A stretch of DNA of 64,000 nucleotides, taken from Rhodococcus oryzae. GTDB lineage: Bacteria > Actinomycetota > Actinomycetes > Mycobacteriales > Mycobacteriaceae. A model generated the notes under the pieces. That model saw only the letters and a program-made list of their open reading frames with translations. It was not told the DNA's origin and did no database searches. The stretch covers positions 248,001 to 312,000 of the forward strand of contig NZ_SUMD01000006.1 of NCBI RefSeq assembly GCF_005049235.1, written 5' to 3'. Made by a program: the position numbers and the translations under genes. This document shows, one piece after another, positions 1-64,000 of this stretch (its first letter is position 1; each line of letters begins with the position of its first letter).

Positions 1-318
1 GTCTCGGCCCTCGGCCAGATCGGGATTCGCGACCTTGAACGCCGCGGTGAACGTCGCCACCTTTGCGCTGTCGAGGGCGCCCTTGGCCTTCGAGGCCGCG
101 GTGCTGGCCGCGGCGTTCGCCGAGGACATGGCGCCCTCCGCGGCGTTGGCGGCGGACGACATCGCGCCCTCCGCCGCGCCTGCGGCGGACGACATCGCGG
201 CCGACGCCTTGTCCTTGGCGGTCTGGGCGTTGTCGGTGGCCTCGTCGGAACTACAGCCGGTGAGGGCGAGCGCGAGGGCGGCGGTGGAGGCGGCGAGCAC
301 TGCTGCTGCTTTTCTCAT
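1..318 (-). CDS. Putative lipoprotein with Ala/Ser-rich helical repeats (3' end outside window)
   Basis: Only the first 106 codons are visible. The ATG is at 318 and the frame stays open to the window edge. The N-terminus is a lipoprotein signal: basic MRK, a hydrophobic stretch, then lipobox LTGC with the lipidated Cys at 22. After it comes an Ala/Ser/Lys-rich region with near-tandem units of the type MSSAA-AAEGA repeated about three times, which should form an amphipathic helix. The plus-strand reading across the same bases is an Ala/Arg-rich shadow. The gene is divergent from the MFS gene starting at 401. I do not recognise a functional family; the call rests on the lipobox and composition. 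It is truncated by the window, not by mutation. Confidence 0.75.
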   Translation of the reverse strand, partial: MRKAAAVLAASTAALALALTGCSSDEATDNAQTAKDKASAAMSSAAGAAEGAMSSAANAAEGAMSSANAAASTAASKAKGALDSAKVATFTAAFKVANPDLAEGRD

Positions 319-400
319 GCGGTCGAGCCTAGCCGCGACGGCGGGGGATTCGGCGCAAGACGAGCGCAGTCCGATCACGACTCGATGACAGACTTCTCGC

Positions 401-1642
401 ATGGGTATCGGTCGCTACGCCGCACTGCTGGCACGCAGGCCGGTCCGCAGGCTGATCCTGGTCGGGATGATCGCGCGGCTGCCGCACTCCGCGGCCGGGC
501 TGATCCTCACCCTGCACGTCGTGCAGACCCTCGGCAGGGGATACGCCGCCGCGGGACTCGCGGCGGCGGCGCTGACCATCGGCATCGCGGTCGGCTCGCC
601 CTGGCGCGGCAGGCTGATCGACCGGATCGGGCTGCGGAGAACCTTGCTGCCCTCCGTGATCGCCGAGGGCGTGCTGTGGCCCATCGCCGCCTTCGTGCCC
701 TATGAGGCGCTGATCCCGGTCGCCTTCGTCTGCGGGGCCTTCGCGCTGCCGATCTTCACGGTGGTCCGCCAGAGCATCAGCGTGCTCGTCCGCGAGGCGG
801 ATCGGCGGACCGCGTACGCCCTCGACTCGATCGGCACCGAGCTGGTGTTCATCGTCGGCCCGGCGACCGGGGTCTTCCTCGGCACCCACTTCAGCACCCG
901 GTACACCCTCATCGCGATCGGCGTGTCCGTCGTGGTGGCCGGGCTGTTCCTGATGTGGTTCAACCCACCGACCCGCAGCGAGACCGCCGCCGTCGCGGCC
1001 GGAGCCGAGGCGGCGGTCGCACCCGCCGTCGACGACGCGACGGCCGCCACCCTCAGCGCCGCGACGCGCCCCGGCTGGCTCACCGCTGCCGCCGTCGGGG
1101 TGTTCGCCGCCTCGGCGGGTGCCACCCTGATCCTGGCGGGCACGGACGTCGGCATCCTGGCCGCGCTGCGGGCGAGCGGGGAGGTGCAGTCCCTCGGTGT
1201 CGTGTTCTTCTTCTGGTGCGCGTCGTCGATCGTGGGCGGTCTGATCTACGGCGCGATGCACCGCCCCGTGAGCCCGGCGCTGCTGCTGTTCCTACTCGGC
1301 CTGTTCACGCTCCCGATGGCCTTCGCCACCTCGACCTTCACGCTGGCGGCCCTCGCCATCCCGGCCGGGCTGTTCTGCGCGCCGGTGATGGCGGCGACGG
1401 GCGAGGCGATCGCGGACCTGGTTCCGGAGGACCGGAGGGGCGAGGCGATGGGTTGGCAGGGGACCTCGTTCACCCTCGGCGGCGCGGTCGGTTCGCCCCT
1501 CGCCGGTGCGATGGTCGACCGTGCCGGACCGGCGGCCGGGTTCACCGCCGTCGCGGTGGTGGGCATGGCGATCGGCTTGGCGGGGTACGTGGCCAGGCTC
1601 TGGGTCGCGGCCGCGCGGGCCGGCCGACACGACCGCGTGTGA
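401..1642 (+). CDS. MFS transporter
   Basis: 413-residue polytopic membrane protein with about 12 predicted hydrophobic segments split by a charged central loop (about residues 190-225), the usual two-bundle major facilitator layout. A Gly-rich loop with RLIDRIGLRR between TM2 and TM3 resembles the MFS motif A region, and the C-terminal half has a glycine-rich helix (GGAVGSPLAGAMVD). It probably exports small molecules across the cytoplasmic membrane; the substrate cannot be inferred. The ATG at 401 is the first in-frame Met. It is divergent from the lipoprotein gene, leaving about 80 bp for both promoters. Confident in the superfamily only. Confidence 0.85.
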   Translation: MGIGRYAALLARRPVRRLILVGMIARLPHSAAGLILTLHVVQTLGRGYAAAGLAAAALTIGIAVGSPWRGRLIDRIGLRRTLLPSVIAEGVLWPIAAFVPYEALIPVAFVCGAFALPIFTVVRQSISVLVREADRRTAYALDSIGTELVFIVGPATGVFLGTHFSTRYTLIAIGVSVVVAGLFLMWFNPPTRSETAAVAAGAEAAVAPAVDDATAATLSAATRPGWLTAAAVGVFAASAGATLILAGTDVGILAALRASGEVQSLGVVFFFWCASSIVGGLIYGAMHRPVSPALLLFLLGLFTLPMAFATSTFTLAALAIPAGLFCAPVMAATGEAIADLVPEDRRGEAMGWQGTSFTLGGAVGSPLAGAMVDRAGPAAGFTAVAVVGMAIGLAGYVARLWVAAARAGRHDRV

Positions 1643-1702
1643 GCACCGCAGGTCGGGCCTGCTGCAGGTAGCGTCAGCGGAACCATTCGAGAGAGGACAG
1701 AC

Positions 1703-1801
1703 GTGGAACAACTCATCAACATCGTGTACGCCCTCGCGGCGAACATCTACGACCGCGTGTCGAGCGGATCCGTGGCCCCGCAGGAACCGCAGAACCCCTA
1801 G
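1703..1801 (+). CDS. Possible 32-aa small protein
   Basis: A short frame starts at GTG 1703, preceded by the purine-rich AGAGAGGAC (about 1690-1698) at correct Shine-Dalgarno spacing, and ends at TAG 1799-1801. The predicted product begins VEQLINIVYALAANIYDRV, an amphipathic/hydrophobic helix, and ends in a Pro/Gln-rich tail (PQEPQNP). It fills the gap between the MFS gene and the convergent NTF2-like gene. No family is recognised. It could be a real small membrane-associated protein or chance; the good ribosome site is the main support. Confidence 0.4.
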   Translation: MEQLINIVYALAANIYDRVSSGSVAPQEPQNP

Positions 1802-1814
1802 TGCGCGACGCGCC

Positions 1815-2342
1815 CTAGGCGCCGCCAACCGCGGAGAGCCACTGGCGGGCCTCGTCCGGAAGTCCTCCGGACGACTCCGCGGCGCGGCACCATTTCTTGG
1901 CCATCTTCAGGAACTTCATCGGGTTGTAGACGTCCTCCTCGCAGGACCACAGCCCGTCGCCCGCGTAGTGCAGGATCGTCAGGTTCGACGCCTCGTGGAG
2001 CGTGCCGTCGCCGGGATCGCGCATCGGGTTGCGGATCTCGCAGATCACCCAGCCGCGCTCCTCGTCGATCGTGTACCAGGCCGCGGGGAACTCCGTCATG
2101 TGGCTGCCGGGGAAGCTCGTCATCGTCCGCACCACCCACTCCCGGATCTGTTCCCGGCCACTGAAGTTCCCGTAGGCGTGCTCGATGTAGGTGGCGTCCT
2201 CGGTGAACATGTCGGCGAAGAGGTTCCAGTCGCCCGTCGCGGTGGCCTTCTCGACGGTGCGCTGGTAGCCCTCGAAGGCCGACTCCAGTTCAGCCCTCGT
2301 CCACGTCCGGTTGTCGGTCTGGTCCGCCTCGGTCACGTGCAT
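1815..2342 (-). CDS. NTF2-like / SnoaL-like protein
   Basis: 175 residues with the cone-shaped NTF2/SnoaL fold signature: an N-terminal helix (ELESAFEGYQRTVEKA), WNLFADMFTEDATYIEHAYGN typical of the pocket-forming helix and strand, then GREQIREWV and a beta-rich second half. Members are small cytoplasmic enzymes (isomerases, cyclases, dehydratases) or ligand-binding proteins; no catalytic assignment is possible here. The sequence keeps acidic and aromatic pocket residues (D, E, W). It lies 55 bp downstream of the Ser-triplet repeat gene on the same strand, so the two may be co-transcribed. The ATG at 2342 is used; no better start is apparent. Confidence 0.8.
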   Translation of the reverse strand: MHVTEADQTDNRTWTRAELESAFEGYQRTVEKATATGDWNLFADMFTEDATYIEHAYGNFSGREQIREWVVRTMTSFPGSHMTEFPAAWYTIDEERGWVICEIRNPMRDPGDGTLHEASNLTILHYAGDGLWSCEEDVYNPMKFLKMAKKWCRAAESSGGLPDEARQWLSAVGGA

Positions 2343-2397
2343 CCTCCGTCGAATCGTCTTGTGCGGCTGTCAGTTCTGGGTAACGCGTCGGAACCGG

Positions 2398-2733
2398 TCA
2401 GGTCTGGGTGTGCGACATCGGCGATACCGCGAGTCCTGGCTCTTCCGCCAGCACGTGCAGCGGGCGGTCGCTCGGGCTCGTGGCGTCGGCACGCCAGGAC
2501 AGCACCGACCACTTCGACAGTCCGGACAGCGCCGAACCCAGGCTGCCGAACGAGCCGGAGGACAGGGCGGAACCGGCCGAGCCGATGGAGCCTATCGAGA
2601 GGATCGAGCCGACGCTGCCGATCGAGAGAATCGAGTAGGCCGAGCCGATCGAGAGGATCGAGCCCTCGGATCGGATGGACAGGATCGAGCGTCGCGAGTG
2701 CACGGACTTCACCGAGTGCGGTACGGAGGCCAT
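2398..2733 (-). CDS. Serine-triplet (S-x-x) repeat protein, unknown function
   Basis: 111 residues. From Ser7 to Ser79 every third residue is serine without a break: 25 consecutive S-x-x triplets, most as S-I-L-S-I-G or S-x-G. The serines use mixed codons (TCG, TCC, AGC), so the period is kept at protein level and is not just a DNA repeat. The opposite strand also reads open but as low-complexity Arg/Asp/Glu shadows. The tail (about 83-111) is non-repetitive. A strict three-residue period with alternating Leu/Ile/Gly suggests an extended, solenoid-like or assembling fibre structure (inference). There is no signal peptide and no clear Shine-Dalgarno before ATG 2733, so it may be leaderless. 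Same strand and just upstream of the NTF2-like gene. Confidence 0.65.
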   Translation of the reverse strand: MASVPHSVKSVHSRRSILSIRSEGSILSIGSAYSILSIGSVGSILSIGSIGSAGSALSSGSFGSLGSALSGLSKWSVLSWRADATSPSDRPLHVLAEEPGLAVSPMSHTQT

Positions 2734-2763
2734 CGCTGAGGTTTACCACAGGGCCGGGTAAAG

Positions 2764-2800
2764 CAGAAGGGCCCCTTCGCGATGCGAAAGGGCCCTTCTG
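2764..2800 (-). terminator. Long hairpin terminator
   Basis: 17-bp arms (2764-2780 and 2784-2800) with outer CAGAAGGGCCC / GGGCCCTTCTG and a 3-nt loop. The only imperfect pair is G.U on the minus-strand RNA, so the hairpin is best read from that strand. It sits right after the stop of the secreted-protein gene ending at 2815. There is no long U-tract, as usual in actinobacteria. Confidence 0.75.
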
Positions 2801-2814
2801 GGATGGCTGGTGCC

Positions 2815-3573
2815 TTACGGAACGACAACCATTCCGACGGTCGGCAGGAAGCTGCAGGTGATCGGCGCGGCACCCTCGGCCTGGGTGGTGAGGGAACCGG
2901 AGATCACCGCGAGAACGCGGCCGCGACCGGTGTCGGCGATGGCGGACAGGGTGGCCGGTCCGTCCGGGTTGATCTTCGACTCGGACGTCAGGTTCTGGGT
3001 CGCCGACTTCTGGTTGTCGATGTTGACCCAGCTGACGGTGAGCGGGACCGGCTGCACGTCGGCGGGCTTCTTGGTGCCCAGCGCGGTGAAGACGAACCCG
3101 GCCTGGCCTGCCTTCGGTCCCGGAGGGGGCAGGTGCGCGGGGCCGGGGACGGCCAGCGCGGTACCCACCGAGTCGGCGGTGGCCGAGATGCAGCCCTTGC
3201 CGAGGGTCGGGTAGAGGAACTGGGCGATCACGGGGCCGCTCTCCGGCGGGAGCTCCGGTCCGCCGCCGCCGCTGCCGTCGAGGAAGGTGATGACCTTGGA
3301 GAGGGTCGCCTTCGTCGACTCGGGCAGGTTGGAGGACTCGAGCAGCGTGCGCGCCTGGGCGAGCAGGTCTGCCTGCGGTCCGCCTGCGATGTCGGACGGG
3401 CCGGCCGCGGCACCGATGATGGCCGGTGCCAGCGAGGCCAGGGCCTCGATGTTGAGGCCTTCGGGGAGCACGGGCGCGGGCTGCGCCACAGCGTTGGTCG
3501 GAGCAGCCAAGGCAGCGGCCGCGGCTATCGCTAGCGCGGTGATCGTTCTGCGCGGTCCTCGCGTACGAAGCAC
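2815..3573 (-). CDS. Secreted Ala/Pro-rich protein (Rv1157c/Rv1158c-like position)
   Basis: 252 residues from GTG 3573, chosen because AAGGA lies about 10 nt upstream; the frame is open further upstream but without a ribosome site. The N-terminus RTRGPRRTITALAIAAAAAL followed by AAPTNAVA is a Sec signal peptide with likely cleavage after AVA. The mature part is Pro/Ala/Gly-rich with a GSGGGG linker (about residue 120) and two Cys (GKGCISA, ITCSF) that could form a disulphide. Its position directly upstream of and divergent from pimE matches the secreted Ala/Pro-rich genes Rv1157c/Rv1158c of M. tuberculosis. Function unknown; exported cell-envelope protein likely. Confidence 0.75.
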   Translation of the reverse strand: MLRTRGPRRTITALAIAAAAALAAPTNAVAQPAPVLPEGLNIEALASLAPAIIGAAAGPSDIAGGPQADLLAQARTLLESSNLPESTKATLSKVITFLDGSGGGGPELPPESGPVIAQFLYPTLGKGCISATADSVGTALAVPGPAHLPPPGPKAGQAGFVFTALGTKKPADVQPVPLTVSWVNIDNQKSATQNLTSESKINPDGPATLSAIADTGRGRVLAVISGSLTTQAEGAAPITCSFLPTVGMVVVP

Positions 3574-3788
3574 AGTCGTCCCATCCTTATTTTCTTCAAG
3601 CGTCGGTTGGCCTGCAGGCCCCCAGCGGTAACGAGGGGCCACTCTATGCAGGCCATCAGGCGGTTGTACAGCGCTAGCCGAGACAACCCTGTTATTTCTT
3701 TGTCACCCGAGAGTGACTCCGGGTCGGGAGTCTATGGCAATGCTGGCCGGATGATGCTTGCCCGGTGACCATATCGTGTGACTAGAGT

Positions 3789-3829
3789 GAAAATTGAGAT
3801 TGTTGATGCAACTGTTATCCACAATTTTC
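3789..3829. promoter_or_regulatory. AT-rich inverted repeat upstream of pimE
   Basis: Perfect 8-bp arms GAAAATTG (3789-3796) and CAATTTTC (3822-3829) enclose a second small repeat GTTG-ATG-CAAC. This is an unusually AT-rich island in a very GC-rich region, between the divergent secreted-protein gene and pimE. It is probably the shared promoter/operator area; no regulator is identified. Confidence 0.4.
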
Positions 3830-3925
3830 GGGGAGGTTCAGCGCCAGCCGCGGCTGCCGTTAGGCTCGCTGTCGAACGCTTCGGGTTCCACCCGTCGGCC
3901 CACACCACACGGGAGAACGCGAGAC

Positions 3926-5197
3926 GTGTCCGAGATGCCACCCGCACCCCAGACTCGGGATGCTCGCACCGATGGCCGGTCGGCATCGATTCTTCGCTTC
4001 GCGCCGCTGCTGCTGGCGGTCTCCGTTGCGGTGCGGATGGCATGGGTGTTGCTGAGCCCGAACGGCATGAACCTGGTCGATCTGCACGTCTATGTGGACG
4101 GCTCGGCCGCGCTACTCAGCGACAACCTCTACGACTTCACCTACGCCGAGCTGACCCCGGACTTTCCGCTCCCGTTCACGTACCCGCCCTTCGCCGCGCT
4201 GGTGTTCTTCCCGCTGCACTACCTGCCCTTCCCGGTGGTGGGGATGTGCTGGACGCTGCTCACCATCGCGGCGCTGTTCCTGGTGATCCGGATCAGTCTG
4301 GAACTGATCTACGGCGCGGCGGCCCGGGAACCCCGCTGGACCGCGATCGCGCTGACCTGGACGGCGGTCGGGATCTGGACCGAGCCGGTTCGCACCACGC
4401 TCGACTACGGGCAGGTCAACGTGTTCCTGGTGCTCGGCGCGATGGTTGCCGTCCGCAGCACCCGGTGGTGGATCGCGGGCGGGCTGGTCGGCTTCATCGC
4501 GGGCATCAAGCTCACGCCCGCTATCACCGGCCTCTATTTCGTGGCGCGCAGGCGATGGAAGGCCGCCGTCTTCTCCGCGGTGGCGTTCGGGCTGACGGTG
4601 GCGGTCAGCTACCTCACGATCGGCCCGTCGGCGCGCGAGTACTTCGAACACCTGCTCGGCGATGCATCCCGCATCGGCCCGGTCGGGTCGGTGTGGAACC
4701 AGTCGGCGCGCGGCGCGCTGAGCCGGGTACTCGGCCACGACGTCGAGAGTGGATGGCCGTGGCTGGTCGCGGTGGCGGTCGCGGCGCTGCTCGCATTCTT
4801 CGCCTGGCGGGCGCTGGGGGCCGACGACAGGCTCGGCACCCTCGTGGTGGTTCAGCTCTTCGGGCTGTTGATCTCGCCGATCTCGTGGTCGCACCACTGG
4901 GTGTGGCTGATCCCGATGCTGATCTGGCTCGTGCACGGACCGCTGGCGGGACGGCTGGGGTCGAAGATCCTGGTCGGCTGCTGGTTGGCGTCGACCCTCA
5001 TCGGGGTGCCCTGGGTGCTGTCCTTCTTCCAGGACTCGATCTGGCTGATCTCGAGGCCGGCTGTGCTGGCCTGGCTGGGCGCCGTGAACGTGGTGGGCGC
5101 CGTCGCGTTCTACGTCTGGGTGATCTATGCCGGACGACTCAGCCTTCGGCAGCCAGACGATCGATCTCCCGCGCAAGGCCCACGTCCAGATCGGTGA
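3926..5197 (+). CDS. pimE: GT87 polyprenyl-phosphomannose-dependent alpha-mannosyltransferase PimE
   Basis: Integral membrane GT-C glycosyltransferase (DUF2029/GT87), 423 residues with about ten hydrophobic segments; M. tuberculosis PimE is similar in length. The first periplasmic loop holds the acidic motif NLVDLHVYVDG, where the catalytic Asp of the family lies. PimE adds the alpha-1,2 mannose to PIM4 on the outer face of the membrane during PIM6 synthesis. The name rests on gene order: the pterin dehydratase and mutT2 genes follow exactly as Rv1159-Rv1159A-Rv1160. Start GTG 3926 is preferred (GGGAG about 10 nt upstream) over longer in-frame starts from 3794. Its 3' end overlaps the opposite dehydratase gene by 59 bp. 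Confidence 0.85.
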   Translation: MSEMPPAPQTRDARTDGRSASILRFAPLLLAVSVAVRMAWVLLSPNGMNLVDLHVYVDGSAALLSDNLYDFTYAELTPDFPLPFTYPPFAALVFFPLHYLPFPVVGMCWTLLTIAALFLVIRISLELIYGAAAREPRWTAIALTWTAVGIWTEPVRTTLDYGQVNVFLVLGAMVAVRSTRWWIAGGLVGFIAGIKLTPAITGLYFVARRRWKAAVFSAVAFGLTVAVSYLTIGPSAREYFEHLLGDASRIGPVGSVWNQSARGALSRVLGHDVESGWPWLVAVAVAALLAFFAWRALGADDRLGTLVVVQLFGLLISPISWSHHWVWLIPMLIWLVHGPLAGRLGSKILVGCWLASTLIGVPWVLSFFQDSIWLISRPAVLAWLGAVNVVGAVAFYVWVIYAGRLSLRQPDDRSPAQGPRPDR

Positions 5198-5429
5198 TCC
5201 CGCCCATGGAATGGGTGGCGCAGGTGAAGGTGAGCGTGCGCCAGCGGATGTCGATGTCCGGGTGGTGATCGCGGGCCTCGGCTGCCGCCGCGACCCGGTC
5301 GACCAGTGCGATGGCGGCGGGAAAGGTCGGGCACTTCAGTGTTCGGGTGATCGAGGCGCCCGCCCGCTGCCAATCGGGTAGCGATCCCAGCGCGGCTTCG
5401 ACCTCGGCGTCCGACAGCAACTCGGCCAT
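5139..5429 (-). CDS. 4a-hydroxytetrahydrobiopterin dehydratase (pterin carbinolamine dehydratase)
   Basis: 96 residues, the usual size of the PCD/DCoH family. It carries the core motif EARDHHPDIDI (family pattern [E]-x-x-x-H-H-P) with the catalytic His pair, followed by the conserved TLTFTCATHSMGGIT. The family dehydrates 4a-hydroxytetrahydropterin and is cytoplasmic. Equivalent to Rv1159A between pimE and mutT2. ATG 5429 gives the canonical N-terminus MAELLSDAEVE. The start lies only 15 bp from the divergent mutT2 start, and the 3' end runs antisense into pimE. Confidence 0.92.
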   Translation of the reverse strand: MAELLSDAEVEAALGSLPDWQRAGASITRTLKCPTFPAAIALVDRVAAAAEARDHHPDIDIRWRTLTFTCATHSMGGITDLDVGLAREIDRLAAEG

Positions 5430-5444
5430 GACAATGATGGTGCC

Positions 5445-5861
5445 ATGCATGGTGCCCGGGTGGAAACGAATGCGGTACGGGAGGTCGCGGCGGCGGCGAT
5501 CATCGTCGGCGGTCGGCTGTTGCTCGCGCAGCGGGTCGCACCGCCGGAACTGGCAGGCATGTGGGAGCTGCCCGGCGGAAAGATCGAGCCGGGGGAGAGC
5601 CCGGCACAGGGCCTGCGCCGCGAGCTCCGCGAGGAACTGGGTGTGGACACCGTTGTCGGCGATCGGATCGGGGTGGACGTGCCGCTGCCGAAGGGCATGG
5701 TCCTGCGTGCCTACCTGGTGTCGTTGTGCGACGGGACCCCGACCGCGCTGGAACATTCCGCGGTGCGCTGGGTGACCGGGCCGGAGCTGGCCGCCGCCGA
5801 TCTGGTGCCGAACGACAGGGCGTGGCTGGCGGAGTTGATGGCGGTATTGCGCGCGGAATAG
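5445..5861 (+). CDS. mutT2: Nudix (deoxy)nucleoside triphosphate pyrophosphohydrolase MutT2
   Basis: 138 residues with a full Nudix box (GKIEPGESPAQGLRRELREE, about residues 45-65: GX5EX7REUXEEXGU), whose Glu residues bind Mg2+. It hydrolyses oxidised or non-canonical nucleotides (in M. tuberculosis mainly dCTP/5-methyl-dCTP) to monophosphate and PPi. The name comes from synteny (Rv1160). ATG 5445 or GTG 5460 are both possible starts. There is almost no leader between this gene and the divergent dehydratase gene, so the transcripts may be leaderless or overlap. Confidence 0.9.
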   Translation: MHGARVETNAVREVAAAAIIVGGRLLLAQRVAPPELAGMWELPGGKIEPGESPAQGLRRELREELGVDTVVGDRIGVDVPLPKGMVLRAYLVSLCDGTPTALEHSAVRWVTGPELAAADLVPNDRAWLAELMAVLRAE

Positions 5862-5974
5862 CGGTGGCGGCGGGCCGCGTCCATCGCGTGTCGGGCCGGG
5901 AAACCCGTTGGCCCCAGCCGTTTCCGTGCCACGCTGGTACCGATCATCGGCGAATCGAGGGGAAGGCATCTGCC

Positions 5975-7186
5975 ATGGGGCGATCGAGGAATGCGGTTCT
6001 CGGCTTGGTGGCGGCCTGCGCCGCCGCGCTGACACTGGGGGTGATCCCCGCGGCGGCCGCCGAACCGCTTCCCGGTCCGACGCCGTTGGCGGACAACTGG
6101 TTCCAGGGTCCCACCGATCTGTCGGGGTACGCGAACGGGGACGTGATCCGCAGCCGTCCGGTGGAGGTTCGCTTCCCGGCGAACACTCCGTGGCCGGTGG
6201 TCGAGACCACCCAGCTGCTCTACCGCACCACCGATTCGTTCGGGGCGCCGGTGACCACCACGGCGACGGTGATGGTCCCCGACCGCCCGTGGACCGGACC
6301 GGGGGCCCGCCCGCTGCTCTCCCAGCAGCAGGCGATGGACGCCCTCGGTCTGGCGTGCAACCCCTCGGTGACCCTGCCCGCGGGCAAGTCCCAGGACCTG
6401 GCCCTCATCTCGCCGATGCTCGCGCTCGGCTATGCGGTCGTCGCCTCCGACTACCAGGGCCCCGAGATGGCCTGGATCGCCGGACGGCAGACCGCGCACG
6501 GCGTGCTCGACGGCATTCGTGCCGCGCAACGCTTTGAGCCGCTTGGGCTCTCGCAGGCACCGGTCGTCATGTACGGCTACTCGGGCGGCGGGCATGCGAC
6601 CGCATGGGCGGCCGAGCAGAAGGCCACCTACGCGCCGGAACTCAACGTCATCGGTGTCGCCGAGGGCGGGGTCCCCGGCGACCTGGCCGGGCTCAGCGAG
6701 AAGCAGCCGGCCGTCGGTTTCACCGCCTGGGGCACCCTGCTCGGGTTGTCGAGGGAGTACCCGGACAAGATCAGGCCGCAGGAATACCTCACCCCCGAGG
6801 GGATCGAGTTCGCCGAGACGCTGACCGACGGTTGCCTGACGGACCTGCTCGGCAAGACCAAGGGCATCAGCCTCGCCCAGTACTCGAAGGTCGGTGACAT
6901 CCTCACCATCCCGAGCGTCGAGGCCGTCATCGAGGAGAACTCGCTGGCGCGCACCGCCGCCACGCCGGACATGCCGTTGTTCGTCTTCCACGACACCAAG
7001 GACGTGCTGATCCCGGACTGGGGGATGACCGGAGTGGTCCGTGAGTACTGCAACCGCGGGGTCGACGTCCAGTACGCGCCCGGCCTCGGCGTCGATCACG
7101 TCGGTGGGGCGTTCGTCGGGATGCCGCCCGCCTACAAGTGGCTCGACGACCGCGTCGTCGGCCGTCCGACCACGCCGAACTGCTGA
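5975..7186 (+). CDS. Secreted lipase (LIP family alpha/beta hydrolase)
   Basis: 403 residues. Signal peptide: basic MGRSR, a hydrophobic run, then IPAAAAEP with likely cleavage after AAA. The alpha/beta-hydrolase domain has the nucleophile elbow GYSGGG (about residue 195), preceded by VVASDYQGP; late acid and base are likely in FVFHDTKD and VDHVGG. This resembles the secretory lipase (LIP) family of fungi and actinobacteria, which hydrolyse acylglycerols or other esters outside the cell. ATG 5975 sits after GAGGGGAAGG, a good ribosome site. Substrate unknown. Confidence 0.85.
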   Translation: MGRSRNAVLGLVAACAAALTLGVIPAAAAEPLPGPTPLADNWFQGPTDLSGYANGDVIRSRPVEVRFPANTPWPVVETTQLLYRTTDSFGAPVTTTATVMVPDRPWTGPGARPLLSQQQAMDALGLACNPSVTLPAGKSQDLALISPMLALGYAVVASDYQGPEMAWIAGRQTAHGVLDGIRAAQRFEPLGLSQAPVVMYGYSGGGHATAWAAEQKATYAPELNVIGVAEGGVPGDLAGLSEKQPAVGFTAWGTLLGLSREYPDKIRPQEYLTPEGIEFAETLTDGCLTDLLGKTKGISLAQYSKVGDILTIPSVEAVIEENSLARTAATPDMPLFVFHDTKDVLIPDWGMTGVVREYCNRGVDVQYAPGLGVDHVGGAFVGMPPAYKWLDDRVVGRPTTPNC

Positions 7187-7213
7187 TCGAGGCGACGCGC
7201 GCCGGGGAGGGGC

Positions 7214-7390
7214 TCAGGAGGCGCGTGCCTTCTTGAGTCCCTTCTTCAAGTCCTTGCCCGTGACGCCCTCGTTCTCGAGCTTCTTCATCCGCATGATGAC
7301 GACGGGACACTTGAGGCACCGCGTCTTGCTGCGGCAGCACTTCTTCTTCGGCTTGAGGCTCGAGACCTTCTTCGCCTTGACCTTGCCCAT
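7214..7390 (-). CDS. 58-aa Lys/Cys-rich small protein (zinc-knuckle-like)
   Basis: Short frame from ATG 7390 to TGA 7214. The product is very basic (about one third Lys/Arg) and carries C18, C19, C25 and C28 in KCCRSKTRCLKCP, which looks like a small zinc- or Fe-binding knuckle. The C-terminal part is a charged helix with repeated KK pairs. Size and charge fit nucleic-acid or ribosome binding (inference). It is convergent with the lipase gene and divergent from typA, a translation GTPase. I have a general impression of similar small proteins in related actinobacteria but cannot name a family. Confidence 0.7.
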   Translation of the reverse strand: MGKVKAKKVSSLKPKKKCCRSKTRCLKCPVVIMRMKKLENEGVTGKDLKKGLKKARAS

Positions 7391-7728
7391 GTCGGCACGG
7401 CCCTCCTGCCCGGTCGGATACCGGATCGTCCCGGCCTACCCGAGGTTAGCTTGCCCTCACGAACCGGCCCGGCGCAGGAGCGTGCCGCGGTCGGGATCGG
7501 CGGCCTGCTCGGTCGGTCCGGGTGGTTCGGGTGGTTCGCCGAGTAGCAGATCCAGGGTGATTCACAACTCGTTTTCGGCGGAATTGCCGCGGGCGGGTAG
7601 TATCTAGCTGGCCGCAATGCCTGCACAGGTCGTCCTGTGCTGATGGATTCGCATTCGCGACGCGGCCGCCCGAGCCGTGCGAGCCTAGGTTTCGCGTGGC
7701 TGAATCAAGCCAGCCAGGAGACCGCAGC
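7391..7728. promoter_or_regulatory. 338-bp intergenic region, typA leader
   Basis: No convincing gene. It holds the promoters of the divergent 58-aa gene and typA. Near typA there is a -10-like TAGTAT (7598-7603) and a 7-bp hairpin GCACAGG / CCTGTGC (7623-7629, 7634-7640) in the presumed 5' leader. A short GGTGGTTCG duplication occurs near 7520. Confidence 0.4.
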
Positions 7729-9636
7729 GTGCCCAGCACCACCTTCCGCAATGTTGCCATCGTCGCACACGTCGACCATGGCAAGACCACCCTCGTCGAC
7801 GCCATGCTCCGGCAGTCCGGCGCTTTCGCCGAGCGTGCCGAACTGGTCGACCGCGTGATGGACTCCGGTGACCTGGAGCGCGAAAAGGGCATCACCATCC
7901 TCGCGAAGAACACCGCTGTGCATAAGCACAACGAGGACGGTTCGGTCACGGTCATCAACGTGATCGACACCCCCGGCCACGCCGACTTCGGTGGCGAGGT
8001 GGAGCGCGGCCTGTCCATGGTGGACGGCGTTGTGCTGCTCGTCGACGCCTCCGAGGGCCCGCTGCCGCAGACCCGTTTCGTGCTCCGCAAGGCGCTCGCC
8101 GCCTCGCTGCCCGTCATCCTGGTCGTCAACAAGACCGACCGTCCCGACGCCCGCATCGAGGAGGTCGTCTCCGAGAGCCACGACCTGCTCCTCGACCTGG
8201 CGTCCGACCTGGACGACGAGGCCGCCGAGGCAGCCGAGCTCGCCCTCGACCTGCCGGTGCTCTACGCCTCCGGCCGTGAGGGCAAGGCCAGCAAGGTCCA
8301 GCCCGAGAACGGCCAGGCCCCCGACGCCGAGAACCTCGACGCCCTGTTCGAGGTCCTGATGGAGAACGTCCCGGCGCCCAAGGGCACCGTCGACGCGCCG
8401 CTCCAGGCGCACGTCACCAACCTCGACGCCTCCGCCTTCCTCGGCCGCCTGGCCCTGGTCCGCATCCACAACGGCGAGCTCCGCAAGGGCCAGACCGTCT
8501 CCTGGATGCGCGAGGTCGACGGCGAGCCCGTCGTCACCAAGACCAAGATCACCGAGCTGCTGCAGACCGTCGGCGTCGAGCGTCAGCCCGGCGAGGTCGC
8601 CGTCGCCGGTGACATCGTCGCGGTCGCCGGCTTCCCGGACATCATGATCGGCGACACCCTCGCCGACCTGGAGAACCCGGTCGCGCTGCCGCGGATCACC
8701 GTCGATCAGCCCGCCATCTCCGTCACCATCGGCACCAACACCTCGCCGCTCGTCGGCCGGGTCAGCGGCCACAAGCTGACCGCCCGCATGATCAAGTCCC
8801 GTCTGGATCAGGAGCTCGTCGGCAACGTCTCGCTCAAGGTCCTCGACATCGGTCGCCCGGATGCCTGGGAGGTGCAGGGCCGTGGTGAGCTGGCGCTGGC
8901 CATCCTGGTCGAGCAGATGCGCCGCGAGGGCTTCGAGATGACCGTCGGCAAGCCGCAGGTGGTCACCCGCCAGGTCGACGGCAAGGTGCACGAGCCCTTC
9001 GAGGAGCTCACCATCGACAGCCCCGAGGAGTACCTCGGCGCCATCACCCAGCTCCTGGCGAACCGCAAGGGCAAGATGGTCCAGATGGCCAACCACGGCG
9101 CCGGCTGGGTCCGCATGGAGTTCATCGTCCCCTCGCGTGGCCTGATCGGTTTCCGCACCGACTTCCTCACCGAGACCCGCGGCACCGGCATCGCCAACGC
9201 CGTCTTCCACGGCTACGCGCCGTGGGCGGGAGAGATCCGCGCCCGCCACACCGGGTCGCTCGTCTCCGACCGCACCGGCTCGGTGACCCCGTTCGCGATG
9301 ATCCAGCTCGCCGACCGCGGCACCTTCTTCGTCGAGCCCGGCGCGGACACCTACGAGGGCATGGTCGTGGGCATCAACCCGCGTCAGGAAGACCTCGACA
9401 TCAACGTCACCCGCGAGAAGAAGCTGACCAACATGCGTCAGTCCTCCGCCGACGTGATGGAGACCCTGGCCAAGCCGATCAAGCTCGAGCTCGAGGGCGC
9501 CATGGAGTTCTGTGCAGGCGACGAGTGCGTCGAGGTCACCCCTGAGGTGGTCCGCGTCCGCAAGGTGCACCTGTCGCAGACCGACCGCGCCCGCGAGCGC
9601 TCGCGCAGCAAGTCCCGCGACAAGGCCGCGCTGTAG
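7729..9636 (+). CDS. typA: Translational GTPase TypA/BipA
   Basis: 635 residues from GTG 7729. GTP-binding motifs are complete: AHVDHGKTTL (G1), DTPGHADF (G3), NKTDRPDA (G4); domains II, III, V and the C-terminal BipA domain follow. TypA/BipA is an EF-G-like ribosome-associated GTPase that supports growth under stress and late 50S assembly. GTG 7729 has AGGAG 8 nt upstream; GTG 7696 is an in-frame alternative adding 11 residues. Followed by lpqW and mshB as in M. tuberculosis (Rv1165, Rv1166, Rv1170). A long hairpin follows the stop. Confidence 0.95.
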   Translation: MPSTTFRNVAIVAHVDHGKTTLVDAMLRQSGAFAERAELVDRVMDSGDLEREKGITILAKNTAVHKHNEDGSVTVINVIDTPGHADFGGEVERGLSMVDGVVLLVDASEGPLPQTRFVLRKALAASLPVILVVNKTDRPDARIEEVVSESHDLLLDLASDLDDEAAEAAELALDLPVLYASGREGKASKVQPENGQAPDAENLDALFEVLMENVPAPKGTVDAPLQAHVTNLDASAFLGRLALVRIHNGELRKGQTVSWMREVDGEPVVTKTKITELLQTVGVERQPGEVAVAGDIVAVAGFPDIMIGDTLADLENPVALPRITVDQPAISVTIGTNTSPLVGRVSGHKLTARMIKSRLDQELVGNVSLKVLDIGRPDAWEVQGRGELALAILVEQMRREGFEMTVGKPQVVTRQVDGKVHEPFEELTIDSPEEYLGAITQLLANRKGKMVQMANHGAGWVRMEFIVPSRGLIGFRTDFLTETRGTGIANAVFHGYAPWAGEIRARHTGSLVSDRTGSVTPFAMIQLADRGTFFVEPGADTYEGMVVGINPRQEDLDINVTREKKLTNMRQSSADVMETLAKPIKLELEGAMEFCAGDECVEVTPEVVRVRKVHLSQTDRARERSRSKSRDKAAL

Positions 9637-9648
9637 AGTTGCGCTTCG

Positions 9649-9698
9649 CGCCTGTGCGCGGTTGACGAGTCTGCGGACCCGTCAGCCGCGCACAGGCG
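9649..9698. terminator. Long palindrome after typA, related to the one at 42715
   Basis: Perfect 13-bp arms (9649-9661, 9686-9698) with further pairing inside (TTGACG / CGTCAG with one wobble). It probably ends typA transcription. The arms and the loop-proximal GGTTGACGAGTC match the hairpin at 42715-42764, so this is one copy of a dispersed intergenic repeat. Confidence 0.7.
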
Positions 9699-9723
9699 TT
9701 TACAGCCGTAGATCGAAAGGGAC

Positions 9724-11508
9724 GTGCGAGTGCATCGAGCGGGACGACGAACCCGACAGATCCTGCCGATCGCGACAGCCCTCGTCGCCGGCCTCGTGCT
9801 GGCGGGCTGCACAGCGAACCCGCCGCCGCCGGTGGAGAGCACCGACAGTCCCAAGCCGACGACGGCGGTGCCAACCAAGAACACCGTGGTGGTCGCGATC
9901 GACGACGTGGGTCTCGGCTTCAATCCGCACCTGCTCTCCGACCAGTCCCCGGTCACCTCGGCGGTCAGCTCGATGGTGCTGCCGAGCGCCTTCCGCCCGG
10001 TCCCCAGCCCGACCCGGCCCGGCGGCACGGACTGGCTCCCCGACGAGTCCCTGCTGATCTCCGCGGACGTCACCTCCCAGAATCCGTTCACGGTCACGTA
10101 CCAGCTCCGCAACGAGGCGCAGTGGTCCGACAGCGCGCCGATCGCCGCCGAGGACTTCCGCTACCTGTGGCGGCAGATGATCAGCCAGCCCGGCGTCGTC
10201 GATCCGGCCGGCTACGGCCTCATCACCGACATCGGCTCCTCGGGCGGCGGCAAGACCGTCACCGTGACGATGAGCTCGCCGTATCCGGCGTGGCGGGAGC
10301 TGTTCACGGACCTGCTGCCCTCGCACCTGGTGAAGGACTCGCCAGGCGGGTTCACCCGCGGACTGGCGGAGAACATCCCGGTGTCCGGCGCCGACTTCCA
10401 CATCAAGTCCATCGACCGCGGCCGCGACGAGATCCTGCTCGAACGCAACGACCGGTTCTGGGGCAAGCCCGCCACCCCCGATCAGATCCTCATGCGTCGC
10501 GGTGGTTCGTCCGCGCAGTTGGCGGACTCGATCCGTTCCGGTGACGCCCAGGTCGCGCAGGTGCGGGGCAACGGCCCGCTGCAGGCTCAGTTGGCCGCGA
10601 TCCCCTCGGTGCGTGCCGCCGTCACCCCCGCGCCCCGGGTGCTGGAGCTGACCCTGAACGGCAGGGTCCCCGCGCTCGCCGACCAGCGGCTGCGTCGCGG
10701 TCTGATGGGGCTGCTCAGCCCCGACCTGCTGGCCTCCGTCGGCACCCCGACCGGCGCGAACGCGACGCCGGCTCGGGCCCAGGTGCTGGCGCCATCCGAT
10801 CCGGGCTACGTCCCGACCGCCCCGCCCGCGCCGAGCCGCGAGCAGGCGCTCGGGTTGCTCGCCGAGGCTGGCTGGGTTCACACGTCCGTCGAAGGCCCGG
10901 GGGAGACGGCGACGGCCACGATCGCGAAGGACGGCGAGCAGCTGGCCCTGGTCATCGGTGCGCCCGAGGGCGACGACTCCGCCATCGCCGTCGCGAACAC
11001 CGCGGCCGACCAGCTCCGCGGCGCCGGGGTGGATGCCTCGGTGACGACGATGCGTCCGGACGAGCTGTACGGCAAGTCGCTCGTCGAGGGCGAGGTCGAT
11101 GCCGTGGTCGGCTGGTCGCGCGCGGGCTCCGACCCGGCGACCTCGATGGCCTCCCGGTTCGCCTGCCCCCCGCCTGCGATGCCTGCCCCGGCCCCGTCCG
11201 GCGACGCCGAGTCGACGGACGCCGAGCCCGACATCGTGCCCGATCCGCTTGCCCCGAGCAATCTGTCGGGACTCTGTGACTCGGCCCTGCAGGCGGGCAT
11301 CGACGAGGCGCTTCGCGGGACCGCGGACGTCGGACACGTGATCGCGCAGGCCGAGCCGAAGCTGTGGGATCTCGCCGCCGTGCTGCCCGTCCTGCAGGAC
11401 ACGACCGTGGTCGCTGCCGGGCCAGGCGTCCAGGGTGTATCGCTGACCGGCGCGATCCAGGTCGGCATCTTCGCCGATGCCGCCGGCTGGTCGAGGAGCC
11501 CCCAGTGA
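9724..11508 (+). CDS. lpqW: LpqW-like lipoprotein (ABC family 4 / oligopeptide-binding fold)
   Basis: 594 residues. Lipobox LAGC with the lipidated Cys at 29, then a Pro/Ser/Thr linker and a type 2 periplasmic-binding fold of the DppA/OppA class ([36 protein letters not shown]). In mycobacteria LpqW is not a nutrient receptor but steers PIM intermediates towards LM/LAM at the PimE branch point, consistent with pimE being nearby. GTG 9724 or GTG 9730 (AAAGGGA 8 nt upstream) may be the start. The stop overlaps the mshB GTG by four bases, so the two are translationally coupled. Confidence 0.85.
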
Positions 11509-12383
11509 GCGAACGTCGACTGCTGCTGGTGCACGCCCATCCCGACGACGAGACCCTCACCACCGGGGGCACCATCGCGCGGTACGCCGCCGAGGGCGCG
11601 CAGGTGACCGTGCTGACCTGCACGCTCGGCGAGGAGGGCGAGGTGATCGGTGAGCGGTGGGCCGGCCTCGTCGCGGACCGGGCCGATCAGCTCGGCGGCT
11701 ACCGCATCCTCGAACTGACCGAGGCGATCGCAAGGCTGGGTGCCGACGGCCCCAGGTTCCTGGGCGGGGCAGGACGCTGGCGCGATTCCGGCATGCTCGG
11801 CACTCCCTCCGCCGCCAACCCGCGCGCGTTCGTGAACGCGGATCCCGAGGAGGCCGTCGCGGCTCTCGTCGCGGTGATCCGGGAGGTCCGTCCGCACGTG
11901 GTGATCTGCTACGACCCGGAGGGCGGCTACGGTCACCCCGATCACATCCAGGCGCACCGCTTCACGATGGCCGCGGCCCAGGCCGCGGGCACCGATGCGT
12001 ATCCGGACGCGGGCCTGCCCTGGGAGCCGGCGAAGGTCTATTGGACTGTCACCGAGGCGAACTCGCTGGCGAAGGGGATCGAGTGCATCACCGAGATCCC
12101 GTCGTCGTGGCGGATGCCGGAGCCGGGGGAGTTGCCCTGTGTGCTCGACGAGACGGTGACCGCCGCGGTGGACGTGCGGGCGGTGCTCGGGGCGAAGCGG
12201 TCGGCGCTGACCGCGCACGCGACGCAGGTGACGGTGTCGGAGACCGGTTCGGAGTATGCGCTGTCGAACAATGTCGCGCAGCCGATCCTGGTCGAGGAAC
12301 ACTACGTTCTGGTGCGCGGCGCCCGCGGTGTGGTCGACGCCGACGGTCGCGAGCGGGACCTGTTCTCCGGCATCGCTTTTTAG
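11505..12383 (+). CDS. mshB: N-acetyl-GlcN-inositol deacetylase MshB
   Basis: 292 residues, a LmbE/PIG-L family zinc deacetylase. Motif HAHPDDE (residues 10-16) supplies the Zn ligands and the catalytic Asp, and [11 protein letters not shown] supplies the third His ligand. MshB removes the acetyl group from GlcNAc-inositol in mycothiol synthesis, in the cytoplasm. GTG 11505 overlaps the lpqW stop (GTGA). The order typA-lpqW-mshB is as in M. tuberculosis. A short hairpin (12420-12442) follows the stop. Confidence 0.93.
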
Positions 12384-12419
12384 CAAGCGGCTGACCCGAA
12401 GGCTTCCAGTCGCCCCACG

Positions 12420-12442
12420 GGGTGACCCGATCCGGGTTACCC
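12420..12442 (+). terminator. Hairpin after mshB
   Basis: GGGTGACCCG / CGGGTTACCC with a 3-nt loop. The single mismatch becomes G.U in plus-strand RNA. It lies 37 nt after the mshB stop without a U-tract. Confidence 0.5.
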
Positions 12443-12530
12443 TCGGTGTGCTTCATCAGTCGTACCTGAGTTTCTCGCACGTTGTATCCAGATCGATTAT
12501 CGATTTCCGGATCACGAAGGGATCAGCCCG

Positions 12531-13907
12531 ATGGCGTTGCACAGGGTCACCGACAGGGGCGGGAACGCCCAAGACATCTACTCGACGCCGCTCAGCCGAG
12601 AAGTGTTGCCGAAGTACCAGATGCCGAAAGAAGCGTCGGACCCGCGGATCGCCTACGCGCTGATCCACAGCGAACTCCAGCTGGACGGCAACTCCTCGCA
12701 GAACCTCGCGACGTTCTGCTCGACCTGGTCGGAGGACGAGGTCCACCGGCTGATGAACGACTGCCTCGACAAGAACATGATCGACAAGGACGAGTACCCG
12801 CAGACTGCGGAGATCGAGTCCCGGTGCGTCCACATGCTGGCGGACCTCTGGAACTCACCCTCCGAACGCGACACCATGGGCTGCTCCACGACCGGATCGA
12901 GCGAGGCCGCCATGCTCGGTGGGCTGGCCCTCAAGTGGCGCTGGCGCCAGCGGCGGCAGGCGGAGGGCAAGCCAACCGACCGCCCGAACCTGGTGTGCGG
13001 GCCGGTGCAGATCTGCTGGGACAAGTTCGCCCGGTACTTCGACGTGGAACTGCGCCAGATCCCGCTCGAGCCGGGCGCGACGGGGATACGTCCGCACCAA
13101 TTGCGGGAGTACGTCGACGAGAACACCATCGGTGTCGTCGCGATCCTGGGCGTGACCTACACCTGCGACTACGAGCCCGTCGAGGAGATCGCGGCGGAGC
13201 TGGACGCGATCATGGCGGACACCGGGCTGGACGTGCCCGTTCACGTCGACGCGGCCAGCGGGGGGTTCATCGCCCCGTTCGTGCAGCCGGATTTGGTGTG
13301 GGACTTCCGGATCCCGAGGGTCGCCTCCATCAACACCTCCGGTCACAAGTACGGACTGGCCCCGCTCGGGGTCGGTTGGGTGGTGTGGCGGTCGGCGGAC
13401 CTGCTGCCCGAAGACCTGGTGTTCCGGGTGAGTTATCTCGGCGGCGACATGCCGACCTTCGCGCTCAACTTCTCCCGGCCGGGCGGCGAGATCGTCGCCC
13501 AGTACTACCTGTTGCTGCGCCTCGGTCGCGAGGGCTATCGCATGATTCAGCAGACGTGTGCCGAAACCGCCCAGGCCCTCGCCGCGGAGATCAAGACGAT
13601 GGGGCCGTTCACCCTGCTTTACGACGGGACCGGCGGGCTGCCCGCGGTGTCCTACACCCTGACCGACCCGGCGACGGCGGGCTTCTCGCTGTACGACCTC
13701 AGCGATGAGCTGCGGAGGCGCGGCTGGCAGGTGCCCTCGTACCCGTTGCCCGCGAACCGACAGGAGACGGTCATCCAGCGGGTCCTGGTTCGGCACGGGA
13801 TCTCCCGCGATGTGATCTCCCTGCTGGCCGAGGACATCCGTCGATCGCTGGCGCGGCTGGCCGGAGGCACGCCGTCCGACGAGGCGAGGGAAGGGTTCCA
13901 TCACTGA
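12531..13907 (+). CDS. gadB: Glutamate decarboxylase (PLP-dependent)
   Basis: 458 residues, group II PLP decarboxylase. The active-site motif SINTSGHKYGL carries the Lys that binds PLP, and HVDAASGGFIAPF holds the Asp that pairs with the pyridine nitrogen. It converts glutamate to GABA, consuming a proton; used for acid resistance or a GABA shunt. Start ATG 12531 lies after GAAGGGATCAG. No glutamate/GABA antiporter is adjacent, although an APC-type amino acid permease is encoded at 39319. In M. tuberculosis gadB is elsewhere, so this is a local insertion in the conserved order. Confidence 0.93.
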   Translation: MALHRVTDRGGNAQDIYSTPLSREVLPKYQMPKEASDPRIAYALIHSELQLDGNSSQNLATFCSTWSEDEVHRLMNDCLDKNMIDKDEYPQTAEIESRCVHMLADLWNSPSERDTMGCSTTGSSEAAMLGGLALKWRWRQRRQAEGKPTDRPNLVCGPVQICWDKFARYFDVELRQIPLEPGATGIRPHQLREYVDENTIGVVAILGVTYTCDYEPVEEIAAELDAIMADTGLDVPVHVDAASGGFIAPFVQPDLVWDFRIPRVASINTSGHKYGLAPLGVGWVVWRSADLLPEDLVFRVSYLGGDMPTFALNFSRPGGEIVAQYYLLLRLGREGYRMIQQTCAETAQALAAEIKTMGPFTLLYDGTGGLPAVSYTLTDPATAGFSLYDLSDELRRRGWQVPSYPLPANRQETVIQRVLVRHGISRDVISLLAEDIRRSLARLAGGTPSDEAREGFHH

Positions 13908-14014
13908 CGGGTTCGGGTCTCTCCCGAGGCATGGGGTCGGCTGTGACGGCCGACACCAATCCGATTAGACTGTGATGCGGGTCATAGCCGGGTCGGGCTG
14001 ACGGAAGGATGTCG

Positions 14015-14173
14015 ATGTACAACTGGAGTGTTCAGAACGCGATAGTGGCATTCGTGGATTCGCTGCGCCCCCACTCGGAGCAGCATCACGAGATGTACAT
14101 GAACGCGCTCTACAACTTCGTCGACATGCAGAGTCACCTGCTCACGCTCCTCGGCTACCCGCCGGTGGGCTGA
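14015..14173 (+). CDS. 52-aa small protein, unknown
   Basis: Frame from ATG 14015, with GGAAGG six bases upstream, to TGA 14171-14173. The product begins MYNWSVQNAIVAFVDSLRP, then a His/Met/Tyr-rich stretch (SEQHHEMYMNALYNF) and a hydrophobic end (LLTLLGYPPVG). Two predicted amphipathic helices, no signal peptide, no Cys. The cluster of His, Met and Tyr is unlike neighbouring proteins. It stands alone between gadB and a small membrane-protein gene. Not recognised; the good ribosome site and non-random composition support a real gene. Confidence 0.55.
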   Translation: MYNWSVQNAIVAFVDSLRPHSEQHHEMYMNALYNFVDMQSHLLTLLGYPPVG

Positions 14174-14196
14174 AGGCCCCGCCTACGATTGGTGCC

Positions 14197-14616
14197 ATGA
14201 CATCCGGCACCAGCCCCGCACCGACCGGGCGCCGCATCCTCGACTCGGCGATTCTCGGCCTGCTGATGTTCGACGGCGCGCTCACGGCCGTGCTGGCCGT
14301 GCTGTTCCTGCCCACCTACCTGGGTTCGGTGCCGTTTCCGATCAGCGCTCTCGCCGCGGGCGTCGTCAACGTGCTGCTGGTGCTCGGGGCCCGCACCGTG
14401 ACCGACCGGGCCTCGATGGCGGCGCTGCCGCTGGTCGGCTGGTTCCTCGGCTTCGTGCTGTGCATGTTCGGCGGTCCGGGTGGGGACGCCCTGTTGCTCG
14501 CGAGCCCGGTGACCCTGCTGCTGCTCGGACTCGCGGTGGTGCCCGCGGGGCTGCTCCTGCTGAGGTTCGCCTCCGAGGACGCCGTCGCGCGCGGCAACTC
14601 CGCCCGCCGGGTCTAG
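14197..14616 (+). CDS. Small four-TM membrane protein
   Basis: 139 residues with four hydrophobic segments (about 22-45, 50-70, 77-97 and 105-127) and short polar ends. The loop RTVTDRASMAALPL between TM2 and TM3 is typical of uncharacterised actinobacterial membrane proteins. No catalytic motif. ATG 14197 is the first in-frame start. Convergent with the uracil-DNA glycosylase gene. Function unknown. Confidence 0.7.
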   Translation: MTSGTSPAPTGRRILDSAILGLLMFDGALTAVLAVLFLPTYLGSVPFPISALAAGVVNVLLVLGARTVTDRASMAALPLVGWFLGFVLCMFGGPGGDALLLASPVTLLLLGLAVVPAGLLLLRFASEDAVARGNSARRV

Positions 14617-14644
14617 GAGCGGCGGGCGGGTACGGGAGTGTCGG

Positions 14645-15364
14645 CTACTGGGGCAGCAACCCCGCAGCACGACCGGCGTCGGACAACACCGCCTCGACCA
14701 TCGCCTGCGTGAGCCTGCCGGTGAAGGTGTTCTGCTGGCTGACGTGGAAGCATCCGAACACCTCCAGCGCGCTGCCGACACCTGTCGGGGGCAGGACAAC
14801 GTGGGTGCCGTGGCCGAACTTCGGCCGCGGCCTCGGTACCGCCCAGCCGGCGTCGGTCAGCGCGGGAAACAGTGCCTGCCAACCGAATCCGCCGAGCACG
14901 ACCACCGACCGCAGGGTCGGCGAGAGCAGTCGCAGTTCCTCGTCGATCCAGCGGCGGCAGGTGTCCCGCTCGGTGGGCGTCGGCTTGTTGTCCGGGGGAG
15001 CGCAGTGCACGGGTGCGGTGACCCGGACCCCGCGCAGGCGCAGGCCGTCGTCGCGGCTGACCGCGGTCGGTTGGTTCGCCAGCCCGACCGCGTGCAGCGC
15101 CGCGTACAGCATGTCCCCGCTGCGGTCGCCGGTGAACATCCGGCCGGTCCGGTTCCCGCCGTGCGCGGCGGGGGCGAGCCCGACGATCAGCAGCGCGGCA
15201 TCGGCAGGCCCGAACCCGGGAACGGGTCTGCCCCAGTACGTCTCGTCGCGGAATGCGGCTCGCTTCTCGACGGCCACGCGCTCGCGCCAGGCGACCAGGC
15301 GGGGGCAACGCCTGCAGTCGATCAGCTCACCGTCCATCTCGGCGAGGGTGGTGTGGGTTGCCAC
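14645..15364 (-). CDS. Family 5 uracil-DNA glycosylase (UdgB type)
   Basis: 239 residues. The N-terminal CRRCPRL pair plus later Cys (PVHCAPP, FGCFHVS) provide the four ligands of the 4Fe-4S cluster of thermostable UDG families 4/5. Motif VGLAPAAHGGNRTGRMFTGD is motif A of family 5 (GLAPA, lacking the Asp/Asn of family 1), and HVSQQNTFTGRLT is motif B. It removes uracil, hypoxanthine and related bases from DNA. M. tuberculosis has a homologue (Rv1259). Start ATG 15364. Complete. Confidence 0.9.
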   Translation of the reverse strand: MATHTTLAEMDGELIDCRRCPRLVAWRERVAVEKRAAFRDETYWGRPVPGFGPADAALLIVGLAPAAHGGNRTGRMFTGDRSGDMLYAALHAVGLANQPTAVSRDDGLRLRGVRVTAPVHCAPPDNKPTPTERDTCRRWIDEELRLLSPTLRSVVVLGGFGWQALFPALTDAGWAVPRPRPKFGHGTHVVLPPTGVGSALEVFGCFHVSQQNTFTGRLTQAMVEAVLSDAGRAAGLLPQ

Positions 15365-15430
15365 AGGTCCGACGGTACCCGCGCGGCGGTGCCGGCCCGA
15401 CGGGCCCGCCGCACGGGTGCGGGTCAGTGA

Positions 15431-16351
15431 CTATCCGGAGCAGGGGACCGGGCCCTGGAGGGTCGGGTCGAGAGCCTGGCGGACGAGGAACAGCGAAACC
15501 GGGTGGTCAAGCATCCCCTTGCCCTTGTCCGGATAGAGCACCTGGCCGGAATGCGCGACGTCGAGGGAATCGTTCGGGCACACCTCCTGCACGAACAGGT
15601 TGCGGACAGAGGTTCCCGGGGCGGGAATCAGGAATGAGCTGTTGGGTGGGGTGATCGTCTTGTCGGTCTCCGATGCGATCACGGTGTAGTCGATCCCCGG
15701 ATATGTCTCCTGGCCGGCGTTGAGATTCTGTAAGAACTCCGAGCCCGCGAGCTGTTGGTTCATGGCCACCCCCGTCACGGATTCACCATTGAAGGTCGAC
15801 CCGTGGTTCGACGGAGCCAGCATGACCAGCGTGCGCACCTTGTTGCGTGCAGGGTCGTTGAGATCAGCGCCGCCGTCGAATTTCAGGTACTGGCGAGGCA
15901 TCATGCCGCCCTGGGAATGCCCGACGATGTCGACCTGCGCGACGCCGGTGCTCTCGCGAACGCGGTCGACGAACTTGGCCAGCTCGCGCGCCGAGTCCCC
16001 GATCGCTGCGGTGCCCCATTTGTACGGACCGAAAAGGCCGAAATACTCCCTGGTGCCGCCGTAGTTCAGCGCGTAGACGCAATAGCCGTCGGCCTTGAGG
16101 GTGCTCGTCAGCACGGGGAGGCTCTGCTTCATGCTCCATCCGGTGCCGTGCAAGAGCACGACAGGCCGCGGGTGCTGCTGAGTCGGACGGCAGGACCAGT
16201 CATTCGCACCCGCGGGCGGGTCCTGGTCTTCGGTAGCCGCCGATCCGGTCGATGCCGACTGTGCCGATGCTGAGGGGACGAGCGTGGTGCCGAGGGCGAA
16301 CACGGCGACGGCCGCGAGGCCCATCGCCACAGCGCGGAGCCGGGCATTCAC
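15431..16351 (-). CDS. Secreted triacylglycerol lipase/esterase
   Basis: 306 residues with a signal peptide (MNARLRAVAMGLAAVAVFAL..., cleavage near SASA). Alpha/beta-hydrolase of the actinobacterial lipase class: PVVLLHGTGWS forms the oxyanion region, GHSQGGMMPRQYL is the nucleophile elbow, and a late DVAHSGQ probably carries the His. Cys in WSCR, GYCVYA, EVCPN and PVPCSG may form disulphides. It acts outside the cell on esters or lipids. Start ATG 16351. It is separated by about 100 bp from the alpha-mannosidase on the same strand. Confidence 0.87.
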   Translation of the reverse strand: MNARLRAVAMGLAAVAVFALGTTLVPSASAQSASTGSAATEDQDPPAGANDWSCRPTQQHPRPVVLLHGTGWSMKQSLPVLTSTLKADGYCVYALNYGGTREYFGLFGPYKWGTAAIGDSARELAKFVDRVRESTGVAQVDIVGHSQGGMMPRQYLKFDGGADLNDPARNKVRTLVMLAPSNHGSTFNGESVTGVAMNQQLAGSEFLQNLNAGQETYPGIDYTVIASETDKTITPPNSSFLIPAPGTSVRNLFVQEVCPNDSLDVAHSGQVLYPDKGKGMLDHPVSLFLVRQALDPTLQGPVPCSG

Positions 16352-16450
16352 GTGAGTACTCCTGAGATTGGTTACGGGGAAGTGGTACGCCGTGCAGCCG
16401 TCATCTGTAACACCCCCGACGGGGTCGGCGCAGGAGAATGCCCCGTTCGG

Positions 16451-19400
16451 TCAGTCCGACGCTGCTCGCACTCTGAGCGTCAGCACCTGGAACGGCCTCA
16501 GCGTCACCGTGATCGCGTCGCCGTCGATCGTGGCGCCGGTGGGGGCGGCCACCGGCCGTTCGAGCAGGTCGACGGGCTCGACGCCCGCGTGCGGGAAGTC
16601 CACGTCGATCCGCGCGGTCGATCTGGCGCCGGTGGACTCGTACAGCCGGACCACGACGTCGCCGCTGCGGTCCTCGGCGAGCTTGACGGCCTCCACCACC
16701 ACCGCGGGATTCGACACCCGCAGCAGCGGTTCGACCGGCGCGCCGCCCGTGATCGTGCGCGGCGGCAGGTTGATCCGATAGCCCTCGGCGACGGCGTCGC
16801 CGATCGTGGCACCCGGCCGGACGGAGACCCGCAACGTGTGTGCGCCCTGATCGGAGGTGGGGTCCGGGTACAGCGGCGCCCGCAGCAGCGACAGGCGCAC
16901 GGTGGTGGTGCTGCCGCCGCCCTGCCGGGCGGAGCGTCCGATGTCGTGGCCGTAGGTGGAGTCGTTGGCCACCGCGACGCCGTACCCGGGCTCACCGACG
17001 TGCACCCAGCGGTGCGCGCAGATCTCGAACTTCGCGAAGTCCCAGGACGTGTTGGAGTGCGTCGGTCGGAAGACGTGGCCGAACTGTGTCTCCGCGGCGC
17101 TGCGGTCGGCGTGCACGTCGAACGGGAAGGCCAGCTTGAGCAGCTTCTGCCGTTCGTGCCAATCGATCTCGTTGCTGATCTCCAGGGCGCGGGCGCCGGG
17201 GGCGAGCTCTAGCCGCTGCACGACGGTCGAGTCCCCGAACGATCTGCGCACCACCACGACGTCGCCGTCACGATCGACGGAGTCGGCATCCCGCAGGTCG
17301 GTCACCGTTCGGCGATAGAACTCGTCGATGTCCCAGGCGTCCCATTGGTTCGGCACGTCCCGGTGCAGCAGCAGCAGGTTGCCGACCGCGCCGGGTGCGA
17401 TGGCGTCGCGCCCGGTGTCGGCATCGGTCAGCGAGGTGATCAGGCCTTCGCCGTTGATCGTGACCCGGACTAGGCCGTTGTCGAGGACAAACCCCTTGCC
17501 GCGCTCGGTGATCCGGGTGGGTGCGGCCTCGGGAACGGCGGTCGCGATGCCGAGCGCGGGCACGCCGTCGCGCGGCTGGGGGCCCGCATTGAGGGTGAGG
17601 GGCGCCGAGCCCGCTCCGGTCAGTGCCCCCGCCGCGTCGGCGATGATCTCCTCCAGGCCGGCCGCGACGGCGGCGTAGTTCCGCTCGGCGTCGCGGTGTA
17701 CCCACGCGATGGAGCTGCCCGGCAGGATGTCGTGGAACTGCTGCAGCAGCACCAGATGCCAGAGCCGCTCGAGCTCGTCGTACGGATAGTGCGCCCCGGC
17801 CCGCACGGCGGCCGTGGTCGCCCACAGTTCCGCCTCGCGCAGGAGGTGCTCGCTGCGCCGGTTGCCCTGCTTGGTCCTGGCCTGCGAGGTATAGGTCCCG
17901 CGGTGCAACTCCAGGTACAGCTCGCCGGACCACACGGGCGGGGTGGGGTACTCGGCCTCGGCCCGGCGGAAGAAGTTCACGGGCGAGTCCAGCGTCACGG
18001 TGGGTGAGCCCTCAAGCGAACGGGTCCGCTCGGCCGCGGCCAGCATCTCGCGGGTCGGCCCGCCGCCGCCGTCGCCCCACCCGAACGGGACCAGGGACAC
18101 CGTCCCCGCGCCCTGCTCCCGGTAGTTGCGCTGGGCGTGACCGAGGTCGTGTCCGGACAGGTCCGAGTTGTACTTGTCGACCGGAGGAAAGTGGGTGAAG
18201 ACCTGGGTGCCGTCGATGCCCTCCCATCGGAAGGTGTGGTGCGGCATCCGGTTCGTCGTGTTCCAGGAGATCTTCTGGGTGAGGAAGTACTGCGACCCCG
18301 ACAGCCGGACCAATTGGGGCAGCGCGGCCGAATAGCCGAACGAATCGGGCAGCCAGACCTCGGGGGTGTCGACGCCGAACTCGTCGAGGAAGAACCGCTT
18401 TCCCGCCACGAACTGCCGCGCCATGGCCTCGCCACCGGGCATGTTGGTATCGGCCTCCACCCACATGCCGCCGACCGGGACGAACTGGCCGGCCGCGACC
18501 TTGTCCCGGATCCGTTCGAACAGCTCCGGATAGCCGTCCCTGACCCAGGCGAGCTGTTGCGCGGACGAGCAGGCGAACCGGAAGTCCGGGTGATCGTCCA
18601 TCAACGCAACGACATTGGAGAAGGTGCGGGCGCATTTTCGGATGGTCTCGCGCACCGGCCACAGCCAGGCAGAATCGATGTGCGCGTGCCCGACGGCGAT
18701 CAGGTTGTGTGCGCTGGCGTAGGCCGGTCGAGCGAGCACCTCGCGCAGTTGCTTGCGGCCGGCCGCGGCGGTGCCTGCGATGTCGTCCGGGTCGACGGTG
18801 TCGAGCATCCGCTCGAGGGCGCGCAGGATCTCGTGCCTGCGCGGCAGGTCGAACGGCAGCGCGTGCATCAGGCCGCTGAGCGCCGCGATGTCCTGGGTCA
18901 GCTCCCACACCGTGCGGTCACGAAGCGCGAAGTCGACCTGGCGGAGCTGGTAGATCGGTTCCTCGCCTGCGGTCTCCGGGGCGCCGAGCGCAGTGGGCTG
19001 GAAGCCGAAACTCCGTGCCACATCGGGATTCGCGGCCAGCTCGAGGTACAGGTCGACCGGCCGGTGCGGGTCAACCGGTAGGTAGGTGTTGAACGGGGAG
19101 ATCGCCTTGATGACGGTGCCGTCGGGGCGGTAGGCGAGCGCCTCGGCGTTGAAACCGGGGCCGCCCGTGAACCCGGGATCGACCACCAGCTCCACCTCGA
19201 CGTCGTCGCCCAGGCCCTGCCAGCGATCCGGCACGTGCCCGGTCACGTGGAGCCACATCGTCCCCCACGGCCTGCCCCAGCGGGTCCCGACTGCGATGGG
19301 CGCGAACTCCTGCCGCACTGCCTCCGCAACGGGCACCGGCTCGCCGGGCACCTGCCACGCCGTGATCTCGGCAGGGGTGGTGTCCCGGTAGAGCGCCCCG

Positions 19401-19462
19401 CCGAGCCGCTGATCGACGAACCGCCGCAGCCGCTCCTCCACGATTTCGCGATCGTCGTGCAT
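16451..19462 (-). CDS. Alpha-mannosidase (GH38)
   Basis: 1003 residues, the usual size of bacterial GH38. The catalytic core has HAHIDSAWLWPVRET (zinc His and Asp), the nucleophile region GGMWVEADTNMPGGEAMARQ and YFLTQKISWNTTNRMPHHTF; the middle and C-terminal all-beta GH38 domains follow. It releases alpha-linked mannose and is a homologue of M. tuberculosis Rv0648. No signal peptide, so cytoplasmic and possibly used in mannoconjugate recycling. ATG 19462 is the start; the next gene upstream, on the same strand, ends 33 bp away. Complete. Confidence 0.93.
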   Translation of the reverse strand: MHDDREIVEERLRRFVDQRLGGALYRDTTPAEITAWQVPGEPVPVAEAVRQEFAPIAVGTRWGRPWGTMWLHVTGHVPDRWQGLGDDVEVELVVDPGFTGGPGFNAEALAYRPDGTVIKAISPFNTYLPVDPHRPVDLYLELAANPDVARSFGFQPTALGAPETAGEEPIYQLRQVDFALRDRTVWELTQDIAALSGLMHALPFDLPRRHEILRALERMLDTVDPDDIAGTAAAGRKQLREVLARPAYASAHNLIAVGHAHIDSAWLWPVRETIRKCARTFSNVVALMDDHPDFRFACSSAQQLAWVRDGYPELFERIRDKVAAGQFVPVGGMWVEADTNMPGGEAMARQFVAGKRFFLDEFGVDTPEVWLPDSFGYSAALPQLVRLSGSQYFLTQKISWNTTNRMPHHTFRWEGIDGTQVFTHFPPVDKYNSDLSGHDLGHAQRNYREQGAGTVSLVPFGWGDGGGGPTREMLAAAERTRSLEGSPTVTLDSPVNFFRRAEAEYPTPPVWSGELYLELHRGTYTSQARTKQGNRRSEHLLREAELWATTAAVRAGAHYPYDELERLWHLVLLQQFHDILPGSSIAWVHRDAERNYAAVAAGLEEIIADAAGALTGAGSAPLTLNAGPQPRDGVPALGIATAVPEAAPTRITERGKGFVLDNGLVRVTINGEGLITSLTDADTGRDAIAPGAVGNLLLLHRDVPNQWDAWDIDEFYRRTVTDLRDADSVDRDGDVVVVRRSFGDSTVVQRLELAPGARALEISNEIDWHERQKLLKLAFPFDVHADRSAAETQFGHVFRPTHSNTSWDFAKFEICAHRWVHVGEPGYGVAVANDSTYGHDIGRSARQGGGSTTTVRLSLLRAPLYPDPTSDQGAHTLRVSVRPGATIGDAVAEGYRINLPPRTITGGAPVEPLLRVSNPAVVVEAVKLAEDRSGDVVVRLYESTGARSTARIDVDFPHAGVEPVDLLERPVAAPTGATIDGDAITVTLRPFQVLTLRVRAASD

Positions 19463-19495
19463 CGGTGTCCTCCGTGCGTCGATGAGGGGATCGGC

Positions 19496-21097
19496 TCAGG
19501 TGGTGCGGGTCCAGATGTCGCCCGCGCCAGGGGTCACCGTCTCGATCAGGGCCCAGGCGCGGTCGGCGGGCAGATCGAGGACCTCGTAGTGGCCGGCACC
19601 GGCCGGGGTTGCCGCCACCACGGTGGCGACCCCGGCGCGCCGCTGGAACCAGCTCTGCCGCACGGTCCACCCGATGATGCCGTCGGCCTCGAGGCTGGCC
19701 CGGCTGCGGTCCAGCGAGCCACTGCTGGTGATGAGCCATCCGGGCGGTGCGGCGTGACCGAGGCCCCGATAGCGGTCCCAGGCCAGCGCGGTGGCGGCCA
19801 CTGCCAGGACCGCGAGGCCGGCCCACGCCTGCCACCGCAGCGGCACGCCCAGCGCCGTCGCGACCGCGGTCGCGACGGCCAAAGCCGCCACCGGGAGCAG
19901 TGCCCGGGTGTACCGCCTGCGCCTGGCCGCCGGGCCGTGTGGGGCGAGCGCCACGGGGGAGTGGTCGCCGCCGAGGACCACGGCCGCCACCCGCTCGGCC
20001 TCGGCCCGCGGCGACTGCGGCATCAGCAGGGTGGACTGTCCCTTGCCTGCGCTGATCCCCGTCATGATCGCGTCGAGGTGGGCACCGCCCGCGGCCCGCA
20101 GCAGCAGCGGCTCGCGCAGCGAGGTCCCGCGCAGCCGGGCCCGGTCCAGGGTGGTCTGCCTGGTCTTGAGCAGGCCGTGGCTGACGTGCAACACCTTGCC
20201 GTTGTCGGTGACCCGGAGGTTGCCGAACGCGATCAGGTAGCGCACGCACGAGAGCCCGCTCGCCACGACGAGGAGCGTGACCAGCCCGAGCACGACGGCG
20301 GCGGCGATGCCGAGGTGCTGCATGGAGTCGACCCCCCGGCTCACCGCCGAGGAGTCGGCGATCCACTTGCCGAGCCCGTACTGGAAGGCGAGGCCGATCG
20401 CCGCGGCAACCGTCAGCACCCCGGTGACGGAGAACGGTGCGTAGCGGACCCAGGCGGGTGTCCAGTGCGCGATCTCCGTTTCTGGGCGCGGGGTGCCCGC
20501 GTCCGCTCCCACCGGCGCCGCCTCGGCATCGGCAACAGGCGCTGCCGGTTCCCGGTGCCCGGCCAGCAGGGCCGCGCGCAGGGCGGGGACAAGGGCGGAA
20601 TCGAGCGCGTTCAGCTCGAACCTCTTGGAGTCGCCGTGTCCGGACTGCTGGCCGGTGCCGATCCGGACGACAGATAGGCCCAGAACCCTGTGCAGCACAC
20701 CGGATTCCACGTCGACCGAGCGGATCCTGTTGCGCGGGACCGAGAGCAGGTTCTTCTGGAACACCCCGGTGCGCAGCTGCACGTGGACCGGGCCGATCCG
20801 GTAACTGGTGGTGAACCAGCGCAGCAGCGCGTACGCCACCAGGACGACGACGACGATCAGACCGAACGTGTGGTTGCCGCTCTGGGTGCCGACGACCAGT
20901 GAGATCAGCAGCACCGGTAGCAGTTTGACGACCTCGTCGACCGGATGGACGAGCAGCATCCGCTTGTCGAGCCGCAGCCACGGCTGTTCCTGCTCGGCCG
21001 CCAACGCGGCGGCGCCAGAGGCCTCCGGTGGGGCGGTACCGGGCGCGGGGTGCGGTGTCGCGTAGTGAGTCGGGGCCGGATGCCCTGGTGCGTTCAC
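19496..21097 (-). CDS. PH-domain (bPH2/DUF304) membrane protein, YdbT-like
   Basis: 533 residues. TM pairs near residues 55-90, 225-275 and 405-440 alternate with three bacterial PH-like (bPH2) domains; the motif TTSYRIGPVHVQLRTGVFQKNLLSVPRNRIRSVDVE is represented by its first and last parts (TTSYRIG, NRIRSVDVE) and recurs as LRVTDNGKVLHV and WLITSSGSLD. Start GTG 21097 overlaps the upstream PH gene by four bases (GTGA), so the pair is coupled. Such YdbS/YdbT pairs are membrane proteins of poorly defined envelope function. The frame stays open far upstream but that part is a shadow of fbiC. Confidence 0.85.
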   Translation of the reverse strand: MNAPGHPAPTHYATPHPAPGTAPPEASGAAALAAEQEQPWLRLDKRMLLVHPVDEVVKLLPVLLISLVVGTQSGNHTFGLIVVVVLVAYALLRWFTTSYRIGPVHVQLRTGVFQKNLLSVPRNRIRSVDVESGVLHRVLGLSVVRIGTGQQSGHGDSKRFELNALDSALVPALRAALLAGHREPAAPVADAEAAPVGADAGTPRPETEIAHWTPAWVRYAPFSVTGVLTVAAAIGLAFQYGLGKWIADSSAVSRGVDSMQHLGIAAAVVLGLVTLLVVASGLSCVRYLIAFGNLRVTDNGKVLHVSHGLLKTRQTTLDRARLRGTSLREPLLLRAAGGAHLDAIMTGISAGKGQSTLLMPQSPRAEAERVAAVVLGGDHSPVALAPHGPAARRRRYTRALLPVAALAVATAVATALGVPLRWQAWAGLAVLAVAATALAWDRYRGLGHAAPPGWLITSSGSLDRSRASLEADGIIGWTVRQSWFQRRAGVATVVAATPAGAGHYEVLDLPADRAWALIETVTPGAGDIWTRTT

Positions 21098-21603
21098 GTC
21101 GCGTCCCCGACGTTGCGGCCCGCGATCTCGGTGAGCTGCGCGACGGTCCGGTCCGCGACCTCGCGGTCGAGCGCGGTGATGGTGACCGCGCCCGCGGACG
21201 AGGCGGTGGTGACGGTGACCGTGGCGAGGCCGAGCATCCGGTCGATCGGTCCGCGCTCGGTGTCGACGGTCTGCACCCGGGAGATCGGCGCGATGCGGCG
21301 CTCCTGGGTGAACCATCCGGTCTTCGTGTACACCGCGTCGGCGCTGATCTCCCAGCGGTGCACGCGGTACCGCCACTGCGGGACGACCAGGACGTGCGTC
21401 GCCGCAACCACGAGGCTGACGACGAACACCGCGACGTGCGGCCACGTGGTCCAGCGCCCGTCGACGGATCCCCAGACGATCTGGGCGATGAAGACCGGGA
21501 TCCACATCAGCGCGGCGTTGATCGCCCACAGCTGCGGGGCGCGGGTGCTGGGTCGCCACTGGGGGTCGGCCATGGTGACGACGGGGGGCGGGGGAGTGCT
21601 CAC
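21094..21603 (-). CDS. PH-domain (bPH2) membrane protein, YdbS-like
   Basis: 169 residues: two TM segments (about 28-45 and 55-75), then one bPH2 domain beginning YRVHRWEISADAVYTKTG and continuing RRIAPISRVQTVDTERGP, the family signature (ISRVQ-VD). It forms a two-gene unit with the larger bPH2 protein through a 4-bp overlap. Start GTG 21603 is used; ATG 21573 (MADPQW) is an alternative. Role uncertain; in Bacillus the YdbS/YdbT pair is linked to resistance to a bacteriocin. Confidence 0.85.
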   Translation of the reverse strand: MSTPPPPVVTMADPQWRPSTRAPQLWAINAALMWIPVFIAQIVWGSVDGRWTTWPHVAVFVVSLVVAATHVLVVPQWRYRVHRWEISADAVYTKTGWFTQERRIAPISRVQTVDTERGPIDRMLGLATVTVTTASSAGAVTITALDREVADRTVAQLTEIAGRNVGDAT

Positions 21604-21727
21604 CTCTCCAGCCTGCCCGATCCGGTGCCGTCACAGTGCGATCATCCGCCGGTTTCGGTCGATGTCGCCAACCCTCCCACGGGTCCGCGGGAGGGTTAGC
21701 CTGGGAGAGGCGAGGGAAGGAACGACC

Positions 21728-21922
21728 ATGGACCGATTCGATCCCGCCTCCGGACCCGAGGTCCCCGAGGCCGACCGGGCCGAGCAGGAGACCCCCGTCG
21801 TCGAGCAGGACGACGCGGACACCACGGCCGAAGAGTCGCCGGGCTCGCTCGAGGTCAACGACGCCGACGCGGCCGAACAGGCGCGTGTCGTGCCGGACGA
21901 CGACGAGTATCCGCACGGGTGA
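21728..21922 (+). CDS. 64-aa acidic disordered protein upstream of fbiC
   Basis: Frame from ATG 21728, with GGAAGGAA 6-8 nt upstream, to TGA 21922. The product is strongly acidic (about one third Asp/Glu), almost without hydrophobic core residues, and begins MDRFDPASGPEVPEADRAEQ. It is predicted disordered. It stands alone between the divergent PH-domain genes and fbiC, 60 bp before the latter. No known family; the good ribosome site and consistent composition support translation. Confidence 0.6.
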   Translation: MDRFDPASGPEVPEADRAEQETPVVEQDDADTTAEESPGSLEVNDADAAEQARVVPDDDEYPHG

Positions 21923-21982
21923 GCGGGCGCGTTTGCTGCGGTGGGGAGGCCTCCCCCTGGCAGGTCCAACGGGTGATGGCGC

Positions 21983-24612
<2,630 letters not shown>

Positions 24613-24616
<4 letters not shown>

Positions 24617-25395
24617 GCGAGAAGGATCGGATCGGCGACGGCAGGGTCGTCGCTGTGCTCGACCGCGCGGCCTGGGGGATCAACCCGGTCCTCGACCTGA
24701 TGAGCACCGACCCGCTGCGGATCAAGGCTCGGACGTTCACGCCGACCGCCGAGCAGCGCTCGATCGCCGAGAAGGTGCTCGACGCGGCGGCCTGGCTGCT
24801 CGATGTCGCCGAGGTGCCCGGCACCGCGGCGTGGGAACGGGCCAGCGACGAGCGCCGCGCCCGGTGGTGGGTGACCCGGCTCGGCGCGCTGAACACCATC
24901 GCGGTGGCCTTTCCCGGCGTGTTCGGTCCGCTCGTCCGGCGGCTGCCGATCCAGGACCTGCTGGCGTTCGCGAATCAGACGCTGGTGCTGGTCGCGGTGG
25001 CAAGGGAGCTCGGGGTCGCCGATCGCAGCGCCCAGGTGGATCTGCTCGCCTCGGTGCTCTGCCGCAGGCAGACCGACGCCAGGACGCTGCTCGCGCACCC
25101 GGATGCGACGCCCCCAGGGGCCGGCTCGTCCTGGCGGCCGTTCGCCCTGCTCGGCGCGATGTGGACCACCTCCCGGATGCTCCGGGCGATCCCCGACGAG
25201 CTCGGGAAGCGGCCGAGGCCGGGCCAGCCCTATCGGACCCTCGGGAAGCTGCCCCTGGTCGGCGCGGTGGCGGACTACTTCGGTGAGCGGGGCGCCCTCG
25301 CCAGGGCGGCCGCGCAGGGCCAACGGTGGATCGACGGCCACACGGTGCGGACGGCGACGGGCAGATCGGGCGTACAGGGCCTGTCGAGCGTCTGA
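24613..25395 (+). CDS. Unknown protein translationally coupled to fbiC
   Basis: 260 residues from ATG 24613, overlapping the fbiC stop by four bases. Mostly helical and soluble-looking, with a hydrophobic middle ([20 protein letters not shown]) and a basic C-terminus ([21 protein letters not shown]). It has one Cys-Arg pair (VLCRRQTD) but no metal motif, nucleotide loop or signal peptide. The Gly-rich, Pro-flanked [16 protein letters not shown] near residue 220 resembles a membrane-associating segment of EcsC-type proteins, but this is only a guess. Not present at this place in M. tuberculosis. Coupling suggests expression with F420 synthesis. Confidence 0.7.
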
Positions 25396-25583
25396 CTTTC
25401 GACCCGGTGCCGCGGGCCGCTCCCCAGTAGTCTGTTGGTGCTCCCCGGTTTCGCGCCGAATCCGGCGGTCAGGGCACCCTAAGCGGGTGTGCCCGGCTCG
25501 GGGAGGAGATACTGGTAACTCCTGGGCGGACATGGGGGTTCGCCCGGCGTGATGGTTTTTGACGAAAGGCAGGGAGAGCAGCA

Positions 25584-25907
25584 GTGCCCTACACGATTGC
25601 TGAACCGTGCGTGGATGTTCTCGACAAGGCGTGCATCGAGGAATGCCCTGTCGACTGTATCTACGAGGGTGGCCGCATGCTCTACATCCACCCCGATGAG
25701 TGCGTGGACTGCGGCGCCTGCGAGCCCGTCTGCCCCGTCGAGGCGATCTTCTACGAAGACGACGTGCCGGATCAGTGGAACGCCTACGTGAGCGCGAACG
25801 TCGACTTCTTCGTCGAGCTCGGATCGCCCGGTGGCGCCGCCAAGCTCGGCAAGGTCGATTACGACCCGCCGTTCATCAAGGCGCTGCCGCCGATGGGCGA
25901 GCACTGA
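25584..25907 (+). CDS. fdxC: Seven-iron ferredoxin FdxC
   Basis: 107 residues. Cys 9, 17, 21, 25 and 40, 43, 46, 50 form the ligand sets of a 3Fe-4S and a 4Fe-4S cluster (the second is CVDCGACEPVCP). The C-terminal extension (about 55-107) is typical of the mycobacterial and Streptomyces 7Fe ferredoxins. It is a soluble low-potential electron carrier, for example to cytochromes P450. Followed by dapC, as Rv1177-Rv1178. ATG 25584 follows AGGGAGAGCAG. Confidence 0.95.
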   Translation: MPYTIAEPCVDVLDKACIEECPVDCIYEGGRMLYIHPDECVDCGACEPVCPVEAIFYEDDVPDQWNAYVSANVDFFVELGSPGGAAKLGKVDYDPPFIKALPPMGEH

Positions 25908-25923
25908 GTTGTTCGGTACCACC

Positions 25924-27036
25924 GTGACCGGTCGCACCCGGGTCCCCGTTTCCGCGGGGCTGCCCGACTTCCCCTGGGACTCGTTGGCAGAGGCCAAGGC
26001 CAAGGCCGAGTCCCATCCCGACGGGATCGTCAACCTCTCGGTCGGTACCCCGGTCGATCCGGTGGACCCGCTGATCCGCGAGGCGCTGGCCTCCGTGTCG
26101 GAGGTGCCGGGATACCCGACCACGCACGGCACCCCAGAGCTGCGCGCGGCCGCGGTCGGTGCACTGGCCCGGCGGTACGGGGTCACCGGGCTCGATCCGG
26201 CGGCCGTGCTGCCCGCGATCGGCACCAAGGAGGCGATCGCCTGGCTGCCGCGTCTGCTGGGGTTGGGCGCTGATGACCTGGTCGTGATCCCCGAGGTCGC
26301 CTACCCCACCTACGAGGTGGGCGCGCTGCTCGCCGGCGCCAGGGTGCTGCGCGCCGACGGCACCATGCGGCTCGGCCCCGAGAGTCCCGCGCTGATCTTC
26401 ATCAACTCGCCGTCGAACCCGACCGGCAAGGTGCTCGGCATCGACCACCTGCGCAAGGTCGTCGACTTCGCCCGGCAGCGCGGCGCGATCGTCGTCTCCG
26501 ACGAGTGCTACCTGGGCCTGACCTGGGAGGCCGAGGCGTACTCGATCCTCGACCCCCGCGTCTGCGACGGCGACCACACCGGACTGCTGGCGGTGCACTC
26601 GCTGTCGAAGACCTCGAATCTGGCCAGCTACCGGGCCGGCTTCATCACCGGTGACGCCGCCCTGGTCGCGGAGCTGCTGGAGGTGCGCAAGCATGCCGGG
26701 ATGATCATGCCGTTCCCCGTGCAGGCCGCGATGACCGCGGCGCTGAACGACGACGCGCACGAGAACGAGCAGCGCGAGCGGTACCGCGCGCGCCGCGAGG
26801 TGCTGCTGCCCGCCGTGCGCGCCGCCGGGTTCACCGTCGACAACTCGGAGGCCGGCCTGTACCTGTGGGCCACCCGCGAGGAGGCCTGCCGGGACACCGT
26901 GGACTGGTTCGCGGACCGCGGCATCCTGGTCGCGCCCGGCGACTTCTACGGTCCCGGCAGCAGGCGGCACGTGCGGATCGCGCTCACCGCGACCGACGAG
27001 CGGATTGCCGCCGCCGCGACGCGACTCACTGCCTGA
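25924..27036 (+). CDS. dapC: Succinyldiaminopimelate aminotransferase DapC
   Basis: 370 residues, fold type I PLP aminotransferase. SLSKTSNLASYRAGF has the PLP Lys, INSPSNPTGKVLG holds the conserved Asn-Pro, and VSDECYLGL the Asp/Tyr; the C-terminal RRHVRIALTATDE carries the substrate-carboxylate Arg. It makes N-succinyl-LL-2,6-diaminopimelate in the lysine/DAP route, matching dapD and dapE further along. It follows fdxC by 16 bp (Rv1178 order). GTG 25924 is chosen; TTG 25909 is possible. Confidence 0.92.
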   Translation: MTGRTRVPVSAGLPDFPWDSLAEAKAKAESHPDGIVNLSVGTPVDPVDPLIREALASVSEVPGYPTTHGTPELRAAAVGALARRYGVTGLDPAAVLPAIGTKEAIAWLPRLLGLGADDLVVIPEVAYPTYEVGALLAGARVLRADGTMRLGPESPALIFINSPSNPTGKVLGIDHLRKVVDFARQRGAIVVSDECYLGLTWEAEAYSILDPRVCDGDHTGLLAVHSLSKTSNLASYRAGFITGDAALVAELLEVRKHAGMIMPFPVQAAMTAALNDDAHENEQRERYRARREVLLPAVRAAGFTVDNSEAGLYLWATREEACRDTVDWFADRGILVAPGDFYGPGSRRHVRIALTATDERIAAAATRLTA

Positions 27037-27141
27037 CCCTCGTTACCTGGCCGCGGACCCGCCACGGCGCTAGCCTGGGGGCGGAGTTCCTCGTTGCCGG
27101 GGTACCGCCCCTGCAGCGTCCCCCCGCGGGCAGGAGGCAGC

Positions 27142-28785
27142 ATGGACGCCGTCACTCGGGTTCCTTCGCCCAGCAACGAACCGGTGTACTCGTACGCACC
27201 GGGTAGCCGCGAGCGGCTGTTGCTCACCGCCAAGCTCACCGTGCTGGCCTCGGATCCGCTCGAGCTGCCGCACGTGATCGGCGGCGTGCACCGTCAGGGC
27301 GCGGGTGAGCGGGTGGACGTCGTTCAACCGCATCGGCATTCGGCCGTGCTCGGGACGCTCACCAACGCCACCCACGAGGATGCGGACGCGGCCATCGAGG
27401 CCGCGGTCGCCGCCGCGCCCGGCTGGCGGGCCCTGTCCTTCGACGACCGGGCCGCCGTGCTGCTGCGGGCCGCGGACCTGCTCTCCGGTCCCTGGCGGGA
27501 GACGCTGGCCGCCGCGACCATGCTCGGTCAGTCCAAGTCGGTCCAGCAGGCCGAGATCGACGCGCCGTGCGAGCTGATCGACTTCTGGCGGTTCAACGTG
27601 CACTTCGCCCGGCAGATCCTGGCCGACCAGCCGGTCTCCGGTCCGGGGGTGTGGAACCGGCTCGAGTACCGGCCTCTCGAGGGATTCGTCTACGCGATCA
27701 CGCCGTTCAATTTCTCCGCCATCGCGGGCAATCTGCCGACCGCGCCCGCGCTGATGGGCAACACCGTCGTCTGGAAACCGTCGACCACGCAGACCGTCGC
27801 CGCCTACTGGACGATGAAGCTGCTCGAGGAGGCGGGGCTGCCGCCGGGCGTCATCAACCTGGTCACCGGCTCGGGCGCCGCGGTTTCCGATGTGGCGCTG
27901 AGCGATCCGCGCCTGGCCGGCATCCACTTCACCGGCTCGACCAGGACCTTCCAACATCTCTGGCGGGAGGTGGGGGCCAATATCGGCTCTTACCGCGGCT
28001 ATCCGCGGTTGGTCGGCGAGACCGGCGGCAAGGACTTCGTGGTCGCGCACTCCTCGGCGAATCCCGAGGTGCTGAGCACCGCACTGGTGCGCGGCGCCTT
28101 CGAGTACCAGGGCCAGAAGTGCTCCGCGGCGTCCCGTGCCTACGTGCCGAAGTCGGTGTGGCACAGGATGGGAGAGTCGTTCCTGGCCGAGGTCGATCAG
28201 CTCAGCTACGGCGACGTGACGGACCTGTCGAACTTCGGCGGGGCACTCATCGACCGCGCGGCCTACGACAAGAACGTCGCCGCGATCGAGCGTGCGCGGG
28301 ACGCCGCCGGGGTGCAGATCGCGGTCGGCGGGAAATACGACGACAGCGAGGGATACTTCGTCCGGCCGACGGTGCTGCTCGCCGAGGATCCGAACGACGA
28401 GGCCTTCTCCACAGAGTATTTCGGTCCGATCCTGTCGGTGCACGTCTACGACGACGACAAGCCCGACGCCTTCGAGGACCTGCTCGCGGTGGTGGACGCG
28501 AGCGCCCCCTACGCGCTCACCGGATCGATCATCGCGGACGACCGGGTTGCGGTCGACACGGCGGCCGCGGCACTGCGATTCGCGGCCGGCAACTTCTACA
28601 TCAACGACAAACCGACCGGTGCCGTGGTCGGACAGCAACCCTTCGGTGGGGCCCGCGCGTCCGGCACCAACGACAAGGCGGGCTCGCCGATCAACCTGCT
28701 GCGCTGGACGTCCGCCCGGACCATCAAGGAGACCTTCGTCCCGCCGACGGACCACCGCTATCCGCACATGGAGCCGGAAGAGTAG
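27142..28785 (+). CDS. rocA: L-glutamate gamma-semialdehyde (1-pyrroline-5-carboxylate) dehydrogenase
   Basis: 547 residues, ALDH superfamily P5CDH type 1. The nicotinamide region has FTGSTRTFQHLW and LVGETGGKDF (catalytic Glu), and the nucleophile Cys is in EYQGQKCSAASR; NFYINDKPTGAVVGQQPFGG is the conserved C-terminal signature. It oxidises glutamate semialdehyde to glutamate with NAD+. ATG 27142 follows CAGGAGG. The stop is 2 bp from the proline dehydrogenase gene, so both act as a proline-catabolism operon (Rv1187-Rv1188). Confidence 0.95.
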   Translation: MDAVTRVPSPSNEPVYSYAPGSRERLLLTAKLTVLASDPLELPHVIGGVHRQGAGERVDVVQPHRHSAVLGTLTNATHEDADAAIEAAVAAAPGWRALSFDDRAAVLLRAADLLSGPWRETLAAATMLGQSKSVQQAEIDAPCELIDFWRFNVHFARQILADQPVSGPGVWNRLEYRPLEGFVYAITPFNFSAIAGNLPTAPALMGNTVVWKPSTTQTVAAYWTMKLLEEAGLPPGVINLVTGSGAAVSDVALSDPRLAGIHFTGSTRTFQHLWREVGANIGSYRGYPRLVGETGGKDFVVAHSSANPEVLSTALVRGAFEYQGQKCSAASRAYVPKSVWHRMGESFLAEVDQLSYGDVTDLSNFGGALIDRAAYDKNVAAIERARDAAGVQIAVGGKYDDSEGYFVRPTVLLAEDPNDEAFSTEYFGPILSVHVYDDDKPDAFEDLLAVVDASAPYALTGSIIADDRVAVDTAAAALRFAAGNFYINDKPTGAVVGQQPFGGARASGTNDKAGSPINLLRWTSARTIKETFVPPTDHRYPHMEPEE

Positions 28786-28787
28786 CC

Positions 28788-29759
28788 GTGGTGGCTCAGG
28801 TGTTCGAGAACCCGCTGCGGCCCGCGATCCTGGCGGCCGCCCGATCGACGACGCTCAAGGCGGCGATCACCAGGGCGCCCGTCACCCGATCCATCGTCAA
28901 ACGGTTCATCGCGGGGGAGACCAGGGCAGCCGCATTGACGGCCGCGCGCGCGATCCTCGACACCGGCCGGCTGATCAGCATCGATCACCTCGGCGAGGAC
29001 ACCACCGACGAGGCCCAGGCGGGGGCCGCCGTCGCCGAGTACCTGGCCCTGCTCTCCGACCTGGCGGCGCTGCCGGAGGCCAGGGAGCCCGGCGGGGTAC
29101 GCCCACTCGAGGTGTCGGTGAAGCTGTCCGCGCTGGGGCAGGCGCTGCCGGTCGACGGCCGCGAGATCGCGCTGGCGAACGCGCGGACGCTCTGCGCAGC
29201 CGCGGAGCGGAGCGGGGTCTGGATCACCGTCGACGCCGAGGACCACACCACCACCGACTCGACCCTGTCCATCGTCCGTGAACTGCGCGCCGACTATCCG
29301 TGGCTGGGCGCGGTGCTGCAGTCGTACCTGCGCCGTGCCGAAACGGACTGCCGCGCCCTGGCGGGCCCGGATTCGCGGATCCGGCTGTGCAAGGGCGCCT
29401 ACCGGGAACCGGACTTGGTCGCCTTCCAGGCCAAGGCCGACGTGGACGCCTCCTACCTGCGCTGCCTGCGGGTGCTGATGGAGGGCGGCGGCTACCCGAT
29501 GGTGGCCTCCCACGACCCGGCGATCATCGCGGAGACCGACTCGATGGCGTCGGGCACGGGGCGGGACGCGGCGGACTTCGAACACCAGATGCTCTACGGG
29601 ATCAGGGACGGCGAACAGCTCCGCCTGGCCGGGCTCGGCGCCCAGATGCGGGTCTACCTGCCGTACGGCGGTCAGTGGTACGGCTATTTCATGCGCAGGC
29701 TCGCGGAGCGGCCCGCCAACCTCGGCTTCTTCGTCCGTTCGGTCTTCACGAGGGACTGA
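28788..29759 (+). CDS. Proline dehydrogenase (monofunctional, FAD)
   Basis: 323 residues, the PutA-type beta/alpha barrel. KLSALG near residue 110, IRLCKGAYREP and VASHDP are the strand-end motifs that bind FAD and substrate, and FEHQMLYGIRD with MRVYLPYGGQWYGYFMRRLAERP carries the C-terminal Arg residues that bind the proline carboxylate. It oxidises proline to pyrroline-5-carboxylate, passing electrons to quinone. GTG 28788 (or 28791) starts 2 bp after the P5CDH stop: coupled operon. Confidence 0.95.
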   Translation: MVAQVFENPLRPAILAAARSTTLKAAITRAPVTRSIVKRFIAGETRAAALTAARAILDTGRLISIDHLGEDTTDEAQAGAAVAEYLALLSDLAALPEAREPGGVRPLEVSVKLSALGQALPVDGREIALANARTLCAAAERSGVWITVDAEDHTTTDSTLSIVRELRADYPWLGAVLQSYLRRAETDCRALAGPDSRIRLCKGAYREPDLVAFQAKADVDASYLRCLRVLMEGGGYPMVASHDPAIIAETDSMASGTGRDAADFEHQMLYGIRDGEQLRLAGLGAQMRVYLPYGGQWYGYFMRRLAERPANLGFFVRSVFTRD

Positions 29760-29795
29760 GGAGGGGCAACCGCCCGGTGGGTGGGAACAGCTATG

Positions 29796-29809
29796 GAGAA
29801 CGGGTTCTC
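29796..29809. promoter_or_regulatory. KstR-like palindromic operator upstream of kshA
   Basis: GAGAACGGGTTCTC is a perfect 6-bp inverted repeat around GG and fits the core AACnnGTT of the KstR cholesterol-regulon operator (consensus TnnAACnnGTTnnA); only the outermost T/A differ. It lies 75 bp before the kshA start, a typical repressor position. Confidence 0.5.
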
Positions 29810-29832
29810 GGCCAAGGAGATTGAAGGGAGCT

Positions 29833-29855
29833 GTGACCGGTATCACTGCGGTCAC
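29833..29855. promoter_or_regulatory. Second inverted repeat in the kshA leader
   Basis: GTGACCG (29833-29839) and CGGTCAC (29849-29855) are perfect 7-bp arms with a 9-nt spacer, 28 bp before the kshA ATG. It could be an operator for a second regulator or a leader hairpin. Confidence 0.35.
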
Positions 29856-29883
29856 CCGGGGCCGCTGAACGAGAGGACGCTTC

Positions 29884-31038
29884 ATGACCAACGTGGAAAC
29901 CGAGATAACCGATGAGGTTCGCGTCATCGACCAGGGCACCCCGCCCGCTCGCTTCGCACGTGGCTGGCACTGCCTGGGGCTGGCGGAGGAGTTCCGCGAC
30001 GGGAAGCCGCACTCCATCGAGGCCTTCGGGACCAAGCTCGTCGTGTTCTCCGACAGCAACGGCGAGATCAAGATCCTCGACGCCTTCTGCAGGCACATGG
30101 GCGGCGACCTGAGTCAGGGCACCGTCAAGGGCGACTCCATCGCCTGCCCGTTCCACGACTGGCGCTGGGGCGGCAACGGTAAGTGCACCGGCATCCCCTA
30201 CGCCCGCCGCGTCCCGCCGCTGGCCCGCACCCGCGCATGGAAGATCATGGAGCAGGACGAGCTGCTGTTCGTCTGGAACGACCCGGAGGGCAACCCGCCG
30301 CCTGCGGACGTGACGATCCCGCAGATGTGCCCCGAGGGCACGGAGTGGACCGACTGGGTGTGGAAGTCGATCGTCATCGACACCAACTGCCGCGAGATCA
30401 TCGACAACGTCGTCGACATGGCGCACTTCTTCTATGTGCACTACTCGTTCCCGACGTACTTCAAGAACATCTTCGAGGGACACGTCGCGATCCAGGAGTA
30501 CGAGGGCGTCGGCCGCGAGGACATCACCGAGTGGGACGACCCGGACGTCCCGCAGCTGGTCTCGACCACCTCGACGGCGGCGTACCACGGCCCGTCGTTC
30601 ATGATCGACGACCTGACGTACCACTACGAGCACTTCAAGGCCGAGTCGATCCTCATCAACTGCCACTACCCGGTCGGCCCGGACCAGTTCGTGCTGATGT
30701 ACGGCATCAAGGTCAAGAAGACCGCGGAGGTCCCGGCGGAGATCGCCGACCAGATGGTGCAGGCGATGATCGGCTACATCGGCATCGGCTTCGAGCAGGA
30801 CATCGAGATCTGGAAGAACAAGACCCGGATCGACAACCCGCTGCTCACCAACGAGGACGGCCCCGTCTACCAGCTGCGCCGCTGGTACGAGCAGTTCTAT
30901 GTGGACGTCTCGGACGTCAAGCCGGAGATGGTTGACCGCTTCGAGTTCGAGCTCGACACCACAAGGCCGGTGGAGGCGTGGAAGCAGGAAGTGGCCGACA
31001 ACATCGCCCGCAAGGCCGACGCGGAGGCCTCGGCCTGA
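29884..31038 (+). CDS. kshA: 3-ketosteroid 9-alpha-hydroxylase oxygenase component KshA
   Basis: 384 residues, Rieske non-haem iron oxygenase. C69-x-H71 and C88-x2-H91 (CRHMGGD, CPFHDWRWGG) bind the 2Fe-2S cluster; NVVDMAHFFYVHYSFP holds the two His of the mononuclear iron site. It hydroxylates ring-bearing 3-ketosteroids at C9, opening ring B in sterol catabolism, with the reductase KshB (not in this window). The sequence is close to what I recall of Rhodococcus KshA. Preceded by a KstR-like palindrome and coupled to a 75-aa gene (TGATG). It is outside the M. tuberculosis-like order: an insertion after the proline genes. Confidence 0.93.
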   Translation: MTNVETEITDEVRVIDQGTPPARFARGWHCLGLAEEFRDGKPHSIEAFGTKLVVFSDSNGEIKILDAFCRHMGGDLSQGTVKGDSIACPFHDWRWGGNGKCTGIPYARRVPPLARTRAWKIMEQDELLFVWNDPEGNPPPADVTIPQMCPEGTEWTDWVWKSIVIDTNCREIIDNVVDMAHFFYVHYSFPTYFKNIFEGHVAIQEYEGVGREDITEWDDPDVPQLVSTTSTAAYHGPSFMIDDLTYHYEHFKAESILINCHYPVGPDQFVLMYGIKVKKTAEVPAEIADQMVQAMIGYIGIGFEQDIEIWKNKTRIDNPLLTNEDGPVYQLRRWYEQFYVDVSDVKPEMVDRFEFELDTTRPVEAWKQEVADNIARKADAEASA

Positions 31039-31265
31039 TGGAGCCGGTCGATTGCCAACGCTGCGGCAACCGGGTGCTCGTCGAGAAGAGCAGCTGGGAG
31101 CACACCACTGTCCAGTGGAGCACCGATCACCCCGAGGTCATCTGCGAGGAGTACCAGCAGGACCCGTCGCTGACCCAGCGCGGTGCGCGGGTCGGTCGCT
31201 GTTCGGCGTTGCGCGAATCGATCCGCAAGGCCGTCCTGGACGGACGCATTCCCGTTCCGGAATGA
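31038..31265 (+). CDS. 75-aa four-cysteine protein coupled to kshA
   Basis: ATG 31038 shares its A with the kshA TGA (TGATG), so translation is coupled. The product has C6-x2-C9 near the start (DCQRCGNR) and C36 and C55 later, enough for a zinc or iron site. The centre SWEHTTVQWSTDHPEVICEEY is rich in Trp/His/Glu. No membrane segment. It may assist KshA as a small ferredoxin-like or zinc-ribbon partner (inference from coupling); the spacing does not match a standard 2Fe-2S ferredoxin. A very strong terminator follows. Confidence 0.75.
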   Translation: MEPVDCQRCGNRVLVEKSSWEHTTVQWSTDHPEVICEEYQQDPSLTQRGARVGRCSALRESIRKAVLDGRIPVPE

Positions 31266-31276
31266 CCTACCGCCCT

Positions 31277-31310
31277 CGCCGGGCGCGGCGTGAGCACGCC
31301 GCGCCCGGCG
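31277..31310. terminator. Strong bidirectional hairpin terminator
   Basis: Perfect 16-bp arms (31277-31292, 31295-31310) with only AG between them, very GC-rich, followed by AGTTTCG. It ends the kshA operon 11 nt after the stop. Confidence 0.85.
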
Positions 31311-31369
31311 AGTTTCGCAGGCCTGCATCGGATTCCTGGATTGCCGGGATTGTCTGATATTTCTTGTGT

Positions 31370-31822
31370 ATGAGTGCACCCCAGCAAGTCCAAGACGTCG
31401 CGGCGCCCCGGAAACGGAAGAGCCGAGTCCTGAGTGTCCTCGGTGTCGTCGTCGGGGCCGTCGTCGGCTATGTGGTCATCACTCCAGTCATCCGCGGCGA
31501 GGAAACACCGCAGCCGACCGCCGAGGAGTTGGCCGCCCCGCCGGCGGCGGACGCACGCGATCGCGCCTCTGCGGCGCAGGCCGCCCGAGATGCGGAAACG
31601 CACTGTGAGCAAGCCGTGGCAGAGCGATTGAATTCGCCTGCGAACCCGGACTTCCCGGAGGCACACGAGACGAGTCTCGCGGGGCTCGGCCACGAGGTCC
31701 GTGGCGTGGTCGAATCGCAAGACAGTTCCGGGGCGAGTGTCCGCAGCACCTTCGAATGCACCGTGTTCCCGGTCGGCGCCGGGCAGTTCTCCGTCACGGT
31801 GACCGAGCTGTCCGAGCAGTGA
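31370..31822 (+). CDS. Single-pass membrane-anchored protein, unknown
   Basis: 150 residues. A basic N-terminus (APRKRKSR) precedes one TM helix (VLSVLGVVVGAVVGYVVITP, about 22-41), giving an N-in/C-out topology. The extracellular part has an acidic Ala-rich linker and a small domain with two Cys (HCEQAVAERL, FECTVFPVG) that could pair. ATG 31370 has no Shine-Dalgarno; a TGATAT box at 31355-31360 would place transcription start at or near the ATG, so a leaderless mRNA is plausible. No family recognised. Confidence 0.65.
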   Translation: MSAPQQVQDVAAPRKRKSRVLSVLGVVVGAVVGYVVITPVIRGEETPQPTAEELAAPPAADARDRASAAQAARDAETHCEQAVAERLNSPANPDFPEAHETSLAGLGHEVRGVVESQDSSGASVRSTFECTVFPVGAGQFSVTVTELSEQ

Positions 31823-31846
31823 GCGGGTAGCCCCACGGCGTAGCGA

Positions 31847-32353
31847 TCAGGGTCGGGCGCCGACCGGCCGTGCGTCGCCGCCACGGCGGTAGGACAGCGC
31901 GTAGAGCGTGAACCCGACGACGGGCAGGATGATGTCGAACCACAGCGGTGCGCCGATGTTGCCCGACTTGGTGTTGTCCTCGGCGATCCAGAAGTAGACG
32001 TGTCCCGCCGCGTCCCCGAAGTACTGGATCGCGGTGACGGTCAGCAGTGCCAGCCAGAAGTAACCGCGGAACCAGAAGCACAGGATGCCGGCGACACCGA
32101 TCGCGAGGTCACCCATCGCGTTCTCGAACTGGAATCCGCCGTCGCCCCTGGTGTATCCGATCATCTCGGCGATGGCCGGGCCGTCGAACACGTGGAAGGC
32201 GGCGCCGACCACCGAGCTCAGCCCGATCGCCAGCACCAGCCACCACACGAGGTAGGTGTCGATCACCGCCGCGGGCCCGGTGTCCGTCCGATGCCTGCGG
32301 GCCTGTATCGCGGCGACGATCAACGCCAGCACAACGGCGATCACAGTGGTCAC
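31847..32353 (-). CDS. DUF6790-like four-TM membrane protein
   Basis: 168 residues with four or five hydrophobic segments. Conserved-looking motif around GGFQFENAMGDLAIGVAGIL and YFGDAAGHVYF, with polar residues inside helices, resembles the DUF6790 membrane family. Function unknown. ATG 32353. Convergent with the single-pass membrane gene and divergent from fadD36. Confidence 0.75.
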   Translation of the reverse strand: MTTVIAVVLALIVAAIQARRHRTDTGPAAVIDTYLVWWLVLAIGLSSVVGAAFHVFDGPAIAEMIGYTRGDGGFQFENAMGDLAIGVAGILCFWFRGYFWLALLTVTAIQYFGDAAGHVYFWIAEDNTKSGNIGAPLWFDIILPVVGFTLYALSYRRGGDARPVGARP

Positions 32354-32457
32354 GGGACCTCCTCGGATGGACCGTCACGGGCGTCGATTCCATGGTTGCG
32401 GCTCGGGCATCGTCGTGTTGCCCTTTTGGTGAACGCTCCGTGTGAGACGCTGGGCTG

Positions 32458-33855
32458 GTGCTGCTTCGATCGCTAGACGCCCTCGCTGTCGCCCGCGGCG
32501 ACGACCTCCCCGACGCCGTCCGGATCGGCGACACCACACTCTCGCGCAGCGATCTCCTCGGCGCAGCCGGAGCGCTCGCCAAACGTATCGGCGGCGCCGA
32601 GAGGGTCGCCGTCCTCGCAACGCCGACCGCGTCGACGGTGATCGCGGTGGTCGGTTGCCTGCTCGCGGGCGTCACGGTCGTACCGGTGCCGCCGGACGCC
32701 GGTCAGGCCGAGTTGGTGCACATTCTGTCCGATTCGGGGGCGCAGGCGTGGCTCGGGCAGGCTCCCGAAGGGAGCGAGCTGCCTGTCGTGCCGGTTCGGT
32801 TGCACACCCGTGACTGGCACTCTCATCCCGAGCCGGCCCCGTCCTCGATCGCCTTCGTGCTGTACACCTCGGGCACCACGGGGCCACCGAAGGGCGTGCT
32901 GCTGAGCAGGGGCGCCATCGCCGCCGGCCTCGACGCGCTCGCGGATGCCTGGAAATGGACCGCGAACGACACACTGGTGCACGGACTTCCGCTGTTCCAC
33001 GTGCACGGGCTGATCCTGGGGCTGCTCGGCCCGCTGCGGGTCGGCAGCAGGCTGGTCCACACCGTGCGGCCCACGCCCGAGGCGTATGCGCAGGCCAACG
33101 GATCGCTCTACTTCGGCGTGCCGACGGTGTGGTCGCGGATCGTCGAGGACGAGGTGTCGGCCAAGGCGCTGAGCGGCGCCCGGCTGCTGGTTTCCGGCAG
33201 CGCCCCGCTCCCGGTGCCGGTGTTCGAGCGGCTCGCGGACCTGACCGGGCTGGTGCCGATCGAGCGATATGGCATGAGCGAGACCATGATCACGGTCAGC
33301 ACCCGCGTCGGCGGCGAGCACCGCCCCGGTTGGGTGGGGCTGCCGGTGGCGGGCGCGGAGACCCGGCTGATCGACGAGGACGGGACCCCGGTCCCGCACG
33401 ACGGCGAGAGCATCGGCGGACTGCAGGTGCGGGGGCCGATGCTGTTCGACGGGTATCTGAACCGCCCGGACGCGACCGCGGCGTCGTGGACCGAGGACGG
33501 CTGGTTCAAGACCGGGGATGTCGCGGTGATCGACGAGCACGGATTCCATCGCATCGTCGGCCGCGAATCGACCGACCTGATCAAGTCCGGTGGGTACCGG
33601 ATCGGGGCGGGGGAGGTGGAGGCCTCGCTGTTGGGGCACCCGGCGGTCCGCGAGGTCGCGGTGGTCGGGGTGCCGGACGCCGACCTCGGTCAGCGGCTGG
33701 TCGCCTACGTGGTCGGAGAGGTGCCCTCGCCCGAGGACCTGATCGAGCACGTGGTGGCGGAGCTGTCCGCGCACAAGCGGCCCCGCGAGATCCGGGTGGT
33801 GGATTCGTTGCCGCGCAACGCACTCGGCAAGGTGCAGAAAAACCAGCTCGGCTGA
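32458..33855 (+). CDS. fadD36: Acyl-CoA synthetase FadD36-like
   Basis: 465 residues, ANL-superfamily adenylating enzyme. AMP-binding motifs are present: YTSGTTGPPKGVLLS (P-loop), ERYGMSETM, GWFKTGDVAVIDEHG and the C-terminal KSGGYRIGAGEVE hinge; the catalytic Lys is in NALGKVQKNQLG. It activates a carboxylic acid to acyl-CoA through acyl-AMP. Its place between the proline genes and dapD matches Rv1193c (fadD36), though the strand relation to neighbours differs. GTG 32458 has a weak ribosome site. Substrate unknown. Confidence 0.85.
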   Translation: MLLRSLDALAVARGDDLPDAVRIGDTTLSRSDLLGAAGALAKRIGGAERVAVLATPTASTVIAVVGCLLAGVTVVPVPPDAGQAELVHILSDSGAQAWLGQAPEGSELPVVPVRLHTRDWHSHPEPAPSSIAFVLYTSGTTGPPKGVLLSRGAIAAGLDALADAWKWTANDTLVHGLPLFHVHGLILGLLGPLRVGSRLVHTVRPTPEAYAQANGSLYFGVPTVWSRIVEDEVSAKALSGARLLVSGSAPLPVPVFERLADLTGLVPIERYGMSETMITVSTRVGGEHRPGWVGLPVAGAETRLIDEDGTPVPHDGESIGGLQVRGPMLFDGYLNRPDATAASWTEDGWFKTGDVAVIDEHGFHRIVGRESTDLIKSGGYRIGAGEVEASLLGHPAVREVAVVGVPDADLGQRLVAYVVGEVPSPEDLIEHVVAELSAHKRPREIRVVDSLPRNALGKVQKNQLG

Positions 33856-33866
33856 ACAGGCTGGCC

Positions 33867-34748
33867 CTAGGCCAACGCGCCCGCACCACCGAGCGTGACG
33901 AACTCGCGGCCCTGCGCCCGCAGCGCGGGCAGGGCGGCGGCCAGTCCCTCCGCGGTGTCACCCGTGGGGCGGTTCATGTGCACGATCACGATCGACCCGG
34001 GCACAGCGGAGGTCAGCGCGCCCTGGACCTTCGAGGTGGGCATGGTCGCGCCGGAGTCGCCGTTCAGCGTGAAACCGACGACCTCTTCGCCGAGATCCCG
34101 GACGATGGCGGCCGCGACCTCGTCGCAGTGTGCGGTGCCCGGCCGGAACCATCGCGGCGCGACGCCGGTGATCTCCTGAAGCCTTCGGTGATTGACCAGT
34201 ACCTCGTCGATGACCTCCGCCACGGAACGGGTGCCGGCGATCCCGTACGCCGATCGCCCGGTCACCGACAGCGGGAGGTGCTGCGTCCCGTGGTTGCCGA
34301 GCTCGATCAACGGGTTGTCCGCGAGGCGTACCGCCAGCGCCGGATTGGCGTCGATCCAGCGGCCGTTGAGGAACAGCGTGGCGGGCAGCCTTTCCCGCTC
34401 CAGCAGGCCCAGCAGATCGGAGTCCACCGCGGTACCGCCCGGGCCGCCGCACGCATCGAAGGTGAGGGCGAGCCTGCGGTCGGGCAGCGCGAGCCGGGTC
34501 CTGGTCCCGCTGACGGCGACACCCCATTCCCGGGGGACCGCGCCCGCGTACCTGGCCTGCACCGTCGCCACGGCGGGCCGGACCGGACTCAACAACGGGT
34601 AGTCGGTGGGGCTCTCGGCAGGCCCGACAGGGAGCGGCTCGGAACTGGCGACGGTGGGCCCGCTGACAACGGCGAACCGGTGCGCGGCGACCGCGACGCC
34701 ACCGGCGAGGCCGAGCAGCAGGGACCGGCGGGTGAGGGGCGCGCGCAC
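33867..34748 (-). CDS. Exported polysaccharide deacetylase (NodB/CE4 fold)
   Basis: 293 residues. N-terminus MRAPLTRRSLLLGLAGGVAV has a twin-Arg motif followed by a hydrophobic helix, so Tat export is likely. NodB motifs: TFDACGG (catalytic and metal Asp, here TFDA not TFDD), GNHGTQHLP (H-x3-H metal ligands), FRPGTAHCDE, GFTLNGDSG and SIVIVHMN. It probably N-deacetylates a cell-wall or external glycan. The second Asp of the classic TFDD is replaced by Ala-Cys, as in some divergent CE4 subfamilies. Convergent with fadD36 (11 bp apart). Confidence 0.85.
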   Translation of the reverse strand: MRAPLTRRSLLLGLAGGVAVAAHRFAVVSGPTVASSEPLPVGPAESPTDYPLLSPVRPAVATVQARYAGAVPREWGVAVSGTRTRLALPDRRLALTFDACGGPGGTAVDSDLLGLLERERLPATLFLNGRWIDANPALAVRLADNPLIELGNHGTQHLPLSVTGRSAYGIAGTRSVAEVIDEVLVNHRRLQEITGVAPRWFRPGTAHCDEVAAAIVRDLGEEVVGFTLNGDSGATMPTSKVQGALTSAVPGSIVIVHMNRPTGDTAEGLAAALPALRAQGREFVTLGGAGALA

Positions 34749-34846
34749 GGCGACACGCTATGACAGCTGAGGCGATCTCGCGCGTCGAGGCGAACCGTGG
34801 GCGGAGACGGCTCCTTTTGGGCCCGACGCGACTAACCTCGATAACC

Positions 34847-35881
34847 ATGACCAAGCCAGCCGAGAACACCCGTATCGTGCTCGCGTCACGCCCCGTCGGC
34901 GAACCCCAGCCGTCCGATTTCCGGATCGAGACCGTCCCGGTGCCGGTTCCCGGCGACGGGCAGCTGCTGCTCAAGACCCTCTACCTCTCCCTCGATCCGT
35001 ACATGCGGGGCCGGATGAGCGCGGCGAAGTCGTACGCCGATCCGGTCGAGCTCGGCGACGTGATGGTCGGCGGCACCGTGTGCGAGGTGGTCGAATCGAA
35101 GGACCCCGCCTTCCATGAGGGCGATGTGGTGCTGTCCTTCTCGGGCTGGCAGACGCACTCGGTGATCGACGCACACCACGTGCGCAAGCTCGATCCGGAG
35201 GCCGCGCCGGTGCAGAGCTGGTTGGGCGTGCTGGGGATGCCCGGCTTCACTGGGTACGCCGGGCTGCTGCGCATCGGCGATCCCAAGCCGGGGGAGACGG
35301 TGGTCGTCGCCGCCGCGACCGGGCCGGTCGGATCGGCCGTCGGGCAGATCGCGAAGATCAAGGGCGCAAGGGCGGTCGGCATCGCGGGCGGTCCCGAGAA
35401 GGTCGCCTACCTGCGCGAGATCGGCTTCGACGCCGCGATCGACCACCGCGCGCCGGATTTCGCCGAGCAACTCGCCGCGGCCTGCCCCGACGGCGTCGAC
35501 GTGTACTTCGAGAATGTCGGCGGTGCGGTGTGGGCCGCGGTGTGCCCGCTGCTGAACGACTTCGCCCGGGTTCCGGTGTGCGGTCTGGTGTCGCACTACA
35601 ACGAGACCGAGGCCCCCGCAGGACCGGACCGGCTGCCGGGCTTCATGAACGACGTGCTGAAGAAGAGCCTGACGATCCGCGGCTTCATCCAGAGCGAGTT
35701 CGTCAAGAGCGATTTCAAGGCATTCGTCGGCGACATGTCCGGCTGGATGCACGCCGGCCGCATCGCGTACCGCGAGGACATCGTCGAGGGGCTGGAGAAT
35801 GCGCCCGCCGCCTTCAACGGGATGCTGGCCGGGCGTAACTTCGGCAAGCTGATCATCAAGGTGGCCGAGGCCGGCTCTTGA
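34847..35881 (+). CDS. NADP-dependent MDR oxidoreductase (alkenal/prostaglandin reductase type)
   Basis: 344 residues, zinc-free medium-chain reductase of the LTB4 dehydrogenase/YncB group. Nucleotide fold with AAATGPVGSAVGQIAKIKGARAVGIAGG; the start of the family, LYLSLDPYMRGRMS, is typical; ENVGGAVWAAVCPLL is the conserved signature of the subgroup. It reduces alpha,beta-unsaturated carbonyls with NADPH. The 3' end encodes FGKLIIKVAEAGS; copies of this end recur downstream (36421, 36993) in a recombination scar. It shares one base with the next gene (TGATG). Confidence 0.9.
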   Translation: MTKPAENTRIVLASRPVGEPQPSDFRIETVPVPVPGDGQLLLKTLYLSLDPYMRGRMSAAKSYADPVELGDVMVGGTVCEVVESKDPAFHEGDVVLSFSGWQTHSVIDAHHVRKLDPEAAPVQSWLGVLGMPGFTGYAGLLRIGDPKPGETVVVAAATGPVGSAVGQIAKIKGARAVGIAGGPEKVAYLREIGFDAAIDHRAPDFAEQLAAACPDGVDVYFENVGGAVWAAVCPLLNDFARVPVCGLVSHYNETEAPAGPDRLPGFMNDVLKKSLTIRGFIQSEFVKSDFKAFVGDMSGWMHAGRIAYREDIVEGLENAPAAFNGMLAGRNFGKLIIKVAEAGS

Positions 35882-36246
35882 TGGAGCTGGGTGAGCGGCC
35901 GCAGGCACAGGTCGGGCCGCTCGATCTGACCGCGTTCCTGTGTGAGCTGGCGATGCTCGTTCTTCTTGCGATGACCGGGGTCGCCGCGATGGATTCACTG
36001 CTCGGTCGGGTGCTCGTGGCGGTCGCGTTGCCGGCTGCGGCGGCGGGGATCTGGTCTGTGTGGATGGCACCGACGTCCCGCCGCAGGCTCGCCAATCCGT
36101 CCCGGCTCTACGCGCAGATCACGTTGTTCGCGGTGGTCGGGACAACGGCCGGGTTGTTGCTCGGCTGGCTCGTCGGCGCGGCCTTCTTCGTGGTGTCCGC
36201 GGTCGTGTTCGCGGAGCGGTGCAGGCGGGAGTTGCGCGCCACCTAG
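35881..36246 (+). CDS. DUF2568 (YrdB-like) membrane protein
   Basis: 121 residues with four hydrophobic segments and the YrdB/DUF2568 pattern: LDLTAFLCELAMLVLLAM, then IWSVWMAPTSRRRLANPSRL (cytoplasmic loop with R/P) and two more helices. Function unknown. ATG 35881 overlaps the oxidoreductase stop by one base, so it is coupled. Confidence 0.8.
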   Translation: MELGERPQAQVGPLDLTAFLCELAMLVLLAMTGVAAMDSLLGRVLVAVALPAAAAGIWSVWMAPTSRRRLANPSRLYAQITLFAVVGTTAGLLLGWLVGAAFFVVSAVVFAERCRRELRAT

Positions 36247-36273
36247 CGACCCGCCCTTGTGGTTCCGTGGCTC

Positions 36274-36420
36274 CTACTCGGTGTCCCGGAACACGGGTTC
36301 GTGGTTCTCACGCCGGGCCAGGGTGGCCTCCTCGAAGTTGTCGGTCATCAGCCGGATCATCAACTGGCCCAGTCCCTCTTGGTTCATGTGCATGGCCATC
36401 GAGGAGGCGTCCAGGCTCCA
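36274..36420 (-). pseudogene. Truncated enoyl-CoA hydratase 3' end (duplicate of 37487-38296)
   Basis: The minus strand encodes the last 47 residues of an enoyl-CoA hydratase, from SLDASSMA to the stop, with 42 of 47 identical to the intact echA at 37487. Upstream of it (36421 on) the similarity stops abruptly and the sequence becomes the 3' end of an oxidoreductase on the other strand. There is no start or catalytic part. It is a dead fragment left by duplication and recombination. Confidence 0.8.
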
Positions 36421-36455
36421 CTTCCGCAAGCTGATCATCAAGGTCGCGTGACCAC
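36421..36455 (+). pseudogene. Oxidoreductase 3'-end remnant, left copy of a 26-bp direct repeat
   Basis: The plus strand reads F-R-K-L-I-I-K-V-A-stop, matching the end of the oxidoreductase at 34847 (FGKLIIKVAEAGS). Bases 36430-36455 recur exactly at 36993-37018. It is fused directly to the echA remnant, marking a recombination junction near 36420. The rest of the 339-bp gap (36247-36585) holds these remnants and the leader of the next gene. Confidence 0.7.
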
Positions 36456-36585
36456 GCAACCCCGCCAGGGGTGAACATTCCGACCTCCTCAGGGTGCCCC
36501 TCCAGTACCCGAGGGCGGCTACTGAAAAACGTTGGTGCAAATGATGATTGATGGGCAAACCAATCCCAAGCCATTGGAGGCCCAG

Positions 36586-36915
36586 ATGTCCAGTTCGAAG
36601 ATCCGCACCGCAATCGCAGTCGCCGCCGCCAGCTTCGCCGTTGCCGCGGCCGCCGCCGGTCCTGCCTACGCGGTCACGGCCGCAAGCGCCGTCAAGCCCG
36701 CCGATCCCGTACCGGGTCCCACGGCTCCGGCTCCGACGCCCTGCCCGCCGGCGAGTGTCGCTGTCGCGTCCTACGTCGCCGCGCCGGCCGGCGGCGGCAC
36801 CGGACCCACCGTTCCCAAGCCCTGCCCGGGCCGACCCGGTGGTGGCACCGGCGGCGGTGGCGGCACCGGTGGGGGAACGGGCGGCGGCACCGGCGGAGGC
36901 GGTGGCCCCAAGTAG
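36586..36915 (+). CDS. Secreted Pro/Gly-rich small protein
   Basis: 109 residues. Signal peptide MSSSKIRTAIAVAAASFAVA... with cleavage near AYA. The mature part is Pro/Ala-rich with two Cys (PTPCPP, PKPCPG) and ends in an almost pure Gly/Thr tail of about 30 residues (GGGTGGG repeats). ATG 36586 has GGAGG five bases upstream. It lies between direct repeats made of echA and oxidoreductase 3' ends. Likely a cell-wall or surface protein; no family assigned. Confidence 0.7.
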   Translation: MSSSKIRTAIAVAAASFAVAAAAAGPAYAVTAASAVKPADPVPGPTAPAPTPCPPASVAVASYVAAPAGGGTGPTVPKPCPGRPGGGTGGGGGTGGGTGGGTGGGGGPK

Positions 36916-36925
36916 AGCCGGACAT

Positions 36926-36960
36926 CAGCTGCCCGCCGTCACCTCGACGGCGGGCAGCTG
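36926..36960 (+). terminator. Hairpin terminator after the Gly-rich protein
   Basis: Perfect 15-bp arms CAGCTGCCCGCCGTC / GACGGCGGGCAGCTG with a 5-nt loop. It is nested inside a further inverted repeat AGCCGGACAT (36916-36925) / ATGTCCGGCT (36986-36995). Confidence 0.8.
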
Positions 36961-36992
36961 CTTGTGCGTATCCATCCTGGATGTCATGTCCG

Positions 36993-37018
36993 GCTGATCA
37001 TCAAGGTCGCGTGACCAC
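36993..37018 (+). repeat. Right copy of the 26-bp direct repeat
   Basis: Exact copy of 36430-36455 (starts GCTGATCATCAAGG and ends GTGACCAC), derived from an oxidoreductase 3' end including its stop. The two copies flank the secreted Gly-rich gene. Confidence 0.75.
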
Positions 37019-37089
37019 CCGGGTCTTGACCTGAAGTGCGGTTGAGGTCATAGCGTCGCGGGTGCATCGCACCGACGACGGGAGTCCCC

Positions 37090-37485
37090 ATGACCGCGAC
37101 AGCGTCCGCCCTCACGCCCGCTCAGATCGAGTACCTCGGCAGCCAGCGGCTCGGCCGTCTCGCCACGGTCGATCGCAGCGGCGCCCCGCAGAACAACCCG
37201 GTGGGATATCGGTACAACGCCGAGCTCGGCACCGTCGACATCGGCGGCCACAACCTCGGTGCCAGCAGGAAGTTCCGCAACCTCGCGGGCAACGACCGAG
37301 TGGCCTTCGTCGTCGACGACCTCGCGTCGATCCAGCCGTGGGCGGTGCGATGCATCGAGATCCGCGGCAGGGCAGAGGCCTTGACGGGCGTGGAGCCGTG
37401 GGGGAGGGGGATGTCGCCGGAGCTGATCCGCATCCACCCCGACCGGGTGATCGCGTTCGGGCTGGACTCCGACGCGGGCGCCTGA
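37090..37485 (+). CDS. PPOX-class F420-dependent (FDOR-B) flavin/deazaflavin protein
   Basis: 131 residues, split-barrel PNPOx-like fold. LGRLATVDRSGAPQNNPVGY and IDIGGH-like (VDIGGHNLGASRKFRNL) followed by RVAFVVDDL are typical of the actinobacterial F420-binding FDOR-B group (Rv1155 relatives). It probably reduces an unsaturated substrate with F420H2. ATG 37090 follows a weak ribosome site. It ends 1 bp before the convergent echA stop. Confidence 0.8.
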   Translation: MTATASALTPAQIEYLGSQRLGRLATVDRSGAPQNNPVGYRYNAELGTVDIGGHNLGASRKFRNLAGNDRVAFVVDDLASIQPWAVRCIEIRGRAEALTGVEPWGRGMSPELIRIHPDRVIAFGLDSDAGA

Positions 37486-37486
37486 A

Positions 37487-38296
37487 CTACTTGCTGTCCC
37501 GGAACACCGGCTCCCGCTTCTCGCGCCGGGCCAGGGTGGCCTCCTCGAAGTTGTCGGTCATCAGGCGGATCATCAACTGACCCAGGCCTTCCTGGTTCAT
37601 GTGCTGCGCCATCGAGGAGGCGTCCAGGCTGGACCACAGGGTGCGCTTGGTGAGCTCGACGCCGGGCCGGGAGAAGGCCGCGATCCGTGTCGCCAGGTCG
37701 AAGCACTCATCGAGCAGGTCCTGGCCGTCGATGATGCGGGAGACGAGCCCGATCCGCTCGGCCTCCTCGGCGTCGATGTCGCGGCCGGACAGCATGATCT
37801 CGAACGCGCGGGACGACCCGATCGCGCGCGGCAGCAGGTAGCTCAGCCCGAGCTCGCTGGCGGTCAGTCCGTTGTTGATGCCTGCCGCCCGGAAGTACGC
37901 CTCCGGGGCTGCCATCCGGATGTCAGCGGCCAGCGACAGGCAGAAGCCGCCGCCGATCGCGGCACCGTTGACCGCGGCGATCACCGGCTGGTGCATCCGG
38001 CGGATCGCCAGCACAACGTCGTCGAGGATCTCCATCGCGCGCAACGCGATCGACGGGCGGGTGAGGCCGTCGATGTGCGGGGGACTGCCCGCGGAGGCTT
38101 GGTCGGCGCCCGAGCAGAAACCGTGGCCCGCGCCGGTGAGGACGACCGCGCGCACCGAGTTGTCGTTGCTGATCGCCTCGAGCGATTCCTTGAGCGGAAC
38201 CATCACGTCGAACGCCATGGCGTTCATCCGCTCGGGACGGTTGAGGGTCACCAGGGCCACGTTCTCGCGGGGCCGCTCGACGAGGACAAAACTCAT
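37487..38296 (-). CDS. Enoyl-CoA hydratase/isomerase
   Basis: 269 residues, crotonase fold. GHGFCSGADQAS forms the first oxyanion-hole segment and AAVNGAAIGGGFCLSLAADIRM the second; the catalytic position in LPRAIGSSRAFEIMLSGRDIDAEEAERIGLV lies in the usual place but without both Glu residues of classic ECH-1, so hydration is not certain. It is in the size range of EchA proteins of mycobacteria. The 3' 147 bp are duplicated at 36274-36420. ATG 38296. Confidence 0.88.
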   Translation of the reverse strand: MSFVLVERPRENVALVTLNRPERMNAMAFDVMVPLKESLEAISNDNSVRAVVLTGAGHGFCSGADQASAGSPPHIDGLTRPSIALRAMEILDDVVLAIRRMHQPVIAAVNGAAIGGGFCLSLAADIRMAAPEAYFRAAGINNGLTASELGLSYLLPRAIGSSRAFEIMLSGRDIDAEEAERIGLVSRIIDGQDLLDECFDLATRIAAFSRPGVELTKRTLWSSLDASSMAQHMNQEGLGQLMIRLMTDNFEEATLARREKREPVFRDSK

Positions 38297-38533
38297 GGCC
38301 GTTCTCCTGCTCGACGACGGACGTAGGTCGCGCCGACACTACGTCCTGCCGGGCCGCCGTGGAGCGGTTTCTGGCACCAGGTGCAGGATGCGCCCCGAGG
38401 AGGTGTCCACCTCCGACCCGACGCCGCCGGAAACGCGTCGTCCGATTCCCGCCAGCGCCGAGTCCCGGGATTCCGCAGTCTGAATCAGGTGCTCACCGCA
38501 CCACTTTCAGCAGATCTCCCGAAAGGACTCATC

Positions 38534-39292
38534 ATGTCTTCGCGTCTGGACTCCAAGGTCTTCATCGTCACCGGCGGCACCTCCGGCATCGGCCTCGCGG
38601 TCGCCCGTCGGCTCACGGCGGAGGGCGCCGCGGTCGTGCTCGGCGCCCGCCGCCGGGAGGTCGGCGAGGACGCAGCCGCGGGCATCCGTGCCGCGGGCGG
38701 CACAGCGATCTTCGTGCCCGCGGACGTGTCGGTGGAGGCGGACGCCGCGGCACTGGTCGCCGCAGCGGTCGCCGAGTTCGGGCGGCTGGACGGGGCCTTC
38801 AACAACGCAGGCGGCGTCAATGCGTCCGGCCCGGTGTCCGGGATCGACGGGGCCGACTGGGACGCGGAGCTCGCGCAGAACGTCACCAGCGTCTTCCACT
38901 GCCTCAAGCACCAGATTCCCGCGGTCCTCGAGACCCGCGGGGCCATCGTCAACAACGCGTCCAACCTGGGCGCCGTCGGGCTGCCCGAGGTCGCACCCTA
39001 TGTCGCGGCCAAGCACGCCGTCGTGGGACTGACCCGGGCCGTCGCGCTGGAGGTCGCCGAGCGGGGAGTGCGGGTCAACGCCATCACCACCGGCGGGGTC
39101 GACACGCCGCTCTCCCGCGGATCGATGGCCCCCACCGACGAGGCGATGGCACAGATCGCGGCCCTGCACCCGGTGAACCGCGTCGCCCAGCCGGAGGAGA
39201 TCGCGCCGTTCGTCGCGTTCCTGCTGAGCGAGGAGGCATCGTTCGTGACCGGCGCCGCGCTCGCGATCGACGGGGGCTTCACGGCGCGCTGA
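38534..39292 (+). CDS. Short-chain dehydrogenase/reductase
   Basis: 252 residues, classical SDR. TGGTSGIG binds the cofactor; NNAGG, the Ser in NNASNLG and Y-x3-K in PYVAAKHA form the catalytic set; the C-terminal FVTGAALAIDGGFTAR is typical. The ADVS and the acidic/basic pattern after strand 2 (GARRRE) suggest NADP(H). Substrate unknown. ATG 38534 follows GAAAGGA. Convergent with the amino acid permease gene; both share the terminator at 39307. Confidence 0.9.
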   Translation: MSSRLDSKVFIVTGGTSGIGLAVARRLTAEGAAVVLGARRREVGEDAAAGIRAAGGTAIFVPADVSVEADAAALVAAAVAEFGRLDGAFNNAGGVNASGPVSGIDGADWDAELAQNVTSVFHCLKHQIPAVLETRGAIVNNASNLGAVGLPEVAPYVAAKHAVVGLTRAVALEVAERGVRVNAITTGGVDTPLSRGSMAPTDEAMAQIAALHPVNRVAQPEEIAPFVAFLLSEEASFVTGAALAIDGGFTAR

Positions 39293-39306
39293 GCGGAACC
39301 GGACGC

Positions 39307-39340
39307 GCGTGCGGCCGCCTAGGCCTCGGCGGCCGCACGC
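39307..39340. terminator. Bidirectional hairpin between SDR and permease
   Basis: Perfect 13-bp arms GCGTGCGGCCGCC (39307-39319) and GGCGGCCGCACGC (39328-39340) with an 8-nt loop. It overlaps the last codons of the permease gene. Confidence 0.7.
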
Positions 39341-40728
39341 CGCCTGCGCGCATTGAGCACCGACAGGCCGGCGATCACCGCGAACAGCACGGCCGTGGAG
39401 ATCAGCTGATTGCGGGCGTCGGCGTCGGTCAGCATCAGCAGGATCAGGCCGCCGAGCGCGGCCAGGGTGAACCAGCTCAGGTAGGGGAAGCCCCACATCC
39501 GGAGGCTGAGCTTGCCCTCGGCCTCCAGCCGCGGTCGCAGCCGCAGCTGCGAGACCACGATGAAGATCCAGATCACCAGCAGCGCGGCGCCGACGGCGTT
39601 GAGCAGGATCGACAGCAGCGAGTCCGGCAGCAGCCAGTTCAGCAGCACGCTGACGAAGCCGAAGAACACCGAGAGCAGCACCGCGTTGGTCGGCACCCCG
39701 GTCTTGGACAGGCCGCCAAGCAGCGCCGGACCGTCGCCGCGACGGGCGAGCGAATAGGCCATCCGGGAGGTGCCGTAGACGTTGGCGTTGAAGGCCGACA
39801 GCAGCGCAACCACGACCACCAGTTCCATGAAACCGGCCACGTAGGAGATGTGCGCCTGGTTCAGGACGGCAACGAAGGGGCCGCTCTGCAGCTGCGGCGA
39901 GTTCCAGGGCAGCACCAGCACCATGATCGCGATCGAGCCGATGTAGAACACGCTGATGCGCCACACCACGCTGCGCACGGCCGTGGCGATCGAGTGCTCG
40001 GGGTCCTTCGACTCGGCCGCGGCGATCGTCACGATCTCGATGCCGCCGAACGCGAACGCGACCACGAGTAGGCCCGCGGCGATGCCCGCGAAGCCGTTCG
40101 GCATGAAGCCGCCCTGGCCGAACAGGTTCGTGAACCCGACCGGGTCGGTGTCCGGCAGCAGCCCGAAAACGAGCAGCACGCCGATCACCAGGAAGGCGAT
40201 GATGACCGCGACCTTGATGGCGGCGAACCAGAACTCGAACTCGCCGAAGTTGCTCACCTTGGCCAGGTTCACCACCGCGAAGAAGGTGACGAAGACCAGC
40301 GCGACCACCCACTGCGGCACCCCGGGCAGCCAGCCGTGCACGATCGCCGAGGCGCCGGTGATCTCGGCGCCGAGCACCATGATCAGCATGAACCAGTAGA
40401 GCCAGCCCATCGTGAAGCCGGCCCACTCGCCGATGCCGATCCGCGCGTAGTGGCTGAACGAGCCGCTGGCCGGGATCGCCGCGCCCATCTCGCCGAGCAT
40501 CCGCATCACGAAGACCACGATGATGCCGGCGATGATGTACGAGATCAGCACGGCCGGGCCGGCTTTCGCGATCCCGACACCGGTGCCGAGGAACAACCCG
40601 GCGCCGATCGCGGAACCGAGGCCCATCATCGTCAGATGGCGGACCTTGAGCCCGTGCCCGAGGTGCGAGGTGTCGCCCTCCTCGGCGAGGGCTGTTGCGG
40701 TGTCCTTTGCCGGGTCGCTCGTCTTCAT
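39319..40728 (-). CDS. APC-family amino acid permease
   Basis: 469 residues with 12 hydrophobic segments. The N-terminal signature HLTMMGLGSAIGAGLFLGTGVGI is that of amino acid transporter family 3.A.1-like AAT permeases (AnsP/GabP/ProY group), and FGGIEIVTIAAAESKDPEHSIATAVRSVVWR is the conserved TM6-loop region. It imports an amino acid with protons; specificity not readable, but GABA, proline or a similar substrate would suit gadB and the proline genes. ATG 40728; the frame runs open far upstream but that is a shadow of dapD. dapD ends 2 bp upstream on the same strand. Confidence 0.9.
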   Translation of the reverse strand: MKTSDPAKDTATALAEEGDTSHLGHGLKVRHLTMMGLGSAIGAGLFLGTGVGIAKAGPAVLISYIIAGIIVVFVMRMLGEMGAAIPASGSFSHYARIGIGEWAGFTMGWLYWFMLIMVLGAEITGASAIVHGWLPGVPQWVVALVFVTFFAVVNLAKVSNFGEFEFWFAAIKVAVIIAFLVIGVLLVFGLLPDTDPVGFTNLFGQGGFMPNGFAGIAAGLLVVAFAFGGIEIVTIAAAESKDPEHSIATAVRSVVWRISVFYIGSIAIMVLVLPWNSPQLQSGPFVAVLNQAHISYVAGFMELVVVVALLSAFNANVYGTSRMAYSLARRGDGPALLGGLSKTGVPTNAVLLSVFFGFVSVLLNWLLPDSLLSILLNAVGAALLVIWIFIVVSQLRLRPRLEAEGKLSLRMWGFPYLSWFTLAALGGLILLMLTDADARNQLISTAVLFAVIAGLSVLNARRRRAAAEA

Positions 40729-40730
40729 CG

Positions 40731-41684
40731 TCAGTCGTTCTTGTGCAACGCGGCGTTGAGCTCGACGCCGGTGCCCTTCCACGGCGCCACCTCGACGGCG
40801 CCGGACACCGAGTTGCGGCGGAACAGGATGTTGGACTGGCCGTTGAGCTCCTTGGCCTTGATCACGGTGCCGTCCGGGCCGGAGACCTTGGTGCCGGAGG
40901 TGATGTACAGGCCCGCCTCGACCACGCAGTCGTCGCCGAGGGAGATGCCGAGACCGGAGTTCGCGCCCAGCAGGCAGCGCTTGCCCACCGAGATGACCTC
41001 CTTGCCGCCGCCGGACAGGGTGCCCATGATCGAGGCGCCGCCACCGACATCGGAACCGTCGTCGACGACGACGCCCGCGGAGATGCGGCCCTCGACCATC
41101 GAGTTGCCGAGGGTGCCTGCGTTGAAGTTCACGAAGCCCTCGTGCATGACCGTGGTGCCGCTGGCCAGGTGCGCGCCGAGGCGGACCCGGTCCGCGTCGG
41201 CGATCCGGACGCCCGAGGGGACCACATAGTCGACGAGGCGCGGGAACTTGTCGATGCCGTACACCGTGACCTGGCCGCGGGCGCGCAGCTTGGCGCGGAC
41301 CACCTCGAAGCCATCGACCGCGCAGGGGCCGAAGTTGGTCCACACCACGTTGGCGAGCAGGCCGAAGACGCCGTCGAGGTTGGCGCCGTGCGGCTGGACG
41401 AGGCGGTGCGAGATCAGGTGCAGGCGCAGGTAGGCGTCGTGCGCGTCGACCGGCGCGGCGGCCAGATCGGCGATCGAGGTGCGCACCGCGACCTGCTTGA
41501 CGCCGCGGGCCTCGTCCTCGCCGACCAGCGCGGCCAGCTCGGCCGGGATGTCGGCGCCCTCGAGCACGACGGTGCCCGTCTCGGCCACATCGCCCAGCGT
41601 GGGCTCCGGGTACCAGGTGTCGAGGACGACCCCGCCCGTGGTCACGTTTGCGATACCGACTGCCGATGCTCCCTGAGTGCTCAC
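40731..41684 (-). CDS. dapD: Tetrahydrodipicolinate N-succinyltransferase DapD
   Basis: 317 residues, the actinobacterial-type DapD. A left-handed beta-helix of hexapeptide repeats (about residues 165-260: [31 protein letters not shown]-like) binds succinyl-CoA. It makes N-succinyl-2-amino-6-ketopimelate in the DAP/lysine pathway, next to dapE. GTG 41684 is the start. Divergent from the SMP-30-like gene. Equivalent to Rv1201c. Confidence 0.95.
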
Positions 41685-41787
41685 GGGCAGTCAGGGTACC
41701 GGCTGGAGTAATTGAACCGTCACCCGCGCGCATCCCGTGCAAGGCTGAGCGCTGACCGTCGTACCGGCCGAATGGATGTGGGGACGC

Positions 41788-42714
41788 ATGCGTGGAATCG
41801 GATTCGCCAGCTCGGTCAGGATCGCCGCGGCCGGGGCAGCGGTGGTCGCGGCCCTCTCGCTGCTGTCGACGCCGCAGGCGGGCGCCGCGCCCCTCTGCCC
41901 CGGCGCGGGGCAGGCGCCCGTGCTGGTCGGCCGGGTGCCGGGCGCGGCCATCGAGGGAGCGGCCGTCGACGGTGCGGGCAGGCTCTACCTCACGGACCTG
42001 CGCAGCAACCGGGTGCTCCGGATCGACCGGCCAGGCGACCCGGCGGTCCCGTTCGCGACCCTGCCCGGCCCGATCGGCGGCGGCCTGGCCTTCGCGCCGG
42101 ACGGCGCCCTGCTGGTCGGCTACGGCGACGCCCGCGTGTTCGTCGGCGACCTCGCGCGGCCGGCGGGGATCGTCAGGATCGACGTCGGGACCGGCACGGT
42201 GCACCCGTTCGCGTCGGGGCTCTCCGCGGCGAACGGCCTTGCCGTGACCCGCGACGGCATTGTGTACGCCACCAACGACCTCGCGTCGCTGGTCGGTCGG
42301 GTGTTGCCGAACGGTGTCGTGCAGCCCGACTGGGCCGTGCTGCCCAGCGCCAACGGCGCCGCGCTCAGCGCCGACGACCGCTATCTCTACGTCTCGCGGA
42401 CCTTCGTGAATCCGGGCGTGAGCCGGATCCCGCTGGCGAACCCGGCGGCGCCCGAGTCGCTGGTGGACTTCGGCGGCGCCGACACGTTCGTCGCGCCGGA
42501 CGGGCTGGTGCTGGACGCTGCCGGCCGTCCGATCGTGCCCACCGACATCAGCGGCGAGATCCTGCGGGTGGACGGGCCGAACCGGTACTGTGCCCTCGCC
42601 GGCGGCCTGCCGGGATCCAGCGTGCTGACCTTCGGCAGCGGCGGCTCCGGGTTCTCCGCCGGCCGGCTGTTCCGGGCAGGCTTCGACGGCGACATCTACG
42701 AGATAGGCGCCTAG
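41788..42714 (+). CDS. Secreted SMP-30/gluconolactonase-like beta-propeller
   Basis: 308 residues from ATG 41788 (GGGGA just upstream; ATG 41776 adds four residues). Signal peptide with cleavage near AGAA. The mature part is a six-bladed propeller with repeated D-x-x-G-R-L-Y and FVAPDGLVLDAAGRPIV motifs, as in the SMP-30/Gluconolactonase/LRE family, whose members hydrolyse lactones with Ca2+. Exported, substrate unknown. It interrupts the dapD-dapE pair. Confidence 0.8.
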   Translation: MRGIGFASSVRIAAAGAAVVAALSLLSTPQAGAAPLCPGAGQAPVLVGRVPGAAIEGAAVDGAGRLYLTDLRSNRVLRIDRPGDPAVPFATLPGPIGGGLAFAPDGALLVGYGDARVFVGDLARPAGIVRIDVGTGTVHPFASGLSAANGLAVTRDGIVYATNDLASLVGRVLPNGVVQPDWAVLPSANGAALSADDRYLYVSRTFVNPGVSRIPLANPAAPESLVDFGGADTFVAPDGLVLDAAGRPIVPTDISGEILRVDGPNRYCALAGGLPGSSVLTFGSGGSGFSAGRLFRAGFDGDIYEIGA

Positions 42715-42764
42715 CGCCCGTGCGTGGTTGACGAGTCCCTGGACTCGGTAACCACGCACGGGCG
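42715..42764. terminator. Long palindrome, second copy of the dispersed element at 9649
   Basis: Perfect 15-bp arms (42715-42729, 42750-42764) with inner pairing CGAGTCC / GGACTCG. It shares GTGCG-Y-GGTTGACGAGTC with the typA hairpin. It starts right after the SMP-30-like gene stop and precedes dapE. Confidence 0.7.
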
Positions 42765-42787
42765 GCGGAGCCGCCTAATCTGATCGA

Positions 42788-43882
42788 GTGACCCCGACGC
42801 CGCGCCTGGACCTGCACGCCGACCCGATCGAGCTGACCGCCGCGCTGGTGGACATCCCGAGCGTCTCCCACGATGAGGCCCTGATCGCGGATGCGGTGGA
42901 GGCGGCGCTGCGCGAGCAGACCATCGGCTTCGAGGTGATCCGAAACGGCAACGCGGTGCTCGCCCGCACCGACCTGGGACTGCCGAGCCGGGTGATGCTG
43001 GCCGGCCACCTGGACACGGTGCCGATCGCCGACAACGTGCCAAGCACGCGCACCCTCGACCCCGAGCAGGGCGAGCTGCTGCACGGCTGCGGCACCGTCG
43101 ACATGAAGTCCGGCGACGCGGTGTTCCTGCACCTGGCCGCGACGACCGAGGAACTCGCGCACGATCTGACGCTGGTGTTCTACGACTGCGAGGAGATCGC
43201 GGCCGTGCACAACGGTCTCGGCCGGATCGAGCGTGAGCTGCCGCAGTGGCTGCAGGCAGACGTCGCGGTGCTCGGCGAACCGTCGGGCGGGTTCATCGAG
43301 GCCGGCTGCCAGGGCACCCTGCGGGTGCGGCTGACGACCTCCGGCACCCGCGCGCACTCGGCGCGATCGTGGCTGGGGGACAACGCGATCCACAAGTTCG
43401 GGCCGCTACTGGCCCGGCTCGCCGACTATCAGGCGCGCTCGGTGGACATCGACGGCTGTGTCTACCGCGAGGGTCTTTCCGCGGTGCGCATCGCCGGGGG
43501 AGTGGCCGGGAACGTGGTGCCCGACGCCGCCGAGGTGGACGTCAACTTCCGGTTCGCGCCCGACCGAACCGTGGACCAGGCGATCGAGCACGTCCGGGAG
43601 GTGGTGGACGGTCTCGGACTCGGCTTCGAGGTGACGGACAGTTCGGCGGGGGCGTTGCCCGGCCTGGGTGCCCCGGCCGCTGCCGCGCTGATCGGCGCGG
43701 CGGGCGGACAGTTCCGCGCGAAGTACGGCTGGACCGATGTCGCCCGGTTCTCGGCGCTCGGCATCCCGGCCGTCAACTACGGACCCGGCGACCCGAACCT
43801 CGCGCACAAGCGGGACGAGCACGTCCCGACCGCGCAGATCACCGAGGTCACCCGGGTGCTGCGCGGCTACCTCAGCGCCTGA
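42788..43882 (+). CDS. dapE: Succinyl-diaminopimelate desuccinylase DapE
   Basis: 364 residues, M20 metallopeptidase family. [12 protein letters not shown] and [14 protein letters not shown] hold the first zinc ligands and catalytic Asp, FYDCEEI the catalytic Glu pair, and the C-terminal Zn His is in [10 protein letters not shown]. The central lid domain is present. It removes succinate from N-succinyl-LL-DAP. GTG 42788 is the start. Equivalent to Rv1202. Convergent with the LLM oxidoreductase gene, only 6 bp apart. Confidence 0.94.
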
Positions 43883-43888
43883 CGGTTC

Positions 43889-44767
43889 TCACGCGGACGC
43901 GATCGCTGGCAGCCAGCGGTCGGCGATCGACCGGACCCAGTCGGCCGCCGCGCCTGCATCGTCGGGCGGAGCCGCGACGAGCACGAGTTCGTCGACGCCC
44001 GCGCAGGCAAGTGCGGTGACGTCGCCGAGATCGACATCGCGCAGCGCCACGGCCATCCGCAGCTCGCCGGGGTCGCGCCCGACCTCGCGGCACAGTCCAC
44101 GGAGGGTGTCGATCCGTTCCGCGGCCTCCAGGGCGTCGGAGAGATTGAAGCCGTACCACCCGTCGCCCCATGTCGCGGCCCGTCGCAGCGCCGGGTCACT
44201 GTTGCCGCCGACGACGATGGGGATGCGACGGTCGCGGACCGGTTTGGGATTGACCCGCACGGCGTCGAAGCTGACGAACTCGCCATCGAAGGAGGCGACG
44301 TCGTCACGCCAGAGCGTCCGCATGGCCGCGACGTACTCGGCAGCGCGCGGGCCGCGCCGAGCGAACGGAACGCCGAGCGCGGCGAATTCTTCTTCGGACC
44401 AGCCGATGCCGACGCCGAGCGTCAACCGGCCACCGCTCATCAGGTCCAGTGTCGCGGCCTGCTTGGCCAACAGGACGGGGTTGTGTTCGGGGAGAAGGAG
44501 TATGCCCGTCGCGATGTGGATCCTGCGCGTCGCCGCTGCGGCGAAGCTGAGCCCGATCATCGGGTCGAGCCAGTCCGCGACGGCGGGAACCGCGATCCTG
44601 CCGTCGTCGGCATACGGATAGCGGGAGGTCGGACGGTCCACCATCACGACATGCTCGCCCGCCCAGAGCGTCGCGAAGCCGGAGTCGTCGGCGGCGACTG
44701 CGACGGCGTCGATCACCTCGCGGCGAGCGCCGGTGCCGATTCCCAGCGCGTGGAGCCCCAGACGCAT
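43889..44767 (-). CDS. LLM-class F420-dependent oxidoreductase
   Basis: 292 residues, luciferase-like TIM barrel. FATLWAGEHVVMVD, HIATGILLLPEHNPVLLAKQ, TLGVGIGWSEEEFAALG and the loop PIVVGGNSDPALRRAA are typical of actinobacterial F420-dependent members. It probably oxidises or reduces a small molecule with F420, the cofactor made by fbiC here. ATG 44767. The MspA operon terminator lies just upstream. Confidence 0.87.
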   Translation of the reverse strand: MRLGLHALGIGTGARREVIDAVAVAADDSGFATLWAGEHVVMVDRPTSRYPYADDGRIAVPAVADWLDPMIGLSFAAAATRRIHIATGILLLPEHNPVLLAKQAATLDLMSGGRLTLGVGIGWSEEEFAALGVPFARRGPRAAEYVAAMRTLWRDDVASFDGEFVSFDAVRVNPKPVRDRRIPIVVGGNSDPALRRAATWGDGWYGFNLSDALEAAERIDTLRGLCREVGRDPGELRMAVALRDVDLGDVTALACAGVDELVLVAAPPDDAGAAADWVRSIADRWLPAIASA

Positions 44768-44812
44768 CGGTCAATCGTGGCACACGCGACGCGGCGCCGC
44801 CGGTAGAACGCC

Positions 44813-44849
44813 GCCGGCCTCACCCAGGCGGTCGATGGGTGAGGCCGGC
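44813..44849 (-). terminator. Hairpin terminator of the MspA operon
   Basis: Perfect 13-bp arms GCCGGCCTCACCC (44813-44825) / GGGTGAGGCCGGC (44837-44849) with an 11-nt loop, 9 nt after the stop of the downstream porin gene. Confidence 0.85.
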
Positions 44850-44857
44850 CGCGATGA

Positions 44858-45535
44858 CTAGCCGATGCTGAACGGCTGTCCCCACAGCGTGGTGCTGCTG
44901 GTGATGTTGTCCGTGCTCACCGAGACGGTGGCGTAGGAGCGGGCCTGTGCATAGCCGGCGCAGCCCTCGACGCCGATGGTGGAGTCTGCGTAGGTGACGC
45001 TGCCGCTCTTGCCCTTGAACGAGTTTGCGCCGGAGTGGGATTCGTTGCCGTAGCCGTCCTCCTTCTCCAGGTCGAGGAGCCGAATGTTCTTGGCCTGGCC
45101 GGGGCCGATGCTGACGGTGCCCGCGCCCTTGGCGGTCTGCTTGACGTTCTCGCCCTCCCAGCCCGAGGACATCCCGGTGTCGGCGCCACCCTTGCCGCCG
45201 AGGGTCAGCTGGCAGGCCACCACGTATCCCGCGGTGATGCTGCCGCCCTTGGCGTTCGGCCCGGTGACCTCGGCGCCGATCCGGCCGGACACCCATACGT
45301 TGCGGTGCAGCGGGGTCGCGCCCATCGACGGCGAGATGTTGGCGGTCTCGCCGGTACGGGTGATCGTGACGACCGTGCCGTCGGCGAGGGTCTTGCTGAT
45401 GCTGCCGTCCGGCAGGGGGACGAAGGTGTCGGCGTTCGCCGCGCCCGCGGACAGCAAGCCGACCGCAATTGCCGTGGCCGCGCCGACGGCGGCGATCTGC
45501 AGCCCGCGACGCAGGCCGGTGTTGCTGGAGTTCAT
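44858..45535 (-). CDS. MspA-family porin
   Basis: 225 residues. Signal peptide with cleavage after ANA gives a mature start DTFVPLPDGS. Then the MspA beta-barrel pattern: ETANISPSMG, NVWVSGRIGAEVTG, GYVVACQLTLGG, two Cys (VACQL, EGCAGYAQAR) and the C-terminal TTLWGQPFSIG shared with its neighbour. It forms an outer-membrane (mycomembrane) channel for small hydrophilic solutes. ATG 45535 follows AAGGGA and lies 11 bp after the stop of the other porin: tandem operon. Confidence 0.92.
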   Translation of the reverse strand: MNSSNTGLRRGLQIAAVGAATAIAVGLLSAGAANADTFVPLPDGSISKTLADGTVVTITRTGETANISPSMGATPLHRNVWVSGRIGAEVTGPNAKGGSITAGYVVACQLTLGGKGGADTGMSSGWEGENVKQTAKGAGTVSIGPGQAKNIRLLDLEKEDGYGNESHSGANSFKGKSGSVTYADSTIGVEGCAGYAQARSYATVSVSTDNITSSTTLWGQPFSIG

Positions 45536-45546
45536 GATTTCCCTTG

Positions 45547-46200
45547 CTATCCGATGCTGAACGGCTGGCCGTACAGGGTGGTCTTGGAGTAGTTGTCGCC
45601 GACGATCTCAACCACGGTGTAAGCGCGGGCCTGCGCGTAGCCGCCGCAGTTCTGGACCTCGAGCTGTGTGTCCTGGTACTGGACCGAGTACTTGCCGTTC
45701 TTCTTGATGTCCTTGCCGCTCACGCCGACGAACTTGACCTGGCCCGCGGAGACAGGGACGGTCAACGACCCCGACACCGACGGTCCCGACAGGTCCATCG
45801 AGGCGCCGATCGAGCCACCGAGGCCGGTGATGTCCACCTGGCAGCCCACGATGTAGCCGGTGCTGATCCGCGAGACCCCGTGCGTGGACGAGTTGTTGGT
45901 GCCCTTGTCGTTGGTGGCCCCGTTCCAGGGACCGGCCTCGCCTTCCTTGGTGACGCCGGTGACGTCCGCGGTGACGGTGCCCGAGACCCACGCCGTGCGG
46001 CCGGCGCCATTGGCGGCCAGCGACGGCGAGATCAGGACACTCTCGCCGGTGCGGGAAACGACCGCACCCGGTCCGGCCTTCTGCCCGTCGGGCAGCGGCA
46101 CGAAGGTGTCGGCATGCGCCGCACCCGTCGACATCAGGCCGATCGCGACCGCGGCGACCGCGGCGGCGCCTGCCATACGGGCGCCGCGCACCACGGACAT
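45547..46200 (-). CDS. MspA-family porin (upstream gene of the pair)
   Basis: 217 residues with a signal peptide (cleavage after AHA) and mature start DTFVPLPDGQK, followed by LISPSLAANGAGRTAWVSG, a Cys in IVGCQVDITG and QNCGGYAQARAY, and the same end TTLYGQPFSIG. Closely related to the downstream porin but with different central loops, so the pair may form mixed or differently selective channels. ATG 46200 is used; TTG 46215 has the better GAGGGG ribosome site six bases upstream. A partial iron-box lies about 100 bp upstream. Confidence 0.92.
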   Translation of the reverse strand: MSVVRGARMAGAAAVAAVAIGLMSTGAAHADTFVPLPDGQKAGPGAVVSRTGESVLISPSLAANGAGRTAWVSGTVTADVTGVTKEGEAGPWNGATNDKGTNNSSTHGVSRISTGYIVGCQVDITGLGGSIGASMDLSGPSVSGSLTVPVSAGQVKFVGVSGKDIKKNGKYSVQYQDTQLEVQNCGGYAQARAYTVVEIVGDNYSKTTLYGQPFSIG

Positions 46201-46300
46201 GTTCTTCACATTCAAAGCAATCCCCTCACAAGGAATCTCGACCGGCCAACTCGGGTGACCGAGGCGGGCGGGGCGTATCGTTACCGCCGCGAACAAGAAG

Positions 46301-46319
46301 TTAGCGAAGGCTAAACTAC
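46301..46319. promoter_or_regulatory. Candidate IdeR/DtxR iron box
   Basis: TTAGCGAAGGCTAAACTAC matches 14 of 19 positions of the iron-box consensus TTAGGTTAGGCTAACCTAA. It lies about 100 bp upstream of the MspA operon and 69 bp upstream of the divergent LOG gene, in an AT-richer promoter region. Confidence 0.4.
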
Positions 46320-46387
46320 TTTGCAATCGCTTGCTGTGGCGTTTACCCAGTGAAATGGGTCACCCGCGTCGGGATAGCCTTGCTCGC

Positions 46388-47212
46388 ATGGCACCCGACA
46401 AGACGCCCGGCCGGGCCGCGAAGCAGAACACCTCGAAGCGGGGCAGTGCTTCGGTCAAGCACCGCGGACCGATCCTGCTCCGCCGCGATCGCAAGGTGGA
46501 GACGACAACCACCGACTCGAGGCTGCTCGATCAGCGTGGGCCGACCGACTGGGTGCACACCGATCCGTGGCGGGTGCTGCGGATCCAGAGCGAGTTCGTC
46601 GAGGGCTTCGGAGCGCTCGCGGAGGTGCCGCGTGCGGTGACGGTGTTCGGCTCCGCGCGAACCGGGTCCGATCACCCCGAGTACACCGCGGGCCGTGACC
46701 TCGGTGCCGCACTGGCCGAGGCCGGGTACGCCGTCATCACCGGGGGCGGCCCCGGCGTGATGGAGGCCGCGAACCGTGGTGCCAGCGAGTCGGGCGGTTA
46801 CTCGATCGGGCTCGGCATCGAGCTGCCGTTCGAGCAGGGCCTCAACGAGTGGGTCGACCTCGGCATCAACTTCCGCTACTTCTTCGCCCGCAAGACCATG
46901 TTCGTCAAGTACTCGCAGGCCTTCATCTGTCTGCCGGGCGGGTTCGGCACCCTCGACGAACTGTTCGAGGCGCTGACCCTGGTGCAGACCCGCAAGGTCA
47001 CCCGGTTCCCCATCGTGCTGTTCGGCACCCAGTACTGGTCCGGCTTGCTCGAGTGGATCAAGACGACGCTGGTGGAGAGCGGCAAGATCTCCGAGAGCGA
47101 CGTCGAACTGCTCCACGTGACCGACAGCGTCGAGGAGGCCGTGCGCATCGTCGTCGAGTCGCAGCACGGCGTCGACGCCGCCGAGCTGATGGGCACCGAG
47201 GAGGAATGGTGA
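46388..47212 (+). CDS. LOG-family protein (TIGR00730, long form)
   Basis: 274 residues. A basic, disordered N-terminus (about 1-60) precedes a Rossmann-fold LOG domain: GGGPGVMEAANRGA and LPGGFGTLDELFE (PGGxGTxxE), with RK in FARKTMFVKYS. The family hydrolyses cytokinin-type or other nucleoside 5'-monophosphates to free base and ribose 5-phosphate. It overlaps the next LOG gene by seven bases, so both are coupled. ATG 46388. Confidence 0.88.
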   Translation: MAPDKTPGRAAKQNTSKRGSASVKHRGPILLRRDRKVETTTTDSRLLDQRGPTDWVHTDPWRVLRIQSEFVEGFGALAEVPRAVTVFGSARTGSDHPEYTAGRDLGAALAEAGYAVITGGGPGVMEAANRGASESGGYSIGLGIELPFEQGLNEWVDLGINFRYFFARKTMFVKYSQAFICLPGGFGTLDELFEALTLVQTRKVTRFPIVLFGTQYWSGLLEWIKTTLVESGKISESDVELLHVTDSVEEAVRIVVESQHGVDAAELMGTEEEW

Positions 47213-47757
47213 TCTTCCCGATCCGCACCATCTGTGTGTACTGCGCCTCCGGGCCGGTCGACGATTCGTACCTGGCGCTCGCGACGGAACTGGGCACCGA
47301 AATCGGCCGACGGGGGCTGCGGTTGGTCTCGGGCGGCGGCAACGTCTCGATGATGGGCGCGGTGGCAAGGGCCACCCGCGAGGCCGGTGGCTGGACCATC
47401 GGCGTCATCCCGAAGGCGTTGGTGCACAGGGAGGTCGCCGATACCGATGCCGACGAACTGATCGTCACCGACACGATGCGTCAGCGGAAGCAGATCATGG
47501 AGGACCGCGCCGACGCCTTCATCACCCTGCCGGGTGGGATCGGCACGCTCGAGGAACTCTTCGAGACCTGGACTGCGGGCTACCTGGGCATGCATGCCAA
47601 GCCGGTGGTCCTGCTCGACCCGGTCGGCCACTACTCGGGGCTGCTGAGCTGGCTGGACGGTCTGCGCGACGGCGGCTTCGTGCAGCAGCGGGCCCTCGAC
47701 GGGCTGCTCGTGACGTCCGGGGTCGGCGAGGCGCTCGACGCCTGCACCACCCCGTGA
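47206..47757 (+). CDS. LOG-family phosphoribohydrolase (Rv1205-like)
   Basis: 183 residues, the compact LOG form. LVSGGGNVSMMGAVARA and LPGGIGTLEELFETWT are the substrate/catalytic motifs, and RQRKQIM the phosphate-binding Arg/Lys. M. tuberculosis Rv1205 of this type is a cytokinin-activating enzyme that accumulates if not degraded by the proteasome. ATG 47206 follows GAGGAGGA and overlaps the upstream LOG gene. Followed by folP2 as in the Rv1205-Rv1207 order, with no fadD6 between. Confidence 0.9.
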   Translation: MVIFPIRTICVYCASGPVDDSYLALATELGTEIGRRGLRLVSGGGNVSMMGAVARATREAGGWTIGVIPKALVHREVADTDADELIVTDTMRQRKQIMEDRADAFITLPGGIGTLEELFETWTAGYLGMHAKPVVLLDPVGHYSGLLSWLDGLRDGGFVQQRALDGLLVTSGVGEALDACTTP

Positions 47758-47779
47758 TCGTCGGTGCCTGCATGTCACT

Positions 47780-48673
47780 ATGAAGCCCATGACCGAACCC
47801 CACCTCGCGGCCTCGCCGACCCTGTGCGGCAAGCCGGTGGCGACCGATCGGGCCCTGGTGATGGCGATCGTCAACCGCACCCCGGATTCGTTCTACGACA
47901 GGGGCGCCACCTTCACCGATGAGGCGGCCATGGCGGCCGTCCACCGGGCAGTCGACGAGGGTGCGGACCTGGTCGACATCGGTGGCGTCAAGGCGGGCCC
48001 GGGAGACGAGGTGGACACCGCCGAGGAGATCCGCCGGGTGGTGCCGTTCGTGAAGGCGATCCGCGGCCGGTACCCGGACCTGCTGATCTCCGTGGACACC
48101 TGGCGCGGCCCTGTCGCCAGGCTGGCCTGTGGTGCGGGCGCCGACCTGATCAACGACACCTGGTCCGGTGCCGATCCGACGCTGGTGGAGGTCGCGGCCG
48201 AACTGGGCGCCGGATACGTCTGCTCGCACACCGGCGGCGCCGTGCCCCGGACCCGGCCGCACCGCGTCCGCTACACGGACGTGGTCGCGGATGTGGTCGA
48301 CGAGGTGGTGACGGCGGCGCAGCGGGCGCGCGATCTCGGCGTCCCCGCCGACGGGATCCTCATCGATCCGACCCACGATTTCGGCAAAAACACCTTCCAC
48401 GGGCTCGAGTTGTTGCGGCGCGTGGACGTTCTTGTAAACACCGGGTGGCCTGTCCTGATGGCACTGAGCAACAAGGATTTTATCGGGGAGACTCTAGGTG
48501 TAGAACTCGCCGAGCGGTTGGAGGGTACGTTGGCAGCAACAGCATTGGCAGCCGCAGAAGGTGCCCGAGTCTTCAGGGTCCACGAGGTCGCATCCACCAG
48601 ACGAGTGGTCGACATGGTCGCCGCGATCATCGGCACCAGGGCGCCGGCCCGCACGGTCAGGGGGCTGGCATGA
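47780..48673 (+). CDS. folP2: Dihydropteroate synthase-like FolP2
   Basis: 297 residues, pterin-binding TIM barrel. ALVMAIVNRTPDSFYDRG is the first DHPS signature, DIGGVKAGPG the second, and LISVDTWRG, LINDTWSG and the late DPTHDFGKN follow. FolP2 (Rv1207) is a second DHPS paralogue in mycolata; the M. tuberculosis protein has been reported not to show normal DHPS activity, so the reaction is uncertain. ATG 47780. Overlaps gpgS by four bases (ATGA). Confidence 0.9.
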   Translation: MKPMTEPHLAASPTLCGKPVATDRALVMAIVNRTPDSFYDRGATFTDEAAMAAVHRAVDEGADLVDIGGVKAGPGDEVDTAEEIRRVVPFVKAIRGRYPDLLISVDTWRGPVARLACGAGADLINDTWSGADPTLVEVAAELGAGYVCSHTGGAVPRTRPHRVRYTDVVADVVDEVVTAAQRARDLGVPADGILIDPTHDFGKNTFHGLELLRRVDVLVNTGWPVLMALSNKDFIGETLGVELAERLEGTLAATALAAAEGARVFRVHEVASTRRVVDMVAAIIGTRAPARTVRGLA

Positions 48674-49596
48674 GGACGAGCACGAGCGGTGAGCGTGTCT
48701 GGTCGGAGGCGAACAGCTGGGACCACCCGGCGTGGAGCATCGCCGACCTGATCGCGGCGAAGGCAGGCCGGACGGTGTCCGTCGTGCTGCCCGCACTGAA
48801 CGAGGAGAAGACGGTCTCCGCGGTGGTGGACACCATCCATCCGCTGCTCGGCAGCCTGGTGGACGAGCTGATCGTGCTCGACTCCGGGTCAACCGACGAG
48901 ACCGCGGAACGGGCCGCCGCGGCGGGGGCCACCGTGGTCAGTCGCGAGCAGGCGGTGCCCGGCCTCGCGCCGGTCCCCGGCAAGGGCGAGGTGCTCTGGC
49001 GCTCGATCGCGGCGAGCACGGGCGACCTGATCGCCTTCGTCGATTCCGACCTGATCAACCCCGACCCGGAGTTCGTGCCGAAGTTGCTCGGCCCGCTGCT
49101 GACGGTCGACGGCATCCACCTCGTGAAGGGGTACTACCGGCGGCCGCTGCGGGTCAGCGGGACCGAGGATGCGAACGGCGGCGGCCGGGTCACCGAGTTG
49201 GTCGCGCGACCGCTGCTGGCGGCGATGCGGCCCGAGCTGACCTCGGTGCTGCAACCACTCGGCGGTGAGTACGCGGGGACGAGGGAACTGTTGTCCGCGG
49301 TCCCGTTCGCGCCCGGGTACGGGGTGGAGATCGGGCTGCTGCTCGACACCTACGACCGGCTCGGGCTCAGCGCCATCGGCCAGGTGAACCTGGGGGTGCG
49401 CAAGCACCGCAACCGGCCGCTGGTCGAGCTCGGCGTGATGAGCAGGCAGATCATCGGCACCATGCTCCGCCGGTGCGGTATCGAGGATTCCGGAGCGGGG
49501 CTGACGCAGTTCCTGGCCGAGGGCGACTCGTTCGTCCCGGTGACCACCGAGGTGTCGCTGGCGGACCGGCCGCCGATGAACACGCTCAGGTCGTAG
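48670..49596 (+). CDS. gpgS: Glucosyl-3-phosphoglycerate synthase GpgS
   Basis: 308 residues, GT81 retaining glycosyltransferase with GT-A fold. VVLPALNEEKTV begins the nucleotide-binding half, DSGSTDETAE follows, and FVDSDLINPDP holds the DxD metal motif. GpgS joins glucose from UDP-Glc to 3-phosphoglycerate, the first step of methylglucose lipopolysaccharides. Equivalent to Rv1208, after folP2. ATG 48670. Complete. Confidence 0.94.
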   Translation: MRTSTSGERVWSEANSWDHPAWSIADLIAAKAGRTVSVVLPALNEEKTVSAVVDTIHPLLGSLVDELIVLDSGSTDETAERAAAAGATVVSREQAVPGLAPVPGKGEVLWRSIAASTGDLIAFVDSDLINPDPEFVPKLLGPLLTVDGIHLVKGYYRRPLRVSGTEDANGGGRVTELVARPLLAAMRPELTSVLQPLGGEYAGTRELLSAVPFAPGYGVEIGLLLDTYDRLGLSAIGQVNLGVRKHRNRPLVELGVMSRQIIGTMLRRCGIEDSGAGLTQFLAEGDSFVPVTTEVSLADRPPMNTLRS

Positions 49597-49652
49597 GGCA
49601 GGCGGGTCACCGGGTTGCGGCGCATGTCGGACCGCCGTGACAGGATCGGATC

Positions 49653-49964
49653 ATGTTCACGGTGCTGCTCTATCTGCTGATCATGGCGCTGGTCGGTGGG
49701 CTGCTGTTCCTGGCCGCCTCGGCGGTGTTCGGGCGCGGTGAGGAGATGGCCCCGCTGCCGCCGGGGACCACAGCCACCATGCTCCCTGCCGAGGACGTCA
49801 CCGGCGCGGACGTCCGCGCGCTGCGGTTCCAGCAGACCGTGCGCGGGTACAAGTCCGCCGAGGTGGATTGGGCGCTGGATCGGTTGGGTCGCGAGATCGA
49901 TTCGCTGCGGGGCGAATTGGCGAGCCTGCGCGAGGCGCCGGTCTCCGGGCCGGAGAAGCCATGA
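49653..49964 (+). CDS. DivIVA-domain membrane protein (Rv1209-like)
   Basis: 103 residues. One N-terminal TM (LLYLLIMALVGGLLFLAASAVFG) then the DivIVA domain motif DVRALRFQQTVRGYKSAEVDWALDRLGREI as a short coiled coil. Such proteins link polar or envelope complexes to the membrane. The order gpgS - this gene - tagA matches Rv1208-Rv1210. The stop overlaps the next start (ATGA). ATG 49653. Confidence 0.88.
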   Translation: MFTVLLYLLIMALVGGLLFLAASAVFGRGEEMAPLPPGTTATMLPAEDVTGADVRALRFQQTVRGYKSAEVDWALDRLGREIDSLRGELASLREAPVSGPEKP

Positions 49965-50545
49965 GCGAGGACGTGTCCTACGACGGCCGGACCCGGTGCC
50001 CGTGGGCGGTCGACGGGTCGGGATCTCGGATCTACCGCGACTACCACGACCAGGAATGGGGTGTGCCCCTGCGAGGTCGGGACGAGCTCTTCGAGCGGCT
50101 GTGCCTGGAGGCCTTCCAGTCGGGGCTGTCCTGGATCACCGTGCTCCGCAAGCGGGAGGCCTTCCGCTCCGCGTTCGCGGGGTTCGCGGTCGAGGCGGTG
50201 GCCGCGTTCGGAGCCGACGACGTCGAGCGACTGCTCGGCGATCCGGGCATCGTCCGCAATCGGGCGAAGATCGAGGCCTGCGTCGCGAACGCGCGGGCGG
50301 TGCTCGAGATGCCGGACACCGATCTCGACTCGCTGCTCTGGTCGTTCGCCCCCGAGCCACGCCCGAGCCGGTTACGTACCGTCGGCGAAGTTCCCGCGGT
50401 GACCGCGGAATCGACGGCCATGGCCAAGGAACTCAAGAGCCGGGGGTTCAAGTTTGTGGGTCCCACCACGGCATATGCCCTGATGCAGGCGACCGGGATG
50501 GTCGACGATCACCTGCTCGATTGCTGGGTCGAGGTGCGCCGCTGA
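49961..50545 (+). CDS. tagA: DNA-3-methyladenine glycosylase I (Tag)
   Basis: 194 residues. RCPWAVDG and YHDQEWGVPLRGRDELFERLCLEAFQSGLSW are the family start; zinc ligands are the early Cys and His (RCPW, YHD) and the late His/Cys in DDHLLDCW. The helix-hairpin-helix DNA-binding part follows. It excises 3-methyladenine from alkylated DNA. Equivalent to Rv1210. ATG 49961, coupled to the DivIVA-domain gene. Confidence 0.94.
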   Translation: MSEDVSYDGRTRCPWAVDGSGSRIYRDYHDQEWGVPLRGRDELFERLCLEAFQSGLSWITVLRKREAFRSAFAGFAVEAVAAFGADDVERLLGDPGIVRNRAKIEACVANARAVLEMPDTDLDSLLWSFAPEPRPSRLRTVGEVPAVTAESTAMAKELKSRGFKFVGPTTAYALMQATGMVDDHLLDCWVEVRR

Positions 50546-50629
50546 CCCCGGTTTCCGGTCCGCATTCGATCGGAAACGAGACTCAGGTTCCCGGCATTCC
50601 TTGCAATAGGGAAGAATGGCACATGTGAT

Positions 50630-50650
50630 CCCCGACAACAGCTGTCGGGG
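50630..50650 (+). promoter_or_regulatory. Hairpin in the DUF3117 leader
   Basis: CCCCGACA / TGTCGGGG with a 5-nt loop, 58 bp before the DUF3117 ATG and 85 bp after the tagA stop. It could terminate tagA or sit in the DUF3117 leader; TTGCAA (50601) and TGTGAT (50624) upstream give a possible promoter. Confidence 0.4.
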
Positions 50651-50707
50651 TACCGACGGTAAGCCTAGGCGCAGAGCTTGTCAGCGCAGATCTGGAGGGA
50701 GCAGGTA

Positions 50708-50875
50708 ATGGCGGCCATGAAGCCCCGGACCGGTGACGGTCCCCTCGAAGCCACCAAGGAAGGGCGAGGAATCGTCATGCGGGTTCCGCTCGAGGGTGGA
50801 GGTCGGCTCGTCGTCGAGCTGACCCCGGAAGAAGCCGCCGCGCTCGGAGACGAGCTGAAGGGCGTCACCAGCTAA
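50708..50875 (+). CDS. DUF3117 protein (Rv1211-like)
   Basis: 55 residues, nearly invariant across actinobacteria: MAAMKPRTGDGPLEATKEGR, then a beta-rich core (RVPLEGGGRLVVELTPEEA) and a helix. Function unknown despite strong conservation. ATG 50708 follows GGAGCAGGTA. It sits between tagA and glgA as in M. tuberculosis, here with an added methyltransferase gene. Confidence 0.93.
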   Translation: MAAMKPRTGDGPLEATKEGRGIVMRVPLEGGGRLVVELTPEEAAALGDELKGVTS

Positions 50876-50883
50876 CTCCTCGC

Positions 50884-50961
50884 AAGGTTCGGTGCGGCGC
50901 CCTTGTCGGACGCGAACCTTCAGGCATACGGCCCCGCTTGCCACCTCGGCTCGCGGGGTCT
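50884..50961 (+). terminator. Two hairpins after DUF3117
   Basis: AAGGTTCG (50884-50891) / CGAACCTT (50913-50920), then CCCCGC / GCGGGG (about 50932-50961) followed by TCTTTG. The second resembles an intrinsic terminator. Confidence 0.5.
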
Positions 50962-50991
50962 TTGCGGTGCAATCGACAGAGAGGCGGACCG

Positions 50992-51837
50992 ATGCTGGCC
51001 GAGGTCGTCGGGCTGCTCGCCTGCCCACACTGCGGCGGAGGACTGGACGTCGCCGATCGCACCCTGCTGTGCGAACAGGGACACAGCTTCGACATCGCCA
51101 GGCAGGGCTACGTCAGCCTGCTGTCCGGGGCCGCGAAGTTCACCGGCGACAGCGCCGAGATGATCGCGGCCCGTGCTCGATTCCTCGACGGCCACCATTT
51201 CGACCCGCTGATGGACGCGGTGGCGCGCGCGTGCGCCACCGATGTCCCGGTGGACCCGGCGGTGCTCGAGGTCGGCGCGGGTACCGGGCACTACCTCGCC
51301 GCCGTTCTCGACGCTCTGCCCGCGGCGCGGGGTATCGGTGTCGACGTCTCCAAGGCCGCCGCGCGATGGCTCGCCCGCAGCCATCCCCGGGTGGGCTCGG
51401 TGGTCGCCGACATCTGGACCCAGCTGCCGGTCCGCGCGCACGCCCTCAGCCATGTGCTGTCGATCTTCGCCCCGCGCAACGCCGCGGAGTTGCGCCGGGT
51501 GCTGCGGCCGGACGGAACACTGATCGTGCTGACCCCGACGGATCGGCACCTGCGTGAACTCGTGGACCTGCTCGGCCTGGTTCGGGTGGACGAGAACAAG
51601 ACGGTGCGCCTCGGCGCCAGCATGTCCGGGTACTTCGAGCGGGCCGAGCGGGTCGCCGTCGAGTACCCGATGACACTCTCGCGCACCGATGTCGACAGCC
51701 TGATCGCGATGGGCCCATCGGCCCGTCACCTCGGCGACGAGGCGAGGGCGCAGCGTATCGCCGGATTGCCCGAGACCTCGACGGTGACGGCCTCCGTCAC
51801 GATCAGCAGCTACCGCCCGCTCCCGGCGGCGGGCTGA
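50992..51837 (+). CDS. RlmA-family 23S rRNA guanine-N1 methyltransferase
   Basis: 281 residues. The N-terminal zinc domain has CPHCGG and CEQGHSFD (C-x2-C...C-x3-H), followed by FDIARQGYVSLL, both hallmarks of RlmA(I/II). The SAM-binding motif is LEVGAGTGHYLAAVLD. Family members methylate G745 or G748 in helix 35 of 23S rRNA; G748-type enzymes lower tylosin binding. The exact target here is not determined. ATG 50992. The 3' 28 bp overlap the end of glgA convergently. Confidence 0.88.
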   Translation: MLAEVVGLLACPHCGGGLDVADRTLLCEQGHSFDIARQGYVSLLSGAAKFTGDSAEMIAARARFLDGHHFDPLMDAVARACATDVPVDPAVLEVGAGTGHYLAAVLDALPAARGIGVDVSKAAARWLARSHPRVGSVVADIWTQLPVRAHALSHVLSIFAPRNAAELRRVLRPDGTLIVLTPTDRHLRELVDLLGLVRVDENKTVRLGASMSGYFERAERVAVEYPMTLSRTDVDSLIAMGPSARHLGDEARAQRIAGLPETSTVTASVTISSYRPLPAAG

Positions 51838-53015
51838 CGCCCGGTGTAGCCCTCGGCCGCGGCCTGGTAGACCGCCACGGTCTGCTTGGCGATCTCCTCC
51901 CAGGAGAACTCGGCGATCGCCCGTGCCCGGCCCGCCCGGCCCATCGCGGCCGCGCGGTCGCGGTCGGAGGCGACCGCGTTGACCGCCGTGGCCAGCGCGT
52001 GCTCGAACGCCTGCGGCTCGTAGGAGTTGTAGTGCACCAGCGTCCCGGTGACGCCGTCCTCGACCACCTCGGGAATGCCGCCGACGTCCGAGGCCACCAC
52101 CGCGGTCTCGGTGGCCATCGCCTCCAGGTTCACGATGCCGAGCGGCTCGTACACCGACGGGCACACGAACACCGTTGCCGCGGACAGGATCTCCCGGACC
52201 TGCGCGGTGGGCAGCATCTCCCTGACCCAGAACACATTGCGCCGCGCCTCGGACAGCTTCGCGACCGCCCGCTCGGTCTCCTCGGCGATCTCCGCGGTGT
52301 CGGGCGCACCGGCGCACAGCACCAGCTGCACGTCCGGATCGAAGTCGTGGGCCGCCGCGATCAGGTGGCCGACGCCCTTCTGCCGTGTGATCCGGCCGAC
52401 GAACGCCGCGATGGGAGCGTCCGGGTCGACGCCCAGATCGCGCAGGACCGAGGTCGGGCGTTCGCCGCCGAAGTCCGGGTACCAGACATCGGTGTCAATC
52501 CCGTTGCGCACCACGTGCACTCGATCCGGATTGACGAACGGATAGGCGTCGAGCAGGTCGAGGCGCATGCCGGCGCTGACAGCGATGATGGCGTCGGCGT
52601 ACTCGACCGCGTTGCGTTCGGACCAGGAGGAGAGGCGGTAGCCGCCGCCGAGCTGCTCGGCCTTCCACGGGCGCCGGGGCTCGAGCGAGTGCGCGGTCAT
52701 GATGTGCGGCACCCCGTAGAGCTCGCCTGCGAGATGGCCCGCCAGGCCGGTGTACCAGGTGTGCGAGTGCACCACGTCGGCCGCGCCCGCCGCCTGCGCC
52801 ATCCGCAGCTGCGCCGACAGCATGGTCAGCGCGGGATTGGAGCCTGCCAGAGCGGGATCGGGGCGGTGCACGATGGCGCCCTCGCGGGGCTCGCCCATGC
52901 AATGCACCTCGACATCGCAGAGCCGCGTGAGCTGAGCCACGAGCTCGGTGACATGGACTCCCGCGCCACCGTAGATCTCCGGGGGGTACTCCCTGGTCAT
53001 CATCGCAACCCGCAC
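51810..53015 (-). CDS. glgA: Glycosyltransferase GlgA/GlgM (alpha-maltose-1-phosphate synthase)
   Basis: 401 residues, GT4/GT5-like retaining fold: N-terminal YPPEIYGGAGVHVTELVAQL (nucleotide-sugar loop), VVHSHTWYTGLAG, then AFVGRITRQKG and the C-terminal VCPSVYEPLGIVNLEAMATETAVVAS with the catalytic Glu. Annotated as glycogen synthase; the mycobacterial homologue Rv1212c (GlgM) makes maltose-1-phosphate from ADP-glucose and glucose-1-phosphate for the GlgE pathway. Divergent from glgC, which supplies ADP-glucose. GTG 53015. Confidence 0.93.
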   Translation of the reverse strand: MRVAMMTREYPPEIYGGAGVHVTELVAQLTRLCDVEVHCMGEPREGAIVHRPDPALAGSNPALTMLSAQLRMAQAAGAADVVHSHTWYTGLAGHLAGELYGVPHIMTAHSLEPRRPWKAEQLGGGYRLSSWSERNAVEYADAIIAVSAGMRLDLLDAYPFVNPDRVHVVRNGIDTDVWYPDFGGERPTSVLRDLGVDPDAPIAAFVGRITRQKGVGHLIAAAHDFDPDVQLVLCAGAPDTAEIAEETERAVAKLSEARRNVFWVREMLPTAQVREILSAATVFVCPSVYEPLGIVNLEAMATETAVVASDVGGIPEVVEDGVTGTLVHYNSYEPQAFEHALATAVNAVASDRDRAAAMGRAGRARAIAEFSWEEIAKQTVAVYQAAAEGYTGRQPAAGSGR

Positions 53016-53089
53016 GCGATAAACGTAGCCGCCGAGCCGACTTGGGGCTACCGCTGGCGGGGGTCAGGCGCGGCCGATAGGTTGACAGG

Positions 53090-54304
53090 GTGAGGAGCCA
53101 GCCGCATGTGCTCGGAATCGTGCTCGCCGGAGGCGAAGGGAAACGTCTGTACCCCTTGACCGCTGACCGGGCCAAGCCGGCGGTGCCGTTCGGCGGGGCC
53201 TACCGCCTGATCGACTTCGTGCTCAGCAACCTGGTCAACGCCGGTTATCTCCGGATCTGTGTGCTGACCCAGTACAAGTCGCATTCCCTCGACCGCCACA
53301 TCTCGCAGACGTGGCGGCTGTCGGGTTTCGCGGGGGAGTACATCACCCCTGTCCCGGCGCAGCAGCGGCTCGGTCCGCGCTGGTACACCGGCAGCGCGGA
53401 CGCGATCTTCCAGTCACTCAACCTTGTCTACGACGAGGACCCCGAGTACATCGTGGTGTTCGGCGCCGACCACGTGTACCGGATGGATCCCGAGCAGATG
53501 GTCCAGCACCACATCGACTCGGGCGCGGGGGTCACCGTGGCCGGGATCCGGGTGCCGCGCAGCGAGGCGGTCGCGTTCGGCTGCATCGACAGCGACGAGT
53601 CGGGCCGGATCACCCAGTTCCTGGAGAAGCCGGCGCATCCGCCCGGCACCCCGGACGACCCGAACGTGACGTTCGCGTCGATGGGCAACTACGTGTTCAC
53701 CACGAAGGTGCTGGTGGACGCCATCCGCGCCGACTCGGAGAACTCGGACTCCGACCACGACATGGGCGGCGACATCATCCCCGCGCTGGTCGCCGCCGGG
53801 ATGGCCAATGTCTACGACTTCAAGGACAACGTGGTGCCCGGCGCCACCGACCGGGATCGCGGGTACTGGCGGGACGTCGGCACCCTCGACGCGTTCTACG
53901 AGGCACACATGGACCTGGTGTCCGTGCACCCGGTGTTCAATCTCTACAACCGGCGCTGGCCGATCCGCGGCGCGGCGGAGAACCTGGCGCCCGCCAAGTT
54001 CGTGCAGGGCGGGCTCGCCCAGGAGTCGGTGGTGGGCGCCGGCTGCATCCTGTCCGCCGCGACCGTGCGCAATTCCGTGCTCAGCTCCAACGTGATGGTC
54101 GACGACGGCGCCACCGTCGAGGGCAGCGTGTTGATGCCGGGCGTCCGCGTCGGCAAAGGCGCGGTGGTGCGGCACGCGATCCTGGACAAGAACGTGGTGG
54201 TCGGCGAGGGCGAGATCATCGGCGTCGACCTCGAGCGCGACCGGCAGCGCTTCGCGATCAGCCCCGGTGGCGTCGTCGCGATCGGCAAGGGTGTCTGGAT
54301 CTGA
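53090..54304 (+). CDS. glgC: Glucose-1-phosphate adenylyltransferase GlgC
   Basis: 404 residues. The nucleotidyltransferase start [25 protein letters not shown] is complete; [10 protein letters not shown] and EKPAHP hold metal- and sugar-binding residues; the C-terminal left-handed beta-helix carries the allosteric part. It makes ADP-glucose for glycogen and maltosyl pathways. GTG 53090; divergent from glgA with about 75 bp between starts. It is the last gene of the conserved block before the MreB/SEDS insertion. Confidence 0.95.
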
Positions 54305-54532
54305 GTCACGTGTCCTGGTCGGGTAACGGTTCGAGATCCGGTTCGCCGCGGCGTCTCGGATGAGTAACGAGATCTTCGTTCCGCAATCCCTGAACCTCGT
54401 CTGCCTGGTCTAATGGAATGCTCAGAGACAGAATAGATTTCGACAGCGAGTACGCCCTAACCCAAGATCCGCCGGCCACCCGTACCGGTCAGTCGTACAC
54501 GCGCGCGGGGGCCCAGAGTTTCGGGACGCGCG

Positions 54533-55768
54533 ATGAGCGAAGCAGTGCTGGGGCTCTCCGTGAGCAGAAGCGAGCCGGCGCAACCCCGACCCGAGCCGGC
54601 ACAGCGAATCGACCATGACGCGCGCGGTGGTGTAGTTCTCCGCGGTCTGCTCGCGATTGCGACGTTGACACCGGCGCAGGCCGCGCTGCTCGTCACCGAT
54701 GTGATCGATCAGCTCGAGCTGGTGCGGAGCCGGGACGGCTACCCGACCCTCCGGGACCACGCGGTGAGGGTGTCCGACCGGGGACAGCTCGCGATCGATC
54801 GCACCGGGAGTGCGGCGTCCTGGCACGACGTGCGGGATGCGGTGGCGAGTTTGCTCCGAAGCATCGCGACGAACTGTCGTGATCACGCGCTCGCCGACCG
54901 GCTGGACGAATCGATCGCCCGAACAACAGATCTGGCCAACCTGGCGCACGGGGTTCGCGGCGCGGTCGCATCGGAGCTCGACCCGTCCACGGTGGGAAGG
55001 ACGCGGCGCCAGCTCGCGGAGCTCGTCTCGGCGACAAGGGGACGGGCGCTCGCGGCCGATCGGGTGGTGACGGACCGCGCGAACTCGCAGAGCCTGCCGG
55101 CCCCGGCGGCCGGATCGTCGCTCGCCCCGAAGGGCTGGTATCCGCCCATCGGGAATCCGTGGCATCGGAAACGGAGACGGCTGTCGCGTCGCCGGGGTGT
55201 ACTCGGCCTGCTGACGATCCTGTTGCTCGTCGGGGCAGTGTGGGCGGCGCCCGGTGCGTGGTCGGAGCTGCGCCGGGGCTGGGACACCGTTCTCCATCCG
55301 GTGAACCCGTCGGAGCAGAATCACATCAGTCCGGTCTCGCCGCCGCCACCGGCGCCCGAAGCCGACCAGGAGAACTCGCCGACCGCACAAGGAACCGCGG
55401 AGCCGGGTCCGGTCCATACCGGTCTTCCAGGCAGCGCGGGGCCGATCTCCCGGGTCACTGCCACCTTCGCCAACGGGGAATGCTCGACGGGACAACTGTG
55501 CACCATGCGGGTCGACGTCCACGTCGATCCCGCGGCGAACGTCGGCTCCGTGACCTGGCATGTGAGCGTGTACGAGCGATGCTCCGGAGCCGTCCATCCG
55601 GGCAATGACGTCACGATGCCGGTGCCGCCGGGTGGGCAGCAGGTGTACGGCATCGCCAGCGTCATCCTGCCGCGCGCCCCCGCGCTTGCTGTCGCCGGGC
55701 TGACCAGCGCCCCGGCCGCGGCCGCGTCGGAGCCGGCATTCGTGCCCGCCGAGAATGCAACCTGCTGA
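54533..55768 (+). CDS. Single-pass membrane protein of the SEDS-PBP/MreB locus, unknown
   Basis: 411 residues. A cytoplasmic, mainly helical N-terminal part (about 30-175) with LLAIATLTPAQAALLVTDVIDQLEL, a basic stretch (WHRKRRRLSRRRG), one TM helix (about 222-245), a long Pro-rich linker (PPPPAPEADQ), then an extracellular beta-like domain with Cys in NGECSTGQLCTM, YERCSG and the terminal C. Topology N-in/C-out. It ends 11 bp before the SEDS-PBP fusion gene, so both are co-expressed. No family recognised; the layout (cytoplasmic domain, TM, outer domain) recalls a RodZ- or MreC-like linker, but I see no sequence match. Confidence 0.7.
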   Translation: MSEAVLGLSVSRSEPAQPRPEPAQRIDHDARGGVVLRGLLAIATLTPAQAALLVTDVIDQLELVRSRDGYPTLRDHAVRVSDRGQLAIDRTGSAASWHDVRDAVASLLRSIATNCRDHALADRLDESIARTTDLANLAHGVRGAVASELDPSTVGRTRRQLAELVSATRGRALAADRVVTDRANSQSLPAPAAGSSLAPKGWYPPIGNPWHRKRRRLSRRRGVLGLLTILLLVGAVWAAPGAWSELRRGWDTVLHPVNPSEQNHISPVSPPPPAPEADQENSPTAQGTAEPGPVHTGLPGSAGPISRVTATFANGECSTGQLCTMRVDVHVDPAANVGSVTWHVSVYERCSGAVHPGNDVTMPVPPGGQQVYGIASVILPRAPALAVAGLTSAPAAAASEPAFVPAENATC

Positions 55769-55779
55769 GGCGTGGTCGC

Positions 55780-58605
55780 ATGCAGGCGCACCAGCGAGAA
55801 TCCGATCCCTGGCTCGTCGGGGCGGCGATCGCCCTCGTCGTTCTCGGCCTGCTCAACCTGATCTCGACGGGGAAGTCGACGGACGCCGTACGCCACGCAC
55901 TCTTCGCCGTCGTCGGCCTCGGTGCGATGTACGCGATCTCGCGCCTGCGGCCCAGCAACCTCCGACGATTCGGCTGGACGTTGTTCGCCGCCTCGGTCGT
56001 CCTGCTCGCGGCTGTGCCGCTCATCGGGGTCGCGACCAAGGGTGCCCAGCGCTGGCTGAACTTCGGCCTGTTCACCGTTCAACCCTCCGAGCTCGCCAAG
56101 TTGGCCCTGGTCCTGGTCCCCGCGGCGATATTGGCGGGTGGGTACACCCTCGGCCGGTTCGCGACGACCCTGCTGATCTCGAGTGTGCCGATCGGTCTCG
56201 TCGCGCTGCAGCCCGACCTGTCGACCGCCGTTGTGCTCGTGTCGACCGTGGTGATCATGCTGATCCTGGCCAGGGTTCCGCTGCTGCCGCTGTTACCGCT
56301 GTTCGCGCTCGGGATCGCTTCGTTGCCGCTGGCCGTGCTGTTTCTCAAGCCTTACCAGCTCGAGCGGATTCACGTGTTCCTGTCGAGCAATGCCGACACG
56401 CAGGGGTCGGGTTGGGCAGCGCTGCAGGCGGACATCGCGATCGGCAGCGGCGGATGGTTCGGTCTGGGTCGTGAACCGTTCTACGACCTGAGGGCCGAAT
56501 ACCTTCCGGAATCGGAGCACGACCTCGCCTTCGCGAGCCTGGTGTACGGATGGGGTCTGTTCGCAGGCCTGGCAGTCGTGATCGCCACGATGATCATCGT
56601 GTGGCGTTCTGCACTCGCCGCCCGAACGGCACGGACCCGGGAGGCCGCCCTCGTCGCAGCCGGGATCGGCGGGCTGTTCGGAGTGCAGGCCGTGGTCTCG
56701 ATCGCGGCGAGCCTGTCGCTCCTCCCACACACCGGCATGCCGATCCCCCTGTTCAGTTACGGGGGCACGGCCGCAATCCTCGGATTCGTCGCGGTCGGGC
56801 TGGTGCTCGCGATCCGTCGCGACGGCGTCGCGCGTCCCCTGTGGGCCACCGAGTCCAGACGGCGCCGCCTGCCCCGAGGAGTGTCGGCAGGCGCCGTCAC
56901 GGTCACTGCGATGCTCCTCGCGATGTCGGTGTTCGCGTGGCAGCTGCAGAGCGGCCGGGGTGTGGAACTGCGCACGATGAGCGACGGGCAGATGGAACGT
57001 TGCATCCGCCTGCCCGCCGAGCGGGGTCACATCCTCGACCGCAACGGCGAGCCGCTGGCGTACAACGTCCCCGAGTACGCCGTTGCGGTGGTTGCCCGAA
57101 TGTTCGACCGTGACGACGGGCCCGTGCGCGCCCAACTGGCCGCGCTGCTCGGCGTCACGCCGGAACAGCTGGCGGCGACCCTGGAGACCGGTGGCGAGGA
57201 GTTGGAGGTCGCTCTGGGACGGGTGACGCCCGAGCAGGCTCGGCGGATCGTGGACGCCCAGATCCCGTGGGTGCTCGTGTACCCGACCGGGCGCAGGCAC
57301 TACCCCGACGGAGCGTCGTCGGCATCCATCCTCGGGCACGTCGGGCTTGCCGACCCGCAGGACATGGAACGCTGGCCGCACCTCGCCCTCGGATCACGGG
57401 TCGGCAAAGCGGGACTCGAAAAGCAGTACGACGCGCTGCTCCGCGGCACCGACGGCAAGCAGTGCATGTACGTCGCTCCCTCCGGGCGCTTGGTGGCCAC
57501 CGGCGAGCGGGTGGACCCGGTGCGAGGACACGACCTGCGGTTGCACCTCGACATGGGGCTGCAGCGGCTCGCGACCGATGCGCTGACCGACGCGGTGCGC
57601 ACCAGTGGAGGCGACATGGGCGCGGCGATCGTGATGGACGCCCGCACCGGGGCGGTACTGACGCTGGCCAGCGTGCCCGGATTCGACAACAACCTCTACG
57701 GCCCCCCGGTCGACACGGTCGCGCTGGCGGCACAGACCGAGGGGCCCGGGCCGGGACGGATGCTCAACCACGCCGCCCAGTCCGCGGCACCGCCGGGCTC
57801 GGTCTTCAAGATCGTCGTCGCTGCGGCGAACGCGAAGTACAACGTGCTGTCGCCGGACGCCGTACTCGCAGGCGGTGCGGCATACACCTACGGAGGACAC
57901 ACATTCGCGAACTGGCAACCGATGGGACCGAACAGTTTGGTCGGCGCGCTCCAGTGGTCGGACAACGTCTACTTCTACCAACTCGCGGATCTCCTCGGCC
58001 CCGAACGAATAGCGGCGACCGCTACCGAGCTGGGTGTTGGCGAGGAATCGGGGATCGACCTGCCCGGCGAATCCGTGGGGTTCCTCGGCACACCGGAGAA
58101 CGTCGCCGACATCGGGGGAACCTGGTATCCCGGGTCGACGCTGCTGATGGGGATCGGTCAGGGCACCGTCAGCGCGACTCCGGTGCAGTTGGCGCGCTGG
58201 ACGTCGGGCATCGCCACCGGCTCGACGGTGACACCCCAGCTTGCGGCGGCGTATGGGCCGGACGCCTTACCCATTCCCACCGCGGAGCCCCGTCGGCTGT
58301 CCTTCGCGGACCAACTCGGCCCCGTGCGAGCGGGGATGCGGGCATCTGCCGCAGCCGGTACCGCAGGGCAGCTGGCCACCTTGCCGGTTGCGGCGGGTGC
58401 CAAGACGGGAACGGCGGAGGATCCGTCGGCGCCAGGGAAGGGTCTCAATGCCTGGTTCTCGGCGGTGGTGCCCTTCGACGCTCCGGAGATCGTGGTCTCG
58501 GTGCTGGTCCGTGGCGGTGGTTTCGGATCGGCGACGTCCGGGCCCGTTGCCAAGAAACTCCTCGAGCGTTACCTCGCGCAACCCCGGGCGGTGCCGAACC
58601 GCTGA
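55780..58605 (+). CDS. SEDS glycosyltransferase (RodA/FtsW) - class B PBP fusion
   Basis: 941 residues. Residues 1-360: a polytopic SEDS domain with GAQRWLNFG, QPSE (101-104), QPDLSTA, the ECL4 region LPESEHD with the catalytic-position Asp 248, and the SYGG motif (Tyr 327). Residues 368-390: a second TM anchor. Residues 408-941: class B PBP with ERGHILDRNG (415-423), catalytic S674-x-x-K677 (SVFK), S727-D-N and K875-T-G. So both peptidoglycan polymerase and transpeptidase motifs are intact in one chain. In most bacteria these are separate, interacting proteins (RodA-PBP2, or RodA-PbpA in mycobacteria). ATG 55780, 11 bp after the upstream gene; convergent with mreB. Confidence 0.92.
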   Translation: MQAHQRESDPWLVGAAIALVVLGLLNLISTGKSTDAVRHALFAVVGLGAMYAISRLRPSNLRRFGWTLFAASVVLLAAVPLIGVATKGAQRWLNFGLFTVQPSELAKLALVLVPAAILAGGYTLGRFATTLLISSVPIGLVALQPDLSTAVVLVSTVVIMLILARVPLLPLLPLFALGIASLPLAVLFLKPYQLERIHVFLSSNADTQGSGWAALQADIAIGSGGWFGLGREPFYDLRAEYLPESEHDLAFASLVYGWGLFAGLAVVIATMIIVWRSALAARTARTREAALVAAGIGGLFGVQAVVSIAASLSLLPHTGMPIPLFSYGGTAAILGFVAVGLVLAIRRDGVARPLWATESRRRRLPRGVSAGAVTVTAMLLAMSVFAWQLQSGRGVELRTMSDGQMERCIRLPAERGHILDRNGEPLAYNVPEYAVAVVARMFDRDDGPVRAQLAALLGVTPEQLAATLETGGEELEVALGRVTPEQARRIVDAQIPWVLVYPTGRRHYPDGASSASILGHVGLADPQDMERWPHLALGSRVGKAGLEKQYDALLRGTDGKQCMYVAPSGRLVATGERVDPVRGHDLRLHLDMGLQRLATDALTDAVRTSGGDMGAAIVMDARTGAVLTLASVPGFDNNLYGPPVDTVALAAQTEGPGPGRMLNHAAQSAAPPGSVFKIVVAAANAKYNVLSPDAVLAGGAAYTYGGHTFANWQPMGPNSLVGALQWSDNVYFYQLADLLGPERIAATATELGVGEESGIDLPGESVGFLGTPENVADIGGTWYPGSTLLMGIGQGTVSATPVQLARWTSGIATGSTVTPQLAAAYGPDALPIPTAEPRRLSFADQLGPVRAGMRASAAAGTAGQLATLPVAAGAKTGTAEDPSAPGKGLNAWFSAVVPFDAPEIVVSVLVRGGGFGSATSGPVAKKLLERYLAQPRAVPNR

Positions 58606-58651
58606 TCCCGTGCCCGCACGAGGCCATCGCCGTCGAGCGGATCAGGGCCGA

Positions 58652-59641
58652 TCAGTCGCTGTAGGCGGCAACCACTTCGGGGTGGTCGAGACACGCGGTC
58701 GCACCTTCGGCGACGCAGGTCAGCGGGCGCTCGGCCGTCTTCACAGGGAGCCCGAAGGACTCTTCGAGCAGCTGCGACAGGCCGCGTAGAAGCGACCCGC
58801 CGCCGAGCACCAGGAGCCCCTCCGACATCACGTCACCGATCGCCTGCGCGGGAATGTCCTCCAGACATTCGGCCAGTGTCTGCACGATCCCAATCGCGGT
58901 CGGCCGCAGCGCATCCACGATCTCCTCGGTCTCGAGTGTGACCAGCCGTGCCCGGCCGGTCACGGCGTCGCGGCCCTCGACGACGAGGGACTGCCCCTCG
59001 GAGGTCTCGGGCGCACCGACCTTCACTCGCTCGGCGGTGAGCTCGCCGACGATGATGTTGTGCTCGGTCCGCAGGTAGTGAGACAGCGCGTTGGTCAGTT
59101 CATCCCCCGCCAGTCGGCAACTGCGATGCGAGAGCATGCCACCGAAACAGAATGCCGTGACTTCCGAAGTGCCGCCGCCGATATCGACGACAAGGTGGGC
59201 GCGGGGTTCGAGTGGGTTGATCCCGCAGCCGAGTGCCCCAGCGACCGGCTCCGGGATCAACCCGACCTTGCGCAGGCCGGCCTCGTGTCCGACCTCGAGT
59301 AGTGCCCGTCGCTCGAGAGAGGTGGCGCCCGCAGGAACAGAGAAGACCCCCTTCGGCCGCAGACCGTAGTGTCTGCTCGGGGCCGCGCGTTTGATGACGG
59401 CCGTGACGAATGCCCTGGCCGACTCGAGGTCGACGATCACCCCATCGCGCATCGGACGAACGGGCGTGACTCCCACGGGATTGCGGCCGACCAGGTCGCG
59501 CGCGTCGATGCCGATCGAGAGAGCGTGGTGCGGATCTTTTTCTCGAACGAGCATGAACGATGGCTCGTTCAGGACGATGCCGTCTTCGGGGGTGCCGACG
59601 ACAGTATTGGTGGTTCCGAGATCGATACCAAGTCCGCTCAC
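58652..59641 (-). CDS. mreB: MreB/Mbl actin homologue
   Basis: 329 residues from GTG 59641, chosen because GGAGG lies five bases upstream and the length equals normal MreB; longer in-frame starts (to 59749) add a non-conserved part. Actin-fold motifs: D7LGTTNT13 (phosphate 1), VGRNPVGVTPVRPMRDGVI, IPEPVAGALGCG with the catalytic-side Glu, VVDIGGGTSEV (phosphate 2), GELTAERVK, LVLGGGSLLRG and ERPLTCVAEGA. MreB filaments guide RodA-PBP2 in lateral wall growth. Its gene is convergent with the SEDS-PBP fusion and lies downstream of whiB on the same strand. MreB is usually considered missing from mycolata. Confidence 0.93.
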   Translation of the reverse strand: MSGLGIDLGTTNTVVGTPEDGIVLNEPSFMLVREKDPHHALSIGIDARDLVGRNPVGVTPVRPMRDGVIVDLESARAFVTAVIKRAAPSRHYGLRPKGVFSVPAGATSLERRALLEVGHEAGLRKVGLIPEPVAGALGCGINPLEPRAHLVVDIGGGTSEVTAFCFGGMLSHRSCRLAGDELTNALSHYLRTEHNIIVGELTAERVKVGAPETSEGQSLVVEGRDAVTGRARLVTLETEEIVDALRPTAIGIVQTLAECLEDIPAQAIGDVMSEGLLVLGGGSLLRGLSQLLEESFGLPVKTAERPLTCVAEGATACLDHPEVVAAYSD

Positions 59642-59786
59642 GTCGGCCTCCGAGAGGTGTTCCAGCGAGATGGTTTGATCGTACGCAGCGGCTCCGGCGT
59701 TCGGTCGATATCGCGCTGACTCGCCAAAGATCTCGCGAATCTGTCCCAACCCGGTGGCGTCGTCGCAGTCGGCAAGGCGCCCGGAT

Positions 59787-60140
59787 CTAGCCGGCGGTCG
59801 CGCGCACCGGCTCGGTGGACCTCATCAGCTCGGCCCACGACTCGACGTTCGGGTGGCGCTTGAGCAGCGCCCGGCGCTGACGCTCGGTCATCCCGCCCCA
59901 GACACCGAACTCGACGCGGTTGTCGAGGGCCTCGGCGCCGCACTGGACGATGACAGGGCACCGGCGGCACGCGGCGGCCGCCTCGCGTTGGGCGGCGCCG
60001 CGCACGAACATCTGATCGGGGTGCTCGGCGCGGCACAGCGCGCGCTCCACCCAGGTGTGTGGCAGGGCGAGGCGCGGGTAGTCGCAGCCGGCGGGGGCGG
60101 AGCCCCCCGACTCCGATCGGGAGCGGTCTGAGCAGATCAC
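59787..60140 (-). CDS. whiB4: WhiB4-like Fe-S transcriptional regulator
   Basis: 117 residues. Cys 36, 58, 61 and 67 (ALCRAEHPDQMF, CRRCPVIVQC) bind the 4Fe-4S cluster; GVWGGMTERQRRALLKRHP is the G-V-W-G-G turn plus the basic DNA-contacting end. The middle (DQMFVRGAAQREAA) is nearly the same as in M. tuberculosis WhiB4, which senses O2/redox state and controls oxidative-stress genes. Two extra Cys (3, 19) lie in the variable N-terminus. GTG 60140 has GAGG four bases upstream. It is 145 bp before mreB on the same strand. Confidence 0.9.
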   Translation of the reverse strand: MICSDRSRSESGGSAPAGCDYPRLALPHTWVERALCRAEHPDQMFVRGAAQREAAAACRRCPVIVQCGAEALDNRVEFGVWGGMTERQRRALLKRHPNVESWAELMRSTEPVRATAG

Positions 60141-60173
60141 GAGACCTCATGCTGCCCCGGATCGGTCCCGAGT

Positions 60174-60210
60174 GATGGACAGTTGACCGGAAGTTGGTCA
60201 ACTGTCCATC
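60174..60210. repeat. 15-bp perfect palindrome between whiB4 and the ABC operon
   Basis: Arms 60174-60188 and 60196-60210 (core GGACAGTTGACC / GGTCAACTGTCC) pair without a mismatch around a 7-nt loop. It lies 15 bp after the ABC permease stop and 34 bp before the whiB4 GTG on the same strand, so it may be the terminator of the ABC operon or an operator of whiB4. Confidence 0.6.
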
Positions 60211-60224
60211 TCGGGGTAACGCGA

Positions 60225-61868
60225 CTACCGGATGTCGCGCCGTCGGAACGCGATCAGGCCGCCGACGAGCAGCGCCGCATCGATCGCCAGGAGCCACACG
60301 ATCGGGGTGGCCTCGAATTCCGCGCCGGGCAACTTGGGTGTGTGGCTGAAGGGCTGGAGGTCGAGTACCCACTGCGGGACGCCGGAGATGGAGCCGAGCA
60401 GGAACAGGGCGACGAACGTCACAAGCACGCCCCACGCCACCGGGGTGAAACGCGGAACCAGTCCGAACAGCAGCACCGTCACGGCCGTCAGCATCCAGAC
60501 CGCGGGCAGCTGCACGAGCCCGGTGGCCAGCACCCCGGGTAGCTTCCCTCCGATATCGCCCGCCGCGATTCCGTAGGTCACCCCGGCCACCAGCCCGGCG
60601 GCGAGCAGGGCGACGGCAGGGCCCGCGATGGCGAAGACGATATGGCTTGCGGCCCATCGGATCCGGCCGACCGCACCGGAGGTCACGGACTCGGCGCGCT
60701 GCGCGGTCTCCTCGCCGTGGAGTCGCAGCGCCGAGGAGATCGCAAGCGCCGCTGCGCCGACGGCGAGCATGGTGAATGCGATCGTGATGAACGCGTCCTC
60801 GAGTGCCTGCGTTCCGCCGATCCGGCTGACGATCTCCCGGATCGCGTCGCCGCCGCCGAGCTCGTCGCCGATCCCGTGTACGACGCTTCCGATCAGCAGG
60901 GCGTACAGGCTGATCCCGAGGGTCCATGCGATCAGCGTGCCGCGCTGCAGCCGCCAGGACAGGCCGAACGGGCCGCTCAGCGACCGCGCCGCCATTGGCG
61001 GGCCCAGACGCTCGGCGATCACCCCCGCGCCGACATCCCGCCTGCGCAGCAGTGCATAGGCCGACGCGGTGAGCACGATCGCCGTGGTCAGGTGCAGCAG
61101 GAGCACCCACCAGCGGTCACCCGCGTACGGGCGCACCTGCAGCGACCAGCCGAGCGGCGACAGCCAGGACAGAGCGGCCGCGCCTGCGTCGCCGACGGCA
61201 CGGAGCGCGAAGGCCGTTCCCAGCACGGCAAAGGCGATGCCGCGGGCGGTGCGGGCGCTGGTGCTCAGCTGCGCCGCGACGGCGGCGACCGCGGTGAACA
61301 CGATCCCGGATGCCGCCAGCGCGAGCCCGAACGCGATCGAGCCCGCGCGTGGCACGTCGGTGCCGAGCAGTCCCACCGCGCCGATCAGCCCGGTCGCGAT
61401 CGACGCGCCGAAGGCGACCAGCAACGCGGCGGTCAGTCCCGCGTACCGGCCGACGACGGTCGAATCGAGCAGCTCCGTCCGACCGCTCTCCTCCTCCGCC
61501 CGGGTGTGCCGGATGACGGTGAGGATCACCGCGATGGCGATCAGCGTGTAGAACATCCCGGCTTTCCAGATGCCGACGGCGCCCAGGCTGTCGTTGTAGA
61601 TCTCGCCGTACATGGCGCGTTGCGCCGGGCTTCCCACGATGGTGGCCGCGAAGGCCGCCCGGTCGGCCTCGCTGGGGTAGATGCTCTCGATGCTGCCCAT
61701 GTAGACGGGCGCCAGTGGCAGCGAGAGGAGCAGCACCCACAGCGGCAGCACGATCCGGTCCCGCCGTAGGAAGAGCCGGACGAAGCCGAGGGTGCCGGTG
61801 AAATTCGATGTCCCGCGCGGGACCGCCGCGGCCGGATGCCGGGGGCCCGCGACCGTCGCGGTGCTCAT
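60225..61868 (-). CDS. ABC exporter permease (Rv1217c-like)
   Basis: 547 residues with two bundles of about six TM segments each, the tetronasin-type exporter architecture of Rv1217c. Long polar loops near residues 60-100 ([20 protein letters not shown]) and 330-360. It pairs with the ATP-binding gene upstream (4-bp overlap). Likely exports a hydrophobic compound or antibiotic. ATG 61868. Order permease - ATPase - TetR - methyltransferase equals Rv1217c-Rv1220c. Confidence 0.9.
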
Positions 61869-62785
61869 GCCGACACCTTCTCCCCGGTGTGCTCGGGTCC
61901 CTCGACCTGGTAGTGCCGCAGGAACAGTTCCTCGAGCGTCGGCGGCTTGCTGACCAGGCTGCGCACCCCGGCGTCGCCGAGCACGCGGATCAGCTCGCCC
62001 AGGTGCTCGCTGTCGACCTGGCAATGGAGCGTGTGATCGTCGATCGAGACGTCCTCGACGCCGGCGAGCCGGCTGAGATCGCCCGGGTCGCCCGTCAACT
62101 CGGCGCTGATCGAGGTGCGGCTCAGGTGTCGCATCGACGACAGCGAGCCGCTCTCCACCGTCTTGCCCGCGCGGATGATCGTCACCCGATCGCACAGCGC
62201 CTCCACCTCGGACAGGATGTGGCTGGACAGCAGTACGGTGACGCCGCGGCGGGCCGCCTCGGCGACGCTCTCGCGGAAGATCTGTTCCATCAGCGGGTCA
62301 AGGCCGGAGGTCGGCTCGTCGAGCAGGAGCAGCCGGGCGTTGGACGACAACGCCGAGATCAGCGACACCTTCTGCCGGTTGCCCTTCGAGTAGGTGCGCG
62401 ACTTCTTGCGTGGGTCGAGGTCGAAGCGCTCGATGAGCTCGGAGCGCCTGGCTTCGTCGATGCCGCCGCGCATCCGGGCCAGCATGTCGATGGTCTCGCC
62501 GCCGGTCAGCGACGGCCACAGGGTGACATCGCCCGGTACGTAGGCCAGGTCGCGGTGCAGGGTGACGGCGTCGCGCCACGGGTCGCGGCCCAGAACCGTT
62601 GCGCTGCCCGCGGTCGCGCGCAGGCTGCCGAGCAGCACCCGGATGGTGGTCGATTTGCCCGCGCCGTTGGGGCCGAGGAAGCCGTGCACCTCGCCGGGCG
62701 CGACCTGCAGGTCGAGGCCGTCGAGGGCGCGGATCTGGCCGAAGGTCTTGACCAGGTCGCGAACGTCGATCAGTGGGGTCGTCAT
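61865..62785 (-). CDS. ABC exporter ATP-binding protein (Rv1218c-like)
   Basis: 306 residues. Walker [11 protein letters not shown]-loop region [16 protein letters not shown], signature-like [12 protein letters not shown] (replacing LSGGQ, as in this subgroup), Walker [14 protein letters not shown] and the switch His in LLSSHIL. The C-terminal extension follows the DrrA-like class. It energises the adjacent permease. ATG 62785, overlapping the TetR stop by four bases. Confidence 0.94.
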
Positions 62786-63483
62786 GGCATCTCCTCGGTC
62801 GGGGATTCCGTGTCGGGATGGGTGGGGTCGTCGGCCTCGGTGGCCAGGAACGCGTCGAGCAGCGAGGAGTCGGTGAAGATCCCCTCGGCGTACATCTCGA
62901 GGGCGGGCAGGGTGATCTCGTCCGACAGGTCGCGGATGGCCGTGGCGTAGTCGAGGGTGCCCTCCCGGTCCGCCCGTATCTGCAGGTAGAGCAGCAGTGC
63001 GCCGACGTTGTTGAGGGTGAGATACCGCGCGCGCGCCTTCGGGTCGCGGCTGGCTCGCAGCTTGCCCGAGCGCACGCCGATCGCGAGGTACTCCTCGGTG
63101 TCGGTGACCATGTGTTCGAAGAGGGACTCCGCGAGTCGGCCGCCGGCCTGGAAGCTGCGCACCATGTACGCGACGACCGGCGCGTACTGCTCGAGTTCGC
63201 TGAGCGCCGCGATCGCGCCCGCTGGACCGGGCGTCGACATGGCCTGGGCCTTCTGCTCCCGGATGATCTCGAGAACGTGCGCGTCGCATTCGGCGCGCAG
63301 TCCCTCCTTGGAGCCGAAATGGTGGTTCACCAGTCCGGGGGAGACCCCCGCCGCGGTTGCGATGGCGCGGACCCCGGTGACGAAGCCCTGTTCGCCGAAG
63401 GCCCGGATCGCCGTGTCGCGGATTCGCGCGCGGGCGGTCAGGTCTCGATCTGGGGTGGCCGAGTCGGCCATTGCTGAACGCAT
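62782..63483 (-). CDS. TetR-family repressor (Rv1219c-like)
   Basis: 233 residues from ATG 63483. The N-terminal helix-turn-helix is [43 protein letters not shown]; only its ends are needed to recognise TetR ([18 protein letters not shown]). The C-terminal ligand domain is all-helical. It probably represses the ABC operon that follows by 4-bp overlap, as Rv1219c does for Rv1217c-Rv1218c. ATG 63471 or GTG 63501 are alternative starts. An inverted repeat overlaps the start codon. Confidence 0.9.
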
Positions 63484-63500
63484 GTTTAGTAGATTAAACA
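63483..63500. promoter_or_regulatory. TetR autoregulatory operator candidate
   Basis: TGTTTA-GTAGAT-TAAACA is a perfect 6-bp inverted repeat in an AT-rich stretch that touches the TetR start codon. This fits an autorepressor site for the TetR/ABC operon. Confidence 0.5.
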
Positions 63501-63576
63501 CTCGTTCAGTCGCTCGGCAAGGGGTCTCCCGTCAAGGGGCCGTAAAAATTCGCCGACGCAGGTGGGGGCGGTGCCG

Positions 63577-64000
63577 CTATTCCGAACGCGACGCGCAGAG
63601 CAGGCCGTCGCCGACCGGCAGGAGCACCTTCGTCAGGCGGTCGTCCTCCGCGATCGCCCGGGCCGCCGCGCGCACGGCCAGGGTGGTCGCGTCGCGCTGG
63701 CTGGGGTCGGCCACGCGCCCACCGAGGAGCGCGTTGTGCAGCACGATCACCCCTCCGGGTCGGAGCAGTCGAACCCCCTCGGCGACGAACTGCGGGTGGT
63801 CCGCGGGCGAGGTGTCCACGAACACCAGGTCGTATGCGGCGTCGGCGAGGCGGGGCAGCACGTCCAGGCCCCAGCCGTTGATGAGCCGGGTTCGGCCGGG
63901 CGCGATCTCGCCGGACCGGAAGGCGTCCTTGGCAGCCCGCTGGTGCTCCGGTTCGGTGTCGATGGTGGTGAGCACCCCGTCGGCACGCATGCCGTCGAGC
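63577..64000 (-). CDS. O-methyltransferase (Rv1220c-like), 5' end outside window
   Basis: The last 141 or so codons of a SAM-dependent O-methyltransferase (class I, COMT/YrrM-like). [18 protein letters not shown] follows the SAM acidic loop, [41 protein letters not shown] contains the metal-binding Asp/Asn, and it ends [17 protein letters not shown]. The order next to TetR matches Rv1220c; in M. tuberculosis sigE follows. The start lies beyond 64000. Target unknown. Confidence 0.88.

Follow-up and report, generated by a model that had tools for sequence, protein, structure and literature searches.

The window, that is, the whole stretch of 64,000 nucleotides that was analysed from the 5.37 Mb genome of Rhodococcus oryzae, contains a group of cell wall genes located between glgC and a putative ABC permease. 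Among named relatives, Rhodococcus maanshanensis is the closest here, with a fusion protein that is 93% identical. The features are given below in window coordinates.

53090-54304, plus strand: glgC (NCBIfam glgC), left flank of the insertion
54533-55768, plus strand: membrane protein without a family name, 411 amino acids (frame, hydropathy and alignments)
55780-58605, plus strand: RodA-PBP2 fusion, 941 amino acids (Pfam), beginning 11 bases past the membrane-protein gene
56815-56898, plus strand: linker of the two fusion halves, residues 346-373, candidate MreB contact site by analogy with E. coli
58652-59641, minus strand: divergent MreB, 329 amino acids (PF06723, 8.5e-90), convergent to the fusion
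59787-60140, minus strand: WhiB (PF02467, 3.4e-21), outside the conserved module
60225-61859, minus strand: putative ABC permease, hydrophobic, assigned by position; its upper limit is that of the stretch translated and not a start codon
61865-63289, minus strand: ABC ATPase (Pfam), beyond the permease

The initial annotation described a four-gene accessory module at this place, consisting of a single-pass membrane protein, a RodA/FtsW-PBP fusion, an MreB and a WhiB4-like protein. All four genes are present, with glgC on the left and the ABC ATPase on the right, where it placed the putative homologues of Rv1217c-Rv1220c. The 411-residue frame with one strong hydrophobic segment and the 941-residue frame with three Pfam domains (PF01098, PF03717 and PF00905) agree with its description of the first two proteins. 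The MreB is also found on the minus strand, but it most likely begins at the GTG at 59641 instead of the TTG at 59749, because a GGAGG sequence is seen by eye just upstream of the GTG and the nearest start is found there in many relatives. The orientation of this gene is convergent, and it is therefore not carried on one transcript with the fusion and the membrane protein. No Pfam or NCBIfam match was obtained for the putative permease frame (60225, minus strand). A defence or phage origin of the module was rejected, since PADLOC gave no match for any of the four proteins and PHROG none for the membrane protein or the fusion.

The conserved unit consists of three genes, those of the membrane protein, the RodA-PBP2 fusion and MreB, and is a real module found at varied sites across genera. 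A sample of 201 genomes of the host's family contains 38 with MreB (E <= 1e-50), and exactly these also have the fusion (E <= 1e-100). The number 38 counts species and not independent events, and the carriers are distributed over 6 of 31 genera. In each of them the membrane-protein gene and the fusion are read in one direction, with the fusion second, and MreB adjoins the fusion in convergent orientation. The coincidence in the same genomes, together with the side-by-side arrangement in all of them, shows that the linkage of MreB and fusion is not due to chance; the genes are not scattered in relatives, an outcome that would have spoken against the initial annotation. The match to the fusion is partial in one genome of low quality (G192). 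Named genomes were scanned with a single protein query, limited to close relatives, which gave 20 loci; one of these, with a weak match of 84 residues (L125), was left out. The 19 remaining Rhodococcus and Prescottella loci, mostly the same genomes as the 38 family carriers, all contain the three genes, and two have glgC alongside.

In wider samples, the fusion (E <= 1e-80) was found in 12 of 298 genomes from the order and in 6 of 394 genomes from the class. This added 15 new carriers, belonging to families f2, f14, f16, f34 and f41, with fusion identities of 47-54%, and brought the number of carriers to 53 (38 in the family and 15 in others). In the 15 loci from other families, the membrane-protein profile matches 14 (E 2e-18 to 1e-81) and MreB is likewise present in 14; the two misses (L095 and L094) are contig ends. 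At one locus (L097) MreB is about 7 kb away from the fusion and is split over two frames. Clustering of the flanks, without chaining and with the module frames removed, showed that no other frame is shared, by direct homology, among more than 12 of the 53 loci.

The WhiB gene does not belong to this unit. Only 2 of 38 family loci and 1 of 19 named ones have it close to the module, and it was rejected both as a member of the module and as the possible WhiB4-like regulator of the initial annotation. The proposed insertion between glgC and the ABC genes holds for this species group, but not as a general home of the module, since glgC is beside it in only 3 of 38 family loci and most carriers have it elsewhere. 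The glgC region was compared in seven relatives (G021, G064, G095, G026, G009, G023 and G024). In the first four of these the permease homologue follows directly after glgC, with neither WhiB nor the module between them. G021 is of the same genus as the host and has no module; G064 and G095 are also of this genus and carry the module on another contig, and G026, from a different genus, likewise has it on another contig. No permease match was found within the fetched glgC stretch of the other three, and an eighth genome (G027) gave no match to glgC. The closed junction in these relatives indicates that the module and WhiB sit together at an inserted site in the present genome. Both WhiB and the location at glgC are incidental to the module.

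The membrane protein has one strong hydrophobic segment at about residues 221-242, with a hydropathy of 2.15, and a weaker one near residue 40, for which the value is 1.63. The strong segment is preceded by basic residues and followed by a proline-rich stretch, and then by four cysteines that are invariant in the alignments (of 20 and of 38). Because of the basic residues in front of the segment, the N-terminal part is presumed to be cytoplasmic and the part bearing the cysteines to be exported. The layout of a cytoplasmic part, one helix, a proline-rich linker and an exported part is like that of RodZ, which is a resemblance and not homology; an identification as RodZ was rejected, with no Pfam match at E <0.05 among 20 members (the best being 0.057). 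Comparison with solved structures gave no credible relative, and the best PDB match, to TolA (E 0.3), was judged to be due to chance. Two further candidates were discarded: MreC, for which hhalign gave a probability of 2.3 over 30 columns against 14 MreCs, and the divisome protein SepX/GlpR, which was matched by one of 20 members with 16 bits, where the cut-off is 110. The gene is found with the fusion at all 38 family loci and at all but one of the 15 others.

The fusion protein is composed of a SEDS glycan polymerase (PF01098, 7.2e-64), a short cytoplasmic linker and a class B penicillin-binding protein (PF03717, 1e-28; PF00905, 8e-47). Its halves are nearest to RodA and PBP2 and not to FtsW and FtsI, both by NCBIfam and by their solved relatives, RodA and PBP2. 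The closest NCBIfam models are pbp2_mrdA, with 377.9 bits (cut-off 455), and rodA_shape, with 245.9 bits (cut-off 336.7), so that both scores are below the cut-off. The second half, nearest to PBP2/MrdA, contains the PBP_dimer domain. The catalytic residues were counted in 55 pieces from the 53 loci, with gaps set aside. The SEDS aspartate is found in 52 of 53, the serine and lysine of the transpeptidase in 53 of 53 and the lysine of the KTG motif in 52 of 52; the SxN position is asparagine in 43 and aspartate in 10 of 53. In trees that included 24 of the 53 carriers, selected manually so as to cover their range, the SEDS halves form one group (100/100), as do the PBP halves (SH-aLRT 100, quick tree). 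The canonical sister group is unsettled in both trees, where long branches meet.

The host also has an ordinary rodA-pbpA pair, which resembles the fusion in having the SEDS protein first and the PBP second. However, it consists of two genes, its PBP has a PBP_dimer_2 domain instead of PBP_dimer, and its scores against the fusion profile are low (RodA 58.6 bits, PbpA 91.8 bits) in comparison with two RodA-PBP2 pairs from mre clusters (about 159 and 147-157). An origin of the fusion as a simple copy of the host pair is thus not favoured by the profile scores, with the sister group in the tree unsettled.

The linker, which runs from the final SEDS helix to the helix of the PBP half, was compared in 51 of the 55 fusion pieces, those shorter than 850 residues having been dropped. 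Its length is the same in 48 of these full-length fusions, and the other three have one additional residue. Residues L354, W355 and R366 are found in all 51 and P365 in 50 of them. The mean column entropy of the linker is 1.24, no lower than in the rest of the fusion (0.91-1.30), and it therefore stands out by its length and invariant residues alone. In E. coli, MreB is reported to bind the C-terminal tail of RodA and the cytoplasmic N-terminus of PBP2 (PMC13327600), and an artificial RodA-PBP2 fusion with the same order of the halves largely restores the rod shape (PMC6207328).

The MreB of the module is a clear member of its family, matching solved MreBs at 1e-71, and a divergent one; one of the two NCBIfam MreB models scores it under the cut-off. 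It is the only MreB above 70 bits in the host genome; other MreB-like matches (69.5, 31 and 29.9 bits) score low, lie in long frames and were for these reasons read as Hsp70-like. In a tree of 24 module MreBs, 19 MreBs from mre clusters and that of E. coli, a single branch splits off the module proteins (100/100), and E. coli MreB groups with the canonical ones, away from the module. When seven second actinobacterial MreBs were added the module MreBs were still separate, with a bootstrap that had not settled. These trees contain 24 of the 53 carriers, or 20 of 53 with the second MreBs, chosen by hand for spread, and L054, L096, L097 and L098 were left out of the last one.

The putative active site can be compared with that of Spiroplasma MreB5, in which Asp12, Glu134 and Asp156 are described as holding the magnesium sphere, and Glu134 and Thr161 as lying by the catalytic water (PMC9195046). 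The equivalents of Asp12, Glu134 and Asp156 are all retained in the host protein. Of the 38 family MreBs, 15 have serine or asparagine at the Asp156 position, among them all 12 from genus g10, to which Prescottella equi, agglutinans and defluvii belong. Seven of the 38 differ at the Glu134 position, and five proteins have lost both. In the 14 MreBs from other families the Asp156 position is kept in 14 and the Glu134 position in 10. The phosphate-1 aspartate is kept in 52 of 52. Judged from these residues, the module MreB probably still binds nucleotide, and hydrolysis is doubtful in some lineages. An MreB without any membrane loop was also considered and dropped, as aromatic and basic residues persist in the region.

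As the initial annotation had assumed, the module is accessory to a complete ordinary wall set. The host has three SEDS proteins, FtsW (374 bits), RodA (287 bits) and the fusion (219.5 bits). FtsZ and DivIVA are encoded near FtsW, and RodA is followed by a penicillin-binding protein with a PBP_dimer_2 domain, PbpA. The DivIVA, by its likeness, is presumably Wag31. Since all of these are kept, the module is additional to them.

Two usual partners of MreB, MreC and RodZ, were looked for. MreC (PF04085) was not found in the host genome, in G021 or in 49 of the 53 carriers; the same search gave matches in 8 of 14 control genomes, and of 197 genomes sampled across the class 141 have MreC. The four carriers with MreC are G329, G356, G591 and G800. 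Three of them, G329, G591 and G800, have a canonical MreB (466-507 bits) in addition to the module MreB (272-295 bits), and G356, which is 63% complete, has one MreB. RodZ was sought by its helix-turn-helix domain only (PF13413), in 45 genomes of which 35 were among the 53 carriers. Strong matches (62.8-81.1 bits) were obtained in 10 of 11 genomes with MreC, namely both carriers with MreC and 8 of 9 others. The 33 scanned carriers that lack MreC gave none, nor did G021; the best score there was 32.8 bits over half the model, and the host genome has no PF13413 match at E <= 1e-5.

The pairwise distances of the three module proteins correlate with coefficients of 0.88 to 0.96 over 49 loci (L073, L094, L095 and L097 were dropped), and none of 999 permutations gave a value as high. 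This is expected for a unit travelling together, but for plain shared descent as well. Comparison with R. maanshanensis gives dN/dS values of 0.12 for MreB, 0.14 for the fusion, 0.35 for the membrane protein, 0.32 for WhiB and 0.02 for glgC. The three module proteins are under purifying selection, MreB more strongly than the membrane protein.

Copies of the fusion are found outside chromosomes as well. Three Rhodococcus plasmids among 72,556 plasmid records, those of R. pseudokoreensis, R. sp. WAY2 and R. oxybenzonivorans, carry a full-length fusion that has kept its catalytic motifs. Metal-related genes are seen near the fusion on the plasmids. No MreB match occurs within the fetched 23 kb; the membrane-protein gene is represented near one of these fusions by a decayed copy and has left no trace near the other two. 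The fusion may therefore work without MreB, and the claim that it always needs its partners is weakened. The possible role of a linker suggested for the membrane protein in the initial annotation gains support from the constant association on chromosomes, and the plasmids speak against it.

The module can be compared with known systems. The Rod complex (MreB-MreC-MreD-RodZ-RodA-PBP2) has in common with it a homologous MreB, a RodA-type SEDS protein and a PBP2-type crosslinker, encoded together. However, RodA and PBP2 form one polypeptide in the module, an extra membrane protein is present, MreB belongs to a separate clade, and MreC and a strong RodZ-type match are lacking in nearly all carriers and in all scanned carriers without MreC, respectively. 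A further parallel is the minimal elongasome of E. coli, in which MreB and an activated RodA-PBP2 are reported to work in part without MreCD and RodZ (PMC13327600). The same combination of MreB with RodA-PBP2 alone is suggested here, and the two ends that bind MreB in E. coli are the ones joined in the fusion. The E. coli case is a laboratory mutation, while the module is natural and conserved, its synthase is fused and it includes a third protein. The mre cluster of Streptomyces, which serves the spore wall, also has an actinobacterial MreB with SEDS and PBP2 genes, in addition to tip growth led by DivIVA. It differs in its separate pbp2-rodA genes, in the presence of MreC and in its other MreB clades, where the compared genomes are taken to be those of Streptomyces.

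A single-frame SEDS-PBP fusion has already been noted in the literature with reference to the Rhodococcus jostii RHA1 genome (PMC10449877), and it probably belongs to the same family as that of the module. The text of that paper on the fusion is silent on MreB, the membrane protein, conservation and function. No description of the module was found in the open-licence PMC literature, as judged by titles and the openings of abstracts.

These comparisons allow us to propose that the module is a compact accessory synthase of the Rod type, in which the divergent MreB guides the fused polymerase and crosslinker and the membrane protein takes the place of MreC and RodZ. On the evidence of the sequences we regard this as the probable explanation, with reservations. 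MreB polymers on the membrane would grip the synthase at its short linker, whose length is nearly fixed and which joins the counterparts of the two E. coli elements that bind MreB, the RodA C-terminal tail and the PBP2 N-terminus. The membrane protein would span from the cytoplasm to the wall and could do the work of RodZ, of MreC or of both. Wall material would then be laid down away from the pole or during a change of shape, parallel to the polar growth directed by DivIVA. Several observations speak against this proposal. The loss of magnesium-binding carboxylates in the MreBs of genus g10 fits poorly with a dynamic filament, and a member of the host genus (G021) lives without the module. 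In addition, MreB is convergent, the entropy of the linker is no lower than elsewhere, the NCBIfam cut-offs are missed and the plasmid fusions are without MreB. A more far-reaching version of the proposal is tentative and somewhat doubtful. It would make the module a separate class of MreB-guided synthase, in which RodA and PBP2 were fused once, in ancient times, and have stayed together with an MreB from a clade of its own, at varied sites across several actinobacterial families, while a membrane protein of unrelated origin took over from MreC and RodZ. In genus g10 (Prescottella), where carboxylates for magnesium binding or water activation are lost, MreB would guide synthesis as a scaffold that binds nucleotide but does not turn it over.

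Rhodococci alternate between rods and cocci. The module might remodel or thicken the wall of resting or coccoid cells during the change from rod to coccus, instead of serving elongation, in the manner of Streptomyces MreB in spore walls. Such a stage-specific role would agree with a module that is additional to the full polar set and absent from G021, and the Streptomyces actin homologues are reported to be dispensable for growth and needed for spores (PMC3989709, PMC4255298). We consider it unlikely, as the module MreBs form a clade apart both from those of mre clusters and from the second actinobacterial MreBs. The plasmid copies, which have intact motifs and no MreB nearby, and beside which the membrane-protein gene is decayed (one) or gone (two), could indicate a stand-alone spare synthase, moved by plasmids and used for example under envelope or antibiotic stress, with MreB and the membrane protein as dispensable companions. 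The metal-related genes on the plasmids and the different chromosomal flanks between genera point in the same direction. This is improbable in view of the chromosomal loci, where MreB and the membrane protein are kept in 38 of 38 cases in the family, and in others as far as the contigs allow, and of the purifying selection, which is stronger on MreB than on the membrane protein. It is more improbable still, and hardly to be expected, that the module is a rearranged and worn-down remnant of an ordinary actinobacterial mre cluster with no distinct design. Its catalytic and filament parts are indeed all homologous to parts of the Rod complex, and two mre-cluster RodA-PBP2 pairs outscore the host RodA and PbpA against the fusion profile. 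However, the order of the halves in the fusion is the reverse of the pbp2-rodA order seen in 18 of 18 canonical stretches in which both were found, the trees set the SEDS, PBP and MreB parts apart from every canonical counterpart with full support, and three genomes (G329, G591 and G800) hold a canonical and a module MreB at the same time.

Bacteria of the host's group are usually described as tip-growing and as having no MreB. Many Rhodococcus and Prescottella genomes nevertheless keep an MreB together with its own fused synthase and without MreC. If the module is an accessory Rod-type synthase, as we propose, it would represent a natural test of the minimum Rod complex and of the hold of MreB on RodA-PBP2 through a short linker. 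It may also serve to test whether two growth geometries coexist in one tip-growing cell, and it reveals a conserved family of membrane proteins that has no Pfam name.

The module MreB proteins of genus g10, which holds Prescottella equi, P. agglutinans and P. defluvii, carry changes at the active site. The Asp residue of the DIGGGT motif is replaced by Ser or Asn in all twelve g10 module MreBs (loci L043, L048, L051, L054, L056, L058, L061, L065, L067, L069, L071 and L073), and the catalytic Glu is additionally missing in five of them (L056, L065, L069, L071 and L073). Judged from these residues, the g10 proteins are possibly natural ATPase-poor MreBs.

The MreB of the window matches phrog_22570 in PHROGs (1.8e-45), a family of phage proteins with no known function and a profile of 682 positions. 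Locus L193 of the large actinobacterial genome G586 encodes a second MreB that is highly divergent (262.7 bits). It lies on a long branch and is placed loosely with other second MreBs, apart from those of the module.

In R. triatomae (L041 and L119), glgC adjoins the module, and similarity of the membrane protein begins only at residue 189 in a frame of 287 amino acids, meaning that its N-terminus is either divergent or short. At L097 (genome G394) about 7 kb separate the fusion from the module MreB, which is split over two frames through either sequencing error or loss in progress.

Three plasmids of 299-354 kb from three Rhodococcus strains (L194, L195 and L196) each carry a full-length SEDS-PBP fusion, with no MreB match within the fetched 23 kb; one of them has a decayed copy of the membrane-protein gene. 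Nearby lie metal-related genes (arsenic, copper and zinc transport).

Both MreB and fusion are absent from G021, a genome of the window's own genus g1, and its glgC-permease junction is closed. G021 thus represents a natural contrast strain within the genus.
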